In this document: piece by piece, positions 1 through 64,000 of the stretch
Numbering within the stretch: position 1 is the stretch's first letter
Layout: each line of letters opens with the position of its first letter
Source: Streptomyces sp. SCUT-3
GTDB taxonomy: Bacteria; Actinomycetota; Actinomycetes; Streptomycetales; Streptomycetaceae
NCBI RefSeq assembly: GCF_014083985.1
Contig: NZ_CP046907.1
Coordinates: 1,716,001 to 1,780,000 of the forward strand
Length of the DNA stretch: 64,000 nucleotides
Direction of reading: 5' to 3'
Notes under the pieces: generated by a model
Told to the model about the DNA's origin: nothing
Database searches by the model: none
The model's input: only the letters and a program-made list of their open reading frames with translations
Position numbers and translations under genes: made by a program

Positions 1-76
1 AAGCGACAACCCCCCGGGGGCGGGCGTTACCTTGGTCTGCGCCCCCCGCGGGGCCACGGGAGGAGGGGGTCGGCAG

Positions 77-1072
77 GTGGAGCGCAGGACGATCGGTGCG
101 ACGGCCCTCGAAGTGGGCGCCGTGGGACTGGGGTGCATGCCGATGAACTGGGCCTACACGTCTTCCCGGCAGGACGGCGAGGAGTCGCTGCGGGCGGTGC
201 ACACCGCGCTGGACCTGGGTGCCTGCCTGCTGGACACGGCGGACATGTACGGCCCGTTCACCAACGAGCTGCTGCTGGGACGGGTGCTGCGGCAGCGGCG
301 CGCCGACGCCTTCGTCTCCACCAAGTGCGGGCTGCTGGTGGGCGACCAGCACGTCGTGGCCGACGGCCGCCCCGAGTACGTCCGGCGGGCCTGCGACGCG
401 TCGCTGCGCCGCCTGCAGACCGACGTCATCGACCTGTACCTGCTGCACCGGGTGGACCCCGAGGTCCCCGTGGAGGAGACCTGGGGCGCCATGGCGGAGC
501 TGGTCGCGGCCGGGAAGGTCCGGGCGCTGGGGCTCAGCGCCGTGGGCGCCCGGGGCGGGCGCAGGTCGCGCGGGGACGGCCTGCACTCCGGCACCATCGC
601 CCACCTGGCCCGCGTCCAGCAGGTGTTCCCGGTCTCCTGCGTGCAGGCGGAGTTGTCGGTGTGGTCGCCCGAGGCGCTGGACGCCCTGCTGCCGTGGTGC
701 TCGGCCCGCGGGATCGGCTTCATGGCGGCGATGCCGCTGGGCAACGGGTTCCTCACCGGCACGCTCACCCCGGGACAGGGCTTCGAACCCGACGACCTGC
801 GGGCCCGCCACCCCCGTTTCACGGCGGAGATGATGGCCGCGAACCAGCCGGTGGTGGCCGGGCTGCGACGGGTCGGCGAGCGGCACGGGGCGACCCCGGC
901 CCAGGTGGCGCTGGCCTGGGTGCTGGCCCAGGGGCCGCACGTCGTCCCCGTGCCCGGGACCAAGAGGCGGCAGTGGGCCGCGGAGAACGCGGCGGCGGCC
1001 GACGTGCTGCTGACCGCCCGGGACCTGGCCGAGATAGCGGCGCTGCCGCCGGCCCGGGACTCGTGGGACTGA
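77..1072 (+). CDS. Aldo/keto reductase
   Basis: This is a cytosolic NAD(P)H-dependent oxidoreductase of the aldo/keto reductase superfamily (TIM barrel), reducing an unknown aldehyde or ketone. The protein has 331 residues, normal for the family. The catalytic tetrad can be read as D53 and Y58 in DTADMYG, K83 in STKCG and H124 in LLHRVD. The C-terminal PVPGTKRRQW stretch fits the cofactor phosphate-binding region. I chose the GTG at 77 because an AGGAGG-type ribosome binding site lies 8 bases upstream; an in-frame TTG at 32 has no such site. It is monocistronic, followed by a weak hairpin. The substrate cannot be predicted from sequence. Confidence 0.88.
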   Translation: MERRTIGATALEVGAVGLGCMPMNWAYTSSRQDGEESLRAVHTALDLGACLLDTADMYGPFTNELLLGRVLRQRRADAFVSTKCGLLVGDQHVVADGRPEYVRRACDASLRRLQTDVIDLYLLHRVDPEVPVEETWGAMAELVAAGKVRALGLSAVGARGGRRSRGDGLHSGTIAHLARVQQVFPVSCVQAELSVWSPEALDALLPWCSARGIGFMAAMPLGNGFLTGTLTPGQGFEPDDLRARHPRFTAEMMAANQPVVAGLRRVGERHGATPAQVALAWVLAQGPHVVPVPGTKRRQWAAENAAAADVLLTARDLAEIAALPPARDSWD

Positions 1073-1116
1073 TTCCCGGCGCGCGGCGCGGTCCGTTGGT
1101 GTACTGGACGGGAGCC

Positions 1117-1132
1117 GGCCGCGCACGCGGCC
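1117..1132 (+). terminator. Weak hairpin after the aldo/keto reductase gene
   Basis: A 7-bp perfect inverted repeat (GGCCGCG / CGCGGCC, 2-base loop) lies in the 153-bp gap before the next gene. It is short and has no T-run, so termination is only possible. Confidence 0.3.
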
Positions 1133-1225
1133 CCGGCCGCCGCACCGTGCCCGCCCCGCCCCGCAACGCACCGCCTTCCCTGCACCGCCCGCACCGCACC
1201 GCCCGCGACCGTCCGGAGGGACCCG

Positions 1226-2382
1226 ATGAGACCCCGCCCCGCCACCGCGGCAGCGGCCGCAGCCGCAGCCGCAGCGCTCCTGATCGGCGGGTGCTCCGGC
1301 CCGGGCGGCGGCCCGGCGCCGTCGCCCTCCACCGCGTCCCCGTCCGCCCCGGCGTCCTCCTCCCCGGGCGGCACCCCTCCGCCCCGGCCCGCGGGACGGC
1401 AAAGGTGACCGGCACCGTCACCGAGGGGCTCGACTCGCCCTGGGGCGTGGCCCTGCTCCCGGGCGGGGACGCCCTGGTGGCCTCCCGGGACACCGGCACG
1501 GTCCACCGGGTGGACGCGGAGAGCGGGAGGAAGACCGAGGCGGGGCGGGTCCCCGGCGTCGCCGCCCGCGGCGAGGGCGGGCTGCTGGGGCTCGCCCTCT
1601 CCCCCGACTTCGGCTCCGACTCCTACGTCTACGCCTACGTCACCACCGGCTCGGACAACCGGATCGTGCGCATGGCCTACGACGACCGGCGGGACCCGGG
1701 CCAGCAGCTCGGCGCCCCGGACGTGGTGCTCAGGGGCATCCCGAAGGGGGAGATCCACAACGGCGGGCGGATCGCGTTCGGCCCGGACGGCATGCTCTAC
1801 GCCGGCACCGGCGAGACCGGCCGGCCCGGCCTGGCCCAGGACGAGGACTCCCTGGGAGGGAAGATCCTGCGGATGACCCCGGAGGGCGAGCCGGCCGGGG
1901 GCAACCCGGACGCCGGCTCGGTGGTCTACAGCCTCGGCCACCGCAACGTCCAGGGCCTGGCCTGGGACGGCGAGGGCAGGCTGTGGGCCTCCGAGCTCGG
2001 CCAGAACACCTGGGACGAGCTCAACCTGGTCCGGGCCGGCGGCAACTACGGCTGGCCGGAGGTCGAGGGCGACGGCGACCGCGCGGGGTACGTGGACCCG
2101 GTGGTCGTCTGGCGCCCCGCGGACGCCTCCCCGAGCGGGATCGCGATCGCCCGGGGGTCGGTGTGGGTGGCCTCCCTGCGCGGCGAGAGGCTGTGGCGGG
2201 TCCCGCTGGACGGCACCCGGGCCGCGGCCGAGCCGCAGGCGTTCCTGACGGGCGAGTACGGCCGGCTGCGCACCGTCGTGGCCGCGCCGGACGGCTCGTT
2301 GTGGCTGACCACCAGCAACACCGACGGCCGCGGGGACGTCCGCGACGGCGACGACCGCCTCCTGCGGCTGACCGTGCGCTGA
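1226..2382 (+). CDS. PQQ-dependent sugar dehydrogenase-like lipoprotein, apparent frameshift near 1391-1395
   Basis: This is a secreted, membrane-anchored beta-propeller of the glucose/sorbosone dehydrogenase family, which uses pyrroloquinoline quinone to oxidise sugars; the substrate here is unknown. ATG 1226 follows a GGAGGG site and opens a lipoprotein signal ending in the lipobox LIGGC (C23), then a Pro/Ser linker. That frame stops at 1406-1408. The catalytic body continues in another frame with family motifs GEGGLLGLALSPDF, IHNGGRIAFGPDG, LGGKILRM, YSLGHRNVQG and NYGWPEVEG. Adding one G to the GGG run near 1393 would restore one protein of about 385 residues. The body also has a GTG at 1405 overlapping the first stop (GTGA), but without a convincing ribosome binding site, so a frame break is likelier than a second gene. 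Confidence 0.8.
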
Positions 2383-2398
2383 CCGCGGGCCGGTACGG

Positions 2399-5300
2399 CT
2401 AGCCGGTCGGCGCGTGCTCCGCCGTGCCCGCGAACAGGCGCAGCCGGTGGGCCACCGCCGCGGCCTCGCCGCGGCTGGAGACCTCCAGCTTGGCGAGGAT
2501 GTTGGAGACGTGGACGCTCGCGGTCTTCGGGGAGATGAACAGCGCCTCGGCGATGGCCCGGTTGCTGCGCCCGGCCGCCACCAGCCTCAGCACCTCCCGC
2601 TCGCGGCGGGTCAGCCCCAGTTCGAGGGCCGGGTCGCGCGGGGCGGGCGGAAGGTCCGCGGGCCCGCACCGGCCGGGGCGGTCCAGGGGGATCCCGGCCC
2701 GCCGGGCCAGCAGTTCGACCTCCTCCAGCAGGGGGCGGGCGCCGAGCCGGACGGCCGTGCCGTGCGCGGAGTCCAGCAGCCGCGCCGCCTCCTCCCGCCC
2801 GTCCCCTCCGCCCACCAGCAGCGTCTCGGCCCACCGGCACCGGGCCAGCGCGGCCGGGTAGGGGCGTTCGAGGGCGGTGAAGCCGGACGCCGCCTCCTCC
2901 CAGACGCCGGGGTCGTACCGGCCGCGGGCGCGGGCGAGTTCGCCGTCGACCGTGCGGGACCACAGGTGCCACACCGGGGCGGGCCGGGGGGTTTCCCGGG
3001 CTGTGGCGCGCAGCAGTTCCAGCGACTCCTCCCGCCCGGCGGCGGCCGCGGGCAGTCCGCGCAGGTCCGCCTCCGCGGCGGCCGCCCGGGCGAGCAGGGG
3101 CCACCAGTACTGCTCGAACCCGAGCGGGGGGCCGGACTCGCGCGCCCGCGCCACGGCGGCACGCGCACGGTCGAACCGCCCCCGAACGGCGGCGAGCCGC
3201 ACCTCGATCTCGGCGAAGGGCACGGCGTGCTGGGGCTGGCGGGCGATCGGCCCCATCGCCGAGCGGGCCAGCTCGAGCAGGCGCCCGGCCTCCTCCCACT
3301 CGCCCCGTAAGGCGGCCAGTTGGGCGGCCCGCAGTTCGATCCACGCCTGGTGGCGGAAGAGCCGCCCGCCGTCGCGCGACTCCTCGACGATCGTGCGGGC
3401 CCGGTCCCACTCCCCCAGGGATATCAGCGACTCGGCCAGGTTGCCGAGGATGAAGCGGCCGTTGTCCGCGAGGCCCAGCGCGCGGGTCTCGGCGATCCCG
3501 GCCGGCGCGGCCTCCACGGCCTCCCGGGAGCGGCCGGCCGCCTCCAGGACGTGCAGCAGGTTCCCGTGGGCGCGGCTGGAGGCCAGGGGCGCGCCCATGC
3601 CGCGGACGCGCTCGCACAGCGCGTACAGCTCCGCCACGCCGCGGTCGGTCTGCCCGGCCTGCACCCGCAGGCAGGCAAGGGTGATCAGGGCGTTGACCTC
3701 GACGTCCTCCGCGCCCACCAGGCGGGCCAGTTCCACGGCGCGCTCGGCGGCGGAGACGGGGTCCGCCCCCGGTCCCTCGAGCATCTCCCACGCCGCGGTG
3801 GTCGCCAGGACGTCGGCGTGCACGGCGGACGGCGGCAGGCCCCGCACCAGTTCCCGCGCCCGCTCCAGCTCGGCCCGGCCGTCGCCGCGCCCGGTGTACT
3901 TGACCAGGCGCGACTGCTGGAGCCAGAACCAGGCGGCGCGGAGCGGGTCCGGGTTCTCCTCCAGGATCCTCAGGGCCCGGCGGACCAGCTTGGAGGCCAG
4001 CTCCCGGGCCTCGGCCAGGCGGGCGGCGACCGCCGCCCCGGCGAGCAGGTCGAGGTGGTGCAGGGGGCGCGCGTCACCGTCCCGGTGGCAGCTGCAGGGC
4101 GGGTACGACTCCACGCTCTCCGGGCCGGGCAGGTCCCGGCGGTCCTCCTCGGGGACCGCGTCCCACAGTTCCATGGCGCGCTGCAGCAGTTGGAGCTGCT
4201 CGGCGTAGGCGTGCCGGCGGCGGGCCTCGAAGGCCGCCCGCAGGATGGCCGGCAGGGCCTTGCGGGCGTCGTGGGCGTGGTACCAGTAGCCGGCCAGGCG
4301 GGGCGTGTGCTGTTCGGCGGGACCAGGGAGGGGTCGGCCTCCAGGGCCCGGGCGTAGGCCCGGTTGAGCAGGCTGCGCTCCCCGGGCAGCAGGTCGTCGC
4401 TGACGGCCTCGCGGACGAGGGCGTGCCGGAAGCGGTAGCCGTCCCCGTCGTCGGTGGGGCGCAGGATGTTGGCGCCGACGGCGGCCCGCAGCGCCTCGAT
4501 CAGCTCCTCCTCCGGCACGTCCGCCACCGTCGACAGCAGGGCGTGCTCGACGGTGGAGCCGCCCTCGGCGGCGATCCGCAGCACCCGCTGGGTGGACTCG
4601 GGCAGCGCCTCGACCCGCACCAGCAGCACGTCGCGCAGGGACTCCGACAGGCCGCTCAGGCAGCCGTCGCCGATGCTGCAGGCCAGTTCCTCGACGAAGA
4701 AGGGGTTGCCCTCGGAGCGGCGGTAGATCTCCTCGACGAGCTCGGGGGCCTGCTCGCCCGCCATGATCCCGGCGAGCTGCCGGGCGACCTCGTCGCGGGT
4801 GAACCGGGGCACCTCGATGCGGCGCACGGTGCGCAGCCGGTCCAGTTCGGCGAGGAAGGGGCGCAGCGGGTGGCGCCGGTGGATGTCGTCGGCGCGGTAG
4901 GTGGCGACCAGGACCAGGCGGGCCCGGTGCAGGGAGCGGAAGAGGTAGGCGAGCAGTTCGCGGGTGGAGCGGTCGGCCCAGTGCAGGTCCTCGAAGACGA
5001 CGACGAGGGTGCGCTCGGCCGACAGCCGCTCCAGCAGGCGGGCCGTCGACTCGAAGAGCCGGGCCCGGGCGTACTCGTCGTGGCTCTCCCGGCCGGCCTC
5101 GCCCAGGTCGGGCAGGAGGAGGGCGAGTTCGCCCTCGTGGCCCGCGGCCGCCTCGGCCAGTTCCGGGCCCAGGGCGCGGTGCAGCATGCGCAGGGCGGTG
5201 GCCACGGGGACGAACGGCAGCCCGTCGGCGCCGATCTCCAGGCATCCGCCGACGGCGGTGACGGCGCCCGCCTCCCTGGCCGAGGCCGTGAACTCGTCCA

Positions 5301-5511
5301 GCAGACGGGTCTTGCCCACGCCGGCCTCGCCGCCGACGAGCAGCGCCTGCGGCTCTCCGGCCTCCGCGCGGGCGAGCGCGGAGGCGAGGACGGTCAGCTC
5401 CTGGCCGCGGCCGATGAACACCGGGTTGATCGACTGAGGCTGCACGGTTCCGAGCATGACACAGGGGGCGGACGGCGGGGCACCGGTTTTCCGCGCCGCC
5501 GCGGTGCTCAC
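2399..5511 (-). CDS. LAL-type LuxR family transcriptional regulator with AAA ATPase domain, apparent frameshift near 4320
   Basis: This is a large ATP-binding regulator of the LuxR family (about 1,037 residues), expected to be a cytosolic activator responding to an unknown ligand. The N-terminal ATPase has Walker [10 protein letters not shown] (60-68) and Walker [13 protein letters not shown] (169-180). A long helical TPR-like middle region follows. The C-terminal 60 residues carry a LuxR helix-turn-helix with [15 protein letters not shown] and [17 protein letters not shown]. The frame breaks near residue 397: upstream reads [10 protein letters not shown] and the next correct frame resumes at [18 protein letters not shown]. 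One extra C in the C run would join them. The GTG start at 5511 overlaps the stop of the small gene upstream (GTGA), implying translational coupling; an alternative start is ATG 5457. Confidence 0.82.
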
Positions 5512-5690
5512 CCCGCGGAGCCGCGACGGCGGGCCGTGCGCCCGCGCGCCCCGGCGGTGGTCCCGGAACCGGCCGCGGGGCGGCGGCGGTCCCGGCGGGC
5601 CTGCTGCGCCAGACGCCGTTCCGCGGCGCAGCGCTGCAGCTCCTCGGCCCTGATCCGGTGCATCTCGTAGTCGAACAAGGTCGTCTCCAC
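5508..5690 (-). CDS. Small basic hypothetical protein upstream of the LAL regulator
   Basis: This is a 60-residue protein starting at GTG 5690. The N-terminal half is helical ([20 protein letters not shown]) and the C-terminal half is Arg/Ala/Gly-rich. It resembles short Streptomyces proteins that begin with a similar FDYE-HRIR-EEL pattern and have no assigned function. Its TGA overlaps the GTG of the LAL regulator by 4 bp, which argues that it is translated. No catalytic motif, signal or membrane segment is visible. Confidence 0.55.
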
Positions 5691-5889
5691 TGGTCTCGGG
5701 GGTTCAAGGCGACGCCTCGAGACTCCTCGGCAAGGCAGGGCCGGCGCATCGGGAGACTTCCCGATTCCCGGGGCCCCAGGGCCTCAGACGGGCCCGGGGA
5801 CGGGCCCGGCCTACGGGCGGCGACCGGGTGGGGAACCCGAGTACCCGTACCCATGTGCGATGTCAGTGGTTCCGGGCAGGCTGTGCTCC

Positions 5890-6045
5890 ATGAACGAGAC
5901 CTTGATCGAGCGCAGGGGCGGAAGCGTGCACGGCGGCGGCACGGAGCGTGCGATGGCGGTGGGCCTGGGCCTGGGGGGCGCCCTGGCCGTGGCGTGGGTG
6001 CTGGCCGTGGCGTGGACCATAGCGACGTGGACCGGGATCACCTGA
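5890..6045 (+). CDS. Possible small single-pass membrane protein
   Basis: This is a 51-residue reading frame from ATG 5890. After a polar N-terminus ([11 protein letters not shown]), one hydrophobic segment of about 22 residues runs through [18 protein letters not shown]. The ribosome binding site is weak. It stands alone between the divergent LAL operon and the gatB terminator. It may be a real small membrane protein, but length and composition alone do not prove it. Confidence 0.35.
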
Positions 6046-6163
6046 TCGCGGACCAGGACCGCCCGGCGGCCCGGCGACGGTCCGGCGGCGGCGGTCCGGA
6101 CCCGGGACACGGCCCGGCGACCCGCGACCCGGCGAAGGGCGGTGCGCGCCCCGCGGGAAACAC

Positions 6164-6207
6164 GGCGGGGGCGCCGCGTCCGTGTCACCGGACGCGACGC
6201 CCCCGCC
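6164..6207. terminator. Strong bidirectional-type terminator hairpin after gatB
   Basis: A 19-bp stem (6164-6182 with 6189-6207) has one mismatch and a 6-base loop. It lies 36 bases past the gatB stop and between convergent reading frames. GC-rich stems without a T-run are usual for actinomycete terminators. Confidence 0.75.
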
Positions 6208-6242
6208 GGGGTGCGTCACCGTCTGCGCCTCGTTCCCGGGCG

Positions 6243-7748
6243 TCAGCCCTGCACGCCCAGCCTCTCCAGGATCAGCTCGCGCACGCGGGCGGCGTCGGCC
6301 TGGCCGCGGGTGGCCTTCATGACCGCGCCGACCAGCGCGCCGGCCGCGGCGACCTTGCCGCTGCGGACCTTCTCGGCGATGCCCGCGTTGGCGGCGATCG
6401 CCTCGTCGACGGCCGCGCCGAGGGCGCCCTCGTCGGAGACGACCTTCAGGCCCCGCTTGTCGACGACCTCGTCCGGCTCGCCCTCGCCGGCCAGCACGCC
6501 CTCGATGACCTGGCGGGCCAGCTTGTCGTTGAGGGAGCCGTCGGACACCAGCGCGGCCACCCGGGCGACCTGCGCCGGGGTGATCGGCAGCGCGGCGATG
6601 TCGGTGCCGTCCTCGTTGGCGCGGCGGGCCAGCTCGCCCATCCACCACTTGCGGGCCTGGTCGGCCGGGGCGCCGGCGTCGATGGTGGCCACGATCAGGT
6701 CGATGGCGCCGGCGTTGAGCACCGACTGCATCTCGTGGTCGGACAGGCCCCAGTCGGCCTGCAGGCGCATGCGGCGCACCCGCGGCAGCTCCGGCAGCCC
6801 GGCGCGCAGCTCCTCGACCCACTCGCGGGACGGGGCGACCGGCACCAGGTCGGGCTCGGGGAAGTACCGGTAGTCCTCGGCCTCCTCCTTGATCCGGCCG
6901 GAGGTGGTGGAGCCGTCGTCCTCGTGGAAGTGGCGGGTCTCCTGGACGACGGTGCCGCCGGAGGAGAGCACCGCGGCGTGCCGCTGGATCTCGAAGCGGG
7001 CGGCCCGCTCGACCGACCGCAGCGAGTTGACGTTCTTGGTCTCCGAGCGGGTGCCGAACTTCTCCTGCCCGTGCGGGCGCAGCGAGAGGTTGACGTCGCA
7101 GCGCATCTGGCCCATCTCCATGCGGGCCTCGGAGACGCCCAGGGCCTTGATGAGCTCGCGCAGCTCGGCGACGTAGGCCTTGGCGACCTGCGGCGCCCTC
7201 TCCCCCGCGCCGACGATCGGCTTGGTGACGATCTCGATGAGCGGGATGCCGGCCCGGTTGTAGTCGAGCAGCGAGTGCACGGCGCCGTGGATGCGGCCGG
7301 TGGCGCCGCCCACGTGGGTGGACTTGCCGGTGTCCTCCTCCATGTGGGCGCGCTCGATCTCGACGCGGAAGGTCTCCCCGTCGACCTCGACGTCGAGGTA
7401 GCCGTCGTAGGCGATCGGCTCGTCGTACTGCGAGGTCTGGAAGTTCTTCGGCATGTCCGGATAGAAGTAGTTCTTCCGGGCGAAGCGGCACCACTCGGCG
7501 ATCTCGCAGTTGAGCGCCAGGCCGATCTTGATCGCGGACTCCACGGCGGTGGCGTTGACCACCGGCAGGGAGCCGGGCATGCCCAGGCAGGTGGGGCACA
7601 CCTGGCTGTTGGGCTCGGCGCCCAGGGAGGTGGAGCAGCCGCAGAACATCTTGGTGGCGGTGCCGAGCTCGACGTGGACCTCGAGGCCCATCACCGGGTC
7701 GTAGGCCGTGAGGGCGTCCTCGTACGGCATCAGGTCAATGACAGTCAC
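6243..7748 (-). CDS. gatB: Asp-tRNA(Asn)/Glu-tRNA(Gln) amidotransferase subunit B
   Basis: GatB is the kinase/transamidation subunit of the GatCAB complex. It phosphorylates the side chain of mischarged Glu-tRNA(Gln) or Asp-tRNA(Asn) so that ammonia from GatA can amidate it. The protein has 501 residues, full length. The family signature near the N-terminus reads [15 protein letters not shown], followed by the FCGCS and [16 protein letters not shown] region and the zinc/ATP-site segment [14 protein letters not shown]. The C-terminal YqeY-like tail domain is present. The start is GTG 7748, with an AGGGA site about 10 bases upstream. It is the last gene of gatC-gatA-small membrane gene-gatB and is followed by a strong terminator. 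Confidence 0.97.
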
Positions 7749-7764
7749 GGAAGAACTTTCCCTC

Positions 7765-8000
7765 TCAGCCCAGCAGGACGTCGTCGTCGCCCAGGCGGCG
7801 CACTTCGCGCACCAGGATGGCGACGCCGGTGGCGATCGCGGCCGCGGAGAAGACCGCGTCGGCCAGCTGAAGCGCGTCGTTCTCGGTGCGGGCGAGCCGG
7901 GCCTGCTTGACGACGCCGAACGCGCCGATCAGCGAGGTGCCGATGGACAGGTACAGTCCGGCCCTGCTCTTCTTGAACCCCTTGGCCTTCGCGAGCTTGC

Positions 8001-8004
<4 letters not shown>
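7765..8004 (-). CDS. Small conserved membrane protein between gatA and gatB
   Basis: This is a 79-residue protein with a basic N-terminus ([16 protein letters not shown]) and two hydrophobic stretches, one at about residues 17-33 ([17 protein letters not shown]) and one at about 48-64 ([18 protein letters not shown]). Its GTG start overlaps the gatA stop codon (GTGA, 8001-8004), so translation is coupled to gatA. I recall similar small proteins at this position in other streptomycetes, with no known function. The position suggests co-expression with the amidotransferase rather than a proven role in it. Confidence 0.75.
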
Positions 8005-9501
<1,497 letters not shown>

Positions 9502-9502
9502 G

Positions 9503-9799
9503 TCAGTCCTCCCCCAGGATCTGCGGCACCTTGAAACGCTGCTGCTCGGCGGCGGGGGCGCCGGACAGCGCCTGCTCCGGGGTGAGCGAGGGCCGCACCA
9601 CGTCCGGCCGCATGACGTTGGTCAGCGGCAGGGGGTGCGAGGTCGGCGGAATGTCGTCGGCCGCGATCTCTCCGACGCGGGCGACCGCGCCGATGATCAC
9701 GTCGAGCTGCTCGGCGAAGTGGTCCAGCTCTTCGTCCTGCAGCTCAAGACGCGACAGCCGGGCGAGGTGGGAGACCTCCTCGCGCGTGATGCCAGGCAT
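9503..9799 (-). CDS. gatC: Asp-tRNA(Asn)/Glu-tRNA(Gln) amidotransferase subunit C
   Basis: GatC is the 98-residue structural subunit that wraps GatA and GatB together. The start [20 protein letters not shown] is the standard GatC N-terminus. The middle reads [16 protein letters not shown] and the C-terminal FKVPQIL segment is the family hallmark. It is the first gene of the gat operon, so the promoter should lie in the 100 bp above 9799. Confidence 0.96.
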
Positions 9800-9864
9800 G
9801 CAGCGATCCTCTGGGGGTGGGTGGGCGTGTCGGTTTCGCGGCCAATCCTATGGCTCCCGGCGGC

Positions 9865-9885
9865 CGGGCGGCGAAACGCCGCCCG
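9865..9885 (-). terminator. Terminator hairpin after the GGDEF-EAL gene
   Basis: A 9-bp perfect stem (CGGGCGGCG / CGCCGCCCG) with an AAA loop lies 23 bases past the stop of the GGDEF-EAL gene and upstream of gatC. It separates the two transcription units. Confidence 0.6.
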
Positions 9886-9907
9886 CCGCCCCCGCCGCGC
9901 CGCCGGG

Positions 9908-12093
9908 TCAGGGCAGGAGGGGGCGGGTCGCGGAGGGCCGCGAGGGCGCCGGGGTGCCGCTCGCGGCTCCCCCCGCCGACCGGCCCACGACACCGCCGAC
10001 ACCGCCGATGCCGCCGGTGCGCGGGGTGCGGGGCGGCAGGGCGGCCGCGGCGAGCCCCTCGCGCGCCCCGCGCCCGCGCAGCCAGGCGGTCGCCTCCTCG
10101 GGTGGCATGGCGGCCGAGACCAGCCAGCCCTGCACCGCGTCGCACCCCAGTGCCCGCAGGCGCTCCCAGGTCTCGTCGTCCTCCACGCCCTCGGCGACCA
10201 CGACCAGGCCGAGGGAGTGGGCCAGGTCCAGGGTGCAGCGGACGATCTCGGCGTCCTCGGCGTCCACCGCGAGCCGCGCCACGAAGGAGCGGTCGATCTT
10301 CAGCTCGCTGACCGGCAGCCTGCGCAGGTGCACCAGCGAGGAGTAGCCGGTGCCGAAGTCGTCCAGCGACATCTTCACCCCGTGGCCGGTCAGCCCGGCC
10401 AGGGTGTCGGCCGCCCGCTGCGGGTCCTCCAGCAGGACGTGCTCGGTGATCTCCAGCTGCAACGATCCTGCAGGCACGTTGTGGCGGGCCAGACGGGCCG
10501 CCACGGAGCCGGCGAAGCCGGGCGTGTGGACGTCCCGGGGGGAGACGTTGACGGCGACGGGCACGTCGATGCCCATCGCCCTCCAGCGCGCGACCTGGGC
10601 GAGCGCGGTCTCCAGGACGTACTCGGTCAGCCGGGGCATCAGGCCGGAGGTCTCGGCGATGCCGATGAACTCGTCCGGGCTGACCCGGCCGCGTTCGGGG
10701 TGCACCCAGCGCACCAGGGCCTCCAGGCCCGCGACCCGCCCGTCGAAGGCGACCTTCGGCTGGTAGTGCAGCTTGACCTGGCCGGAGTCCAGCGCCCGGC
10801 GCAGGTCCCCGAGGAGGCCGAGGCGGTCGGGGGTGTTGCCGTCGCGGTGGGCCTCGTAGACCTCGACGCCGCTGCGGTCCCGCTTGGCCTGGTACATCGC
10901 CACGTCGGCCCGGCGCAGCAGCCCCTCGCCGTCCGTCGCGTGGTCGGGGAAGACGCTCACCCCGGCGGACGCCTCCAGGACCAGGGAGAGCCCGTCGAGG
11001 TCGAGCGGGGCGCTGAGCGAGGCGACCAGCAGGCGGGCCACCCGCTGGGCGCCGGTGGGCGAGTCCGCGAGGGGCAGCAGGACGGCGAACTCGTCCCCGC
11101 CGAGCCGGGCGACCTCGGCGCCGCGGGGCAGGGCCAGGCGCAGCCGGTCGGCGACCTGCAGGAGCAGGCGGTCGCCGGCGAGGTGGCCGAGGGTGTCGTT
11201 GACCGAGCGGAAGCGGTCGAGGTCGATCAGGACGAGGGCGGCGCGCTTGCCCACCCGTTCGGCCTCGTCCAGGGCGGCCCGGGTGCGCTCCAGCAGCCAC
11301 TGGCGGTTGTTCAGGCCGGTCAGGGGGTCGCGCAGTTGCTCCTCGGCGCGGGCGCGGGCGATCCACAGGGTGGAGTCCAGGGCCATCAGGGGGATGGCGA
11401 ACAGCGGGAGGAGGACGGGGCGCGGTCCGGCCGCGACCAGGACGATCAGCGGGGAGATGCCGAGCAGGGCGACGCCGACCAGCCCCTGGCGGACGAGCGT
11501 CATCCGGGCGACGCTGCGCAGGCCGCGGGTGTGCGGTCCCACGCACACCCACAGCAGGCCGCGGGTGGTCAGCAGGTAGGCCGCGGCGGCCGCGGTGATC
11601 TGGAAGACCGTGGCCAGGTCCCAGGCGGCGGGGAGCCAGGGGTGCTCGATGCCGGGCCGCACCCCGGAGGCGGCCAGGGACAGCGAGGCGGCGCCGATGC
11701 CGAGGATGTCCACGGCCCCGTGCACGGCCGCCCTGCGCCGGCGGTGGCGCCGGGCGGCGGCGACCAGAACCACCACGGCGAGGCTGACCAGGACCGCGGC
11801 GACCCAGCCGTACATGAGCAGGACGGCGAGAGTGAGGGCGGCACCCGAGCACGTGCCGCCCCACCACCGGTCCCTCCCGAGGGCCACCAGGTGACCCACG
11901 ACCAGACCGGTGAGTAAGGCGAAGGCCCATCCGGCGGGACCGCCGGGGAAGAGCGCGCGCCCCTCGGCCAGGGCGCGGGCCACGCCGGCCGCCGCGGCGA
12001 CCGCGGCGGCGGCGACGACCGCCGGGGCAGGACCGGCAGTGCGGCCAGCCGGCGCAGGGTGTGCACCGGCACGGCGCTGTCCGTCGGTTTCAT
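9908..12093 (-). CDS. rmdB: Membrane GGDEF-EAL cyclic-di-GMP protein (RmdB-like), apparent frameshift near 12024
   Basis: This is a cyclic-di-GMP turnover protein of about 728 residues. The N-terminal third is hydrophobic with several membrane segments. The GGDEF domain carries an intact RLGGDEFAVLL and the EAL domain an intact GLEALVRW, together with DDFGTGYSSL and AEGVED. From memory, the S. coelicolor gene next to ligA and gatC (SCO5495) is RmdB, a phosphodiesterase affecting colony development; the symbol rests on that position and architecture. The ATG at 12093 (MKPTDSAVPVHTLRRL) has a GAGAGGGA site, but its frame breaks near residue 23. The downstream frame resumes at VVAAAAVAAAAG. One missing C in the CCCC run explains this. 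Confidence 0.85.
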
Positions 12094-12332
12094 GCCCGTC
12101 CCTCTCAGAACCAGGTGCCCGCCCCCGCCCCGGTGTGGGGCCACCGGGCTGCCGCGGGCATACGCCTACCGAGGCGTGCCTCCCCACAGTAGGCCGAGTT
12201 CCGTGCCCGCGGGCAGCGATCGACGGCGGACGCCCGAATGCGCCCCGCGCACCCCCCTGACCCCGGTATGCGCCGAACGAGTGCTCCTTCGCGCCGGTCA
12301 CGCCGCTGACCGGGACTGTTGCCGACGCGCCG

Positions 12333-14651
<2,319 letters not shown>

Positions 14652-15669
14652 TCACTCGGGGTTGTCGACGAGGCTCCTCGCGGCGCGGACGGCGTGCTCC
14701 AGCGCGGCCCCGCGTAGCGCGGCGAGGCCCCCGCCAGGCCGCACGCCGGGGTGACCACCACCGACTCCCCCAGGAGCCCGGGTGCGAGCCCCAGCCTGCG
14801 CCACAGCGCCCTGACACCACCGACGCTACCGGCGGGGTCCGACAGTGCGGCGTCCGTGGCGGGCACGACGCCGGCGAAGAGCGCCGTGCCGGCCTCCACC
14901 GCCTCCCCAGCTCGTCGTCGTCACGCTCCGTCAGGAGGGAGAAGTCGAACGACAGGCCGGTGGCGCCGGCCCGGCGCAGCAGCGCGAAGGGGACGTCCGG
15001 CGCGCAGCAGTGGAGGACGACGGGCACGCCGACGGCCTCGACCACCGCCCGCAGCGCGGCCTCCGCCACCGAGCGGTCGGGCGCGCGGTACGTGCGGTAG
15101 CCGCTGGCGGTGCGCACCCGCCCGGCGAGCACGGCGGGCAGCGAGGGCTCGTCCAGCTGCAGGACGACCTCGGCGCCGGGCACCCGGCGGCGCACGTCGG
15201 CGAGGTGGCCCAGGAGTCCCTCGGTGAGCGAGGCGGCGACGTCCCGGCAGGCGCCGGGGTCGGACAGCGCGGCCTCGCCGTTGCGCCGCTCCACCGCGGC
15301 GGCCAGCGTCCACGGGCCGACGGCCTGCACCTTCAGCGGCCCGGCGTGCCCCTGGGTGAACTCCTCCAGGGCGTCCAGGTCCTCCCGCAGCCAGGAGGCG
15401 GCGCGGCGCGAGTCCCGCCCGGGGCGGTCGGAGAACCGCCAGCCGCTGGGCTCGACGTGGGCGTACATGTCGACCAGCAGGCCCAGGGAGCGGCCGATCA
15501 TGTCCGCGCCCGGTCCCCGGGCGGGCAGCTCGGGCAGGAACGGCAGCGCGCCGAGCTCGTTCACGACCGTCCGCGCCGCCTGCCGCGCGTCGCCCCCGGG
15601 CATCGACCCGACCCCGGTCGCCGCGCCCGCTCCCCAACCGAACCTGTGTCCCGTGCTGTGCGTACTCAC
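14652..15669 (-). CDS. Cobalamin-independent methionine synthase-like protein (MetE C-domain fold), two apparent frameshifts
   Basis: This is a single-domain protein of about 339 residues related to the C-terminal catalytic half of MetE. It starts MSTHSTGHRFGWGAGAATGV and has TGVGSMPGGD, VVLQLDEPSLPAVLAG and VVLHCCAPDVPF, the last resembling the zinc-ligand Cys/His region. The true homocysteine methyltransferase role is unproven, because such short forms lack the folate domain of MetE. Two frame breaks occur: at 14905-14908 (TERDDDELG continues as EAVEAGTALFAGV) and at 14708-14711 (GASPRYAG continues as AALEHAVRAARSLVDNPE). In both, a G run appears one base short. It lies between an SDR gene upstream and ligA downstream on the same strand. 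Confidence 0.82.
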
Positions 15670-15688
15670 CCGGGAAGGGTACGAGACC

Positions 15689-15727
15689 GGGCGGGGAGGT
15701 CCGCGGCGACCGGCCGGTTCCCCGCCC
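15689..15727 (-). terminator. Possible terminator after the SDR gene
   Basis: A 9-bp stem (GGGCGGGGA at 15689 with TCCCCGCCC at 15719) encloses a 21-base loop that can fold further. It lies between the SDR stop and the start of the MetE-like gene. Confidence 0.4.
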
Positions 15728-15762
15728 GCTCCGGCCCGTGCGCGTTCCCGGGGGTTCCCGGC

Positions 15763-16449
15763 TCAGCCGTTGGGGCGCACCGACAGGTCGGTGACCACCG
15801 CGTCGCGCGGCAGGTCGAGCGCGGTCAGCACGACGGTGGCCACCGACTCCGGGGCGATCCAGGCGCCCGGGTCGTACGCCCTGCCCTCCTGGGCGTGGAT
15901 GTTCTCCTGCATGCGGGTGGCGACCCGGCCCGGGTAGACGGAGGTGACGCGCACCCCGTTGCCCTGCTCCTCGGCGCGCAGCGCCTCGGCGAGGGCGCGC
16001 AGGCCGTGCTTGCTGGCCGAGTAGGCGCCCCAGCGGGGGCCGGTGTGCAGCCCGGAGCCGGAGTTGACGAACACCACCTGGCCGCGCGCGGCCCGCAGCG
16101 CGGGCAGGCACAGCCGGGTCAGCTCGGCGGGCGCGGCGAGGTTGACGGCCAGGGTCCGCGCCCAGACGGCCGCGTCCGCCTCCCCGACGCCCCCGAGGTC
16201 GGCGACGCCGGCGGAGTGCACGAGGGAGTCGATCCGCTCCGGGAGCGCGCCGCCGAGGGCACCGGCCATGCCTTCGGGGTGCTCCAGGTCCGCGACGAGG
16301 GCGGTGCTGCCGGGGAAGCGCTCGGCGAGCTCGGCGGCGCGGCGTTCGTTGCGGGCGAGCAGGACGAGCCGGTCCCCGCGTGCGGCGAGCCGACCCGCCA
16401 CGGCCTCCCCGATGCCGGAGGAGGCCCCGGTGATCACATGCGTACTCAT
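15763..16449 (-). CDS. Short-chain dehydrogenase/reductase
   Basis: This is a classical SDR of 228 residues with a Rossmann fold, using NAD(P)H on an unknown substrate. The cofactor motif is TGASSGIG (7-14), with ARN after the second strand (R33) suggesting a preference for NADP. The catalytic residues are near S130/S132 (FVNSGSG), Y143 and K147 (YSASK). The start MSTHVITGASSGIG places the glycine motif normally. It lies between mnmA and the MetE-like gene; I have no evidence that these act together. Confidence 0.93.
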   Translation of the reverse strand: MSTHVITGASSGIGEAVAGRLAARGDRLVLLARNERRAAELAERFPGSTALVADLEHPEGMAGALGGALPERIDSLVHSAGVADLGGVGEADAAVWARTLAVNLAAPAELTRLCLPALRAARGQVVFVNSGSGLHTGPRWGAYSASKHGLRALAEALRAEEQGNGVRVTSVYPGRVATRMQENIHAQEGRAYDPGAWIAPESVATVVLTALDLPRDAVVTDLSVRPNG

Positions 16450-16511
16450 GCCCCCACGCTACGTTCCCCGCCGCGGCCGGCGGCGGGGGATCCGCCGGGC
16501 CGCGGGGCGGG

Positions 16512-17677
16512 CTACGGGGCCGTGGGCTCCGCGGCCGCGGTGCGGGTGCGGCGGACGGTGGTGGCGATGGTGGCGGAGCCGACGACGCGCGTGCCGTCGT
16601 ACAGGACGACGGCCTGGCCGGGGGCGATGCCCCGCACCGGCCGGTCGAAGGCCACCTTCAGCTCGCCGTCGGCGAGTTCGGCGGTCACCGGGGTCTCGTC
16701 GCCGTGGGCGCGCAGCTGGGCGGTGTAGCGGCCGGGCCCGGCCGGGGGCTCGCCGCACCAGCGCGGCCTGATGCCGGTCAGGGCGGTGACGTCCAGGGCC
16801 TCGGCGGGGCCGACGGTGACGGTGTTGGTGACCGGGGAGATGTCGAGGACGAAGCGCGGTTTGCCGTCGGGGGCGGGGCGGCCGATGCGCAGGCCCTTGC
16901 GCTGGCCGACGGTGTAGCCGTAGGCGCCGGTGTGGGTCCCGAGGCGGTTGCCGTCCTCGTCGACGATGTCGCCCTCGGCGGTGCCCAGGTGCCGGGCGAG
17001 GAAGCCCTGGGTGTCGCCGTCGGCGATGAAGCAGATGTCGTGGCTGTCGGGCTTCCCGGCCACGGCCAGGCCGCGCCGCTCCGCCTCGCGGCGGATGTCG
17101 TCCTTGGTGGTGTCGCCGAGGGGGAACATGGCGTGGGCGAGCTGGTCGGCGTCCAGGACGCCGAGGACGTAGGACTGGTCCTTGCCCGCGTCGACGCCGC
17201 GGTGCAGCTCGCGGGAGCCGTCCGCGCACTCGACGACGGTGGCGTAGTGGCCGGTGCACACGGCGTCGAAGCCGAGGGCGAGGGCCTTGTCCAGCAGCGC
17301 GGCGAACTTGATCTTCTCATTGCAGCGCAGGCAGGGGTTGGGGGTGCGCCCGGCCGCGTACTCGGCGACGAAGTCGTCGACGACGTCCTCGCGGAACCGC
17401 TCGGCCAGGTCCCACACGTAGAAGGGGATGCCGATCACGTCGGCGGCGCGGCGGGCGTCGCGGGAGTCCTCCAGGGTGCAGCAGCCGCGGGCGCCGGTGC
17501 GGAAGGACTGGGGGTTGGCGGAGAGCGCGAGGTGCACGCCGGTGACCTCGTGGCCGGCTTCGGCGGCACGGGCCGCGGCGACCGCGGAGTCCACGCCGCC
17601 GGACATGGCGGCCAGTACGCGCAGCCGTCCGCCGGGGCGGGGGGCGTAGGGGTCGGGGCACCGGGGAAGTCAGTCAT
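16512..17677 (-). CDS. mnmA: tRNA-specific 2-thiouridylase MnmA, apparent frameshift near 17649-17652
   Basis: MnmA adenylates U34 of tRNA(Lys), tRNA(Glu) and tRNA(Gln) and replaces its 2-oxygen with sulfur. The PP-loop is [12 protein letters not shown]; the catalytic cysteines are in [12 protein letters not shown] and SHDICFI. The ATG at 17677 begins [10 protein letters not shown], but its frame runs off; the correct frame continues as [21 protein letters not shown]. One missing C in the CCCC run explains the break and gives about 388 residues. Starting at ATG 17606 would delete the beta strand before the PP-loop, so I prefer the longer form. The cysteine desulfurase gene 75 bp upstream is the likely sulfur donor. 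Confidence 0.92.
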
Positions 17678-17752
17678 GGCCAGTCCAGGGTACGGGGTGC
17701 GGCGGACGGCCCGGGCCCCGTGACGGGGCGCCGGGCGGCGGGCCGCCGGGCG

Positions 17753-18931
17753 TCAGCGGCGGGTGGCGGCGCCGGCGCGCCGGGCGCGCTCGACGGCGGG
17801 GCCGAGCACGGACGCCAGGGCCTCGACGTCGGCGCGGGTGGTGGTGTGGCCCAGGGAGAACCGCAGGGAGGCGCGGGCCAGGTCGTCGGGGGCGCCGGTG
17901 GCCAGCAGGACGTGGCTGGGCTGGGCGACGCCGGCCGAGCAGGCGGAGCCGGTGGAGCACTCCACGCCCTGGGCGTCCAGCAGGAGCAGCAGGGAGTCGC
18001 CCTCGCAGCCGGGGAAGGAGAAGTGGGCGTTGGCGGGCAGGCGGCCCGCCGGGTCCGGGTCCCCGTTGAGGACGGCGTCGGGGACGATGTCGCGCACCGC
18101 GGCCACCAGTTCGTCGCGCAGGGCCCCGATCCGCGCGGCGAACTCCTCGCGGCCGTCGGCGGCCAGCCGGGCGGCGACGGCGAACGCGGCGGCCGCGGGC
18201 ACGTCGAGGGTGCCGCTGCGCACGTCGCGCTCCTGGCCGCCGCCGTGCAGCAGGGGCACGGGGGTCCAGGAGCGGCCCATCACCAGGGCGCCGATGCCGT
18301 ACGGGCCGCCGATCTTGTGCGCGGTCACCGTCATGGCGGCCAGCCCGGAGGCGGCGAAGTCCACCGGGACCTGGCCGAACGCCTGGACCGCGTCGGCGTG
18401 CAGGGGGATGCCGTACTCCGCGGCGACGTCGGCGAGTTCGCGCACCGGCATGAGGGTGCCGATCTCGTTGTTGGCCCACATCACGGTGGCCAGGGCGACG
18501 TCGTCGGGACTGCCCTCGATCGCGGCGCGCAGCGCGTCGGGGTGGACCCTGCCGTGGCCGTCGACCGGCAGCCACTCCAGCCGGGCCCCCTCGTGCTCGG
18601 CGAGCCAGACCACCGCGTCCAGGACGGCGTGGTGCTCCACGGGGCTGACCAGGATGCGGGTCCGGGCGGGGTCGGCGTCCCGGCGCGCCCAGTACAGGCC
18701 CTTGACCGCGAGGTTGTCCGACTCGGTGCCGCCGCCGGTGAGGATGATCTCGCTGGGGCGGGCGCCGAGCGCGGCGGCGAGGGTCTCGCGGGACTCCTCC
18801 ACGGTGCGCCGGGCACGCCGGCCCGCCGCGTGCAGGGATGAGGCGTTCCCGGTGGCGGTCAGGTGCGCGGTCATCGCCTGCACCGCCTCCGGCAGCATCG
18901 GCGTGGTCGCGGCGTGGTCGAGATACGGCAT
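17753..18931 (-). CDS. Cysteine desulfurase (NifS/IscS family)
   Basis: This is a PLP enzyme that takes sulfur from cysteine and passes it on as an enzyme persulfide. The 392-residue protein begins with the family start YLDHAATTP. The PLP lysine is K206 in [12 protein letters not shown], histidines precede it at 100-101 (PVEHHAVL), and the persulfide cysteine is C331 in [10 protein letters not shown]. Its position directly before mnmA on the same strand suggests that it supplies sulfur for tRNA 2-thiouridine; other sulfur acceptors are possible. Confidence 0.95.
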
Positions 18932-18983
18932 GGTGTCGATGATTCCACGGTCCCGGTGCGCGCCGGGCGCCGGGCGCCGGGGA

Positions 18984-19009
18984 GGGTCGGCCCCCGCGGG
19001 GGCCGACCC
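18984..19009 (-). terminator. Terminator hairpin after the thioesterase gene
   Basis: A 12-bp perfect inverted repeat (GGGTCGGCCCCC / GGGGGCCGACCC, 2-base centre) lies between the thioesterase stop and the cysteine desulfurase start. Confidence 0.65.
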
Positions 19010-19041
19010 GCGGGGCCGGCCGTACGGGCCCGCCGCGCCCG

Positions 19042-19911
19042 TCAGCCCCGCAGGGCCCGGGCCAGCTGCCGGGACTGGGCGACCAGGCGGTCCCGGCTGT
19101 CCCAGACCTCGGCGTCCTCCTCCAGGAAGCCGCCGGCGAGGTTGCGGGTGCGGACGGCGATGCGCAGCGGCCCGGGGGCGGGCTGCGCCCGCACGTGGAC
19201 GGTGAGTTCGACGGTGGGGACCCAGCCGGACAGCCCCAGGTCGAAGGCGGTCGGCGGCAGCGCGTCGACCGCGAGCAGCAGGGAGAGCGGGTCGTGGTCG
19301 CGTCCGTCGGCGAGGCCGAACCAGGCGCGGATCTCGCCGCGGCCCGAGGGCTGCCCCATGATCCAGCCGACGGTGGCCGGGTCGAAGCGGGTGTGCAGCC
19401 GCTCGACGATCCCGGTCTGCTTCAGGGAGCTCAGCGTTCCGGGCGGTGCGTGCTCGGTGCCCAGGCAGTCCTCGTAGGAGGGCATGGCGGGCGGGGCCGC
19501 GCTGGTGCGCACGTCGTCCGGGAGGGCCGACAGGTCGCCGTGGGTGGCCAGGACCCGCAGCCGCTCCACCTCGTTGCCGTCCTCGTCGCGCTGGACCAGG
19601 GACGCCTGGCCGGTGGAGAGCGAGCGGCCGGTGCGGACGGTCTGGGTGCGCACCTCGGCCGGGCCGGGGCGGGAGGCGGTCAGGTAGTGCGCGCTGACGG
19701 TGAACGGGTCGCGGTGCGGGAGGACTTCACCGAGGGCGCGGGCCGTCAGGGCCAGCAGGTAGCCGCCGTTGACGCCGTGGCCGATGGTCCAGCCGGCGGA
19801 CAGGTCGGTGTCGAGCACGTGCGGCTCGCCGGCCCGCCTGCGTACGGCGGTGTCGCGGTCGAACTCGCTGTCACCGATGGAGGCTGTGGCTGCGGGGTGG
19901 TCATGCCGCAT
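19042..19911 (-). CDS. Thioesterase family protein (acyl-CoA thioesterase, hotdog fold)
   Basis: This is a probable acyl-CoA thioesterase of 289 residues with two hotdog halves, as in TesB-type actinobacterial proteins. Recognisable segments are [37 protein letters not shown] and [15 protein letters not shown] in the first half, and the second-half core [17 protein letters not shown] chose ATG 19911 ([20 protein letters not shown]) because homologous text begins there; an in-frame start at 19962 would add 17 residues. No strong ribosome binding site is visible for either. It is transcribed divergently from the membrane protein gene at 20058. The substrate chain length is unknown. Confidence 0.75.
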
Positions 19912-20057
19912 ATTACGCACGGGTATCAACCATCCGTCCAGGGCGAACGTTGCATTCTGCACGTGATTCGGGACACCGCCGGATTGCTAGCGTTGGCCCC
20001 CTGCCCGGGGGCGGTCCGCCCTCCGGGACCGGGGACAACGGGAGGGTGCGGCGCCGT

Positions 20058-21476
20058 ATGCCACACGTGCTGGTGCTGAAGAACGGCCCGCGGATCGCGG
20101 CCGGGGTGATGTGCGCGCTGATGGCGCTGCACCCGCTGGTGTGGATGGCCGCCGACCTCGGCAGGTCGGACCTCGGCACGGTGTGGGGCTCCTGGACCTC
20201 CTACGGGACCGCGCCGGTCTCCGAGGGCAAGCCCCAGTTCATGGTCACCACGCTGGTCGACCTGGAGCTGGGCCTGCTGTTCACGGCCGCCACCGGACTG
20301 GCCCTGGCCCGCTCCCGCTTCGCCGGGGCGGTGGCCGGCGCCGCGGCGGGGCTGACGCTGGCCCTGCGGCTGCCCCTGGTGTGGACCGCGTTCACCCGGG
20401 AGGAGCCGAGCGAGACCACTTTCGAGTACGACTCGCCCATCTACGCCCTCGCCGTGCTGACCACCCTCTTCCAGCTGGTCCTGGCGGCGGCCGCGGCCGC
20501 CACGCTGGCCACGGGCTTCGCGCGGCGGCCGGTGCAGCAGTACGACGACGAGGGCCTGCCCGTCCCGGTCGGGCCGGACCCGGTGGAGCCGGAGGACGTG
20601 CCGGCACGGCCGACGAGGACCGCCAAAGCGGTCGGGGCCGCCGTCCTCGGCCTGGTGGCGCTCCTCGCCGCCGGCGGGCAGGTCCACCTGGCGCTGACGA
20701 CGAGCTTCCCCTACGCCTCCCAGCTGCTGGAGGTCCCCGACCGGGCACCCGCCCTGCAGTCCCCGTACGGCTGGCCCGTGCTGGTGCACATCGCCCTGTT
20801 CGCGGTCACCGCGTTCCTGGCCGCCACCGGACGCCCGGCGGCGCGCGGCCTGTCCGTGGTGGCCGGGGGCCACATGCTGCTCGGCGCGGCGGTCACCGCC
20901 GCGGTCTACTCCGTGCACGGCTTCTCCGCCGCGGGGCAGTCGGCCGTCGGGATCCTCTCGCTGCTGCTCAACCTCGTCGGGGGCGTGGTGCTCCTCGTGC
21001 TGATGGGGCGCCCCGGGGCACCCGCCTGGGCGGACCCGCAGGCGGCCGGCGGCGGCCCGCAGAACCCGGGCAGCCGGTGGCCGCAGGCCCCCGGCGCGCA
21101 GCGGCCCGGCGGCGGGTGGCAGCAGCCCGGCGGCTGGGGAGCCCCGCAGGGGCAGGGGCAGGGGCACGCACACCCGGCCGGGCCGCCGCAGCCGGGCGGC
21201 TGGGCGACGCCGCAGGCGAACTCGTGGCCGCAGCCACAGCCGCAGCCGCAGCCGCAGCCGCAGCCGCAGCCGGGGTACGGGTATCCGGTGGCGGGAACGG
21301 TCCCGCAGGGTCAGGGGCCGTCGACCGGTTACGGCCCTCCGCCCGGAGCACCGGCCGGCGGGCCCCGGGCCACGGGCCCGCGGTCCGGTGCGGAGCAGTG
21401 GCCGACACAGACCGCAGGACCGACCGGATCTGCGCGTCCCGGCCCGCCGCCGCAGTTCCCTCCGACCGCCTCCTAG
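20058..21476 (+). CDS. Polytopic membrane protein with Pro/Gln/Gly-rich cytoplasmic-type tail
   Basis: This 472-residue protein of unknown function has about eight predicted membrane helices in the first 320 residues, for example IAAGVMCALMALHPLVW, AVGAAVLGLVALLAAGG and AVGILSLLLNLVGGVVLLVL. It is followed by a disordered tail of about 150 residues rich in Pro, Gln, Gly and Trp, containing seven consecutive PQ dipeptides. ATG 20058 follows a GGAGGG site 11 bases upstream. No transport or enzyme motif is recognised. It is alone on its strand before the phoD pair, with a 215-bp gap. Confidence 0.8.
   Translation: MPHVLVLKNGPRIAAGVMCALMALHPLVWMAADLGRSDLGTVWGSWTSYGTAPVSEGKPQFMVTTLVDLELGLLFTAATGLALARSRFAGAVAGAAAGLTLALRLPLVWTAFTREEPSETTFEYDSPIYALAVLTTLFQLVLAAAAAATLATGFARRPVQQYDDEGLPVPVGPDPVEPEDVPARPTRTAKAVGAAVLGLVALLAAGGQVHLALTTSFPYASQLLEVPDRAPALQSPYGWPVLVHIALFAVTAFLAATGRPAARGLSVVAGGHMLLGAAVTAAVYSVHGFSAAGQSAVGILSLLLNLVGGVVLLVLMGRPGAPAWADPQAAGGGPQNPGSRWPQAPGAQRPGGGWQQPGGWGAPQGQGQGHAHPAGPPQPGGWATPQANSWPQPQPQPQPQPQPQPGYGYPVAGTVPQGQGPSTGYGPPPGAPAGGPRATGPRSGAEQWPTQTAGPTGSARPGPPPQFPPTAS
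21228..21270 (+). repeat. CCGCAG hexanucleotide tract coding PQ repeats
   Basis: Seven consecutive near-identical hexamers (one copy reads CCACAG) encode Pro-Gln dipeptides in the tail of the membrane protein. Such tracts can change length by slippage in 6-bp steps without breaking the frame. Confidence 0.85.
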
Positions 21477-21604
21477 CCCGCCCCGCCCGGAGCGTGCCCG
21501 GGCCGGCCGGTCACGTGGCGCCCCGCTCCTGCGGGCCGCGTACCTCCGGAGCTGTTCCGCGGTGCCCGCGCGGCGAAGATCCGTACAGCTCCGTCCCCTT
21601 GCCC

Positions 21605-21637
21605 GTTCCCCCTCCGTCCTCCACCGATTCACCCGTC
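21605..21637 (+). promoter_or_regulatory. Candidate PhoP box (11-bp direct repeats) upstream of the phoD pair
   Basis: Three adjacent 11-base units, GTTCCCCCTCC, GTCCTCCACCG and ATTCACCCGTC, resemble the Streptomyces PHO-box repeat (consensus close to GTTCACCCGGC). The third unit is closest to it. Streptomyces phoD genes are known PhoP targets, and the position is 55-90 bp before the first start codon. The match is partial, so this is a candidate only. Confidence 0.4.
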
Positions 21638-21723
21638 GCTGCTGAGCTGCGCCCTGGCCGGGGATTCCCGGCCCGACGACAAGGAGCAGCCATGGTTCTC
21701 CCGACGGAAGCAGCAGGACGGTC

Positions 21724-22302
21724 GTGAATCTCATAGTCAACGGCGACGCCGAGGCGGGGCCGGGCGGAACGGCCGACCCGGTCGCTCGGGTCACGGGGTG
21801 GCGGGTCGTCGAGGGCGCGCCCGCACTCGTCGGCTACGACGTCGGCCAGGGGTACCCGACCGCCGCGGACCCCGGTCCCCCGCGGCGCGGAAGCCGTTTC
21901 TTCTCCGGCGGCGAATCACCCCGCACCGTCCTGGTCCAGGACGTGGAGCTGCCCGCCGCCGGCCGTACCGGCCGCGGCCGGGTGGACGCGGGGCACGTCC
22001 GGTTCACGGTGAGCGCCTGGCTCGGCGGATACGCCGCGCAGGAGGACGGCGCCCGGCTGTCCGTGGAGTTCCGCGACGCCGCCGGGACTCCGGTCGCCCT
22101 GGCAGTCCTGGGGCCCGTGACGTCCGGCGAGCGCCAGGGGCGCACCGGGCTCGTCGAGCGCAGCGCCACGGCCGCCCTGCCGCCCGGCGCCCGCACCGCC
22201 CGTGTGCTGCTGGTCCTCACCCGCACCGGTACGGGCACGTCCAACGACGGGTACGCGGACGCGATCTCCCTGACCCTGAACGCCACCGGAGGCAAGCCGT
22301 GA
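21724..22302 (+). CDS. Hypothetical beta-sandwich-like protein coupled to phoD
   Basis: This is a 192-residue protein beginning NLIVNGDAEAGPGG, a start typical of carbohydrate-binding/jelly-roll-like modules found near secreted phosphatases. It contains FTVSAWLGGYAAQEDG and RVLLVLTRTGTG. No signal peptide is seen, which is odd beside an exported phosphatase. The GTG start at 21724 overlaps the stop of an 11-codon frame that begins at ATG 21692 behind an excellent AAGGAG site. Either that frame is a coupled leader peptide, or one base is missing and the real protein starts at 21692. The stop overlaps the phoD GTG start (GTGA). Function unknown. Confidence 0.65.
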   Translation: MNLIVNGDAEAGPGGTADPVARVTGWRVVEGAPALVGYDVGQGYPTAADPGPPRRGSRFFSGGESPRTVLVQDVELPAAGRTGRGRVDAGHVRFTVSAWLGGYAAQEDGARLSVEFRDAAGTPVALAVLGPVTSGERQGRTGLVERSATAALPPGARTARVLLVLTRTGTGTSNDGYADAISLTLNATGGKP

Positions 22303-23846
22303 AGACGAACCGCCGTGACCTGTTGAAGGCGGCGGCCGCCGCGGGGGCGCTCGGCGCGGTCTGGCCCCTGGTGGGCGACCTCTCGCCCGCGCAGGCCGTG
22401 GAGGCCGCCGGGCTGCTGGGGGCCGAGTACGACCCGGCGCCCTTCACCCTCGGCGTCGCCTCGGGCGACCCGACGCCCACCGGGTTCGTCCTGTGGACCC
22501 GCCTGGCTCCCGAGCCGCTGGCCGCCGAGCAGGCCCTGCCGGAGGTCGTCGAGGTCAAGTGGGTGGTGGCCGAGGACCGCGACCTCAGGCGCGTCGTCGC
22601 CCGCGGCACCGCGCCCGCCTCCGCGACGCTCGGCCACAGCGTCCACGTGTCCGTCGACGGGCTGCGGGACGGCCGGCAGTACTGGTACGCCTTCAGCGCG
22701 CTGGGCCGGCGCAGCCGTCTCGGGCGCACCCGGACCGCACCGGCCGGCCCCGTCTCCCGTGTCCGCTTCGCCTCTGCCAACTGCCAGGCCTTCCATGGTG
22801 GTTACTACGCCGCCCACCGCGGCATCGCCCGCGAGGACATCGACTTCGTCGTCCACCTGGGCGACTACATCTACGAGGGCGGGCCGGTCAGCGGGCCCCG
22901 CGGCAACGGCACGGCGGTGGACTTCACCCTCGGCGACTACCGGCGCCGCCACGCCCTCTACAAGGGCGACCGGTCCCTGCGCGAGGCCCACGCCGCCCAC
23001 CCGTGGTTCCTCACCTGGGACGACCACGAGGTGGTCGACAACTACAGCGGCACCGGCGGCGGCGCGCCCTTCATGCAGCGCCGCGCGGCCGCGTACCAGG
23101 CCTGGTACGAGAACATGCCGCACCGGGACGACAGCGAGACCGCCCTCCCCGACCCGGAGATCCACCGGGTGCGCCGCTGGGGCGACCTGCTGGAGCTGAC
23201 CGTCCTGGACCTGCGTTCGTACCGCTCCGCGCAGAACCTCCCCGACGGGACGATCCTCGGTGCCCGGCAGAAGGACTGGCTCAAGCGGGGAGTCGACCGC
23301 GCGCCCGACTCCTGGCACTGCTGGGTCAACTCGATCATGCTCAACCAGCTGCGCGGCAGGCCGGGCGGCGACTTCATGTTCACCGACCAGTGGGACGGCT
23401 TCCTCGCCGAGCGCGAGGAGGTGCTGACCCATGTGCACCGGTCCGGGCTGGAGGACCTGGTCGTCATCACCGGAGACTGGCACTCGGCCTTCGTCGGCGA
23501 CGTCCGGACGGATTTCGACGAGCCCTCCTCGCCGGTCGTCGGCACGGAGTTCACGGCCCACTCGATCTCGTCGAACGCGTACTCCCCGGCGTGGAACGCG
23601 GCCAACGGCCCGCGCATGGGCGCGGCCAACCCGCACCTGCAGTACTTCGAGGGCAACCGCTACGGCTACGACCTGTACGAGGTCACGCCCGAGCGCTGGA
23701 CCACCAGCATGCGGGTGGTCCAGGACCTCCAGGACCCGGTCTCGCCCGTCACCACCCTGACCGCCTTCCACGTGGACCGGGGGAAGGCGGGGGCGTACGA
23801 GGACCCGGCGACGAAGAACTCCCCCGCGCAGTACCGGCGCGGCTGA
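22299..23846 (+). CDS. phoD: Secreted alkaline phosphatase D family protein, Tat-exported
   Basis: PhoD is a secreted metallo-phosphodiesterase/phosphatase that scavenges phosphate from esters. The 515-residue protein starts at GTG 22299 behind a GGAGG site. It has a Tat signal (NRRDLLK, hydrophobic stretch, AQA cleavage motif). Metal-site motifs of the family are present: FVVHLGDYIYEG, TWDDHEVVDNYSG and VVITGDWHSAFVGD, with FTLGVASGDP at the mature N-terminus. It is translationally coupled to the 192-residue protein upstream and probably under phosphate control. A convergent terminator follows. Confidence 0.93.
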   Translation: MKTNRRDLLKAAAAAGALGAVWPLVGDLSPAQAVEAAGLLGAEYDPAPFTLGVASGDPTPTGFVLWTRLAPEPLAAEQALPEVVEVKWVVAEDRDLRRVVARGTAPASATLGHSVHVSVDGLRDGRQYWYAFSALGRRSRLGRTRTAPAGPVSRVRFASANCQAFHGGYYAAHRGIAREDIDFVVHLGDYIYEGGPVSGPRGNGTAVDFTLGDYRRRHALYKGDRSLREAHAAHPWFLTWDDHEVVDNYSGTGGGAPFMQRRAAAYQAWYENMPHRDDSETALPDPEIHRVRRWGDLLELTVLDLRSYRSAQNLPDGTILGARQKDWLKRGVDRAPDSWHCWVNSIMLNQLRGRPGGDFMFTDQWDGFLAEREEVLTHVHRSGLEDLVVITGDWHSAFVGDVRTDFDEPSSPVVGTEFTAHSISSNAYSPAWNAANGPRMGAANPHLQYFEGNRYGYDLYEVTPERWTTSMRVVQDLQDPVSPVTTLTAFHVDRGKAGAYEDPATKNSPAQYRRG

Positions 23847-23864
23847 CCGTCCGTCCCCGTCCTT

Positions 23865-23888
23865 GCCCCGCCCCGTCGGGGGCGGGGC
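23865..23888. terminator. Bidirectional terminator between phoD and the TRIC gene
   Basis: A 10-bp perfect stem (GCCCCGCCCC / GGGGCGGGGC, 4-base loop) is centred in the 55-bp gap between two convergent genes, so it can serve both. Confidence 0.75.
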
Positions 23889-23901
23889 GGGGCGGGTCAG
23901 G

Positions 23902-24564
23902 TCAGGCGGGCTCCTCCGTCGCCCCGCTGCGGCGGTTCCAGGCGCGCGGGGCGCGCCAGTTGTAGCGCAGTGCCAGCAGCCGCAGCACGAAGGCGGCGAT
24001 CGCCGCACCGGCGCTGGTCGCCCCCGTCAGGGCGTCGAAGCGGATCAGGAGGGCGACGACGGCCGAGCCGACCGTCGCCGGGACCGCGTAGATCTCGCGG
24101 TCCCAGCGCAGCAGCGAGGGGACCTCCTGCGCCAGCAGGTCGCGCAGGACTCCGCCGCCGGCTGCCGTGGCGACGCCGAGCGCGACGGAGGGCGCGAGCG
24201 CGAGCCCGTACTCGTGCGCCTTGGTGGTCCCGGTGACGCAGAACAGGCCCAGGCCGGCCGCGTCGAAGACGGTGACCGCCTTGTTGATCCGCTCCACGTG
24301 CGGGTGGAGGAAGAAGACGAGCCCCGCGGCCACCAGCGGGGTCAGGTAGTACCCGGCGTCGGTGAAGGCTGCGGGCGGGACGGCGCCGATGACGAGGTCC
24401 CGGAACAGCCCTCCGCCCAGTGCGGTCACCTCGGCGAGCACGATGATGCCGAACACGTCGAAGTTCTTGCGCACCGCGAGCAGCGCACCGGAGATGGCGA
24501 AGACGAAGATCCCGGCGACGTCGAGCGCGTGCAGGACGGAGGGGCTGAAGAGGTCGGAACTCAC
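23902..24564 (-). CDS. TRIC-type cation channel family protein (YadS/UPF0126)
   Basis: This is a 220-residue inner-membrane protein of the prokaryotic TRIC family. It has two internal repeats of three helices, each with a glycine hinge followed by an Arg-Asp pair: [11 protein letters not shown] and [11 protein letters not shown]. About seven hydrophobic segments are visible. The GTG start ([15 protein letters not shown]) overlaps the stop of the upstream peptide-transport ATPase gene by 4 bp (GTGA), so it is the last gene of the importer operon and translationally coupled to it. Prokaryotic TRICs conduct K+ and other monovalent cations; the role here is unknown. Confidence 0.88.
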
Positions 24565-25682
24565 TCCATCTTTTGTACCCGGTCGGAGGAGGCGGGCCCC
24601 TCCGGACCCTCCGAGCCTTCGGCACCCGCGCCGGACTTCCCGGCGCCGGACTTCCCGTCGTCGGCGTTCTCCGGGTGGTGGCACGCCACCAGGTGCCCGG
24701 TGGCCAGCGGCGCCAGCGGCGGTTCCTGGGTGCGGCACTCCTCGGTGGCCTTCCAGCACCGGGTGTGGAACCGGCAGCCGGGCGGCGGGGCGATCGGCGA
24801 GGGCACGTCGCCCTTGAGGAGGATCCGCTCGCGCTTGGCGCGGCGGTTCGGGTCCGGGATCGGGACCGCCGACAGCAGGGCCCGGGTGTACGGGTGCATC
24901 GGCCGGTTGTACAGGTCCTCGCGGTCCGCGACCTCGACGACCTTCCCGAGGTACATGACCGCGATCCGGTCGGAGACGTGCCGGATGACCGACAGGTCGT
25001 GCGCAATGATCACGTAGGTGAGCCCGAGCTCGCGCTGGAGGTCGTCGAGGAGGTTGACCACCTGCGCCTGGATCGACACGTCCAGCGCGGAGACCGGCTC
25101 GTCGGCGACGACCAGCTTCGGCTTCAGCGCCAGTGCCCGTGCGATGCCGATGCGCTGCCGCTGTCCGCCGGAGAACTCGTGCGGGTAGCGGTTGTAGTGC
25201 TCGGGGCTGAGGCCGACCAGCTCGAGCAGCTGCTGGACCTCCTTCTTCACCCCCGCCTCGGTGGCCACCTTCTGCAGCTTGAACGGCGCGCCGATGATGG
25301 AGCCGACCGTGTGCCTCGGGTTCAGCGAGGAGTACGGGTCCTGGAAGATCATCTGCACGTCGCGGCGCAGCGGGCGCATCTTCGCGGTGCCCAGGTGGGT
25401 GATGTCCTGGCCCTCGAAGGTGATCCGTCCCGCGGTCGGCTCCATCAGCCGCGTGATGAGCCGGCCCATGGTGGACTTGCCGCAGCCGGACTCGCCGACC
25501 ACGCCGAGGGTCTCCCCGGCGCGGACCTCGAAGTCGATGCCGTCCACGGCCTTGACCGCGCCGACCTGGCGGCGCAGCAGGCCCTTGGTGATGGGGAAGT
25601 GCTTGACCAGCCCCTCCACCTTCAGCAGGGGCTCGCCTCCCCCGTTCGTGCGCTGCTCCGGCAGCTTGTCCGCGACTGTCAT
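24561..25682 (-). CDS. Peptide ABC transporter ATP-binding protein (OppF/DppF-like)
   Basis: This is the second ATPase of an oligopeptide/dipeptide importer, 373 residues, cytosolic and membrane-associated. It has Walker [17 protein letters not shown], signature [14 protein letters not shown], Walker [14 protein letters not shown], and the H-loop in [14 protein letters not shown]. The C-terminal oligopeptide-transport domain contains cysteines in [17 protein letters not shown], which in relatives bind an iron-sulfur cluster. I chose ATG 25682 ([13 protein letters not shown]). It lies 17 bp after the OppD-like gene and overlaps the TRIC gene at its stop. Confidence 0.93.
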
Positions 25683-25699
25683 GTCCTGCCTTCGCTCGC

Positions 25700-27789
<2,090 letters not shown>

Positions 27790-27804
27790 TGCGCTCGGCC
27801 CCGC

Positions 27805-27835
27805 GGCGCCCCCGGGAGGTCGTCCCGGGGGCGCC
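27805..27835 (-). terminator. Intra-operon stem-loop between binding protein and permease genes
   Basis: A 13-bp perfect stem (GGCGCCCCCGGGA / TCCCGGGGGCGCC) with a 5-base loop lies between the binding-protein stop and the permease start. In binding-protein-dependent importers such hairpins commonly act as partial terminators or mRNA-end protectors, giving an excess of binding protein. Confidence 0.7.
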
Positions 27836-27864
27836 CTAGGAGGGCCTTCACCTGCCCTTCGCTG

Positions 27865-29634
27865 TTACTTGACGCCCAGGGAGGCGTAGTCGTAGCGGCC
27901 GTTGTAGGAGTCGGCCGTGTAGACGTTGGTCAGGCGGGAGCTGCGCCAGATGATGTTCTTCTCGTGGGTGAAGGGCAGGTAGACCGCGGCCTCGGAGACC
28001 TTCTTGTTCATCTCGCCGTAGATCGCGCCGGCGGCCTCGGGGTCGGTCTCCTTCAGGGCCTTGTCGAACAGGCCGTTGATCTCCTTGTCGTCGAGCTCGG
28101 AGAAGTTGTTGTTGCCCGACTCGAGGATGAAGCGGCCGTCGACCAGCGGCTGGGAGAAGCCCTGGCCGGTGGGGAAGTCCGCGCCCCAGCCCATGATGAT
28201 GATGCCGTAGCCCTTGTCCTTGACGACCTTGGGCGAGCCGATGACGCTGGCGGTCTGGGCGCCGTCGAACTGGTCGATCTGCGCCTTGATGCCGACCTTG
28301 CCCAGGGCGTTCTGCATGGACTCGGCGGTGGCGATCTCGATCGGCTTGTTGTTGCGCACCGCGATGGTGGTGGAGAAGCCGTCCGGCTTGCCGCAGGCCT
28401 TCAGGGCCTCCTTGGCCTTGGCGACGTCGGGCTTGCCGTCGAGCAGGTTGTACGGGTCGTACTTGGGGTCCGCGCCCTTGATGGCCGGGGGCAGCATGTT
28501 GGCCGCGATGTCACCGCCGGCCTGGGGGCCGCCGCGGGCGTTCTGCAGCGACTTGGGGTCGGCCGCGTAGATGATCGCCTTGCGGCACTCGATGTTGTCC
28601 AGCGGCTTGACCGTCTGCGGGAAGACGGCGTAGCGGATGAAGCCGGTCTGGGGGTTGTCCAGGTTGGCCTTGTAGTCCTCGTCCTGCAGCGCCTTGGCGC
28701 GGGCGGCCTGGCCGAGCCCGGTGGCGTTGATGTCGAGGTCGTAGTCGCCCTTGAGCAGGCGGTTGTCCATGTCGTCGGCGTTGGTGGTGAAGGTGACCGT
28801 GATCCTGTCCGGCAGTGCGGCGCGGATCGGGTCGGAGTCCTTCTTCCACTCGGGGTTGCGGACCAGGACCATGGACTTGTTCGGCGTGTACGAGTCGAAC
28901 TTGTACGGGCCGTTGGAGAACGGCTTGAGGCCGTACTTGGACTTGGTGTCCTTGTCCTGCTTGACCGGGGAGGCGGCCGGCATGGCGAGCATCTGCTCGA
29001 AGTCGCCGTTGGGCTCCGGGAGCTTGAAGACGATGGTCTTCTCGTCCGGGGTCTCGATGGCCTTCAGGCCGAGCTTGTCCTTGGACTTGTCCTTGTAGGG
29101 GCCCTTGTACTCGCCCTTGGGGTCGAGGACGTTCATCAGGTAGACGGGGCCGCCGGATATGACGTCCTGGGCCCAGGCGCGCTCGATGCCGTACTTGATG
29201 TCCTGGGAGGTGACGGGCGAGCCGTCCTCCCAGGTGATGCCGTCGCGCAGGGTGTACTTGTAGGTCTTGCCGTCGTCGGAGACCTCGGCGAGGCCGGTGG
29301 CCAGGTCCGGCGTCAGCGAGGTGCTCTTGGAGCCCGGCTCGGGGGTGTAGCTGACGAGCTGGCGGGTGTAGTAGCGGGCGAAGTCCCACATGAAGCCGTA
29401 GTAGCCGCGCTGCGGGTCCCAGCTGTCGGCGTCCTGGGTCCCGATGAACTTCAGGGTGCCGCCCTTGGCGTCGGACTTGTTGATCACGCCCTTGGTGGCG
29501 GCGTTGAAGCCCGCGCCGGCCTTGTCGTCCTTGCTCTCCGTGCCGCCGCCGCACGCGGCGGTGGACAGCAGGGCGGCGAGGACGACGGCCGTACCGGCAG
29601 CGGTTCTGAACTTCTTGGAGCGAGGGGATGTCAC
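27865..29634 (-). CDS. Peptide ABC transporter substrate-binding lipoprotein (OppA/DppA-like)
   Basis: This is a lipid-anchored extracellular solute receptor of 589 residues, family 5 (SBP_bac_5). The signal ends in the lipobox STAAC (C28), followed by GGGTES. The family start GGTLKFIGTQDADSWDPQRG and the conserved VTSQDIKYGIERAW are present. Another typical segment is FSNGPYKFDSY. Lys/Asp content is high and codon choice is very uniform, suggesting high expression. It lies second in the operon, between the two permease genes, an order less usual than binding protein first. Confidence 0.94.
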   Translation of the reverse strand: MTSPRSKKFRTAAGTAVVLAALLSTAACGGGTESKDDKAGAGFNAATKGVINKSDAKGGTLKFIGTQDADSWDPQRGYYGFMWDFARYYTRQLVSYTPEPGSKSTSLTPDLATGLAEVSDDGKTYKYTLRDGITWEDGSPVTSQDIKYGIERAWAQDVISGGPVYLMNVLDPKGEYKGPYKDKSKDKLGLKAIETPDEKTIVFKLPEPNGDFEQMLAMPAASPVKQDKDTKSKYGLKPFSNGPYKFDSYTPNKSMVLVRNPEWKKDSDPIRAALPDRITVTFTTNADDMDNRLLKGDYDLDINATGLGQAARAKALQDEDYKANLDNPQTGFIRYAVFPQTVKPLDNIECRKAIIYAADPKSLQNARGGPQAGGDIAANMLPPAIKGADPKYDPYNLLDGKPDVAKAKEALKACGKPDGFSTTIAVRNNKPIEIATAESMQNALGKVGIKAQIDQFDGAQTASVIGSPKVVKDKGYGIIIMGWGADFPTGQGFSQPLVDGRFILESGNNNFSELDDKEINGLFDKALKETDPEAAGAIYGEMNKKVSEAAVYLPFTHEKNIIWRSSRLTNVYTADSYNGRYDYASLGVK

Positions 29635-29667
29635 GGTGTCGCAACCTCCGAGTAGTGGGACAACGGG

Positions 29668-30666
29668 CTAACGGGAGGCCTTCGGGTCGAGCGCGTCGCG
29701 CACGCCGTCGCCGAAGAGGTTGAAGGCCAGCACGGTGATGAAGATCGCCACACCGGGGAAGACCATGAACATGGGGTCGGCCTCGTAGGTCTGGACCGCC
29801 TTGGAGAGCATCTGTCCCCACGAGGGAGTCGGAGGTTTGACACCCACTCCGAGGAAGCTGAGCGCCGCCTCGGTGAGGATGTTGGTCGGGATCATCAGCG
29901 TCGTGTAGACGGTGATCGGCGCGACCAGGTTGGGCAGCAGCTCCCGGAAGAGGATGTAGAACCGGCCGGCGCCCAGGCTGCGGGCGGCCTCGACGTACTC
30001 GCGCTCGCGCAGCGACAGCGTCTGGCCTCGCACGATGCGCCCGATGTAGGGCCAGCCGAAGAAGCCGATGACCACGACCAGGACGCCCATCCGCACGCCG
30101 CTGCCGGTGAAGCCCCACAGGGAGTTGGGGACGACGGAGACGAGGGCGATGATGAACAGCAGCTGCGGGAAGGCCAGCAGCAGGTCCATGATCCGGCTGA
30201 TCGCGGCGTCGACCCAGCCGCCGAAGTAGCCGGCGACGACGCCGAAGACGCTGCCCATCACCACGGCGACCATCGCGGACAGGAAGGCCACCAGCAGCGA
30301 GATGCGCGCGCCGTAGACGACGCGGCTGAACACGTCGCGGCCGTTTACCGGTTCGACGCCGAAGAGGAAGTCGCCGCTCATCCCGCCGAAGGAGCCGATC
30401 GGGGTGCCGAACAGCGGGTCGATCCGGTCCTCGTGGAACTCGTTCGGGGGGTGGCCGAAGGCGCTGACGATCAGGGGCGCGAAGACGGCCACCAGGATCA
30501 GCAGGACCACGGCGATACCGCCGGAGAGCGCGACCTTGTCCCGCTTCAGGCGCAGCCAGGCGATGCTCCAGGGCGAGCGGCCCCGGATCTGCGCGGCCGG
30601 GACGTCGGCTGCGACGTCCACGGCGGCCGTCTCGGCGGCGCCGGTGTCGTGCAGTGGTGCGGTCAT
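29668..30666 (-). CDS. Peptide ABC transporter permease (OppC/DppC-like)
   Basis: This is a 332-residue permease and the first gene of the operon. It has an N-terminal cytoplasmic extension (about 35 residues), then RSPWSIAWLRLKRDKVAL and six helices. The DppC-type periplasmic segment reads FLFGVEPVNGRDVFSRVVYG, and the EAA loop is REREYVEAARSLGAGRFYILF. A GAGGGG site lies 11 bases before ATG 30666. The promoter is expected in the 335-bp gap upstream, shared with the divergent DUF885 gene. Confidence 0.93.
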   Translation of the reverse strand: MTAPLHDTGAAETAAVDVAADVPAAQIRGRSPWSIAWLRLKRDKVALSGGIAVVLLILVAVFAPLIVSAFGHPPNEFHEDRIDPLFGTPIGSFGGMSGDFLFGVEPVNGRDVFSRVVYGARISLLVAFLSAMVAVVMGSVFGVVAGYFGGWVDAAISRIMDLLLAFPQLLFIIALVSVVPNSLWGFTGSGVRMGVLVVVIGFFGWPYIGRIVRGQTLSLREREYVEAARSLGAGRFYILFRELLPNLVAPITVYTTLMIPTNILTEAALSFLGVGVKPPTPSWGQMLSKAVQTYEADPMFMVFPGVAIFITVLAFNLFGDGVRDALDPKASR

Positions 30667-31001
30667 GCTGCTGTGGACCCCTCTCGCCGGCGGGTAACCG
30701 GCCCGCGCCCGCCGCTGGTGACGCCTGTCGTCACGTCATGGTGGTGCCGAAGAAACGTTGTTGCTTCCGCTGGTGTCCGGACCGGACGGGAGGGTCGGGG
30801 CCGTACACCGGACTCCGCGTATCGGACGCGTCGTCTTGCCGCGTGAGTCTTCAACGCGATGCCGATCAGCCGCCAGACCTGGCGGTGAATGTATGCGGAA
30901 CTGTGACGTACTGCGGGAACCCTTCGATTAACGTGCTGTTACGCGCGTTGAACCTGAGGTTCCCGCCCCCTCGTGGGAAGTCCACTCGCTACCGTTCCCG
31001 C
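30667..31001. promoter_or_regulatory. 335-bp divergent intergenic region, importer operon versus DUF885 gene
   Basis: No convincing gene is present. AT-richer islands near 30740-30775 and 30880-30955 stand out and are the likely promoter zones. Repeated TGACG/CGTCA pentamers near 30719-30740 could be an operator. I could not match a full -35/-10 pair with confidence. Confidence 0.4.
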
Positions 31002-32522
31002 ATGGATGATCGTCTGCGCGCGGTGTGCGACCTGATGGTGCCCACGGTCAGGGAGATGGCGGGACTGCACGAGTACGACGGGCGGGTGCAGGACCTGTCC
31101 CCCGAGGGCGTGCGGCTCGGCCTCGCCGCGCTGGAACGCGCCCGCCGGCACGGGGACCGGCAGGAGAACGCGCACGACGAGGCGCACCTGGCGGTCTTCG
31201 AGGAGTCGCTGCGCGTGCAGTACGGGGAGCTGGAACTGCACCGCCGCGACCCCTACCTGCACCTGTCCAACCTGGAGTTGACCACCTACGACCGCGAGTA
31301 CGCGCCCGCACCGGAACGCGCGGCGGCCCGGGCCCGCCACCTGGCCGCCTGGCCGGACGCCGTGGACGCGGCCGTGGCCTCCCTGGACCGCCTGTCGGCG
31401 CCGGTCGCCGCGGCCCTGCTGGGCGCGGTGCGCGGCCTGGCCGCCGGACTGGAGCAGGACCGCACGCCGCAGGCGCAGGCCGCGCTCAAGGCCCACGGGC
31501 GGCTCGTGGCGCACGTCGCCCGGGCCGCCGAGAAGGGCGACCCCGACCCCCGGCTCGGCGGCCGGGCCCTGGCCCGCCTGATGGGCTGCCAGGAGGGCCT
31601 GGACGTCGACCTGGACCTGATGGCCCGGCGGGCGGACGCCGAACGCGACCGGCTCACCGAACTGCTGCACGAGTCCTGCCGCGCGCTGGCCCCCGGCCGC
31701 GGCGTCGACGACCTGGTCCCCGAACTGCTGGCCGACCACCCGGACGCGGACGGGGTGATCGACCACGCCCGCCGCCTGACCGAGGAGGTCCTGGCCTTCA
31801 GCCGGGCCAGGAGGCTGGCCCCGCACCTGGACGGCGAGTGCCTGGTCGGCCCGGCCCCGCCCTCGCGGCGCTGGTCGATGGCGATGATGACCTGGGCCGC
31901 CCCGGGCGAGGCCGACGGCCCCTCCTGGTACCACGTCACCCCGCCGGAGCCGGACTGGCCGGCCGAGGAGGCGGAGGAGTGGCTGAGCGTATTCAGCGCC
32001 ACCAGCCTGCCGGCGATCACCGTCCACGAGGTCGCCCCCGGCCACTTCGCGCACGGCCGCTCCCTGCGCCGCGCCTCCGGCCCCGTCCGGCGGGTGCTGC
32101 ACTCGCTGGCGTTCTGCGAGGGCTGGGCCCACTACATCGAGGAGGTCTGCTGGGAGGAGGGGTTCCGCGCCGACGACGCGCGCTTCGTGATCGGCGTGGC
32201 CCTGGAGGCCCTGGTGCGGGTCACCAGGCTGTCCTGCGCGATCGGGCTGCACACCGGGGCGATGACCGTCGAGGAGGCCACCCGGCGGTTCATGCGGGAC
32301 GCCCACCTGGCACGGGCCGGGGCCGCCGCCGAGGCCCGCCGGGGCACCTTCGACGCCGGCTACGGCCGCTACACCTGGGGCAAGCTGGAGATCATGGCGC
32401 TGCGGGAGGAGGCCCGCCGCCGCTGGGGGGCCGGCTTCACCCTGGAGCGCTTCCACACCTCCCTGCTGGAGCTGGGCAGCCCGCCGCTGGGCCTGATCGG
32501 CTCCGCGCTGGAACCGCACTGA
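31002..32522 (+). CDS. DUF885 family protein, probable metallocarboxypeptidase-like hydrolase
   Basis: This 506-residue cytosolic-type protein (no signal peptide) belongs to the DUF885 family, which is related to zinc carboxypeptidases. The core reads ITVHEVAPGHFAHGRSL, matching the family's H-E-x-x-P-G-H pattern near residue 340, and is followed by SLAFCEGWAHYIEE. These fit an all-helical metallopeptidase active site. ATG 31002 (MDDRLRAVCDLMVPTVREM) has only a weak ribosome binding site. It is divergent from the peptide importer, so cleavage of imported peptides is a reasonable inference. No direct evidence of substrate is seen. Confidence 0.8.
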   Translation: MDDRLRAVCDLMVPTVREMAGLHEYDGRVQDLSPEGVRLGLAALERARRHGDRQENAHDEAHLAVFEESLRVQYGELELHRRDPYLHLSNLELTTYDREYAPAPERAAARARHLAAWPDAVDAAVASLDRLSAPVAAALLGAVRGLAAGLEQDRTPQAQAALKAHGRLVAHVARAAEKGDPDPRLGGRALARLMGCQEGLDVDLDLMARRADAERDRLTELLHESCRALAPGRGVDDLVPELLADHPDADGVIDHARRLTEEVLAFSRARRLAPHLDGECLVGPAPPSRRWSMAMMTWAAPGEADGPSWYHVTPPEPDWPAEEAEEWLSVFSATSLPAITVHEVAPGHFAHGRSLRRASGPVRRVLHSLAFCEGWAHYIEEVCWEEGFRADDARFVIGVALEALVRVTRLSCAIGLHTGAMTVEEATRRFMRDAHLARAGAAAEARRGTFDAGYGRYTWGKLEIMALREEARRRWGAGFTLERFHTSLLELGSPPLGLIGSALEPH

Positions 32523-32565
32523 CCCGGACGCGCACCAGGCCCGGCGGACCGGCACCGGCCCCGCC

Positions 32566-32628
32566 GGGCGGACGGGCGCCGGGCGGACGGGCGCCGGGCG
32601 GGTGGACGGGCGCAGGGCGGGTGGACGG
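32566..32628. repeat. Short GC-rich direct repeats downstream of the DUF885 gene
   Basis: Two perfect 15-bp copies of GGGCGGACGGGCGCC (32566, 32581) are followed by two copies of GGGCGGGTGGACGG (32596, 32615). They fill the gap between two convergent genes. Confidence 0.7.
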
Positions 32629-32673
32629 CGTCGCGGACCCGCCGGGGGCCCGAGCAGGCCCTGCGGGCGCCTC

Positions 32674-33591
32674 TCAGTACGTGCGCGGCCCGTTGGGGGC
32701 CCAGCCGCCGTGCCCCGTGACCGGCGGCGCCTGGGGCGGCCCCCAGCCCGGCGCCTGCGGCGCGTGCTGCGGCGCGCCCCAGCCGGTCGCGGCCGGGCGG
32801 CCGGGCCCGGGCGCGGCCACCGGGGGCGGCGGCATCGTCGGCGCCGGCCCCGCGCCGAACGCCTCACGGTCGAAGAACGGGCGCTGGCACGCCTGCATCC
32901 ACTGCGCGACGGGGTCGTACTCGTCGGCCATCGCCACGGTGGACACCGGGAGTCCTTCCGGGGCCGCGCCGATGCAGTGGTGCATCATCGTCCGCACCGC
33001 GTCCAGGGCCTGCGGCCCGGTGTCGTACAGGTCCATGCCGATCGCGAGGTAGGCGTCGCCGTACGCGGGCTCGACCCAGGCCCTGCGCAGGGTGCGCACC
33101 ACCGGGGTGCGGTGCGCGGTCTGGGACAGCAGGGCGTAGAACTGCGGGATCTGCAGGGTGGGTTCGCTCAGCCGCAGCGGGCCGGCGGGCAGCCGGTCCA
33201 GGCCGGAGGCGATCCGGCGCAGGTCGGCCCAGGGCACGCCGACGCCGCCGCCGGGGGCGTGCGGGTTGAGCCACAGCCCGTACCTGCTGCGGAAGAGGGA
33301 GGCCGCGATGTCGCGCCCGGAGACCACCTCGTGGGCCCGGTCCCAGCCGCTGGCGGCCAGTTCGTGCTCCGACGTCGCGCACGGCGCGTAGCCGTGCCCG
33401 GCGATCTCCATGTGGCCGTACTGGGCGTCCGGCGAGCCGGGACTGCCGTGCCACAGCAGCATCCACACCCGGCTGTCGGCAAGCGCATGGAGCAGTTGCT
33501 CGTAGGTGTCGAAGCGCCCCGGTGACACCTGGTGCAGCAACTGCTCGACATGGCCGGACGCCGCCGTGCCGCCTCCCGCGCCCGCGCTCAC
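32674..33591 (-). CDS. SseB-like protein (enhanced serine sensitivity family), Pro/Gly-rich tail
   Basis: This 305-residue protein has the SseB N-terminal type domain (QLLHALADSRVWMLLWHG) and a second region DAYLAIGMDLYDTGPQALD. SseB overproduction affects serine sensitivity in E. coli, but the biochemical activity is unknown. The C-terminal 50 residues are Pro/Gly/Trp-rich and disordered. The start is GTG 33591. It follows another SseB-like gene after 78 bp on the same strand, and both lie close to gcvT, gcvH, glyA and sdaA, which supports a serine/glycine-linked role. Confidence 0.75.
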   Translation of the reverse strand: MSAGAGGGTAASGHVEQLLHQVSPGRFDTYEQLLHALADSRVWMLLWHGSPGSPDAQYGHMEIAGHGYAPCATSEHELAASGWDRAHEVVSGRDIAASLFRSRYGLWLNPHAPGGGVGVPWADLRRIASGLDRLPAGPLRLSEPTLQIPQFYALLSQTAHRTPVVRTLRRAWVEPAYGDAYLAIGMDLYDTGPQALDAVRTMMHHCIGAAPEGLPVSTVAMADEYDPVAQWMQACQRPFFDREAFGAGPAPTMPPPPVAAPGPGRPAATGWGAPQHAPQAPGWGPPQAPPVTGHGGWAPNGPRTY

Positions 33592-33669
33592 TGGGTCCCA
33601 CCCCTTCTGCCGTTGTCCGACGCCGCCACCGGTTCTCCGGCTCCGGCACTCACCACAGGTTAGACGGGC

Positions 33670-34491
33670 TCAGGGCCTGGAGTAGAAGGGCTCCACCCGG
33701 TCGAGCATCCAGTCCCCGACCGGGTCCTGGGCGATGTCGAGCAGCACGATGTTCACCGGCCACGGGATCGGCACGGCGCCGAGGGCGCGCCCGAGCGCGT
33801 CCAGGGCCGCCGTACGGTCCTGCTCCTGCCAGCGGTCCAGCTCCACGCCGACGAACAGCACCGGGTCGCCGGCCTCGACCGAGGCCAGGGCGCGGCGGGC
33901 GGAGAGCACCACCGGGGTCACCGCGAGCTCGCCCGCGGCCGCGGCCAGGAAGTCCACCGGCTCCTCGTAGGAGCCCGGCTCCCACAGCCGCACCCGGGCG
34001 CCGGTACGGCGCGCCCCCGGCTCGTGGACGACCGGGCCGCCGTCGGGCCCCGGGTCGCCGGCGAAGCCGCGGCACAGGTCCAGGACGACGGCGGGCGGCA
34101 GCGGGATGCCCACCGAACCACCGGGGTTGACCGCGACCCCGAGCTGCGGGGGCAGCCCGCGGGCGAACTCCCGCATGGGCGCCACGGCGAAGGACATGCC
34201 GGGGCAGACCGCGAGGAACTGCCCCTCGGAGCTGAAGACCGGCACGTACGGCGCACCGCCCAGTTCGAGGGTCGGCAGGTCCAGGTCACGACTGTCGGGA
34301 CCGCCGCCCGCGGGCAGCGGCACCCACACGTACGAACGCGCCAGCACCTCGACCAGCCGGGGCACCGCGCCCGCCTCTCCCAGGGCCGCGGTGAGCACTT
34401 CCTCGAGTTCGTTCACGGGCCACGGCACGTGTGCGGCCGGAACGGTCCCCACCGGCTGCTCCGTGCCGTCCCGCTGCGCCGGTATGCCCAT
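33670..34491 (-). CDS. SseB-like protein (enhanced serine sensitivity family)
   Basis: This 273-residue cytosolic protein has VLARSYVWVPLPAGGG and APYVPVFSSEGQFLAVCPG in the SseB N-terminal domain, and PVLFVGVELDRWQEQDRTAA in the SseB C-terminal domain. It is more canonical than its downstream neighbour, which has lost much of this pattern and gained a tail. Start ATG 34491. The two probably form an operon transcribed away from the secreted-repeat-protein gene. Function is inferred only from family name and neighbourhood. Confidence 0.78.
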   Translation of the reverse strand: MGIPAQRDGTEQPVGTVPAAHVPWPVNELEEVLTAALGEAGAVPRLVEVLARSYVWVPLPAGGGPDSRDLDLPTLELGGAPYVPVFSSEGQFLAVCPGMSFAVAPMREFARGLPPQLGVAVNPGGSVGIPLPPAVVLDLCRGFAGDPGPDGGPVVHEPGARRTGARVRLWEPGSYEEPVDFLAAAAGELAVTPVVLSARRALASVEAGDPVLFVGVELDRWQEQDRTAALDALGRALGAVPIPWPVNIVLLDIAQDPVGDWMLDRVEPFYSRP

Positions 34492-34667
34492 TTCGTCTTC
34501 CCCTGACGCCGTGCCTGTTCCTGCAGGCGAACCCTAACGGCTGCGGGAGCGGGGGCGTAGTCCCCTCGTGGGCATTGTTCGCTCTTCGTGTTTTTGGAGT
34601 TGCAATACGTACACACCGCGCACAAGGTGTATGCGAGCCATCCGGTCATACCAGGAGGAATCACTCG

Positions 34668-36062
34668 ATGCACCTCAAGACGACCACCGCCGTCATCACG
34701 GCCGCTGTGTGCGGCTCACTCGTCCTCGGCTTCTCCGGGACCGCCCTCGCCCAAGGCCCCCGGCCGGAGCCCGCGACCCAGTCCGCCGTCGACACCTCCC
34801 GGACGGACGGCTCCGGATCCGACTCCGGGACCGCGCACGCGGGCGCGAAGGCGCAGGCCGCCCGCCCCGCCGGGGCCGCGGCACCCGCGAAGAAGGGCAC
34901 GCCCGCCAAGAACGCCGGGGCGATGACCCCCGCGAGGAACACGACGGACGCGAAGTCCGCCCGGGTCGGCGACCGGCTCACCCTCCTCTCCAGGCTCGGG
35001 CAGAGCGTCGACGCATCCTCCGCGGTCAGCAACGCCGTGCTCGACGAGAAGGTGAGCGACAAGGAGGTGGCCGACCTGAAGGCGAAGGCCGACACCTCCC
35101 TGGACGCGCTCGCCGAGGCCGCCCGGAACTACGGGAGCTACGGGACGACGGCAGCCGCCAGGCAGGACGGCACCACCGGAGAGCACAACACCGCCAAGCA
35201 GGACGGCACCGCCGGAGAACACGGCACCGCCAAGCAGGACGGCACCGCCGGAGAGCACAACACCACCAAGGGGACCGGCGGGAGCGCCGGCGCTGCGGGC
35301 GAGGGCAAGAACCTGGAATCCAGGATGATCCTGCCCGTCGACGACGCCGTCACGCCCAAGGTGACCACGGACGCGGACAAGGCCGCGGACGCGGACAGGG
35401 CCACGGACGCCGACAAGGCCGCGGACGCCGGTAAGGCCGCGGACGCGGACAAGGCCGCCCCGTCCGGCGTGGCCGAGGCGTCCTCCTCCCTCAAGGACAA
35501 GCTCGCGGCGCTGGTCGCCCACAGGGGCCGGGAGGGGGCCGAGGACAAGGCCGACGACGTGGCGGCGGACATCGTCAGGCTGCAGCAGGTCGTCGGCAAC
35601 ACCGTCGAGGCGGACCGGGAGGCCCACGCAGGCGCTGCGGGCGAAGCAGGCAAGCCGGCCGGCGAGAAGGGCCGGGCGGAGGAAGCCGGCAAGACCGACA
35701 AGGCCGCCGGGACCGAGCACAAGACCGACGGGACCGCCGGGACCGAGCACAAGACCGACGGGACCGCCGGAACCGCGGACAAGGACGCCGAGGACGCGCA
35801 CAAGGTGTCCGAGGGTGCGGCCAAGGCGGACGGGGCTGCCGGAACCGGGAACAAGGCCTCCGAGGGCTCGGACAAGGTCTCCGGCGCCGACGCCGCCAAG
35901 TCGGACGGGTCCGACCGGAACGACAGGGGCGACCAGTCCGACCGGAACGACCAGTCCGACCGGAGCGACAGGGGCGAGCAGGGCCGCGATGCCGCCCAGT
36001 CCGGCAAGAACGCCGAGGCGACGGACGGGCCCTGCGGGGCGGACGAGCGCGTGAAGGAGTAG
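34668..36062 (+). CDS. Secreted, highly charged low-complexity repeat protein
   Basis: This 464-residue protein of unknown function starts at ATG 34668 after a perfect AGGAGG site. A Sec signal peptide ends at ALA (residues 26-28). The mature part is almost entirely hydrophilic and rich in Ala, Lys, Asp, Gly, Thr and Glu. It contains three 12-residue repeats (QDGTAGEHNTAK type, 35163-35270), several ADADKAADA-type repeats (35368-35460), two 10-residue TEHKTDGTAG repeats, and an Arg/Asp/Ser/Asn tract near the end. A possible folded part lies at residues 100-155 (DRLTLLSRLGQSVDA, VLDEKVSDKEVADLKAKADT). Only two cysteines occur, one in the signal and one near the C-terminus. A 19-bp terminator follows. 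Confidence 0.8.
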   Translation: MHLKTTTAVITAAVCGSLVLGFSGTALAQGPRPEPATQSAVDTSRTDGSGSDSGTAHAGAKAQAARPAGAAAPAKKGTPAKNAGAMTPARNTTDAKSARVGDRLTLLSRLGQSVDASSAVSNAVLDEKVSDKEVADLKAKADTSLDALAEAARNYGSYGTTAAARQDGTTGEHNTAKQDGTAGEHGTAKQDGTAGEHNTTKGTGGSAGAAGEGKNLESRMILPVDDAVTPKVTTDADKAADADRATDADKAADAGKAADADKAAPSGVAEASSSLKDKLAALVAHRGREGAEDKADDVAADIVRLQQVVGNTVEADREAHAGAAGEAGKPAGEKGRAEEAGKTDKAAGTEHKTDGTAGTEHKTDGTAGTADKDAEDAHKVSEGAAKADGAAGTGNKASEGSDKVSGADAAKSDGSDRNDRGDQSDRNDQSDRSDRGEQGRDAAQSGKNAEATDGPCGADERVKE

Positions 36063-36091
36063 GCGCCCGCCCGGACGGGACCGCTTGCCCC

Positions 36092-36134
36092 GGCCCCGCC
36101 CGCCGTGCCGGCGATCGGCACGGCGGGCGGGGCC
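36092..36134. terminator. Very strong terminator, 19-bp perfect stem
   Basis: The arms at 36092-36110 and 36116-36134 are perfectly complementary with a 5-base GCGAT loop. It lies 29 bases after the repeat-protein stop and 85 bases before the convergent AAA gene stop, so it can work in both directions. Confidence 0.85.
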
Positions 36135-36163
36135 GTCGCGACGTCCGGACCTCCGGCCATCGG

Positions 36164-36209
36164 CCGACGGGTCACCCGGCCGACGGATCACCCGGTCGGC
36201 GGATCCCTG
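36164..36209. repeat. 16-bp direct repeats near the AAA gene end
   Basis: CCGACGGGTCACCCGG (36164) and CCGACGGATCACCCGG (36180) are adjacent copies with one difference, followed by a degenerate third copy. They lie between the terminator and the stop of the AAA gene. Confidence 0.75.
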
Positions 36210-36218
36210 AGCGGCGGG

Positions 36219-37055
36219 TCAGGGGAAGTGGAGGGCCTCCAGGGAGGAGGCGACGGCACGGTCCACGATGACCACCGAGACGCACCCGCGCGGTATGACC
36301 GACCTGCGCCGCCTCCCGGCCGGCGCCTCCCGGTACGGGGCCTGCGCGGCATCGACGAGCCGCCGTGCCGCGCGGCGGTGGCGGGCGAAGGCGTAGGCCG
36401 ACACCCGGCGGCCGCGGGCCCGCTGGCCCTGCAGCGCGGTGCCGGCGGGGACGTCGAGGAGGAGCAGGTGGAGGCCCCGGCCCGCCCGCCGGGCCCGGCG
36501 GGCCAGCCAGCGGCGCACCCACACCATGGACCCGCAGTCGTGGACGACCAGGCTGCCGCCCTCGTCGAGGGCGCGTTTGAGCCCCCAGTAGTGGGCGATC
36601 CGCACCAGGGGGCGGTAGACCGCGTACGGCAGCCAGGACGGCATCCGGCGGGCGAAGCGGTCCCGGGTGTCCTGGGAGTCGATGCGGCGGGCCTTGTTCC
36701 CGGCGTTCCCGGCGTTCCCGGCGTTCCCGGCGTTCCCGGCCCCGGCGTTCCCGGCCCCGGGGGGCCGGGCGGCCGGGGAGCGGGCGCCCGCCGTCACCCG
36801 GCGCATCATCGTGCTCTTGCCGCTGCCCGGGAGGCCGGAGACCACGACGAGGTCGCCGGCCGGGTAGTGCAGGGTGCGGACCTTGCCGCCGAGGCCGCGC
36901 AGGTCGACGACCCGGTGGGTCCACCGCCGGCCGCCCTTCCCGCCGCGGTCCCCGCCCGGGCGGTCCTCGTCGCCGCGGGCACGGTCGTGCTTCTGCCCGG
37001 GCACGGCGATGCGGAGCGCACCCGTCGTCGTCACACCACCGCTGGCTCCCTGCAA
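36219..37055 (-). CDS. AAA-type ATP-binding protein (predicted kinase, AAA_33-like)
   Basis: This 278-residue cytosolic P-loop protein has Walker [19 protein letters not shown] near residues 70-87, [20 protein letters not shown] as a second conserved part, and [13 protein letters not shown] as the likely following strand, similar to small predicted nucleotide-binding kinases. The function is unknown. A Gly-Asn-Ala tract encoded by perfect 9-bp repeats interrupts the region between the P-loop and the [18 protein letters not shown] segment. It is divergent from the riboswitch-controlled gcvT gene; I recall an ATP-binding protein at this position in other streptomycetes. Confidence 0.75.
36696..36740 (-). 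repeat. Five perfect 9-bp tandem repeats coding Gly-Asn-Ala
   Basis: Five identical GTTCCCGGC units run from 36696 to 36740, then two interrupted copies follow. On the coding strand they encode GNA triplets inside the AAA protein. Length change keeps the frame. Confidence 0.9.
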
Positions 37056-37230
37056 TGCGACCGTCCTCCCCTGGTCCGGCCCCCAGGCTGTCAGGAGCCC
37101 GGTCGAACCTTCAAGAAAGCGTAATACCGGTCACAGCGGGCGCACCCGGTTACGGCGCATCTGGCCACGTGCGGAGCAGGTCTGACATGATGAGCCGACC
37201 GAATCAACTGCATACCGGCCGATTGAATCC

Positions 37231-37420
37231 GTGCGGGAGAGTCCCTGGCCGTCCAGGGCGCCGAAGGAGCAAGTCCTCCCTTGAATCTCTCAGGCACAGT
37301 CACCGCGCGGACGAGGCACATCTGAAAAGCGGTCCGCCCGTGGCGGGCCCACCCAAGGTGCAAGTCGGGGCCCCCGGGGGCTCACGACGAACCTCTCAGG
37401 TTCCGATGACAGATGGGGAG
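37231..37420 (+). promoter_or_regulatory. Tandem glycine riboswitch upstream of gcvT
   Basis: There are two glycine aptamers in series. The first runs about 37231-37297, with GGGAGAG paired to CTCTCAGG and the conserved core GCCGAAGGAGCAAG. The second runs about 37317-37420, with P1 CATCTG pairing to CAGATG (37410) and core CACCCAAGGTGCAAG. The gcvT start codon lies 38 bases after the second aptamer. Glycine binding is expected to turn on gcvT, and the tandem arrangement is the classical one. Confidence 0.93.
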
Positions 37421-37457
37421 GACCGTCCTCGCCACGCCTTCATCGGGAGACCGCCGC

Positions 37458-38588
37458 ATGACCACCGACGCCACCGGCCGGCGTACGCCGCTCGACGCCG
37501 TGCACCGCGCACTCGGCGCCACCATGACCGACTTCGCGGGCTGGGACATGCCGCTGCGCTACGGCAGCGAGCGCGACGAGCACAACGCCGTGCGCACCCG
37601 GGCCGGCCTGTTCGACCTCTCCCACATGGGCGAGATCACCGTCAGCGGCCCGCAGGCCGCCGAGGCCCTGGACTTCGCCCTGGTGGGCTTCGTCTCCGCA
37701 CTCGCCGTCGGCCGTGCCCGCTACACGATGATCTGCGCCGAGGACGGCGGGATCCTGGACGACCTGATCGTCTACCGCACCGGGGAGCAGGAGTTCCTCG
37801 TCGTCGCCAACGCCTCCAACGCCCAGGTGGTGCTGGACGCGCTGACCGCCCGCGCCGAGGGCTTCGACGCGCAGGTGCGCGACGACCGCGACGCCTACGC
37901 GCTGATCGCCGTGCAGGGCCCCGAGTCCGTCGGCATCCTCGCGGGGCTGACCGACGCCGACCCGGACGGCCTGAAGTACTACGCGGGGCTGCCCGCCACC
38001 GTCGCGGGCCGCCCGGTGCTGCTGGCCCGCACCGGCTACACCGGCGAGGACGGCTTCGAGCTGTTCACCGCGCCCGAGCACGCCGTCGCCCTGTGGGAGG
38101 CGCTCACCGAGGCCGGCGCCGGCGCCGGCCTGGTGCCCTGCGGGCTGTCCTGCCGCGACACGCTGCGCCTGGAGGCGGGCATGCCGCTGTACGGGCACGA
38201 GCTGAACACCGGCCTCACCCCGTTCGACGCCGGTCTCGGCCGGGTCGTGCGCTTCGACAAGCCCACCAACGAGGGCCGCTTCGTCGGCCGCGAGGCGCTG
38301 GAGCGGGCGGCCGAGCGGGCCGGGCAGACCCCGCCGCGCAAGCTGGTGGGCCTGGTCGCCGAGGGCCGCCGCGTGCCCCGGGCCGGGTACGCCGTGGTGG
38401 ACGCCGGCGGCGCCGTCGTGGGCGAGGTCACCTCCGGGGCGCCCTCCCCGACCCTGGGCAAGCCGATCGCCATCGCCTACGTCGACGCCGCGCACGCCGA
38501 GCCGGGCACCCGCGTGGCCGTCGACGTCCGCGGCAGCCACGAGGCTGTCGAGGTGGCCGCCCTCCCCCTGTACCGGCGCGCCCGCTGA
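37458..38588 (+). CDS. gcvT: Glycine cleavage system T protein (aminomethyltransferase)
   Basis: GcvT transfers the methylene unit from the aminomethyl-lipoyl arm of GcvH to tetrahydrofolate and releases ammonia. The protein has 376 residues and begins [24 protein letters not shown], shortened to the typical family start after ATG 37458. The folate-site segments [12 protein letters not shown] and [13 protein letters not shown] are present, as is [18 protein letters not shown]. It sits directly under the glycine riboswitch and is separated from gcvH by a terminator. Confidence 0.97.
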
Positions 38589-38595
38589 ACCCCCG

Positions 38596-38623
38596 CCGGC
38601 CGGGCGGCCTCCCGCCCGGCCGG
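38596..38623 (+). terminator. Terminator between gcvT and gcvH
   Basis: A 12-bp perfect stem (CCGGCCGGGCGG / CCGCCCGGCCGG) with a 4-base loop begins 8 bases after the gcvT stop. It implies that gcvH and glyA are partly uncoupled from the riboswitch transcript or have their own promoter. Confidence 0.75.
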
Positions 38624-38746
38624 AGCGGCCCCGACCCGAGCCGCACACCCCGTCCGCACCCCGTCCGCACCCCCTCCGCACCACCCGGCCGTCCACGTCG
38701 TGGACCCCTGCGCCGAGTACCTCCACCGATCCGGGAGAATTCAGTC

Positions 38747-39124
38747 ATGAGCAACCCCCAGCAGCTGCGCTACAGCAAGGAGCACGAGTGGATCTCCGAC
38801 GCCGTTGACGGCGCCTCCACCGTGGGCATCACCCAGCACGCCGCCGACGCGCTCGGCGACGTGGTGTTCGTCCAGCTCCCCGAGGTCGGCGACTCGGTCA
38901 CCGCGGGCGAACCCTGCGGCGAACTGGAGTCGACCAAGTCGGTCAGCGACCTGTACGCGCCGGTCTCCGGCGAGGTCACCGAGGTCAACCAGGACGTCGT
39001 GGACGACCCGGCGCTGGTGAACTCCGCTCCCTTCGAGGGCGGATGGCTCTTCAAGGTGAAGGTGTCGGAGGAGCCGGAAGACCTGCTCTCCGCCGACGAG
39101 TACGCCGCCTTCACCGGCAACTGA
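38747..39124 (+). CDS. gcvH: Glycine cleavage system H protein
   Basis: GcvH is the lipoyl carrier that shuttles the aminomethyl group of glycine between the P, T and L proteins. The 125-residue protein has the start RYSKEHEWI and the lipoylation lysine K64 in [21 protein letters not shown] 38747 follows a CGGGAGAA site. glyA follows after 22 bp, suggesting co-transcription. The P protein gene is not in this window. Confidence 0.97.
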
Positions 39125-39146
39125 CCTCCCCCGACCTGGAGACGTG

Positions 39147-40418
<1,272 letters not shown>

Positions 40419-40424
40419 CACCAT

Positions 40425-40448
40425 GGGGGGAGGGTCACCCCTCCCCCC
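40425..40448 (+). terminator. Terminator after glyA
   Basis: A 10-bp perfect stem (GGGGGGAGGG / CCCTCCCCCC, 4-base loop) starts 7 bases after the glyA stop, in a 239-bp gap before sdaA. The rest of the gap shows only GC-rich sequence and a possible sdaA promoter. Confidence 0.75.
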
Positions 40449-40657
40449 GGACGGCCCCCGTCCCGCTCCCCCGCGGGCGCTCCCCCCACGGGCGCTCCCC
40501 GCGGGCGGCGGGACACGGGACGCAGCAAGCGGCAGCCCCGCCGGCCGCCCGGTCCGGACACCGGCGGACGGCGGGGCTGCGCCGCGTCCTCCCCCGTCCC
40601 GCCCCCTGCACCGCCCACGTCCCCCGCACGTCACCACCAAGGACAACGGAGTCCCCC

Positions 40658-42040
<1,383 letters not shown>

Positions 42041-42043
42041 GGC

Positions 42044-42076
42044 GGGGAGCCGGCCCCGTCCCGGGGCCGGCTCCCC
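42044..42076. terminator. Convergent terminator between sdaA and the TrkA gene
   Basis: A 14-bp perfect stem (GGGGAGCCGGCCCC / GGGGCCGGCTCCCC) with a 5-base loop lies 4 bases after the sdaA stop and serves two convergent genes. A short direct repeat of GGGCTCGCCGGGAGG follows. Confidence 0.8.
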
Positions 42077-42116
42077 GGGACGGGCTCGCCGGGAGGGGCT
42101 CGCCGGGAGGGGCCGG

Positions 42117-42806
42117 TCAGCGCAGTTCGCTGAAGCGTTCGGTCTGGCGGGTGTGCCCGGCGACGATGATGGTGTCGTCCGGCTGCACGACGGTGTCGGG
42201 GGTGGCGTAGGTGAAGCCCTCGCCGGGGCGTTTGACCGCGACGACGGTCAGGCCGTAGCGGCTGCGGATGCCGCTCTCGGCGAGGGTCCTGCCGACGACG
42301 TCGGCGGGAGGGTTGGTCTTGACCAGGGCGAAGTCGTCCTCGAACTCGATGTAGTCCAGCATCCGTCCGCGCACCAGGTGGGCGACGCGCCGGCCCATGT
42401 CGTGCTCGGGGTAGACGACGTGCTGGACGCCGAGCTGGCTGAGGATGCGGCCGTGCGGTTCGCTGACGGCCTTGGCCCACACCTCGCGGAGGCCGAAGGA
42501 CAGCAGCAGGGACGTGGTCAGGATGCTGGCCTCGATGTTGTTCCCGATGCCGACGACCGCCCGGTCGAACTCGTGGACGGACAGCTGGCGCAGCACGTCC
42601 TCCTTGGTGGAGTCGGCGCGCACCACGTGGGTGAGGGAGCCGGAGAGGGACTGGACGATCTCCGGGTCCTGGTCTATGCCCAGGACCTCGGTGTCCTCGT
42701 CGACCAGTTCCAGTGCCAGGGAGCGCCCGAAGCGCCCCAGGCCGATGACGACGACGGAGTTGCCGTGCGCGATGCGGCGCGGTCTCGTACTGCGGTTCCT
42801 AGCCAA
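42117..42806 (-). CDS. TrkA/KtrA-type potassium channel regulatory subunit (RCK)
   Basis: This 229-residue cytosolic gating subunit of a K+ uptake channel has an N-terminal RCK_N Rossmann domain (VVVIGLGRFGRSLALEL, then the acidic residue in GIDQD that binds the nucleotide ribose) and an RCK_C domain (GRTLAESGIRSRYGLTVV, TIIVAGHT). ATP/ADP or NAD(H), and in some relatives cyclic-di-AMP, bind such subunits. The ATG overlaps the channel gene stop by 8 bp, so the two are one translationally linked operon. Confidence 0.92.
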   Translation of the reverse strand: MARNRSTRPRRIAHGNSVVVIGLGRFGRSLALELVDEDTEVLGIDQDPEIVQSLSGSLTHVVRADSTKEDVLRQLSVHEFDRAVVGIGNNIEASILTTSLLLSFGLREVWAKAVSEPHGRILSQLGVQHVVYPEHDMGRRVAHLVRGRMLDYIEFEDDFALVKTNPPADVVGRTLAESGIRSRYGLTVVAVKRPGEGFTYATPDTVVQPDDTIIVAGHTRQTERFSELR

Positions 42807-44202
42807 TGACGGGTCGCTCCTCGGGCAGGTCGTACAGGCGTTCCCGGCTGCGCAGGGCCAGCGCGGAGGCCGCGGTGATGGGGCCGATGCGGCCGATGAA
42901 CATCAGCACGACGAGCAGGGTCTGGTTGAAGGCGGGCAGGTCGGCGGTGATGCCGGTGGACAGGCCCACGGTGGCGAAGGCGGAGATCACCTCGAACAGG
43001 GCGCGGTCGAGGGAGAAGTCCGTGGAGAGCATGAAGACCACGGTGGAGGACGCCACGGCCGCGACCGACAGCAGCACCACCGTCAGGGCCTGCCGCTGGA
43101 CGGTGCCCGGCAGTCGGCGGCCGAAGATGTTGACCGCGGCCTCGCCGCGGATCTCGGCGTAGACGACGAAGAAGAGCACGGCGAAGGTGGTCACCTTGAT
43201 GCCGCCGGCCGTGCCGGCGCTGGCACCGCCGACGAACATCAGGATGTCCATGCCCAGCCAGCCGGCCGGGGTCATGGCGGAGATGTCGATGCTGTTCAGC
43301 CCGGCACTGCGGGTCATGGCCGACTGGAAGAACCCGGCCAGCACCTTGTCGGGGGCGTCCAGCGGCCCCAGGGTCGCGGGGTTGGTCCACTCCACGGCGG
43401 TGACGAACACGGCGCCCCCGGCGAGGAAGACCCCGCTCGCCCACAGCACGATCTTGGTGTGCAGGGACCACCTGGCGGGCCTGCGCAGACGGCGGCGCAG
43501 TTCGAACAGCACCGGGAAGCCGAGACTGCCGCAGACGGCGGCGAGCGCGACCGGCAGGCAGATCCACGGGTCGGTGACGAATCCCATCAGGCTGTCCGGG
43601 TACAGCGCGAAGCCGGCGCTGTTGAACGCCGAGACCGAATGGAAGATCCCCAGCCACGCCGCCCGCGGCCACGGCTCGTCGTAGCCGAGGGCGAAGCGGG
43701 GGGCCAGCATCAGGGCGACGGCGGCCTCGATGGCCAGGCTGTACTTGGCCACCCCGAGGACCAGGGACCGCAGGTCGCCCAGACCGAGGCTCTTGGTCTC
43801 GGTCGCGGCCGACAGCCGGGCGCGCAGCCCCATGCGGCGCGACACCAGGACGCCCAGCGCCGAGGCGAAGGTCATGATGCCCAGACCGCCGACCTGGATC
43901 AGCCCCAGGAGGACGACGTGGCCCAGGCCGGTCCAGTGGCTGGGGGTGTCGACCACCACCAGGCCGGTCACGCACACCGCCGAGGTCGCGGTGAACAGCG
44001 CCTCCAGCAGGGTCGCGCCGCCCGGCCCGACCCGGGCCGCGGGCAGCATCAGCAGTGCGGTGCCCACCGCGACCGCGACCGCGAAGCCGACCGCGACGGC
44101 CTGCGCGGGATGCCTCAGCCGCAGCCGCCGGAACGGCGACCGCCGGGCACGGCGGTCGCCGCCCGGGGCCCCGACTGCGCGGAGGAACGACGATGGACGC
44201 AT
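42799..44202 (-). CDS. TrkH/KtrB-type potassium transporter membrane subunit
   Basis: This 467-residue membrane pore protein has four pseudo-repeats. The selectivity loops appear as TATSAVCVTGL, SVSAFNSAGFAL, SAMTRSAGLNSID and SAFATVGLSTGIT, each with the filter glycine. About ten hydrophobic helices are visible. I chose ATG 44202 (MRPSSFLRAVG); an in-frame start at 44238 would add 12 residues, and no strong ribosome binding site decides it. Paired with the RCK subunit downstream. Confidence 0.92.
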   Translation of the reverse strand: MRPSSFLRAVGAPGGDRRARRSPFRRLRLRHPAQAVAVGFAVAVAVGTALLMLPAARVGPGGATLLEALFTATSAVCVTGLVVVDTPSHWTGLGHVVLLGLIQVGGLGIMTFASALGVLVSRRMGLRARLSAATETKSLGLGDLRSLVLGVAKYSLAIEAAVALMLAPRFALGYDEPWPRAAWLGIFHSVSAFNSAGFALYPDSLMGFVTDPWICLPVALAAVCGSLGFPVLFELRRRLRRPARWSLHTKIVLWASGVFLAGGAVFVTAVEWTNPATLGPLDAPDKVLAGFFQSAMTRSAGLNSIDISAMTPAGWLGMDILMFVGGASAGTAGGIKVTTFAVLFFVVYAEIRGEAAVNIFGRRLPGTVQRQALTVVLLSVAAVASSTVVFMLSTDFSLDRALFEVISAFATVGLSTGITADLPAFNQTLLVVLMFIGRIGPITAASALALRSRERLYDLPEERPVIG

Positions 44203-44256
44203 CCGACCGACAATAGCCACCCCTCGTGAACAGCACATCCGCCCCCCGGGTCTCCG

Positions 44257-44580
44257 TCACGAGCCCGGGCCGCACGAGCCCGGGCCGGGCTCGGCGCGCC
44301 CGACACCGCGGCGCAGCGCGGCGGCGAGCGCGCGGGCCGTCGCGACGTTGCAGCGCCCGAGGTCGACCAGGGGCGTCGCCCACCACGTCCGCCTCGGGAC
44401 GTCCAGCCACAGCGACGGCAGGGTGACGCCCGCCTCCTTGAGCGCTTCGGCGAGTTCGCCGCACACCGCCTCCGCCTCCTCGACCTCGTCCGGCTCCTCG
44501 TCCTCCTCCGGCTCCACGGTCCCGTCCGGCTCCACCGGCTCCACCGGCTCCACCGGCGCCTTCGCCGCCCGCTCCTCCAC
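44257..44580 (-). CDS. Small acidic hypothetical protein divergent from the XRE regulator
   Basis: This 107-residue protein has a Glu/Pro-rich acidic N-terminus (VEPEEDEEPDEVEEAEAV), a helical middle part (ELAEALKEAGVTLPSLWLD), and a conserved-looking end TPLVDLGRCNVATARALAAA. I recall short proteins with this LVDLGRCN pattern in many streptomycetes, often near XRE/DUF397 genes, with no known function. The GTG start at 44580 has a weak ribosome binding site. It is divergent from the XRE gene by 163 bp. Confidence 0.6.
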   Translation of the reverse strand: MEERAAKAPVEPVEPVEPDGTVEPEEDEEPDEVEEAEAVCGELAEALKEAGVTLPSLWLDVPRRTWWATPLVDLGRCNVATARALAAALRRGVGRAEPGPGSCGPGS

Positions 44581-44743
44581 TGCCCGCTCCGTTCCGTCTC
44601 CGTTCGCCGCTCACGACGAGCGGCCGACTGACTACCTTGTGTACTCCCAGCATCACCGCCTGTCGGTGGGGGAACTGCGGTCGAGCCGTTGTCGGCCCGC
44701 AGGGCAACAGAGCATCTGAGCAAGAGGACGACCAGGGGGCACG

Positions 44744-45565
44744 ATGGCCGACCGGCCGGTCGAGGACGAGAACTCCGCGCGGGCGGCGCTGGCGGGCACG
44801 CTGCGGTACCTGCGGGAGAGGACGGGCAAGTCCCTCGGGCAACTGGCCGAGGACACGCGGTACGACAAGAGCTACCTGTACCGGCTCGAAGCGGGCGAAC
44901 GCCTCTCCAAATCCCCGGTCATGGAGGACCTGGACGCCTACTACGGATCGGACGGCCTGCTGGTCCGGCTGTGGAAGCTGGCGCGGATGGAGATGTACAA
45001 GGACAAGTACAAGGCGTTCATGCGGTACGAGGCCTCCGCCACGATCATGCACAAGTACATGCTGGCGATCCCCGGGCTGTTGCAGACGGAGGCCTACGCC
45101 CGAGCCATCCTGTCGGCGCCGCCAACTCTTCGGAACGAGGACGAACTCGAAGAGAAGGTGATGGTGCGCATGGGACGCCAGGAACTGTTGCACCGCGATC
45201 CTCCGCCGAGCATCCGGGTAATTCTGGACGAGTCAGCACTCCGACGCCCCACAGCTGTCCCGAGTACATGGACCGAGCAACTGGCTCACCTTGTCGACTC
45301 GGCGGCTCGGCAGACCGTGACGATTCAGGTGCTTCCCTTCAGCGCCGGCCTCCACGACCTTGTCAGTGGCTCGCTTTCCCTCCTGTGGCAGGCGGACGGC
45401 AGCTGCGTTGTCTACATGGAGGGCAACGCGTTCGGAGAGCTGATCGAGGAGCCTGCGGAGGTGGGCAGATTCCGCTTGTCATACGACCGAGTGCGAGATC
45501 TGGCTCTGCCACCATCGGAATCGGTGGCCTTCATCGAACGCCTTCTGGAGGAGTACTCACAATGA
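44744..45565 (+). CDS. XRE-family helix-turn-helix regulator with DUF5753
   Basis: This 273-residue DNA-binding protein has an N-terminal XRE helix-turn-helix (LRYLRERTGKSLGQLAEDTR, YDKSYLYRLEAGERLS; residues 20-60) and the C-terminal DUF5753 domain (LAIPGLLQTEAYARAIL, VRMGRQELL, RVILDESALRRP). This architecture is abundant in Streptomyces and usually paired with a DUF397 protein; some pairs control development or antibiotic production and may act as antagonist pairs. AGGGGG lies 6 bases before ATG 44744. The codon use is less GC-rich than in neighbouring genes, notably after residue 120, suggesting a variable locus. Confidence 0.92.
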   Translation: MADRPVEDENSARAALAGTLRYLRERTGKSLGQLAEDTRYDKSYLYRLEAGERLSKSPVMEDLDAYYGSDGLLVRLWKLARMEMYKDKYKAFMRYEASATIMHKYMLAIPGLLQTEAYARAILSAPPTLRNEDELEEKVMVRMGRQELLHRDPPPSIRVILDESALRRPTAVPSTWTEQLAHLVDSAARQTVTIQVLPFSAGLHDLVSGSLSLLWQADGSCVVYMEGNAFGELIEEPAEVGRFRLSYDRVRDLALPPSESVAFIERLLEEYSQ

Positions 45566-45777
45566 ACCAAACCTCTGACCTCGCCACTGCCGCTTGGCGC
45601 AAGTCGAGTTACAGCGACGAGGGCGACGCCAACTGCGTCGAGGTCGCCGACGGGATACCCGGCGCCGTCCCCGTCCGGGACAGCAAGGACCCGCACGGTC
45701 CGGCACTCGTCTTCCCGGCGGACGCCTGGGCGTCGTTCGTCGCCGCCGTCAAGGGCGGGGAGTTCCCGGCCTCCTGA
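45562..45777 (+). CDS. DUF397 domain-containing protein
   Basis: This 71-residue protein is the DUF397 partner of the XRE regulator. The family core is visible: AAWRKSSYSDEGDANCVEVA, VPVRDSKDPHGPALVFP and AWASFVAAVKGGEF. Its ATG overlaps the XRE stop (ATGA). In studied cases DUF397 proteins bind and inhibit their partner regulator; that is inferred here from family and position. Confidence 0.93.
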   Translation: MNQTSDLATAAWRKSSYSDEGDANCVEVADGIPGAVPVRDSKDPHGPALVFPADAWASFVAAVKGGEFPAS

Positions 45778-45796
45778 CACCTCCGGCACCGCGTAC

Positions 45797-45840
45797 GGCG
45801 GCGGCCCGCGCGCACCGCGTGGTGCGTGCGGGCCGCCGCC
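45797..45840. terminator. Convergent terminator, 20-bp stem
   Basis: Arms at 45797-45816 and 45821-45840 pair over 20 bp with a single G-T pairing and a 4-base loop. It separates the XRE/DUF397 operon from the convergent serine hydrolase gene. Confidence 0.82.
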
Positions 45841-45888
45841 GTCCTGAACGGGTGCCGGGTCCTGCGGTTGCCGTACGGCTTCCGCTAC

Positions 45889-47214
45889 CTACCCCGGCAG
45901 CAGGCTCCCGGTGGTGCGAGTGGTGTCGGCGGGCGCGCCGGGGCACAGGGCCGTGAGGGTGTGGCGGTCCCAGGCCGCGTCGATCGGGTGGGGGCGGGGG
46001 ACGCCGTTCTCGTCGAGGTCGTTGTACTTGGTCAGGTTGGTGCCCGTGGTCACCTGGCGTCGGCCGTCCGCGCTGGACAGCGCCAGGGTGGACATTCCCA
46101 TCACCGTCCCGTTGTGGCCCCAGAAACGGCCGCACGGCAGGTCGGTGGCGAAGAGGCCGAGGCCGTAGTGGCCGGCGGCGTTGCCCTGTTCGTCGGTGAT
46201 CGGCACGGTGCGCCGCATCTCGGCGAGCTGTTCCGGCCCCAGGAGGGCGCCCTGGAAGAGCTGCCGGTAGAAGCGGTTGACGTCGTCCACGGTGGAGACG
46301 AGGGCCCCGGCGGTGTCGAACGCGGAGGGGTGGTAGACGCTGTAGTCGCGCGGCGGGTCGAGCGTTCCGAAGAACGCCTCGTAGGCGGCCGAGTGCGGCC
46401 CGGGGACGAACGGGGTGGCGGGGAAGGACGTGTCCCGCAGTCCCGCCCTCTCGATCACGTTCCGGGCGATGTACTTCTCGGCGGTGGTGCCGGTGACCTT
46501 CTCCAGCAGCAGTCCGGCGAGGACGTAGTTGGTGTTGGAGTAGGCCCACTTCTCCCCCGGTTCCCCGGTGGGGGGCGCGGCCAGTCCGTGGCGGACGAGT
46601 TCCTCCTCCCCGAAGGCGCGGAACCGGTTGTCGTGGATGCTCCGGGGCGACCGCTCCGCGAAGGAGGGGAAGACGGTCTCGAGGTAGTCGGCGATGCCGC
46701 TGGTGTGGTTGAGCAGCATCCGCACGGTGACGGCCCGGCCCCGCTCGCCGGGGACCAGTTCCGGCAGGTGGTCGCCGATCGGGTCGTCCAGTCCGATGCG
46801 GCCGGCCTCTACGAGTTGGAGGACCGCGACGGCGGTGAAGGTCTTGGTGACGCTGCCGACCCGGTGCCGCATGCCGGCGTCCGCCGGGCGCCCGGTGTCC
46901 ACGTCGGCGACCCCGGTCGCCCCCGCCCAGCTCTCCCCGCCGTCGCGCACGGCCGAGTAGGCGCCGTACATCCCGGCGTCGCGGAGCGCGTCGAGGCTTT
47001 GCTGCAGGGCCGCCGGGTCGATCCCGGACGCCGCTCCCGCCGCCGTCGCCGTTCCTGTGGCCGTCGCCGCCGTCCGTGCGCCCTGCGCTGCGGTCGCCGC
47101 GGGTACGGCGGCCGCGGCCGGCAGGGCCGTGACCGTCAGGACCACGGCGCCGAGGCCGACCGCGATGCGGCGCAGGCCCCGGCGGGCGGTCGGTCGTGCG
47201 GCGGGTTTCGTCAT
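45889..47214 (-). CDS. Secreted serine hydrolase, beta-lactamase/D-Ala-D-Ala carboxypeptidase class (copy 1)
   Basis: This 441-residue exported enzyme of the serine beta-lactamase/DD-peptidase (S12) family begins with a Tat/Sec-like signal (RRGLRRIAVGLGAVVLTVTA, then an Ala-rich stretch). The active-site SxxK is GSVTKTF, the second motif is the YSN in WAYSNTNYVLAG, and the third is HNG in WGHNGTVMG. It may trim peptidoglycan or hydrolyse other amides or esters. It is clearly paralogous to the gene at 48449, and their upstream leaders are also alike. Start ATG 47214. Confidence 0.92.
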   Translation of the reverse strand: MTKPAARPTARRGLRRIAVGLGAVVLTVTALPAAAAVPAATAAQGARTAATATGTATAAGAASGIDPAALQQSLDALRDAGMYGAYSAVRDGGESWAGATGVADVDTGRPADAGMRHRVGSVTKTFTAVAVLQLVEAGRIGLDDPIGDHLPELVPGERGRAVTVRMLLNHTSGIADYLETVFPSFAERSPRSIHDNRFRAFGEEELVRHGLAAPPTGEPGEKWAYSNTNYVLAGLLLEKVTGTTAEKYIARNVIERAGLRDTSFPATPFVPGPHSAAYEAFFGTLDPPRDYSVYHPSAFDTAGALVSTVDDVNRFYRQLFQGALLGPEQLAEMRRTVPITDEQGNAAGHYGLGLFATDLPCGRFWGHNGTVMGMSTLALSSADGRRQVTTGTNLTKYNDLDENGVPRPHPIDAAWDRHTLTALCPGAPADTTRTTGSLLPG

Positions 47215-47442
47215 GCCGTCTCCCCTGTGATGTGGGCCGTGACGGCTCGATTCTTGTGCACCCTGCGCGCCACGGCCGTCCGCCGGGGGGAGGAACCTGT
47301 CTCCGCCGCACGGTTGACCGCCCCGGACGTCCCCCTCGGGGTGACGGGGGCCGGCCCCCGTGCGAGAGCGCGGCGCGCGGCGGCACAGGGCGGGGGCGCG
47401 GCGGCACGGTCGGGGACGCGGCGATATCCGCACCCCGCCGGG

Positions 47443-48297
47443 TCACTTCCGGGCTGCGGTCGCGGTGAGGCCCTTGCCGGAGTCGGTGGTGAGGGTCAGG
47501 GTGCCGTCCTCGCGGTCGTGGGTGACCTTGCCGGAGAGGATCTCGCGGAGTTCGTTCTCGGTCTTCATGACCGGCCCGGGGCACATCCTGCGGCTGCTCG
47601 CGATCTCGCCGAACTCGATCCGGTCGCCCTTGACGGCGGCCTCCGTGCTGAAGCCGTTGCAGCCGAGGCTGCCGCCGGCCCTGCCGTCCTCGCCGATGGT
47701 GAAGTGCGCCTTGCCCTCGACCTCGGCGGGCAGGGACTTCGCGGTCCCGCCGTCCACGAGCCCGGTCACCACCCACTCGGTGCCCTCGAGCGGCTCCTGC
47801 GGCCCGGGGGGCTCCGGGCCGAAGGTGATGCTGTCGCCGTTGTCCTTGGTCAGGACGAGGGTCTCGCCCTTGCCGGAGAGCTCGGCGGTGAGTGCGCCGG
47901 TGAAGACCTCGGCGAACCGTTCCTCGAACCGCTGGACGTCCTCGGCGCAGCCCTTCTCGGTCATCGCGACGTCGGAGACCGTGACCGTGTCGCCCTCGAC
48001 CTCGACGTCGGCGCCGAGGCTGTTGCAGCCCGCGCTGCCCCCGGACTTGCCTCCGGGCCCCTCCGCCCTGCCGGGCTCGAACTCCACGTGGGCGTCGGCG
48101 TCCGGGGGCAGGGGGTACTTCTTGCCGTCGACGGTGACGCTCTCCGGCACCCAGCGGACACCGGTCACGGCCACGTCGTTCTTCACCGCGCCGCTGCCGG
48201 CTCCCGTCCCGTCGACGGTCTGCGTGCCACAGGCCGTCAACGCGGCGGCCCCGAGCAGTGCCACGGCTGAGTGCTTGAGCTTCGTCCCTCGATCCAT
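47443..48297 (-). CDS. Lipoprotein with two META domains
   Basis: This 284-residue extracytoplasmic lipoprotein has a signal ending in the lipobox ALTAC (C23). Two META/HslJ-like domains follow: one from about residue 45 (VRWVPESVTVDGK, SAGCNSLGADV, VTVSDVAMTEKGC) and one from about 165 (GTEWVVTGLVDGG, GSLGCNGFSTEAA, IASSRRMCPGP). Each has the usual N-terminal W and GCN motif and a conserved cysteine. The role is unknown; E. coli HslJ is linked to novobiocin resistance. It lies between the two serine hydrolase paralogues on the same strand. Start ATG 48297. Confidence 0.88.
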   Translation of the reverse strand: MDRGTKLKHSAVALLGAAALTACGTQTVDGTGAGSGAVKNDVAVTGVRWVPESVTVDGKKYPLPPDADAHVEFEPGRAEGPGGKSGGSAGCNSLGADVEVEGDTVTVSDVAMTEKGCAEDVQRFEERFAEVFTGALTAELSGKGETLVLTKDNGDSITFGPEPPGPQEPLEGTEWVVTGLVDGGTAKSLPAEVEGKAHFTIGEDGRAGGSLGCNGFSTEAAVKGDRIEFGEIASSRRMCPGPVMKTENELREILSGKVTHDREDGTLTLTTDSGKGLTATAARK

Positions 48298-48448
48298 GGC
48301 CCTGTGACGTGCGCGGCCGGTCACCGGTTCCGCGCCGCCGCGGCGACCGGGGTGGAGTTGCGGTGCCAAACCGTCGTTCCGCAGCCCTTTTCTGCGGCGT
48401 GTCGTTGCGTTTTGGCGCCGCAACTCCCCCGTTGCCGTCGGCCGACGG

Positions 48449-49810
48449 TCAGCGGTTGCCGGGCGTCCCGAAGCGGAGAACCTGGGCCGACTGGTCCGGG
48501 CCGTTGACCAGCATCTCCGCCACGGCGGCCGGGTCCGTCTTCTCCGGCCCCTTGGCTGCCGCGGCCCCGCCCTCACCCGTGGGGCACAGGGCCTGGAGCA
48601 GGTACCCGCCGAGGGCCAGGTCGATCGGGTGGGGGTCGATCCGGCCGTCGTCGGTCATCTTCTGGTACTTCATCAGGTTGACCCCGTAGGACATCTGACG
48701 GCGGCCGTCCTCGCTGGTCAGCGACTCCGTGCCCGCGCCGAACACGGTTCCGCCGTGGCCCCAGTACCGGCCGCAGGGCAGGTCGAACGCCATGATGCCG
48801 AGGCCGTAGTGGCCCATGACGTTGCCCTCCACGTCGGTGACCGGCACGGTGCGCCGCATCTCGGCGAGCTGCTCGGCGCCGAGCAGCCGGCCGTCGAGGA
48901 GCAGCCGGTAGAAGCGGTTGAGGTCGTCCATGGTGGAGACCATCGCTCCGGCCGTGTCGAGCGAGGAGGGGTGGTAGACGCTGTAGTCGCGCGGCGGGTC
49001 GATGATTCCGAAGAGCGACTCGTACGCCTTCGAGTGCGGCCCGGGCACGAACGGGGTGCGGGGGAAGGACGTGTGCCGCAGTCCCGCCTTCCGGATCACG
49101 TTCCGGGTGATGTATTCCTCGGCGCTCGTGCCGGTGGCCTTCTCCAGCAGCAGCCCGGCGAGGATGTAGTTGGTGTTGGAGTAGGACCACTTCTCGCCCG
49201 GCTCGCCGGTCGGCGGGGCCTCCAGCCCCATGCGGACGAGTTCCTCCTCCTCGAAGGAGCGGAACCGGTTGTCGTCGAGGCTCTGCGGCGACATCTGCTG
49301 CAGGGAGGGGTACGCGTACATGACGTAGTCGGCGATGCCGCTGGTGTGGTTGAGCAGCATCCGCACGGTGATGCTGCGGCCCCGCTCGCCGGGGACCAGT
49401 TCCGGGAGGTGGTCGCCGATCGGGTCGTCCAGTCCGATGCGGCCGGCCTCGACCTGCTGGAGGACCGCGACGGCGACGAATGTCTTGGTGACGCTGCCGA
49501 TCCGGTGCCGCATGTCGGCGTCCACGGGGCGGCCGGTGCGCACGTCGGCGACTCCCGCCTCCCCCTTCCAGCGGTCCCTGCCGTCGCGCACCGCCGAGTA
49601 GACGCCGTACATCCCGGCCTCGTGGACCGCGTCGAGTCCCTGCTGCAGGGCCGCCGCGTCGATGCCGGACGTCTCCGCCGCCGGCGCCTGCCCGGCGGGC
49701 GCGGCGACCGCCGTCGGTACCGCGGTGGCCGTCAGGACCGCGGCTCCGAGGCCGAACACGATGCGGCGCAGCCTGCGGCGGGTGGTCGGTCGTGCGGTGG
49801 TCGTCGTCAT
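48449..49810 (-). CDS. Secreted serine hydrolase, beta-lactamase/D-Ala-D-Ala carboxypeptidase class (copy 2)
   Basis: This 453-residue paralogue of the gene at 45889 has a signal with RRRLRRIVFGLGAAVLTATA, SxxK in GSVTKTF, YSN in WSYSNTNYILAG, and HGG in WGHGGTVFG. It differs by a longer C-terminal extension (about 35 residues, AAAAKGPEKTDPAAVAEML) that copy 1 lacks. Long identical blocks such as GRIGLDDPIGDHLPELVPGE are shared by both copies. ATG 49810. It is first in the direction of transcription, ahead of META and copy 1. Confidence 0.92.
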   Translation of the reverse strand: MTTTTARPTTRRRLRRIVFGLGAAVLTATAVPTAVAAPAGQAPAAETSGIDAAALQQGLDAVHEAGMYGVYSAVRDGRDRWKGEAGVADVRTGRPVDADMRHRIGSVTKTFVAVAVLQQVEAGRIGLDDPIGDHLPELVPGERGRSITVRMLLNHTSGIADYVMYAYPSLQQMSPQSLDDNRFRSFEEEELVRMGLEAPPTGEPGEKWSYSNTNYILAGLLLEKATGTSAEEYITRNVIRKAGLRHTSFPRTPFVPGPHSKAYESLFGIIDPPRDYSVYHPSSLDTAGAMVSTMDDLNRFYRLLLDGRLLGAEQLAEMRRTVPVTDVEGNVMGHYGLGIMAFDLPCGRYWGHGGTVFGAGTESLTSEDGRRQMSYGVNLMKYQKMTDDGRIDPHPIDLALGGYLLQALCPTGEGGAAAAKGPEKTDPAAVAEMLVNGPDQSAQVLRFGTPGNR

Positions 49811-49972
49811 GCCGTCTCCCCCTGTGATGTGGCCTGTGACGGTTGTGATTCTTGTGCACCTCCTGCACTGCTGTCGTCATACGAGGGGACCAACCGGCAT
49901 CCCTCCCGGGTGTGATGCTCCGGTTGCCCGTACTGGGTCGCCGGGAGGAGGGGCCGCTGCGAGGGTGGGTCC

Positions 49973-50578
49973 ATGAGCGACGAGAGCCCCCACTCCCCCG
50001 ACGAGGTCCTGCGGTGCCACGCAGAGGCCCTGGCGTTCTTCGGCCGGGGGGTGCACGCGGTACTCCCCGACCGGTGGGACCTGCCCACCCCCGACGAGGA
50101 CTGGACGGTGCGCGACCTGGTCAACCACCTGACGGTGGAGCAGTTGTGGGTCCCGCCCCTGGTGGACGAGGGCCTGGACCCCGCCGCGGTCGGCGACCGG
50201 TTCGACGGCGACGTGCTGGGGGACGACCCGGCCGCGGCCTGGGACGCGGCCGCCGGGGCGGCGCGGCGCAGCTGGGAGCGGCCCGGCGCCCTGGAGAAGC
50301 GGGTGCACCTGTCGTACGGGGTGAGCAGCGGCCTGGCCTACTGCGCGCAGATGACCGCGGACGCCACGGTGCACGGCTGGGACCTGGCGCGGGCGGTCGG
50401 CGCGGACCCCCGCGTGCCCGAGTCGCTGGTCGCCTTCTCGCTGCGCGAGTTCGGCAGGTACTCCGGTTCGCTCGCGGACAGCGGCCTGTTCGCACCGCCG
50501 GTCGAGATCCCCGGGAACGCCCCGGCCGCGGACCGGCTGCTGGCCCTGACGGGCCGTTCCCCCGGCTGGAGGCCCTGA
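49973..50578 (+). CDS. TIGR03086 family protein (DinB/mycothiol-maleylpyruvate isomerase fold)
   Basis: This 201-residue cytosolic protein of an actinobacterial metal-binding helical-bundle family has the typical core TPDEDWTVRDLVNHLTVEQLW and QMTADATVHGWDLARAVGAD. Members resemble mycothiol-dependent enzymes, but few have known reactions. Metal-ligand histidines expected by the family are H52 in VNHLT and the histidine in TVHGWD. An AGGGTGG site lies before ATG 49973. It is divergent from the serine hydrolase gene. Confidence 0.82.
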   Translation: MSDESPHSPDEVLRCHAEALAFFGRGVHAVLPDRWDLPTPDEDWTVRDLVNHLTVEQLWVPPLVDEGLDPAAVGDRFDGDVLGDDPAAAWDAAAGAARRSWERPGALEKRVHLSYGVSSGLAYCAQMTADATVHGWDLARAVGADPRVPESLVAFSLREFGRYSGSLADSGLFAPPVEIPGNAPAADRLLALTGRSPGWRP

Positions 50579-50590
50579 CCCGCACGGCGA

Positions 50591-50607
50591 CCGGCGCGGG
50601 GCGCCGG
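50591..50607 (+). terminator. Short terminator-like hairpin
   Basis: A 7-bp perfect stem (CCGGCGC / GCGCCGG, 3-base loop) lies 13 bases after the TIGR03086 gene stop. Confidence 0.4.
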
Positions 50608-50713
50608 CTCCGCGCCCGCGCCCGCGCCGTACGTTCGTCCGGAGGCTACCCTCCGGTACTCCAACTCCCGTAATCTGCCGCCCACTTGTTGCTCTGCGCA
50701 CCGTGGAGGTGGC

Positions 50714-51763
50714 ATGCGGGTCCGTCGTGCACGTCGGGTCGGGGCGTTGGCGGGGGCGGTGGTGGCGGCGGTGGTCCTGGCGGCCGTGCCCGGGAGCGCC
50801 GGGGCGGCGGGGAGCGGGGCGGCGGCGGGGGCCGCCCTGTCGGCGACCACCGCCGCGGGCGTGCACAACGCCTACGAGAAGGGCACGTTCACCTACTTCG
50901 TGGACGCGCTGGACTCCGGCGCCGCCCTGGTGGAGCTGGACGTGTGGGCCGACTCCCTGAGCAGGCGGTGGCGGGTGAGCCACAGCAACCCGTTCGGGAA
51001 CGACAACAACTGCGAGTACGCCGACAGCCCCGAGGAGCTGCGCGGGCAGGTCCGCAACCAGGACCTGGGCAGCTGCCTGGACAACATCCGCGCCTGGCAC
51101 GACGCGAACCCCGGGCACCGGCCGATCGTGTTCAAGGTCGAGTTCAAGTCCGGCTTCAACAACAGGGCGGGGCTGGGCCCGGACGAGTTCGACGCCCTGG
51201 TGCGCGGCAGGCTCGGCGACATGGTGTTCACCCCGGCACGGCTGATGGCCGGCGGGCACGCCACGCCCGACGACGCGGCCCGGGCCGGCGCCTGGCCGAG
51301 CAGGGAGGCGCTGGCCGGCACGGTGATGTTCGAGGTGATCCCGGGCACCGTGGAGCAGTCCAACCCCACGGACACCCTGTGGACGGACGTGGAGTACGCC
51401 CGCCACCTGCGGGCCGCCCCCTCCACGGCGCAGGCCTTCCCGACCGTGCTCGGCGCGGAGGCGGGCGACCCGCGCACCCGCTACTCGGACACCTCGCTGC
51501 GGCCGTGGTTCGTGGTGTTCGACGGCAGTGCCGGCTCCTACGCGGCCGGGGGGATCGACACCTCCTGGTACGCGCGGAACAACTACCTGCTCGTGATGAC
51601 GGGCGCCCACTCGGTGGCCCCGGCCATCGACGCGTACAACCCCACCGAGCAGCAGGCGCTGGACCGGCTGGCGCTGCTCGCCGGCCGGCACGCGAGCTTC
51701 GCGACCAGCGACTGGTCCTCGCTGCGGCCGGAGGTGCTGGGCACGGTGCTCCCGCGCGGCTGA
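50714..51763 (+). CDS. Secreted PI-PLC-like phosphodiesterase (calcium-dependent type)
   Basis: This 349-residue exported enzyme begins with an Ala/Val-rich signal peptide (MRVRRARRVGALAGAVVAAV). The catalytic domain resembles calcium-dependent PI-specific phospholipase C of actinomycetes: GVHNAYEKGTFTYFVDALD with the first catalytic histidine, LVELDVWAD with acidic metal ligands, and WRVSHSNPFGNDNNC with the second histidine. IVFKVEFKSGFN supplies a further acidic residue. Its substrate may be phosphatidylinositol or another phosphodiester. GGAGG lies 5 bases before ATG 50714. Function is by family resemblance. Confidence 0.82.
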   Translation: MRVRRARRVGALAGAVVAAVVLAAVPGSAGAAGSGAAAGAALSATTAAGVHNAYEKGTFTYFVDALDSGAALVELDVWADSLSRRWRVSHSNPFGNDNNCEYADSPEELRGQVRNQDLGSCLDNIRAWHDANPGHRPIVFKVEFKSGFNNRAGLGPDEFDALVRGRLGDMVFTPARLMAGGHATPDDAARAGAWPSREALAGTVMFEVIPGTVEQSNPTDTLWTDVEYARHLRAAPSTAQAFPTVLGAEAGDPRTRYSDTSLRPWFVVFDGSAGSYAAGGIDTSWYARNNYLLVMTGAHSVAPAIDAYNPTEQQALDRLALLAGRHASFATSDWSSLRPEVLGTVLPRG

Positions 51764-51891
51764 CAGGACGCCCGGCCGCCCCGGCCGCGCAGGAGTTCCG
51801 GAGTGCGCGGCCGAGGCGACCGGAGTGACGGGGCCCGGGCGGCAGAACCCGGGCGGCGGGGCCCGACTGACGGGCCCGGGCGGCGGGCCGC

Positions 51892-52956
51892 TCAGGCGGG
51901 GGAGGCCGGGCGGGGGACGCCGGGGGCGGTGCCCGGGCCCGGGGAGGGGACGCAGGCCGCCTCCCCGCCGCGGACGAACCGGTGGTGGTGGAGGTTGCCG
52001 CTCATCAGGTGGCCGAGCTCCCTGAGGTAGAGCAGGACGTCGCCCCGTTCCCCGAGCGGGCCGTGCAGGACCCGCGCGCACGTCTCGGCGAAGTCCTCCT
52101 CGGCCGCGGCCACGAGCCCGGCGAGCTTGTCCACGGCGCCCTGCACGGTGCGGCCCTCGTGCGCGACGAAGACCCACACGGCGCTCACCGACCGGGGCGC
52201 GCGGCACTCCTCGGGGAAGGAGAACAGCTCGTCGACCAGCGTCAGGTGGTCGACGGCCAGGTCGCGGGCGGCCGCCAGGGCCGGGCTCTCCGAGAGCTCG
52301 CGGGTGAGGTCGACGCCGATCGCGTACTCGGTCAGGACGGCGGCCCTGTGGGCCGCGTGGTGGGTGCGGCGCACCCCCAGGTAGGTGGCGAAGTCCAGGA
52401 CGGTGTCGTCGTGCCCCTCCGCCGCCTCGTGCAGCGAGCACTCGACGGTCTCGCGGTGCGCCTGGCGGTAGCGGCGGGCCACGGCCGGGGGCATCCGGGG
52501 CGTGGTGCGCGAGAGCGCGGTGTACAGCAGCCGGCCGAGGGCGAACCCGGCGGGCGGGGCCACGTCGTCGAGCACGGACAGGAGCCGGTCGCGCAGGACG
52601 GCGGCGCGCTCGGGGTCGTCGCGGACGCCGGGGGCCCGGAACGCCTCGTCGGCCAGGGCCGTGGGGACGGCCAGGGACGCCAGCCCCGCGGCGCGGTCGT
52701 CGAGCGTGCGCGGGTAGCACAGGGCCGCACGCAGCGGGAGGCGGCGGGCGAGGAAACGTTCGGCCGCATCCTCGTTCCCGAAGTGCCCGACGAGGCCGGC
52801 CCGGGCGAGGTCGTTGCAGTGCCGTTCGATCGCGGCAGCGTCGTGGTGCCGCTCGGGCGGGAGCCACGAGGGCACGTCGGGGAGCTGGAACGCGGCGTCG
52901 CGGTACCGGGCGATCTGACTGAGCTGCACCCGGACACCATAGGACGAAAGGCGCAC
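51892..52956 (-). CDS. Divergent class I terpene synthase-like protein
   Basis: This protein of up to 354 residues aligns by eye with bacterial sesquiterpene synthases. The N-terminal AAFQLPDVPSWLPPE matches the usual FxLPxF start; NEDAAERFLARR and CYPRTLDD match the segment before the Asp-rich motif. That motif is altered: D103-E104-A-F-R107 in place of DDxxD. The NSE-type triad is D242-E243, S246 and E250 (DELFSFPEE). The pyrophosphate-sensor Arg is R196, exactly 46 residues before the triad, and R326-F327 stands where RY is usual. It is probably a cyclase with unusual metal binding, or has lost activity. GTG 52956 and GTG 52929 are both possible starts. No tailoring genes are adjacent. Confidence 0.72.
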   Translation of the reverse strand: MRLSSYGVRVQLSQIARYRDAAFQLPDVPSWLPPERHHDAAAIERHCNDLARAGLVGHFGNEDAAERFLARRLPLRAALCYPRTLDDRAAGLASLAVPTALADEAFRAPGVRDDPERAAVLRDRLLSVLDDVAPPAGFALGRLLYTALSRTTPRMPPAVARRYRQAHRETVECSLHEAAEGHDDTVLDFATYLGVRRTHHAAHRAAVLTEYAIGVDLTRELSESPALAAARDLAVDHLTLVDELFSFPEECRAPRSVSAVWVFVAHEGRTVQGAVDKLAGLVAAAEEDFAETCARVLHGPLGERGDVLLYLRELGHLMSGNLHHHRFVRGGEAACVPSPGPGTAPGVPRPASPA

Positions 52957-53038
52957 TTCGGGTGGCCGGGCGCAACGCCTAGTCCTACACTGCCCCCCTT
53001 TCGCAGCAGGCCTCCGCGGCAGCGCCGGGCGCCGGCCG

Positions 53039-53548
53039 TCAGTGGTCGGCGACGCGCATCTCGAACCAGGTGGTCTTGCCGCGCGGCAGCAGGTCCGCCC
53101 CCCAGCGGTCGGAGAGCCGGTCGACGAGGAACAGGCCGCGTCCGCCGGTGTCCTGGTCGGTCACCGGCATCAGGCACGGCAGCGCACGGGAGGGGTCGCG
53201 CACCTCGACGCGGATCCAGCCGCGCCGCCGCAGGATGCGCAGGCCGAAGGTGCGGGCGCCGGTGTGCCGGACGGCGTTGCCCACGAGTTCGGACACCAGC
53301 AGTTCCGCGTTCTCGGCGAGCTCCCCCAGTCCCCACAGGCGCAGGACCGAGACGGTGAGCCGGCGGGCGGCGGAGGCCGACTCCGGCCGCGAGGGGAGCT
53401 GCACCTCGTCGACCGAGGGGTCCCCGACGAGGTCGAGCGCCATCGACGCGCGGGTGTCCTCGACAGTGGGTGCCCGTCCGGCGGCGGCCGTCGCCGTTCT
53501 CCGCCACGACTGCTCGAAACCACCCCTGGCCGTCATGCGGAACATCAT
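53039..53548 (-). CDS. RsbW-like ATP-binding protein (HATPase_c_2, anti-sigma-type)
   Basis: This 169-residue serine-kinase-type ATPase is of the GHKL family common in Streptomyces. It has the N-box AELLVSELVGNAVRHTG, G1 box VEVRDPSRALP and G2 box TGGRGLFLVDRLSDRWG. Such proteins can bind sigma factors or anti-anti-sigma factors; no partner gene is adjacent. The start is ATG 53548 (MMFRMTARGGFEQSW). The neighbours are the terpene synthase gene downstream and a repeat-rich gap upstream. Confidence 0.88.
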   Translation of the reverse strand: MMFRMTARGGFEQSWRRTATAAAGRAPTVEDTRASMALDLVGDPSVDEVQLPSRPESASAARRLTVSVLRLWGLGELAENAELLVSELVGNAVRHTGARTFGLRILRRRGWIRVEVRDPSRALPCLMPVTDQDTGGRGLFLVDRLSDRWGADLLPRGKTTWFEMRVADH

Positions 53549-53720
53549 GGCCGCCTACTGGCCGGTCGGGTCCGGAACCTGCGAATTCAACGGCCCGCCG
53601 GAGCGGCTTTCGCCCGTTCGGGGCGGCGCGCGGGCCGGATGTGCGCGCGGTGCGCACGAGATGTGTGCGACGCGTGGTCCGGACGTGCGCGAAATGCAGG
53701 GGCGCGTGCGGGACGCACCC

Positions 53721-53752
53721 GTGCCGGGCCGGCCGTGCGGCCGGCCCGGCAC
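53721..53752 (-). terminator. Terminator after the crotonase gene
   Basis: A 14-bp perfect stem (53721-53734 with 53739-53752) has a 4-base loop. It lies beyond the crotonase stop on its transcript and before the RsbW-like gene. Confidence 0.78.
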
Positions 53753-53833
53753 CCGGGATCCCGGGGCCCGGGGGTCCGGGAACCGGGAGTCCGGAAGCCC
53801 GGGGTCCGGGGCCCGGGAGTCCGGGGTCCGGGG
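53753..53833. repeat. Degenerate GGTCCGGG/GCCCGGG tandem repeat tract
   Basis: About nine copies of a 7-10 bp G/C unit (CCGGGGTCCGGGG, CCGGGAGTCCGG and similar) fill the 80 bp between the crotonase stop and its terminator. It would be transcribed as a structured 3' end. Confidence 0.75.
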
Positions 53834-54601
53834 TCAGACGAACTTCGCCTTGCCCGGCCCCTCCTCGACGAAGCTGCGCATGCCCCGCTCGCGGTCCTCG
53901 GTGGCGAACAGGGACGCGAACAGGTTCCGCTCGATCGTCAGGCCGGTGTCGATGTCGGTCTCCAGGCCGGCGTCCACCGCCTCCTTGGCCGCGCGCAGCG
54001 CGTACTGCGGGCCGGCGGCCAGCTTCGACGCCCACTCCAGGGCCGCGGTGTACACCTCCTCCGCGGGGACGACGCGGTCCACCAGGCCGATGGTCAGGGC
54101 CTCGTCGGCCCGCACGTGGCGGCCGGTGAAGATCAGGTCCTTGGCCTTGGAGGGGCCGACGAGCCGGGACAGCCGCTGGGTGCCGCCGGCGCCGGGGATC
54201 AGGCCGAGGAGGATCTCGGGCTGGCCCAGCTTGGCGTTCTCGGCCGCGATCCGCACGTCCGCGCACAGCGCCAGTTCGCAGCCGCCGCCGAGCGCGTAGC
54301 CGGTGACGGCCGCGACGACGGGCTTGGGGATGCGGGCGACCGCGGTGAAGGCGTCCTGCAGGGCGCGGGACCGCTCGACCATGTCGGTGTGGGACATGGC
54401 CTGCATCTCCTTGATGTCCGCGCCCGCCGCGAACACCTTCTCCCCGCCGTAGAGGACGACGGCCCGCACGTCGGAGCGTCGCCCGGCCTCCTCCGCGGCC
54501 TCGCGCAGCCGGTCCTGGGTGGCCGCGTCCAGTGCGTTCATCGGAGGGCGGGCCAGCCGGATCGTGCCGACGCCGCCGTCCACCTCGAGGTTCACAGTCA
54601 T
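53834..54601 (-). CDS. Enoyl-CoA hydratase/isomerase family protein
   Basis: This 255-residue crotonase-fold enzyme probably hydrates 2-enoyl-CoA in fatty acid or amino acid breakdown. The oxyanion-hole segment is AAGADIKEM, and the two catalytic glutamates fit GGGCELALCADV and GQPEILLGLIPGAGGTQRL. The C-terminal trimerisation end reads FVEEGPGKAKF. Start ATG 54601. It is monocistronic, with a terminator and a repeat tract behind it. The chain-length preference is unknown. Confidence 0.93.
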   Translation of the reverse strand: MTVNLEVDGGVGTIRLARPPMNALDAATQDRLREAAEEAGRRSDVRAVVLYGGEKVFAAGADIKEMQAMSHTDMVERSRALQDAFTAVARIPKPVVAAVTGYALGGGCELALCADVRIAAENAKLGQPEILLGLIPGAGGTQRLSRLVGPSKAKDLIFTGRHVRADEALTIGLVDRVVPAEEVYTAALEWASKLAAGPQYALRAAKEAVDAGLETDIDTGLTIERNLFASLFATEDRERGMRSFVEEGPGKAKFV

Positions 54602-54630
54602 GGCCGGAGCGTACTGCCCCGTGCGCGGCC

Positions 54631-54680
54631 GCGGCCCGGCGGCCCGGCCCCCGCCGGGGGGTGCCGGGCCGCCGGGCCGC
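54631..54680 (-). terminator. Strong terminator after the L,D-transpeptidase gene
   Basis: Two 18-bp perfectly complementary arms (54631-54648, 54663-54680) enclose a 14-base loop in the 118-bp gap downstream of the L,D-transpeptidase gene. A second smaller GGGGGCC/GGCCCCC hairpin overlaps its stop region. Confidence 0.78.
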
Positions 54681-54719
54681 GGGTGCGCGAAGGGGGCCCC
54701 GCAGGCCCCCCGGCGGGGC

Positions 54720-55952
54720 CTACTGCTCGGCGGTCCACTCCTCCCAGGACATGTTCCAGCCGTTGAGGCCGTTGTCCGGGGCGACCTTCTTGTCCTTGGA
54801 GTTCTTGACCTCGACCACGTCGCCGACGATCGAGTTGTCGAAGAACCAGGCGGCCGGGGTGGTGCTGCCGCCGCCGCGCACGTCGCGCAGGCCGACGCAG
54901 CCGTGGCTGACGTTGGCCGAGCCGAACGTGCCGGCCGAGGCCCAGTAGTTGCCGTGGATGAAGGTGCCCGAGGTGGTCAGCCGCATGGCGTGCGGCACGT
55001 CCTTGATGTCGTACTCGCCGCCGAAGCCGACGGTGTCGCCGTTCATCCGGGTCACCTCGTACTTCTCGGTGATCACCATCTTCCCGTTGTAGGTCGTGGT
55101 GGCCGGGGCGCCGGCGGTGATCGGGAACGTCTTGACCGTCTTCCCGTCGCGCACGACCTTCATCGTCTTGGCCGCCGCGTCGACGGTGCTGACCTGGCTG
55201 CGCCCGACGGTGTACGTCACGTCCTTGGACTGGGTGCCGTAGACGCCCTCGGCGCCCTCGACGCCCCTCAGCCGCAGGCTCAGGGTGATCTTCGTCCCCT
55301 TGGCCCAGTACTTCTCGGGCCGGAAGTCCAGGCGGCGGTCGCCGAACCAGTGCCCCTCGACCGGCACCGACGGCGAGGCGGTGACCTTCACGGCCTCCTC
55401 GACGGCCTTCCGGTCGGTGATCGGCCGGTTGAAGTTGAGGGAGACCAGCATGCCCGCGCCGACGGTGTCGCCGTCCTCGGGCGTGAAGTGGCCGATGAAG
55501 GTGTCCTCCGGCACCACCGTGGTGAACACCGAGTGCCTGGCGGACCTGCGGCCGTCGGCGTCCTCGGCGACCGCGTCGACGCTGTACCGGGTGGCGTTCC
55601 ACAGCGCGTGGACCGGTTCCCAGGCGGTGCCGCCCCCGGTGATCCTGCCCTCGACCTCGTTGCCCTTGTCGTCCTTGACCTCGACCGAGGTCAGCTTCCC
55701 CTTGGCGGCGGTGACCTCGAGCGCGCCCGCGGTGGCCACGTCCTCCGCGCCGTCCTCGGGGAGGACGGTCACCACCGCCTGCGAGGCGGTCCTGTCGCCG
55801 CCGGCCTTCTGCTTCCCGTCCTTGCCCCCGTCGCCCGCATCGGCGCTGCCGCCGCCGCAGGCGGTGGCCACCAGCATCAGCATCCCGATCAGCAGCGCCG
55901 TCGGCGCCGCTCCCCTGCGGCCCCCCGGTGCCGCCGCCCGTATCGGCTTCAC
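54720..55952 (-). CDS. L,D-transpeptidase lipoprotein
   Basis: This cell-wall enzyme forms 3-3 cross-links between meso- or LL-diaminopimelic residues of peptidoglycan stems. The 410-residue protein starts at GTG 55952 (VKPIRAAAPGG) after a GGAGGGGAG site. The lipobox ends at C32 (MLVATAC). Two Ig-like domains follow (about 55-260), then the YkuD domain with FIHGNYW and the catalytic cysteine in NVSHGCVGLRD. The C-terminal extension ends WEEWTAEQ. The architecture matches actinobacterial Ldt proteins. It is divergent from glgX. Confidence 0.95.
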   Translation of the reverse strand: MKPIRAAAPGGRRGAAPTALLIGMLMLVATACGGGSADAGDGGKDGKQKAGGDRTASQAVVTVLPEDGAEDVATAGALEVTAAKGKLTSVEVKDDKGNEVEGRITGGGTAWEPVHALWNATRYSVDAVAEDADGRRSARHSVFTTVVPEDTFIGHFTPEDGDTVGAGMLVSLNFNRPITDRKAVEEAVKVTASPSVPVEGHWFGDRRLDFRPEKYWAKGTKITLSLRLRGVEGAEGVYGTQSKDVTYTVGRSQVSTVDAAAKTMKVVRDGKTVKTFPITAGAPATTTYNGKMVITEKYEVTRMNGDTVGFGGEYDIKDVPHAMRLTTSGTFIHGNYWASAGTFGSANVSHGCVGLRDVRGGGSTTPAAWFFDNSIVGDVVEVKNSKDKKVAPDNGLNGWNMSWEEWTAEQ

Positions 55953-56299
55953 CCTCTGCTCCCCTCCGCGGACGTCCCGCGAAAGGGGTGCGCGCAGCGC
56001 GCACCCCCCGGCCCGGGACGTCCCGGCCCGATTCACCTGATCCCCCTGGAAAGCGCGGGCCTTTCCGGCACACCGCGCTGATACAAGTCAGACAATCACA
56101 TTCCTTGCTGCGGACGGGGCACCGCCGTGTCACCGTTTGGTTCCAAGGGGTCCGTCCCGCCGTCACCCGGCAGTCCGGAAAAGGCCGGTGAGCGTGAGAG
56201 CCCGCACCGGTGCGGGAAGAAAGGGAGCAGGACCCTGCGGGGCCGGTCCGGAAAAGGGGACACCGCGACCGACCCGCGCGAGCAGCAGGAGGCGGTCAC
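55953..56299. promoter_or_regulatory. 347-bp divergent intergenic region between L,D-transpeptidase and glgX
   Basis: No gene is evident. A 9-bp palindromic hairpin (GGGGTGCGC / GCGCACCCC, 55985-56007) and an adjacent CCGGGACGTCCCGG palindrome lie in the leader of the L,D-transpeptidase transcript. The least GC-rich part, 56080-56110, is the likely promoter zone for one or both genes. An AGGAGG site at 56287 serves glgX. Confidence 0.45.
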
Positions 56300-58633
<2,334 letters not shown>

Positions 58634-58773
58634 ACCCGGGGCCGGCACCCGGCCCCGGGGCCCGTCCGGCCGGAGGATCCCCGGGCCCGGGCCGCCGGAC
58701 GCACCGCGGCCGGGAGCGGTCGTCCGAAAAACGGGGTGATCACTGTCAGTGCCTGCGTCTACCCTCGTGCGTG

Positions 58774-60729
58774 ATGGAGCAGACGCCCGCCACCGGCACT
58801 TCCCCGGACACGCCCGCCGCCCCCCGCACCGACACCGACACCGGTCCCGCCTCCGGCACCGGTCCCGCCTCCGGTCCCGCCTCCGGCACCGGTCCCGCCT
58901 CCGGTCCCGCGCCCTCCCCGGGCACGGCCGGGGAGGGCGGACCGTCCGCCGGACGCTCGCCCGTCCGCTCCCTGCTGCGCCTGTGGCCCTGGGTCAGGCC
59001 GGTGCGGGCCCGGCTGATCGGCTCCGCCGCGGCCGCCGTCACCGCCTCGTGCCTGGGGCTGCTGTTCCCCCTGGTGCTCAAGGAGATCGTCGACGGGCCC
59101 GTGGCCGACCGGGACCCGGCCGGCATCTGGCTGCCGGCCGTCGCGCTGCTCGGGCTGGGCGTGGCCGAGGTCCTGCTGTTCGGACTGCGCCGCTGGCTGG
59201 TCGCCCGGTCGATGGCGGGGGTCGAGACCCGCCTGCGCGCGGACCTCTACCGCCACCTGCAGCGGCTCCCCGTCGCCTTCCACGACCGCTGGGCCTCGGG
59301 GCAGCTGCTCTCGCGCGCCACCGGGGACCTGACCGTGCTGCGGATGTTCCTGGCGTTCGTCCTGGTCTTCCTCGTGGTCAACGGCACCACGATCGTGGTC
59401 GGACTGGGCATCCTGCTCGCCCAGGACTGGCTGCTCGGGCTGGTCCTCCTGGCCCCCACCCTGCCGCTGATCGCCGTCTGCTCGCTGTTCGAGACGCGGT
59501 ACGCCCTGCAGACCCGCCGGGCCCAGGACCAGGCCGGGGACCTGGCCACGGTGATCGAGGAGTCGGTGCTCGGCATCCGGGTGATCAAGGCGTTCGGCCG
59601 GCACCGCAGCCAGGCCCGGGCCTTCCACCGGCAGTCCGAGCAGCTTCGCGGCACCGAACTGCGCAAGGCCCGGCTGCTGTCCGACCTGTGGGCGGTCGTC
59701 ATCGGCCTGCCCGAGCTCGCCATGGGCGCGGCGCTGGTGATCGGCTGCGTGCAGGTGGCGGACGGGGACCTGTCGGCGGGGACGCTGGTGGCGTTCCTGG
59801 CCGTCGCCCTCGCCCTGCGCTGGCCCGTGGACTCGATCGGCTGGATGCTGGCGTTCAGCAACGAGGCGGCCACCGCGGCCGACCGCTACTTCGAGGTGAT
59901 GGACTCGCCCCCCGCGGACCCGGACGGCGAGGACCTCCCCCTGCGCCGGGACGGCCTGCGGTTCGAGGGGGTGCGCTTCCGCCACCCGGACGCCCCGCCC
60001 GGCTCCCCCGACCTGCTGCGCGGGGTGGACCTGCACGTGCGCCCGGGCGAGACGATGGCCCTGGTCGGGGCCACGGGATCGGGCAAGACCACGTTGACGT
60101 CCCTGGTCCCGCGCCTGCACGAGGCGACCGGCGGGCGGATCCTCCTGGACGGGGCGGACGTCTCCCGGCTGCCCCGGGAGCGGCTGCGCGAACTCGTCGC
60201 CGTGGCCTTCGAGGACCCGGTCCTCTTCTCCGCCACGGTGCGCGAGAACGTCCTGATGGGCGCCGAGGGGGCCGGCGAGGAGGCCCTGCTCCGGGCACTG
60301 GAGACGGCGCAGGCGCAGTTCGTGCACGGGCTGCCCGAGGGGCCGGACACCGAGGTGGGCGAGCAGGGGCTGAGCCTGTCCGGCGGCCAGCGGCAGCGCC
60401 TCGCGCTGGCCAGGGCCGTGGTCGGCTCGCCCCGCTTCCTGGTCCTGGACGACCCCCTCTCGGCCCTGGACGTGCACACCGAGTCGCTGGTGGAGGCGGC
60501 GCTGCGCCGGGTCCTGGCCACCACCACCGCGCTGGTCGTGGCGCACCGGCCGTCCACGGTGCTGCTGGCCGACCGGGTGGCCCTGCTGGACGGCGGCCGG
60601 ATCGCCGCCGTCGGCACCCACCACGAACTGCTGGAGCGCTGCCCGCGGTACCGCGAACTGATGTCCGGCCGGGCCGTGCCCGCCGAGGACGGCCGTGACG
60701 GGACTCCGGAGAGGACCCCAGCCCCATGA
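58774..60729 (+). CDS. ABC exporter half-transporter with degenerate ATP site (subunit 1)
   Basis: This 651-residue fusion of six membrane helices and an ATPase belongs to the multidrug exporter class. The N-terminal 50 residues are Thr/Gly/Pro/Ala/Ser repeats. Walker A is VGATGSGKTTL and the signature LSLSGGQRQR is canonical. The Q-loop glutamine is replaced by Glu (VAFEDPVLFSATV, 60211) and the catalytic Glu after Walker B by Asp (LVLDDPLSALD, 60451). These changes mark the degenerate half of a heterodimeric exporter. The stop overlaps the next gene (ATGA), so the two subunits are co-translated. ATG 58774; a GTG at 58771 is also in frame. Cargo unknown. Confidence 0.93.
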   Translation: MEQTPATGTSPDTPAAPRTDTDTGPASGTGPASGPASGTGPASGPAPSPGTAGEGGPSAGRSPVRSLLRLWPWVRPVRARLIGSAAAAVTASCLGLLFPLVLKEIVDGPVADRDPAGIWLPAVALLGLGVAEVLLFGLRRWLVARSMAGVETRLRADLYRHLQRLPVAFHDRWASGQLLSRATGDLTVLRMFLAFVLVFLVVNGTTIVVGLGILLAQDWLLGLVLLAPTLPLIAVCSLFETRYALQTRRAQDQAGDLATVIEESVLGIRVIKAFGRHRSQARAFHRQSEQLRGTELRKARLLSDLWAVVIGLPELAMGAALVIGCVQVADGDLSAGTLVAFLAVALALRWPVDSIGWMLAFSNEAATAADRYFEVMDSPPADPDGEDLPLRRDGLRFEGVRFRHPDAPPGSPDLLRGVDLHVRPGETMALVGATGSGKTTLTSLVPRLHEATGGRILLDGADVSRLPRERLRELVAVAFEDPVLFSATVRENVLMGAEGAGEEALLRALETAQAQFVHGLPEGPDTEVGEQGLSLSGGQRQRLALARAVVGSPRFLVLDDPLSALDVHTESLVEAALRRVLATTTALVVAHRPSTVLLADRVALLDGGRIAAVGTHHELLERCPRYRELMSGRAVPAEDGRDGTPERTPAP

Positions 60730-62744
60730 CGACGAGCACGTCCCGCGCACAGGACCGCCCGGAGCCGCACGACCGTCCGGAGCCGCAGGAGCACGCGGAG
60801 CCGCACGACCGTCCGGAGCCGCAGGAGCACGCGGAGCCGCAGGACCGCCCGGAGAAGGCCCCCGCCGACGGGCGCACGGCCGGGAAGGCCCCCTCCGCGG
60901 GGCCGCCCGCCGAGGACTCCCCCGCCGAAAACGCCCCCGTCGAGGAGGCCTCCGCCGAGGAGGCCCTCGCCGAGGAGGACATCCCGGTTCCGCCGGGGGC
61001 CGCGGCCTCGCTGCTGCGTTCCCTGCTGCTCCCGCACCGGCTGCGCGTCGGCCTGGCCCTGCTCCTGCTGCTGCTGCAGCAGGCCTGTGCCCAGGCGGGG
61101 CCGCTGCTGGTGGCGTTCGCCATCGACCGGGCGGTGCCCGCGCTGCGCCGGGGCGATTTTGGGGTGCTGGTCGCGGTGGCCGCGGCGTACGGGGTGTCCG
61201 CGGTGGGCAGTGCCGTGCTCCAGCGCGGGTACGTCCGCACCACCGCCACGGTGAGCCAGTCGGTGCTGCTGGACCTGCGCGGCCGGATCTTCCGCCACAC
61301 CCAGGCGCTGAGCCTGGACTTCCACGAGCGGTACACCTCGGGCCGGATCGTCTCCCGGGCCACCTCGGACGTGGACGCCCTCCGCGACCTGCTGGACGAG
61401 GGACTGGGGGAGCTGCTGTCGGTGTGCGTGTCGGTGGTGTACATCACCGCCGTGCTGCTGGCCGCGGACTGGCGGATGGGGTCGGTGGCGGTGGCGTCCA
61501 CGGTCCCGCTGTACCTGGTGGTGCGGTCGTTCCGGCGCCGGTCCGCCGGCGTCTTCCGCCGCAACCGCACCGCGGTGGCGCAGGTCATCGTGAAGTTCTC
61601 CGAGACGATGAACGGCATCCGCCCCGTGCAGGCGTTCCGCCGGGAGCGGGCCAACGACGCCGCCTTCGGGCGGCTGAACGACGCCTACGGCCGGACGGTG
61701 GGCGACGGGGTCCTGGAGATGGCCCGGTACGTGGTGCTCTCCCGGCTGGTGGCGAACACCACGGTGGCGGGCGTGGTGGTGTGGGGGGCGTACCGGGTGG
61801 CCGACGGCACCCTGGCGCTGGGGGTGCTGGCCGCTTTCGTGCTGTACCTGCGGCGGCTGTACGACCCGATCGACCGGCTGGGCATGTTCCTGAACTCCTA
61901 CCAGTCGGCCGCCGCCGCGCTGGAGAAGATCGCCGGTCTGCTGGCCCGGCGCCCGGCGGTGCCCGAGCCGTCGCGTCCGGTGCCGCTGCCGGAGCGCGGG
62001 GCCGGGCGGGGGCGCGAGGTGGTCTTCGAGGGCGTGGCCTTCGAGTACCGCCCGGGGGTGCCGGTGCTGCCGGAGTTCTCCCTGCGGATCCCGGCCGGGC
62101 AGACGGTCGCGGTGGTGGGGGCGACGGGCGCCGGCAAGTCGACGCTGGCGAAGCTGCTGGCCCGGTTCTACGACCCGTCGGCGGGCCGGGTGCTGCTGGA
62201 CGGGGTGGACCTGCGGGAGTTGGCGTCCCCTCAGCTGCGCAGCGGCGTGGTGATGGTGACCCAGGAGTCGTTCCTGTTCTCGGGGACGGTGGCGGAGAAC
62301 ATCGCGGTGGGCCGCCCCGACGCCACGCGGGAGCAGGTGGAGGCGGCGGCGCGGGCGATCGGGGCGCACGAGTTCGTCGCGTCGCTGCCGGAGGGCTACG
62401 ACACGGACGTGCGCAAGCGCGGCGGGCGGATCTCGGCCGGGCAGCGGCAGTTGGTGGCGTTCGCCCGGGCCCTGCTGGCGGACCCGTCGGTGCTGGTCCT
62501 GGACGAGGCGACCTCCTCGCTGGACGTGCCGGGCGAGCAGGCGGTGCAGCGGGCGATGCACACGGCGCTGCGCGGGCGGACCGCCGTGATCGTCGCGCAC
62601 CGGCTGTCGACGGTGGAGATCGCCGACCGGGTGCTGGTGATGGAGGCCGGACGGATCGTCGAGGACGGGACGCCGGCCGAACTCATCGGCGGCACCGGCA
62701 GGTTCGCCGGCCTGCACCGGGCATGGCGGGACAGTCTGGTGTGA
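60726..62744 (+). CDS. ABC exporter half-transporter with canonical ATP site (subunit 2)
   Basis: This 672-residue partner of the preceding gene has a hydrophilic N-terminus of about 85 residues with two perfect-length 12-residue repeats (RPEPQEHAEP type, 60771-60842) and acidic Ala/Glu segments. Six membrane helices and an ATPase follow. Walker A is VGATGAGKSTL, the Q-loop VMVTQESFLFSGTV, Walker B VLVLDEATSSLD with the catalytic Glu, and the H-loop VIVAHRLSTVE. Its signature is ISAGQ rather than LSGGQ, the expected partner change for a degenerate composite site. No cargo gene is adjacent. Confidence 0.93.
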   Translation: MTTSTSRAQDRPEPHDRPEPQEHAEPHDRPEPQEHAEPQDRPEKAPADGRTAGKAPSAGPPAEDSPAENAPVEEASAEEALAEEDIPVPPGAAASLLRSLLLPHRLRVGLALLLLLLQQACAQAGPLLVAFAIDRAVPALRRGDFGVLVAVAAAYGVSAVGSAVLQRGYVRTTATVSQSVLLDLRGRIFRHTQALSLDFHERYTSGRIVSRATSDVDALRDLLDEGLGELLSVCVSVVYITAVLLAADWRMGSVAVASTVPLYLVVRSFRRRSAGVFRRNRTAVAQVIVKFSETMNGIRPVQAFRRERANDAAFGRLNDAYGRTVGDGVLEMARYVVLSRLVANTTVAGVVVWGAYRVADGTLALGVLAAFVLYLRRLYDPIDRLGMFLNSYQSAAAALEKIAGLLARRPAVPEPSRPVPLPERGAGRGREVVFEGVAFEYRPGVPVLPEFSLRIPAGQTVAVVGATGAGKSTLAKLLARFYDPSAGRVLLDGVDLRELASPQLRSGVVMVTQESFLFSGTVAENIAVGRPDATREQVEAAARAIGAHEFVASLPEGYDTDVRKRGGRISAGQRQLVAFARALLADPSVLVLDEATSSLDVPGEQAVQRAMHTALRGRTAVIVAHRLSTVEIADRVLVMEAGRIVEDGTPAELIGGTGRFAGLHRAWRDSLV

Positions 62745-62751
62745 ACCGGGA

Positions 62752-62776
62752 CGTCCGGGCGTTCGCTGTCCGGACG
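62752..62776 (+). terminator. Terminator-like hairpin after the ABC exporter
   Basis: A 7-bp stem (CGTCCGG / CCGGACG) with an 11-base loop is followed after a few bases by TTTCTT. It lies 7 bases after the exporter stop. Confidence 0.5.
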
Positions 62777-62825
62777 GCGGGAGTTTCTTAACGGACGCTT
62801 TACAGAACTCCGCACTTTCAATGGG

Positions 62826-62846
62826 TGACAAGTACACGTCACAAGT
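62826..62846 (+). promoter_or_regulatory. Candidate operator: direct repeats upstream of the M4 protease gene
   Basis: TGACAAGT (62826) and TCACAAGT (62839) are 13 bases apart, just downstream of an AT-richer stretch (62785-62825) likely to hold the promoter. The spacing near one helical turn suggests a regulator site. The bound protein is unknown. Confidence 0.35.
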
Positions 62847-62988
62847 GGCACGCTCTCCCCCGTCCGTCGCACACCGGTTCCCCTTTCGGTCGCACGGACG
62901 ACTGCGCTCCGCCCGGTCGGCCACCGTCGCCCGGTTCCCCACCCGGCCGCCCCCACCACGCGGCCGAAGCGCACGAGGAGACCCCACC

Positions 62989-64000
62989 GTGTCCCGTCCC
63001 GCCCACAGACGTGCCGCCACCGGCGCCCTGCTCGCCGCCTCCGCCCTCCTGGCGGCCGGCCTGCAGGTCACCGCCGCCCAGGCCACCCCCACCGCCCCCG
63101 CCGCCGCGAAGCCCAAGGCCGACGCCGGCGCGATGCCCGTCAAGCTCTCGGCCGCCGAGCGCGGCTCCCTGCTGGCCACCGCCGCGGACCGCGCCGACGC
63201 CACCGCCGACCGCCTGGGCCTCGGCTCCCAGGAGGAGCTGCGGGTCGTCGACGTCGTCAAGGACGCCGACGGCAGCGTGCACACCCGCTACAACCGCACC
63301 TTCGCGGGCCTCCCCGTGCTCGGCGGCGACCTGGTGGTCCACCAGAAGCCCTCCGGCGCGCACGAGGGCGTCACCAAGGCGGTCAAGGCCGACGTCAAGG
63401 TCTCCTCCACCGAGGCGAAGGTCACCGCCAAGGCCGCCAAGGCCAAGGCCGTCGAGGCCGCCGAGGCCGAGAAGGCCGACGACCCGGCCGCCAAGAGCGC
63501 CCGCAAGGTGGTCTGGGCCGCCGACGGCAGGCCCACCCTGGCCTGGGAGACGGTGGTCACCGGCCTGCAGCACGACGGGACCCCCAGCGAGCTGCACGTC
63601 ATCACCGACGCGAAGACCGGCAAGGAGCTGTACAGCTACGAGGCTGTCCACACCGGCACCGGCACCGGCCAGTACAACGGCAGCGTCACCATCGGCACCA
63701 CGCTGTCGGGCAGCACCTACCAGCTGAACGACACCACCCGCGGCGGCCACAAGACCTACGACCTCAACGGCGGGTCCTCCGGCACCGGCACCCTGTTCAC
63801 CGACGCCGACGACGTGTGGGGCAACGGCCTGCCGAGCAACCGGCAGACCGCCGGCGTGGACGCCCACTACGGCGCGCAGGCCACCTGGGACTACTACAAG
63901 AACGTCCACGGCCGCAACGGCATCCGCAACGACGGCAAGGCCGCCTACAGCCGGGTCCACTACGGCAACGCCTACGTCAACGCCTTCTGGTCCGACTCCT
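62989..64000 (+). CDS. Secreted M4 family metalloprotease (thermolysin-like), 3' end cut by the window
   Basis: This is the precursor of a secreted zinc neutral protease. GTG 62989 has GAGGAG 8 bases upstream. A signal peptide (residues 1-32, ends QATP) leads to an FTP propeptide domain (TRYNRTFAGLPVLGGDLVVHQ), a PepSY-type part (LAWETVVTGLQHDG), and then the mature catalytic N-terminus (TGQYNGSVTIGT, GVDAHYGAQATWDYYKNVHGR). The HExxH zinc motif must lie beyond the window, so the ending is incomplete at 337 residues. It could supply peptides to the importer in this window. Confidence 0.93.
   Translation, partial: MSRPAHRRAATGALLAASALLAAGLQVTAAQATPTAPAAAKPKADAGAMPVKLSAAERGSLLATAADRADATADRLGLGSQEELRVVDVVKDADGSVHTRYNRTFAGLPVLGGDLVVHQKPSGAHEGVTKAVKADVKVSSTEAKVTAKAAKAKAVEAAEAEKADDPAAKSARKVVWAADGRPTLAWETVVTGLQHDGTPSELHVITDAKTGKELYSYEAVHTGTGTGQYNGSVTIGTTLSGSTYQLNDTTRGGHKTYDLNGGSSGTGTLFTDADDVWGNGLPSNRQTAGVDAHYGAQATWDYYKNVHGRNGIRNDGKAAYSRVHYGNAYVNAFWSDS

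Follow-up and report, generated by a model that had tools for sequence, protein, structure and literature searches.

A terpene synthase homologue of Streptomyces sp. SCUT-3 without the C-terminal RY pair

We analysed a 64,000-nt stretch of the single-contig 6.08 Mb genome of Streptomyces sp. SCUT-3 (hereafter the window) around an open reading frame whose product has a class I terpene synthase fold (Table 1). A profile search places this product above the curated cut-off of the Pfam family Terpene_syn_C_2 (PF19086; 91.3 bits against 23.7, E=9.2e-26) and its top solved match is the entry 9lpb (E=1.4e-34 over residues 20–323), which bears out the assignment made by an earlier sequence-only reading of this DNA. 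Venezuelaene synthase, VenA (7y9g/7y9h), is a further solved relative (E=1e-16). No NCBIfam equivalog is reached, the best being isoafricanol synthase at 52/500 bits, and the genome encodes one further PF19086 protein. Since the DNA of the region is 76% GC and chance long overlapping open reading frames abound in it, an intact frame is by itself weak evidence. The codon-position structure of the gene is strong (GC of 0.80/0.52/0.97 by codon position, and a GC3 of 97–100% across codons 101–350), resembling that of the neighbouring genes and unlike that of the intergenic DNA nearby (0.77 GC overall).

The gene starts just beyond the end of a block with the order GlgX, L,D-transpeptidase, enoyl-CoA hydratase and anti-sigma factor (RsbW), an order kept in all five family members examined. 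None of the genes found past this block in five relatives adjoins it in the window, and its neighbours are unrelated. The sequence-only reading had reported no known tailoring gene alongside; this holds for the whole window, where no homologue of a prenyl synthase, P450, Rieske oxygenase, MEP-pathway enzyme or other partner of the sister genes described below was found. Convergent with the gene lies one for a PI-PLC-C1-like protein; of 40 relatives searched, 22 have a homologue of it at 45–64% identity. Further off are two adjacent paralogues of the serine beta-lactamase/DD-peptidase family with a lipoprotein-like ORF between them; one matches PF00144, and both match one and the same homologue in another locus (L077), where it lies some 3 kb away from the PLC-like gene. 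The window also holds a full-length glycine riboswitch aptamer (67.8 bits).

Table 1. Features of the terpene synthase homologue and other features of the window (window coordinates).
Feature	Position	Strand	Remarks
Terpene-synthase-fold gene	51892..52956	minus	354 aa; GTG start at 52956, stop 51894-51892
Arg71 at the VenA Gln83 position	52744..52746	minus	Gln in 4/4 sisters; 32 residues before D103; role of Gln83 from PMC10325987
Asp-rich motif position, D103 E104 A105 F106 R107	52636..52650	minus	By alignment; first Asp kept, second replaced by Glu, third acid absent
R196, pyrophosphate-sensor Arg, kept	52369..52371	minus	Arg in 36/38 homologues
NSE-triad position, DELFSFPEE	52207..52233	minus	Ligands D242, S246, E250 kept (Asn to Asp at 242); D243E, K249E
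Ser258 replacing Asn	52183..52185	minus	Asn normally bonds the NSE Glu (role: PMC8450962); eight positions after the NSE triad
C-terminus HHHRFVRGGEAACVPSPGPGTAPGVPRPASPA	51895..51990	minus	By alignments, without the RY pair and lid of all sisters; nearest candidates R326-F327, R329
PI-PLC-C1-like protein	50714-51763	plus	
Serine beta-lactamase/DD-peptidase-family paralogues	45889-49810	minus	
Paralogue matching PF00144	48449-49810	minus	
Glycine riboswitch aptamer	37224-37315	plus	

In a tree of 40 homologues (ingroup counts below refer to 38) the SCUT-3 protein falls in a five-member clade (support 100/99) with three Streptomycetaceae sequences, L004, L005 and L014, and one from a Burkholderia cenocepacia record, L017. 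The four sisters all keep the set Q..DD..ND..K..N..RY. L004 adjoins genes for a polyprenyl synthase, GcpE, DXR and DXS. Next to L005 are a P450 gene and one for a polyprenyl synthase, and L017 has a Rieske oxygenase gene and a methyltransferase gene for neighbours. Because the sisters sit beside terpene-pathway genes, the lineage looks like one of working cyclases, probably diterpene cyclases. The closest relatives found are 29–32% identical to the SCUT-3 protein over the full alignment (highest local identity 37%); the genomes searched contained no close relative and scans of genome contigs gave no named one. L004 (1.15) and L017 (1.36) both have longer end branches than the SCUT-3 protein (0.93). 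We note that L017 (5917–7011 of its locus) belongs to an otherwise streptomycete clade and lies on a 1.1 Mb B. cenocepacia replicon, where it was probably acquired by horizontal transfer. The second terpene synthase of the SCUT-3 genome (L002, 1201–2325 of its locus, at about 650.6 kb of contig C1) is selinadiene-synthase-like, scoring 293 bits against a cut-off of 450. It has RF where its relatives have RY, and its residue in the aligned sensor column is Cys.

The translation reads D103-E104-A-F-R107 at the Asp-rich motif, just as the sequence-only reading gave it. The D103 column is Asp in 37 of the 38 homologues. DEAFRA is not a complete DDxx(x)D/E motif, but three of the four sisters likewise have no third acid: their motifs are DDTFND, DDTFSK, DDTFSK and DDAFTH, with N/S/S/T at the fifth and D/K/K/H at the sixth position. 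Bacterial enzymes can usually do without the third acid, and the second can be replaced (PMC10325987); active enzymes with the motifs DDHRN and DDFIV are on record (PMC10509563). Because a third acid is not a feature of the clade, R107 breaks nothing clade-specific, and the lack of a third acid is fairly ordinary; the emphasis previously laid on a 'broken' first metal motif as the telling defect was thus misplaced. E104 is peculiar to the SCUT-3 protein within the clade, where the sisters all have DD at motif positions one and two, and is a mild change. The same column holds Ser in VenA and Asn in Bnd4, and in VenA only the first Asp is essential, Ser116 and Gln83 functionally standing in for the second (PMC10325987). 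The protein does not share the signature of the VenA/Bnd4 subclass, D(S/T/N)xx(x)D/E with a Gln/Glu about 30 residues upstream, having E104 at the second position and Arg71 upstream. Searches of genomes at the levels of family, order, class and phylum revealed no clade with a DEAFR motif.

The sensor Arg and the metal triad D242/S246/E250 were correctly recognised earlier, R196 lying exactly 46 residues before D242. Compared with the NSE pattern ND(L/I/V)xSxx(K/R)E, the triad has all three ligand positions filled, the first by Asp for Asn, while the second Asp and the Lys are both replaced by Glu. The structural anchors P82 and the R162–E210 pair (roles: PMC8450962) are also kept. Apart from the C-terminus, the departures are Q71R, D104E, N242D, D243E, K249E and N258S. 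The four that fall in the metal motifs (D104E, N242D, D243E and K249E) all end in Asp or Glu, an acidic direction that may lean a little towards continued metal binding. The further claim that the remaining active-site signals are intact fails on the missing RY pair and on Glu249 for the NSE Lys, Glu243 for Asp, Ser258 for Asn and Arg71 for Gln.

The C-terminal RY pair binds the diphosphate and closes the active site. Of the 38 ingroup homologues, 37 retain it, but the SCUT-3 protein lacks it: here the helix ends in ...GNLHHHRFVRGG and is followed by a Gly/Pro/Ala-rich tail. The sole ingroup exception, the streptomycete homologue L047 (genome G171), has SH there, has also lost the first Asp and carries VDDLFSLRRE as its NSE motif; by its sequence it appears to be an independent degenerate or non-canonical copy. 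In the SCUT-3 protein, one aligner leaves a gap of about 14 residues and another gaps the RY segment entirely. The only nearby substitutes are R326-F327, one helical turn early, and R329, and in the aligned register His324 takes the place of the aromatic residue conserved six positions before RY. A frameshift or sequencing slip hiding the pair is ruled out: neither other frame encodes RY, and since the 217 bases after F327 (51764–51980, minus strand) contain no TA dinucleotide, which Tyr requires, RY cannot be restored in any frame. CotB2 truncated at the Arg of its RY pair, with loss of the 12-residue lid, converted no substrate (PMC6808215); in VenA, Y345L is dead and R344K still works (PMC10325987). 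The informative defect is thus the lost RY pair and lid, together with the second-shell changes, and not the third acid.

We asked whether the losses are selective by scoring the columns invariant in L004, L005, L017 and L007 (11 catalytic and 22 other). The SCUT-3 protein keeps 4 of the 11 catalytic columns against 19 of the 22 others, with a Fisher p=0.006 that serves as a guide only, given that the sets are small, that the catalytic columns were picked from the literature after seeing the alignment, and that the protein was compared with four references and the relatives with three. Scored in turn against the remaining three, the relatives retain 11/11, 11/11, 11/11 and 11/12 of their catalytic columns and 52–73% of the other columns. 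In a second count, based on three sisters, the signal is weaker, with changes in 8 of 12 catalytic columns versus 24 of 54 overall (p=0.08). A GC3 of 97% and a branch that is not lengthened are hard to square with simple neutral decay. A scaffold kept, a catalytic second shell released and no excess of rate fit a maintained protein with altered catalysis better than they fit prolonged neutral decay, and the column pattern would suit an impaired enzyme and a rebuilt site alike.

Comparison with known systems places these changes in context. The Bnd4-like diterpene synthase 9lpb (DNAMVD), which we infer to be Bnd4 from the common motif, has the same family and fold, and both it and the SCUT-3 protein lack the second Asp and the NSE Lys; homologues with its motif (L006 and L021) keep Asn-Asp in the NSE triad and RY, whereas the SCUT-3 protein has DE..EE and no RY. 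VenA (DSFVSD), of the same family, has Gln83, Asn256/Asp257/Lys263 and R344-Y345 against Arg71, Asp242/Glu243/Glu249 and no RY. The sisters share a DDxF-type motif without a consistent third acid, and differ in their full catalytic set and, for L004 and L005, in their prenyl synthase neighbours. The sestermobaraene synthase SmTS1 is active despite the joint replacement of several conserved residues (in the Asp-rich motif, at the NSE second residue and at Asn+8; PMC8450962). It lacks the sensor Arg and has a changed Trp before RY, RY itself not being listed as lost (PMC8450962); the SCUT-3 protein is the reverse, with the sensor kept and RY lost.

With relatives at such low identity and a single-sequence AlphaFold2 model of mean pLDDT 38.8, the weights that follow are drawn from sequence and published mutants alone. 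We put at about even the chance that the gene encodes a real, single-copy, maintained but catalytically impaired offshoot, either an impaired enzyme or a pseudoenzyme, of a diterpene-cyclase-type lineage. Such a protein would retain the fold, the first-shell ligands D103, D242, S246 and E250 and the sensor Arg196, and would have lost much of the half that grips the diphosphate and closes the site (the RY pair, the C-terminal lid, the NSE Lys and Asn258). Mg2+ and prenyl diphosphate may still bind through the kept ligands and sensor. Because RY and lid are absent, and by the example of lidless CotB2 and VenA Y345L, usual closure would be lost and closure and ionisation should be poor, leaving little or no turnover. 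Against impairment, active enzymes offer comparable examples of each change save the joint loss of RY and lid: VenA and Bnd4 lack the second Asp, enzymes with DDFIV or DDHRN lack the third acid, the NSE motif DDLFSYGKE has Asp for Asn, and SmTS1 has a changed Asn+8 (PMC10325987, PMC8450962, PMC10509563), while RY to RF is known from a weakly active enzyme. Moreover, all first-shell ligands are kept, and random drift does not favour the acidic outcome of the four motif changes. These same observations make an active non-canonical cyclase conceivable, in which D103/E104 and D242/S246/E250 would bind three Mg2+, R196 would act as sensor, and R71, R326-F327 or R329 would replace the RY Arg. It would agree with the conservative or acidic nature of the motif changes, with an Arg at position 71, whose VenA equivalent contacts the RY Arg, with SmTS1 tolerating several replacements at once, and with the lack of branch acceleration or codon decay. 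We hold it possible but doubtful, as the lid is absent in any register, CotB2 is inactive without it, and the aromatic before RY has become His324.

That the gene is a recent or ongoing pseudogene, an orphan of secondary metabolism that has been separated from its cluster, has suffered a C-terminal deletion and is drifting, we consider unlikely. Pseudogenisation with deviating motifs and inactive proteins is known from a different branch of streptomycete terpene synthases (PMC10509563), the gene is isolated at the point where the GlgX–RsbW order stops, and it has no close relative in the genomes searched; however, changing 7 of 11 catalytic columns needs time, yet 19 of 22 others are kept, and neither GC3 over codons 101–350 nor branch length speaks for drift. 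The sequence-only reading had proposed that a normal DDxxD throughout the clade, with this copy alone degenerate, would point to decay. The SCUT-3 protein is indeed alone in having DE and lacking RY, but the sisters share no consistent third acid, and codon bias and branch length oppose simple decay. It also seems improbable that selection has kept the fold with a rebuilt catalytic face, an acidic metal site without the diphosphate clamp that could serve non-classical prenyl chemistry or non-catalytic prenyl diphosphate binding. The original list of odd cyclase, non-cyclising binder and decayed enzyme was thus reasonable, but its reason, loss of the third acid, was misplaced and the loss of RY went unseen. 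Overall, the SCUT-3 protein probably works weakly or not at all as an enzyme, and a new metal site is the less likely reading.

In genome mining, terpene synthases are often assessed on their first Asp-rich motif. Here, that motif is the tolerant part, and the RY lid at the C-terminus gives the better warning. If active, the SCUT-3 protein would show how the site of a class I terpene synthase closes without RY; if inactive, it would be a candidate terpene-synthase pseudoenzyme in which the scaffold is conserved and the catalytic columns are not.
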